Position numbers and translations under genes: made by a program. The notes under the pieces were generated by a model. The model did no database searches and was not told where the DNA came from. It saw only the letters and a list, made by a program, of their open reading frames with translations. This document shows positions 1 to 7,882 of a stretch of DNA of 7,882 bases, piece after piece. The DNA comes from a candidate division WOR-3 bacterium (GTDB taxonomy: Bacteria; SDB-A): the NCBI GenBank assembly GCA_016934535.1, contig JAFGSQ010000036.1, positions 1 to 7,882 on the forward strand, given 5' to 3'. The number at the start of each line of letters is the position of its first letter. Within the stretch, counting starts at the first letter, position 1.

Positions 1-121
1 AAATAAATAATTTCCTTTAATCAGTTTAATAATCATAAAATTTTAATAAAACTACAAGGGAATAATAAAAATTATTCCCTTGAAATTAGCTTATTTATCT
101 AAAATAAACTAAGGCAAAAAA
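1..121. other. AT-rich non-coding stretch
   Basis: This stretch is strongly AT-rich compared with the operon on the right and contains no open frame that I would call a gene on either strand. Its only clear structure is the inverted repeat at 55-82, listed separately as a terminator. It lies downstream of the small peptide gene. Whatever gene comes next is outside the window. Confidence 0.7.
41..82 (-). terminator. Rho-independent terminator of the small peptide gene
   Basis: Positions 55-66 (CAAGGGAATAAT) and 71-82 (ATTATTCCCTTG) are perfect 12-base inverted complements around a 4-base loop. Read on the minus strand the hairpin is followed by TAGTTTTATT and, after four A, by TTTT, an acceptable though interrupted U tract. 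The stem starts 39 bases past the stop codon of the 45-aa peptide gene. The plus-strand side is followed by mixed sequence without a good T run, so termination is most likely directed at minus-strand transcripts. The stem has only four G:C pairs, all near its base, so its strength is uncertain. Confidence 0.75.
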
Positions 122-259
122 TTATCTTACCATGTAACACACACTGGCGGTTACCGGCGGAGGTAAACAACCACCAACAAATTCCGGCAAAGTCTGCACT
201 GGCGTCCCACCATTATCCGGCACTTCTTCATCAATGCGAATTTCTTCGTACTTATCCAT
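122..259 (-). CDS. 45-aa peptide with double-glycine motif, possible secreted or modified peptide precursor
   Basis: This small gene encodes MDKYEEIRIDEEVPDNGG (residues 1-18), then TPVQTLPEFVGG (19-30), then CLPPPVTASVCYMVR (31-45). The first half is acidic. Residues 24-30 (LPEFVGG) match the double-glycine leader pattern recognised by peptidase-containing ABC exporters: Leu at -7, Phe at -4, Gly at -2 and -1. The usual Glu at -8 and Leu at -12 are absent. The 15-residue tail has Cys31 and Cys41 plus one Thr and one Ser, so a disulfide or thioether ring is possible. The ATG at 259 is chosen because AGGAGG lies 7 bases upstream. Another in-frame ATG at 265 would add two residues but is only one base from the AGGAGG. 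The gene has its own promoter and terminator. I do not recognise a family. The precursor reading is inference, because no maturation or export gene is visible. It could also be another kind of small protein with a Cys pair. Confidence 0.7.
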   Translation of the reverse strand: MDKYEEIRIDEEVPDNGGTPVQTLPEFVGGCLPPPVTASVCYMVR

Positions 260-266
260 GTCCATT

Positions 267-275
267 CCTCCTTTT
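267..275 (-). promoter_or_regulatory. Strong ribosome binding site that decides the peptide start
   Basis: On the minus strand this reads AAAAGGAGG. The AGGAGG core lies 7 bases before the ATG at 259 but only 1 base before the ATG at 265, so the 45-residue form is favoured over the 47-residue form. Confidence 0.8.
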
Positions 276-314
276 GATAATGCCTTTAAAACTCATCTCA
301 CACAGTTATTTGCT

Positions 315-343
315 AATATACAAAAAATATAAAAATTTGTCAC
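315..343 (-). promoter_or_regulatory. Sigma70-type promoter for the small peptide gene
   Basis: On the minus strand GTGACA (343-338) and TATATT (320-315) are separated by exactly 17 bases. Each hexamer matches the TTGACA and TATAAT consensus at five of six positions. The start of transcription would fall near 308, giving a leader of about 45-50 bases before the ATG at 259. The surrounding 266-421 gap is very AT-rich and otherwise shows no gene, and I saw no convincing terminator for the upstream operon in it, so read-through from the operon is also possible. Confidence 0.65.
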
Positions 344-421
344 CAAATTTGATATCTATAATCAATCATAATAATCTACTACAATACTTTACTCATTATT
401 ACATATTAAAATGAAAAATAA

Positions 422-1573
422 TCATTCAACCCTAAAAAATGCTGAGATAAGCCTCCAGATAACGTCAGATTTGAAAACAAAAAGGTTTAGCACAGAAAGA
501 GCAGAAAGGGCGACGAGTAATACTATAATCAGCCCCTTTTCAATGTCCTGAGCTTTTATGGTGGCGCAGAGGACAGGATCTTTGGATAGATACGCACTCG
601 CCGCGTATAGCTCCTCTCCTATCAGAGTATAGTCACAGGAAGTTATAAAAAACGGAAGCTGAGTCACGGCGTCGGTTCCTGCTATCTGAATTGCACCTGT
701 AGAATTTCCTGTCTCGGCTAAAAGAAGGGATTCAGCCCAAAACATTCCTAAAAATAGGTTGGTTGCAGGTTTCTCTCTAAGCATTATACCGTTAACCGCA
801 GCGACAAAGGCAAATTGGTGTTCGGATATGAAGAAGACCTGATCTGAATTAAAGGCGTCAGGCCTACCCGCTTCAAGATAAGATTCCTTCACTACTTCCG
901 ATGTCACCGTATAGACAATCGGGTCTGCTGATGGAACTATTATTGTAGATTCGTATTCAGCGACTTTTTTCGATACCGGACCGAGAATGTTGATCGAAGC
1001 GACGGTTGCTATGTCGTCCATGGTGGAAAGGCCGGGAACATAAAGAACAGGTCTTCCCATTTCCGTCGCTCTTCCTACGGCTTCGTCTAAGGCATCCAAT
1101 CCGGCTATCTTTCTTATAAACAGCAGTTTACCCTTCTTCGCAGAATTAATAAAATAAACTATTAAGATAAAAGCTAAAGCCGCCGCAAGAAAAGTATTCA
1201 CTTTTGTTTTGTTGAATATTGAAGCGGATGAACTGAAAAAATCACTTTCGCCAATAACATCAAGCTCTGTCTCTTGTTGGGAAACCGCAACAATTTTGTA
1301 TGAAACGTTCATGCCTGCTTCGAGAGGATATCGCGGATCGCAATCGACAAAAACTGTCTCTGCTGGTGAACTCAATCTCCCCAAAAAATAAAAACCTTCT
1401 CCGGGAGAATCTTTTCTATAAACGAGATAACCAACAGCTTCAGGATTGTCAGTTGGATTCCAGAATACCAAAAGAGCAGATCCGTCATCATTCGGTAAGT
1501 CCTCGACGAAAACTCCGCCGTTTATTGCCGAAAAACTCACCACTAAAATAAAAGCGCCGAGTATTGTTTTCAT
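422..1573 (-). CDS. FN3-DUF6754 membrane protein, second copy
   Basis: This 383-aa protein has an N-terminal signal peptide (about residues 1-18) and an FN3-like beta domain (about 22-115; note the VFVDCDPR and YKIVAV strands). A membrane helix follows (about 127-144), then basic residues (AKKGK) and the DUF6754 domain (about 150-345). It ends with a second helix (about 346-366). By the positive-inside rule FN3 is extracytoplasmic and DUF6754 cytoplasmic. Signature segments include RKIAGLDALDEAVGRATEMG, YLEAGRPDAF, AETGNSTGAIQIAGTD and YTLIGEELYAASAYLS. It is a paralogue of the gene at 3768-4931, about 85% identical over DUF6754 by eye but far less alike over FN3. It starts 8 bases after the preceding gene, with only a weak ribosome site (GAAGTG), which suggests translational coupling. 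It is the last gene of the operon. The DUF6754 assignment is from memory of the family, and its function is unknown. Confidence 0.85.
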   Translation of the reverse strand: MKTILGAFILVVSFSAINGGVFVEDLPNDDGSALLVFWNPTDNPEAVGYLVYRKDSPGEGFYFLGRLSSPAETVFVDCDPRYPLEAGMNVSYKIVAVSQQETELDVIGESDFFSSSASIFNKTKVNTFLAAALAFILIVYFINSAKKGKLLFIRKIAGLDALDEAVGRATEMGRPVLYVPGLSTMDDIATVASINILGPVSKKVAEYESTIIVPSADPIVYTVTSEVVKESYLEAGRPDAFNSDQVFFISEHQFAFVAAVNGIMLREKPATNLFLGMFWAESLLLAETGNSTGAIQIAGTDAVTQLPFFITSCDYTLIGEELYAASAYLSKDPVLCATIKAQDIEKGLIIVLLVALSALSVLNLFVFKSDVIWRLISAFFRVE

Positions 1574-1581
1574 GTTTCACT

Positions 1582-2229
1582 TCATCTTAAAATTCCGAGC
1601 CAGTCATGCAATAGGAATTGAATTCTGCCTATGAGAAGAGAAACACGCGCCATAATCGTATAGCCGAACGATGCTCCGAAAGCTATCATGACAAACCATA
1701 TTCCGAGCCTCGAAGTTTTGCCTACGATGCCTTCGTGTTTCAGAGAGAAAAAGAAATAAAAAAGAGTAGATACAACACCAACGAGTAATAGAAGTGCCCA
1801 CCAGGAATTCAGACTTGTAGGGTTGAATCCCGTCAAAATTGTACCCTGGACTTGCGGAAAAATATTTGTTTCAATGCTCGGTGAAATTGATATACCGTTG
1901 AAATAGCCCATCATCAAAGCTATGGGCCACCTCGCCAGCCAGCTTTGTTTGGGAAAAAATCTGAAAAAATACAGAGATCCCAGCAGAGTCGGTATTGCGA
2001 CATATATAAATCCGGGCCAGTTACTTTGAATAAAAGCATCTCTAAGAGGCATTGCAATATAAGGTATTGCCGTCATGTGCCATACAATGGCTATTGACCA
2101 CCCAACTGAAGCCCCGACAAAAACGTGTTCGGCAAACCTGTAGAGCGGATTGTCTTTATATAGAAAGGAATAAATAGTCAGCGTCAGAAAAGCCGCTATC
2201 CATACCCAAATGCTTGTCGAAATGTGCAT
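1582..2229 (-). CDS. 215-aa polytopic membrane protein of unknown function
   Basis: This small integral membrane protein has about five or six predicted helices: near residues 5-24, 33-52, 72-92, possibly 98-113, 141-163 and 173-198. The segment LYRFAEHVFVGASVGW at 29-44, with Arg, Glu and His inside or at the edge of a helix, and the RFFPKQ loop at 90-95 are the most distinctive parts. There is no signal peptide and no enzyme motif that I recognise. The start codon overlaps the stop of the 292-aa gene by one base (TGATG), and an AGGAGG sits 5 bases before it, which fixes the start. Its place between two other membrane-protein genes and next to a DUF6754 gene points to a subunit of the same membrane assembly. 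A transport or channel role is possible but nothing here proves it. Confidence 0.85.
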   Translation of the reverse strand: MHISTSIWVWIAAFLTLTIYSFLYKDNPLYRFAEHVFVGASVGWSIAIVWHMTAIPYIAMPLRDAFIQSNWPGFIYVAIPTLLGSLYFFRFFPKQSWLARWPIALMMGYFNGISISPSIETNIFPQVQGTILTGFNPTSLNSWWALLLLVGVVSTLFYFFFSLKHEGIVGKTSRLGIWFVMIAFGASFGYTIMARVSLLIGRIQFLLHDWLGILR

Positions 2230-3107
2230 CAGAGCCTCCTCTCTCTGTTCTTTTTTAGTACGAAGAAGGAAATGTTGCCGAGTATAACCATAACTATTAT
2301 GAGTATATGAACAAAATTCTGTGAAGCCATTGCAATGCCGGCTTGTTTTCTTACTTCGATGTTGAGTCTCTGGGCGTTTAATTCTTCGTATTCAGCCGCG
2401 CCTTTCATACCGCCTAACATGCCAATAAACTGTCTTGTTTGAAGAAAAGTATAATATTCAGCAGCGCTGACCGCAGTGGTTCCAACTCCAATCGGGGTTC
2501 CGTACCTTGTTCCGGCATAAATCATCCACCATCTTGATACTGCCGAACCTGCAATATCAACAATCAAACCTATGTCTTCAAGTCTTCTAATGTTATCCAT
2601 CATCGGTAAAAACTTCAAACTATCACCGTGTACATCAATTCTAAAAGTACCGATCAGGTCTTCACCCATACCAACAATTACAGCTAATCCTCCAGGAGCA
2701 AAAGGTAAAAAGACATAATCCTTCCCGTAAATAATCGAGTCTCCGTTCGCTAAGTGATAATTCATTTCTTCAAGCACAGTTCTCTCTGTTATTTGTGCTA
2801 AACCGTAACCATCAGGGTAAAGTCCTCCATAGAGGATAACAGGAATGTCAGCTTCGAGAGCGTGTCTGAAGAGTGCGTTTGCCATGGGTTGCAGTTCAGG
2901 TGAAGTAGAAGGTGAATAATCCGTTACTATTATTATCGGTTTTTGGGTGTATTTGAGGCTGTCAACGAAATTCCAAAGGTTGAGAGTCGGAGGGGATGTT
3001 GTAACGGGAAATCTAAGGTTAGTAATTGAGGGAATAATTACAGATAAACCGATTAGCAGAAAAAGCCATCTTCTGTCCAATTTTTCCATAAAAAGCCAAA
3101 ATTTCAT
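2229..3107 (-). CDS. 292-aa protein with one large domain between two membrane anchors
   Basis: A short basic N-terminus (MKFWLFMEKLDRRW) leads into a helix at about 14-30. A domain of roughly 230 residues follows, then a second helix at about 266-285 and a very basic tail (KKNRERRL). The charges place both ends in the cytoplasm and the large domain outside it. The domain begins with an alpha/beta-looking stretch: strand PIIIVTDYS (57-65), helix ELQPMANALFRHALEADI (71-88), strand PVILYGG (89-95), then a glycine-rich FAPGGLAVIVGMGEDLIG (136-153). I do not recognise a family. Residues 225-262 (MLGGMKGAAEYEELNAQR onward) look helical and could be a stalk. Its start overlaps the stop of the preceding gene as TGATG, with GGGAGG 7 bases upstream. 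Both flanking genes encode multi-helix membrane proteins, so it is probably a subunit of their complex. Confidence 0.85.
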   Translation of the reverse strand: MKFWLFMEKLDRRWLFLLIGLSVIIPSITNLRFPVTTSPPTLNLWNFVDSLKYTQKPIIIVTDYSPSTSPELQPMANALFRHALEADIPVILYGGLYPDGYGLAQITERTVLEEMNYHLANGDSIIYGKDYVFLPFAPGGLAVIVGMGEDLIGTFRIDVHGDSLKFLPMMDNIRRLEDIGLIVDIAGSAVSRWWMIYAGTRYGTPIGVGTTAVSAAEYYTFLQTRQFIGMLGGMKGAAEYEELNAQRLNIEVRKQAGIAMASQNFVHILIIVMVILGNISFFVLKKNRERRL

Positions 3108-3727
3108 CAGTCACCTCCCCCGAGGTACGCCCTCTCAATTCCAAGGATTATTTTCAAAGATGTAGCGATTGACCCCAGACCTATGCCGATTGTAATTCCC
3201 CTTTGAGCCGCTGTATTAGGATATACAAGGATCCACTCAACTACTCCGTCCAGAAAACTCCCGAAAGAAACCCTTCCCAGCATGACTATTATCGCCGTTA
3301 CTAAAAGTGCAAAAGCCATTGCATTCCTCGCTTTGAAAGATTTGAACGCGGCGGAAGCTATATAAAATGAAAGAAGAGAGAACATGGTCGAGTCGAGAGA
3401 GACATTGATGCTTCTGTAGAGATTCGAGAAAAGCCAGCCGTTTGTTCCGCCTCTTCCAAAAATCCCCACTCCTGCCATCCCGAGAAGACAGAAAATAGCT
3501 ACACCAGAATAGAAGCTGTCTTTGTTCTTTCTCGCTATTTTTCTTGTATGGACGTAGAAAAAGCTGGCCAATCCGAGCACTAAAGCAAAAGCACCTGATA
3601 TTCTCACCCATTCTGCCATACTGTCGTAAAAGGTCTGCGACACTGGATGCGGTATGAAAAACTGGATTATCATAGCCAAGCCGAGCAGAAATACGACGAG
3701 AAGGGGAAGAGTCCTCTTTAAAAACAT
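3107..3727 (-). CDS. 206-aa polytopic membrane protein of unknown function
   Basis: There are about six likely membrane helices, near residues 7-25, 43-60, 73-91, 113-130, 134-150 and 177-195. Basic loops after helix two (HTRKIARKNK) and between helices four and five (KSFKARN) are probably cytoplasmic. The segment FYIASAAFKSFKARNAMAFA (121-140) is the most distinctive part. No catalytic or transport signature is recognisable. The ATG at 3727 is supported by AAAGGAG 7 bases upstream. A 40-base gap separates it from the first FN3-DUF6754 gene, the widest inside the operon. Its own stop overlaps the next start by one base, so it and the 292-aa protein are probably made together. Confidence 0.85.
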   Translation of the reverse strand: MFLKRTLPLLVVFLLGLAMIIQFFIPHPVSQTFYDSMAEWVRISGAFALVLGLASFFYVHTRKIARKNKDSFYSGVAIFCLLGMAGVGIFGRGGTNGWLFSNLYRSINVSLDSTMFSLLSFYIASAAFKSFKARNAMAFALLVTAIIVMLGRVSFGSFLDGVVEWILVYPNTAAQRGITIGIGLGSIATSLKIILGIERAYLGGGD

Positions 3728-3767
3728 TTCCCAACTCCTTTAGATTTATGTGAAAACTCTATCATTG

Positions 3768-4931
3768 TCACGATCCAAAAATTGACATAATTACTCTTGA
3801 CATTAATTCGGATTTGATAAAATTGAAATTCAGAACAGCCAGTATTGAAAGTAGAACGAGAAGAATCAATATCATTGCTTTTTCTACGTCCTGGGCTTTT
3901 ATAGTGCCTACGAGAACTGGATCTCGTGACAGGTAAGCGCTTGCAGCATAGAGTTCTTCTCCAATGAGAGTGTAATCGCAGGAGGTGACGAAAAAAGGAA
4001 GCTGTGTCACTGAGTCTGTCCCTGCTATTTGAACAGCTCCAGTTGCGTTTCCTGTCTCGGCGAGAAGAAGCGATTCGGCCCAGAACATACCAAGGAAAAG
4101 GTTTGTCGCCGGCTTTTCCCTCATCATTATTCCGTTTACGGCGGCGACAAAAGCAAACTGACTTTCTGAGACAAAAAAGACCTGGTCTTCCTGGAAGGCG
4201 TCAGGTCTTCCTGCTTCAAGGTAAGCCTCTTTGACAACTTCATGTGTTATCGTATAGACGATCGGATCTCTGTTTGGGACGAGAATTTTAGTCTCGTATT
4301 CGGCGACTTTTTTTGCGACTGGTCCGAGAATGTTTATAGAAGCGACAGTGGCTATATCAGACATAGATGAAAGCCCCGGAACGTAGAGAACCGATCTGCC
4401 CATCTCCGTCGCTCTTCCTACTGCTTCATCCAGGGCGTCAAGACCTGCTATTTTCCTTATAAAAAGACTTTTTCCTTTTTTAGCAATATTTAAAAATACT
4501 AGTAAAGCGATAAAAACAATAGCAACAGCTATGATGGTATTTTTTTTAGTCGAGTTGAAAAAAGAATATGAAGGCGAGAATTCTTCTGAAAAACCTATTT
4601 CCAGCAATTCATTTTCATTCTCATCAACAGCGACAATTCTGTAAAAAACTGTCATTCCGGCGTTTAAAGGAGCCCTCGGGTCGCAGTCGACAAAAACCGT
4701 ATTTGAAATGTCGCTGGATTTGCCTATTTGGACGTATTCGGCGTCAGGCGCATCTTTCCTGTATATTTTGTACATGAAAAAGTCCGGAATATCGCCCGGC
4801 GGCTCCCAGCTGACAATGAGGGCTGAGCCATCGTCGTCGTGGACGTCTTCAACGCATATTGGAGACCCAACCAGGGGCAAATATCCCCACAAGATCAGGA
4901 CAAGCGCTGGAACAATTCTATGAATAATCAT
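3768..4931 (-). CDS. FN3-DUF6754 membrane protein, first copy
   Basis: This 387-aa protein has the same layout as the copy at 422-1573. It has a signal peptide (about 1-23, hydrophobic run VPALVLILWGYLPL), an FN3-like domain (about 26-118, with KIYRKD, TVFVDCDPR and FYRIVAV strands) and a helix at about 131-149. A basic AKKGK stop-transfer segment leads into DUF6754 (about 154-349), and the protein ends with a helix at about 351-371. FN3 should be outside and DUF6754 inside the cell. The DUF6754 core contains YVPGLSSMSDIATVASINIL, IVYTITHEVVKEAYLEAGRP and LAETGNATGAVQIAGTD. The ATG follows the stop of the 375-aa gene by two bases, and its ribosome site (GAGGAG) lies inside the end of that gene, so translation is likely coupled. 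The cytoplasmic domain is the obvious docking face for the two soluble upstream proteins, but this is inference. Function is unknown. Confidence 0.87.
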   Translation of the reverse strand: MIIHRIVPALVLILWGYLPLVGSPICVEDVHDDDGSALIVSWEPPGDIPDFFMYKIYRKDAPDAEYVQIGKSSDISNTVFVDCDPRAPLNAGMTVFYRIVAVDENENELLEIGFSEEFSPSYSFFNSTKKNTIIAVAIVFIALLVFLNIAKKGKSLFIRKIAGLDALDEAVGRATEMGRSVLYVPGLSSMSDIATVASINILGPVAKKVAEYETKILVPNRDPIVYTITHEVVKEAYLEAGRPDAFQEDQVFFVSESQFAFVAAVNGIMMREKPATNLFLGMFWAESLLLAETGNATGAVQIAGTDSVTQLPFFVTSCDYTLIGEELYAASAYLSRDPVLVGTIKAQDVEKAMILILLVLLSILAVLNFNFIKSELMSRVIMSIFGS

Positions 4932-4933
4932 GC

Positions 4934-6061
4934 CTACTCCTCGATGAGTTCTACGTTAGCTCTCGGCAACAGCACCTGTTTACCGTCCTGTAGTTTGACC
5001 TTTACTACTCTGACTTTCGCCTCTGTTTCAATTTGCCTGGGTTCGGCTGGGAGTTCCGAAACTTCCCCTATCAAACCGAAGTGGGGTTCTCTTATTATCC
5101 TGACGAGTGTGCCTACTACCATCATACCTGATTCTTTGAACTCTATCTTTTTATCGTCATCGGAAAGCTTTATGGGGATTATTACCTCAGGTCTCATGAC
5201 CCCCGCCCTTATCTGCGTTGCACCGTTTACCGAAGCCATTGAACCTTTCTTGGAAGACAAAAGTTTGAAAGTTTTATTCGCCATCGCTATCTTTCCGAAA
5301 CCTTCCGTCACAACGAGAGTCAGTCCGACATCTTCGTGCCCCGTAATGGCGACGCCTATGTCGTAACCTATGAATTTCTTGAGGTCTTCGTCGTCCACGC
5401 CTCCCACGACTACAGCTTTGACGCCGGTTTCAGCGGCTTTTTTCATGACTTCGGAAGTACAGAATGAACCGCCTATAACTATTTTGCCCTTGCATTCGGG
5501 TGTTATGTGGCTGACGAGCAGTTCTTCGGCAGGATCGTTTACGACCGGAAGAATTTCACCCCTGGTCTCGCCGCCGATTCCGAAAATTCCCTGGACGAAA
5601 GAGCAGACAGTTTCTACAACTACTCCTTCGTCGGGGAACACTTCGACGATTTTTCCGTCTATATAGGCGTCTTTTTCGACAGGCTGGGGTGGCTCCCTTA
5701 AAATAGCCTGACCTGTTACGTCCGAGACACTCTCGAGCGTGCCGTCAATCGGAGACCTCGCCGAGGCCTTGAAAAGTCCCATAAAACCTTTCGTCTCGGC
5801 TATGATTTGACCTTTTTCAATTTTTCCGCCTATTTCAACTTTCAGTGAGTTTTTTACGTCGCCAGCCGCTGTTCCGAGTTTTCCCGCGAGATTATAGGGA
5901 AGGACATTTCCGGGCAACTCCGTCCTGGCTACTGTGTCCTCGGCTTTAACCTGGGTGCTGATTTTGTCAATGAGTACCTTCCCTTTCAGAGGAAGTCTTC
6001 TCTCTTTTCTCAGAACTGTTCTCTGAGTCACCATAAGTCCGGGTGTGTATGCATGAGCCAT
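4934..6061 (-). CDS. Soluble protein with barrel-sandwich, Rossmann-like and KOW-like parts
   Basis: This 375-aa protein has no signal peptide or membrane helix and so is probably cytoplasmic. Residues about 45-115 (VEIGGKIEKGQIIAETKG, then ARSPIDGTLESVSDVTGQ) look like the barrel-sandwich hybrid fold of lipoyl, RnfC or NqrA type. I see no lysine in the classical biotin or lipoyl attachment context. Residues about 185-260 (GKIVIGGSFCTSEVMKKAAE, AVVVGGVDDEDL, GVAITG) look like a nucleotide-type alpha/beta fold. The C-terminus, about 315-375 (GTLVRIIREPHFGLIGEVSE, then DGKQVLLPRANVELIEE), resembles a KOW/SH3-like barrel. Cysteines at 153, 190 and 201 are not arranged as a cluster motif. The gene follows the MutL-like gene with only TAA between the TGA stop and the ATG, with GAGAGG as ribosome site. 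I remember similar conserved-hypothetical proteins beside MutL-like genes. The function is unknown, and a scaffold or adaptor to the ATPase is a guess. Confidence 0.87.
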   Translation of the reverse strand: MAHAYTPGLMVTQRTVLRKERRLPLKGKVLIDKISTQVKAEDTVARTELPGNVLPYNLAGKLGTAAGDVKNSLKVEIGGKIEKGQIIAETKGFMGLFKASARSPIDGTLESVSDVTGQAILREPPQPVEKDAYIDGKIVEVFPDEGVVVETVCSFVQGIFGIGGETRGEILPVVNDPAEELLVSHITPECKGKIVIGGSFCTSEVMKKAAETGVKAVVVGGVDDEDLKKFIGYDIGVAITGHEDVGLTLVVTEGFGKIAMANKTFKLLSSKKGSMASVNGATQIRAGVMRPEVIIPIKLSDDDKKIEFKESGMMVVGTLVRIIREPHFGLIGEVSELPAEPRQIETEAKVRVVKVKLQDGKQVLLPRANVELIEE

Positions 6062-6064
6062 TTA

Positions 6065-7882
6065 TCACCTCTCGTCCGGGTATATGTTGAGTGATTTATT
6101 CCATGCGGTCAGCTTCTGAACGCGCTCCTCTTCTGTTTTGGCTATCTCGAAAGGTCTTCTTCCGCGTGTGTCGACAATCAGTCCGACGACGCCTCCTTCT
6201 AGTTCTGTCGTGAGCTCTTTTCCAAATCCCGCTCCGACATCGAAATTCCTTTCGGGGCTTATAATCGCCTTTTCCTTTTTGCCTTCAGGAAATTCCAAGA
6301 GTTTTAAAGTTCCGAATTCGACTGATTCTTCCCTCCCGCTCTCGAATTTTATCTTGATGCAATGATTTCCAGGTTTTTTCTTCTTTTTCTCCACAGGGGC
6401 TATGCAGTGTCCAAGTCTTATCAGGCAGTCGTTGTCGAAAACTTCAGTTGCCGCTTCCGGATGAACCGTCGAGAGGACTCCCAGGTGCGGCATCATGAAT
6501 ATCGAGTCCACCGCGAGCATCGTATCGCCTTCAGGCAGAAACGCGTCGATCATCATCAAGGCAGACTGGGCTCTCCTCGGCGCGTGCGAAAGAACTCCTC
6601 CCGAGCCTATGAGCATGTTTAATTTCATCATATCTACAAGCGAAGTCCCTGTCGCCGCCTGATCAAACGCGTCGGCTATAGTCCTCTCCTGCTGAACTCC
6701 TTTGAGGCCGACGGCCATAAATTTGTGCTGGATGAAAGCAAGCCTGAGCGCTTCTCTCGCAATGGCCTGTTCTACCTTCAGTTCTTCGAGCGTCTGAGGT
6801 ATCGTCGTCGGCCTTATCATTTTATTGCGGATCCTGTTCCTCAGGTCTTTTTCGTCCATCTTGAAAGGGACCCACCTCATAATGTTTGGAATTCCTGCTT
6901 CCGCCATGACGTTCGAAATCGAATATGACATCCCGAGGTTGGCAGAGACCGTTCTGTTGAAGACGGGCTTTCCTTCCGACTTGTCTTCAAAAACGCTGAA
7001 TACGTCCGTAGTAGCTCCTCCTATGTCCACACCTATGACCTGAATGTTCTCTTGTTTAGCAACCGTCTCTATCAGAAGTCCGACAGCTCCGGGCGTCGGC
7101 ATTATACTGACGTCGGTCCAGGACATAAGCTTTCTGTATCCGGGGGCCTGAGCCATCACGTGTTCCATGAAAAGGTCATGAATCTTGTCCCTGGCCGGTT
7201 TTAAATTTTCTCTTTCGAGTATTGGCCTCAGGTTGTCGACAATGAAAAGCTCCGTCTTTTCCTTGAGCCGTTCTGCAACCATTTCTCTGGCGTCCTTGTT
7301 ACCCGCGAAAATAACCGGAAGCTTGAATGTCGATCCGAAGCGCGGTTTCGGATCTGCGGCGGCGATGAGCTCGGCGAGTTCAGCGACGTGCTTTGTCGTC
7401 CCGCCGTCTATTCCACCAGAGAGCAGAATCATGTCCGGCCTAAGGTTTCTTATTCTCTCGATTCTCTGGTGGGGAAGTCTTTTGTCGTTCGTCGCGATGA
7501 CATCCATGACTATGGATCCTGCGCCGAGTGCCGCTCTGGCGGCCGATTCGGCCGTCATATTCTTTACTACCCCGGCCACCATCATCTGAAGTCCTCCACC
7601 TGCCGAAGATGTAGAAATGTATATGTCCACACCCTCGCTTTCGGATTTATCTTTTGCTATGAGGTCATTCTCGATTATTTTCCTGTCGACAAGTTCTTCC
7701 ACTTCCTTGACAGAATTCAAAACGCCTATGGTGACGTCTTCAAAAGGGGATTCCACGGTAGTCGGCGCTTCACCCCTTACGATAAGCCTGTATCGCCCGG
7801 CTTTATCGTCTTTCTGAATGAGAATCGCCTTCGTAGTGGTGGATCCGCAGTCAGTCGCGAGAATTGTCTTTATCTGTTCCTT
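6065..7882 (-). CDS. MutL/GlmL-family actin-like ATPase, 5' end cut by window edge
   Basis: The frame stays open to the right edge, so 605 residues are visible and the true start is outside. A GTG at 7756 is not the start, because the conserved phosphate-binding loop DCGSTTTKA lies upstream of it at visible residues 11-19. Other family landmarks are STSSAGGGLQMMVAGV (90-105), LLSGGIDGGTT (153-163), the second phosphate loop VIGVDIGGATTDV (282-294) and MLIGSGGVLSHAP (423-435). These are typical of MutL (glutamate mutase L), an actin/Hsp70-fold ATPase usually associated with reactivation of adenosylcobalamin-dependent mutases. After about residue 495 a KKKKK linker leads to a further region of about 100 residues (IISPERNFDVGAGFGKEL, then GGVVGLIVDTRGRRPFEI). 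No mutase gene is visible here and the downstream partners are mostly membrane proteins. An automatic label of glutamate mutase accessory protein may therefore mislead. Confidence 0.9.
   Translation of the reverse strand, partial: KEQIKTILATDCGSTTTKAILIQKDDKAGRYRLIVRGEAPTTVESPFEDVTIGVLNSVKEVEELVDRKIIENDLIAKDKSESEGVDIYISTSSAGGGLQMMVAGVVKNMTAESAARAALGAGSIVMDVIATNDKRLPHQRIERIRNLRPDMILLSGGIDGGTTKHVAELAELIAAADPKPRFGSTFKLPVIFAGNKDAREMVAERLKEKTELFIVDNLRPILERENLKPARDKIHDLFMEHVMAQAPGYRKLMSWTDVSIMPTPGAVGLLIETVAKQENIQVIGVDIGGATTDVFSVFEDKSEGKPVFNRTVSANLGMSYSISNVMAEAGIPNIMRWVPFKMDEKDLRNRIRNKMIRPTTIPQTLEELKVEQAIAREALRLAFIQHKFMAVGLKGVQQERTIADAFDQAATGTSLVDMMKLNMLIGSGGVLSHAPRRAQSALMMIDAFLPEGDTMLAVDSIFMMPHLGVLSTVHPEAATEVFDNDCLIRLGHCIAPVEKKKKKPGNHCIKIKFESGREESVEFGTLKLLEFPEGKKEKAIISPERNFDVGAGFGKELTTELEGGVVGLIVDTRGRRPFEIAKTEEERVQKLTAWNKSLNIYPDER

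Follow-up and report, generated by a model that had tools for sequence, protein, structure and literature searches.

An unannotated, probably genuine gene for a 45-residue peptide with a Gly-Gly-Cys tail at a contig end in a candidate division WOR-3 genome bin

Genomic context of the locus

The stretch of DNA analysed here, hereafter the window, corresponds to contig C36 in its full length (7882 bp), one of the 76 contigs that make up a metagenome bin of 2.23 Mb. The relatives of its genes belong to candidate division WOR-3, Stahlbacteria and lineages of that kind. The main genes are all carried on the minus strand and comprise a MutL/GlmL-family protein, a 375-aa protein and a membrane-protein operon. 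In this operon (window 422-4931) two related DUF6754 proteins flank three further membrane proteins. The last gene of the operon encodes the second DUF6754 membrane protein (422..1573, minus), and 162 bp after it lies the final open reading frame of the contig, on the same strand, with its ATG at 259 and its stop codon at 124..122, which specifies a peptide of 45 aa (122..259; MDKYEEIRIDEEVPDNGGTPVQTLPEFVGGCLPPPVTASVCYMVR). The contig ends 121 bp past this stop codon and, since the window is the whole contig, the DNA beyond the 3' end of the peptide gene is missing. Leftward extension by contig-end overlap yielded no other contig of the bin that matched the first 120 bases well.

The operon is present twice in the bin, at window 426-7882 and on contig C3 (L034:47-7503), with 79% DNA identity over 7.4 kb. 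The equivalent gap on contig C3, spanning 440 bp after the DUF6754 stop codon, is devoid of the peptide ORF and is followed by a further gene. A second, diverged set of DUF6754-operon-like genes seems to come next on that contig.

Four long syntenic contig pairs, C36/C3 among them, occur in the bin at 71-78% identity, two distinct rpmH genes are present and the estimated contamination is 3.9%. In view of the redundant syntenic contigs and the two rpmH genes, the bin is probably a mixture of two related organisms, so that the identity of the true host is uncertain. It may be the second of these organisms from which the window comes, and therefore the absence of any partner gene from the bin counts only in part.

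Features of the encoded peptide

The peptide can be divided into an N-terminal part, MDKYEEIRIDEEVPDNGGTPVQTLPEFVGG, and a tail formed by residues 31-45, CLPPPVTASVCYMVR. Direct reading of the sequence bears out the description in the earlier note of a 45-aa ORF with LPEFVGG at residues 24-30 and cysteines at 31 and 41, where Gly29-Gly30 stands directly before Cys31. An alternative upstream ATG at 265 would give a 47-aa form.

With 8 acidic and 3 basic residues the peptide carries a net charge of -5, and it contains neither a hydrophobic stretch resembling a transmembrane segment or Sec signal nor a hydrophobic helix. Structure prediction from the single sequence gave a mean pLDDT of 62 and no secondary structure, and is uninformative. 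Searches against Pfam, NCBIfam and PHROGs matched no family.

Evidence that the reading frame is a gene

A Shine-Dalgarno sequence, AAAAGGAGG, read directly from the DNA at 267..275 (minus), lies 7 nt before the ATG at 259, so that the start is preceded by AAAAGGAGG-AATGGAC-ATG, which makes a strong, ideally spaced ribosome site that equals or surpasses those of the operon genes. When the 421-bp gap was simulated with an order-1 Markov model, an ATG-initiated ORF of at least 45 aa appeared in 22-34% of cases, whereas such an ORF together with a comparable ribosome site appeared in just 0.4-0.7%.

Base composition and a downstream hairpin likewise favour a gene. The GC content is 47% within the ORF against 17% and 23% in its flanks, and the edges of this GC island coincide with those of the ORF. 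Downstream, at 55..82 (minus), lies a hairpin of 12 bp with a 4-nt loop and a weak T-rich tail (z -5.3, no shuffle equally stable), which is likely a terminator after the peptide gene. A promoter-like site, GTGACA-17-TATATT (315..343, minus), is situated some 55 nt before the ATG; three such sites were found in the region against 2.3 expected by chance, and the site is not by itself functional evidence.

Small intergenic ORFs with a ribosome site were surveyed across 0.98 Mb of the bin (73,365 intergenic bases) and ranked by GC contrast, and the peptide ORF came first of the 18 (+0.24). Ranks 2-8, for the most part recognisable as genes and with names assigned by eye, were a lipoprotein-like protein, a Cys-rich 65-mer, a ferredoxin, a ribbon-helix-helix and an AbrB-like antitoxin, and two RpmH proteins. 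The synonymous codon use of the peptide ORF is atypical (z -2.7; just 1.3% of gene stretches of 45 codons score as low). This is compatible with a gene that is young or was acquired by transfer, or else it is a mild argument against coding.

A non-coding RNA was also considered as the source of the GC island and was rejected, because the island has no notable structure on either strand (folding against shuffles: z -1.6 on the coding strand and +1.8 on the opposite strand) and no notable Rfam match. Taken with the ribosome site, the GC island and the hairpin, the proposal of the earlier note that annotation had missed a small-peptide gene here is well supported.

Search for relatives of the peptide

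The search of related genomes that the earlier note had recommended, for conservation of the Gly-Gly pair, Cys31 and Cys41, recovered no homologue. None was found in genome sets of 98 and 386, in 4 genomes of its own phylum group or in 22 WOR-3-type and neighbouring genomes, nor in GTDB species contigs, which were scanned by pattern, or in viral contigs, plasmids and phages; the pattern scans reach close relatives only. The bin itself holds no second copy or paralogue. A virus or plasmid origin of the gene was dismissed for want of any match in these sets. Weak tblastn matches (E 0.01-1) were likewise discarded, since those inspected are either interrupted by in-frame stop codons or lie across longer frames, and a short ORF of the GG-Cys-Cys layout was not among them; no sibling small ORF combining a ribosome site with a GG-C...C layout was seen in any locus examined. 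Since no homologue was found, there is no conserved peptide motif to cite.

Double-glycine leader and partner enzymes

Leaders processed by C39 peptidases are marked by hydrophobic residues at -4, -7 and -12 and by a GG-like cleavage site (PMC10885120), and a double-glycine leader consensus ending in E(I/L)x2(I/V)xG(G/A), with Glu at -8, has been cited (PMC3140520). Gly29-Gly30 conforms to the cleavage site of double-glycine precursors (GG, GA or GS). The leader itself departs from the pattern of hydrophobic -4/-7/-12 with, usually, Glu or Asp at -8: the peptide has Leu at -7 and Phe at -4, but Thr at both -8 and -12, and so matches two of the four canonical positions. The double-glycine claim of the earlier note thus holds for Leu -7, Phe -4 and the Gly-Gly pair, and fails for the absent Glu/Asp -8 and Leu -12. 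The combination of hydrophobic -7/-4, GG and at least two tail cysteines arose in 0.26% of residue shuffles, a figure to be read in the knowledge that the motif was picked after the sequence had been seen.

As for partner enzymes, no match to the C39 peptidase (PF03412) was obtained in the bin, which probably mixes two organisms, while control genomes were positive. LanC-like (PF05147) and YcaO (PF02624) proteins were absent from the 4 genomes of the family, own bin included; the lanthipeptide enzyme search consisted of the LanC profile. Within the window, where the left flank of the contig is missing, there is no PqqD-domain maturase, in agreement with the earlier remark that a partner enzyme is absent from it. 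The bin has three SPASM proteins, and the only PqqD-radical SAM-SPASM protein found in it, on contig C11, is ScmE-like, scoring 373.7 bits against ScmE (SynChlorMet) where the curated cut-off is 400.

Two sister genomes, G001 and G002, carry intact ScmE/ScmF-like cassettes at L093:3924-8889 (contig C40) and L094:3334-7394 (contig C109), respectively. Both cassettes run in the order ScmE-like protein, ScmF-like radical SAM-SPASM protein, signal-peptidase-like protein and two putative precursors of 95-99 aa. These putative precursors start with M(G)KKKYIKP, contain six or seven cysteines and four or five C-x2-G-x2-A repeats, belong to no Pfam or NCBIfam family and are possibly a new type of RiPP precursor. 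On contig C11 of the bin under study, the ScmE-like gene is intact, the ScmF-like gene is cut to 147 aa (L091:4370-4813), and neither the peptidase nor either of the precursors is present, so that this cassette has either decayed or been broken by an assembly jump.

Kinship of the peptide with the Scm-type precursors, hinted at by the common GGC and CY, was ruled out by an hhalign probability of 0.1 and by local alignments that did not surpass those of shuffled sequences (fractions 0.09 to 0.93). No partner for the peptide thus emerged from the bin, which is without C39, YcaO and LanC proteins and whose ScmE-like enzyme belongs to a cassette type with precursors unlike the peptide.

Interpretation and alternatives

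The locus probably holds a real, unannotated small-peptide gene with no detectable relative. It is quite likely that this gene is genuine, monocistronic and lineage-restricted and that it yields an acidic, unstructured peptide of 45 residues. The gene would be transcribed and translated into a product of two-part layout, in which an acidic, hydrophilic N-terminal two thirds would precede the Gly-Gly pair and a Cys-containing tail of 15 residues. To judge from this layout, it may be the tail that carries the function, whether reduced, disulfide-bonded, or cleaved at the Gly-Gly site and modified at its cysteines. The absence of a hydrophobic stretch, the net charge of -5, the low-confidence structureless model and the cysteine right after Gly-Gly favour this arrangement, while the lack of homologues, the atypical codons and the empty gap on contig C3 count against the reading as a whole.

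The leading candidate for a specific function, a RiPP or secreted-peptide precursor, is at present a doubtful one. A RiPP/bacteriocin-type precursor would have its leader (residues 1-30) cut after Gly30 and a core of residues 31-45 with a thioether or disulfide ring, closed between Cys31 and Cys41 or between Thr/Ser and Cys, and its partner genes would lie past the contig end or in another part of the true host's genome. We regard this as tentative. It is favoured by Leu -7, Phe -4, Gly at -2/-1 and Cys at +1 and +11, by the rarity among shuffles of this motif with two cysteines, by the occurrence of RiPP-type radical SAM cassettes in the genus and by a contig that stops so soon after the stop codon. 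It is opposed by the bin without C39 peptidase, YcaO or LanC, by the unmatched -8 and -12, by the dissimilarity to the sister-genome cassette precursors and by the want of homologues, hence of a conserved motif. The earlier interpretation is supported in part: the skipped small gene is well supported, and the role as a double-glycine modified or secreted precursor is a possible one. That this uncultured WOR-3-type lineage matures the peptide into a new class of Cys-cyclised, GG-cleaved product, by means of genes past the contig end, appears unlikely.

It is also unlikely that the ORF is a regulatory upstream ORF or leader peptide, the translation of which governs folding of the hairpin at 82..55 and thereby attenuates a gene past the contig end. 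A terminator-like hairpin does follow about 40 nt after the stop codon, and on contig C3 a further gene begins some 440 bp beyond the stop codon of DUF6754, and its equivalent here would fall just off the window contig; against this, the hairpin and the ORF do not overlap, and the ORF contains no run of repeated regulatory codons, which are typical of amino-acid attenuators. A spurious open frame, or what is left of a longer gene, in a GC-richer intergenic patch is very unlikely: frames this long arise readily in the simulations when no ribosome site is required, the plus strand across the GC island is likewise open in one frame, the codon use is atypical and no homologue exists in the sets searched, but the scarcity of simulated ORFs with a ribosome site, the fit of the island edges to the ORF with a hairpin following, and the first rank by GC contrast all speak for a gene.

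A genuine small-peptide gene at this locus would illustrate that, in uncultured lineages, even small genes whose expression signals are strong can escape routine annotation, and, if its tail is indeed processed, the product would be a new natural product. The firmer by-product of this work is the pair of intact radical SAM cassettes in the sister genomes, with their unusual C-x2-G-x2-A repeat precursor.

Comparison with known systems

With the substrates of C39 peptidase-ABC systems (PCAT/AMS; class II bacteriocins, lanthipeptides, Nif11 and NHLP) the peptide shares Gly-Gly before a short tail and hydrophobic residues at -7 and -4, and it differs from C39/PCAT leaders by Thr for Glu at -8, Thr for Leu at -12 and Pro at -6, in a bin without a C39 peptidase. 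With the SynChlorMet-like ScmE/ScmF precursors of G001 and G002 it shares the genus, the small size, the presence of cysteines and an N-terminal segment with Lys-Tyr, and its GGC also occurs in two of those four precursors; they in turn differ from the 45-aa peptide by their length of 95-99 aa, their M(G)KKKYIKP start and their C-x2-G-x2-A repeats. The peptide also resembles the taxon-restricted orphan small proteins of uncultured bacteria, from which no tested feature sets it apart and with which it has in common a strong initiation site, the lack of a homologue and a length below 50 aa.
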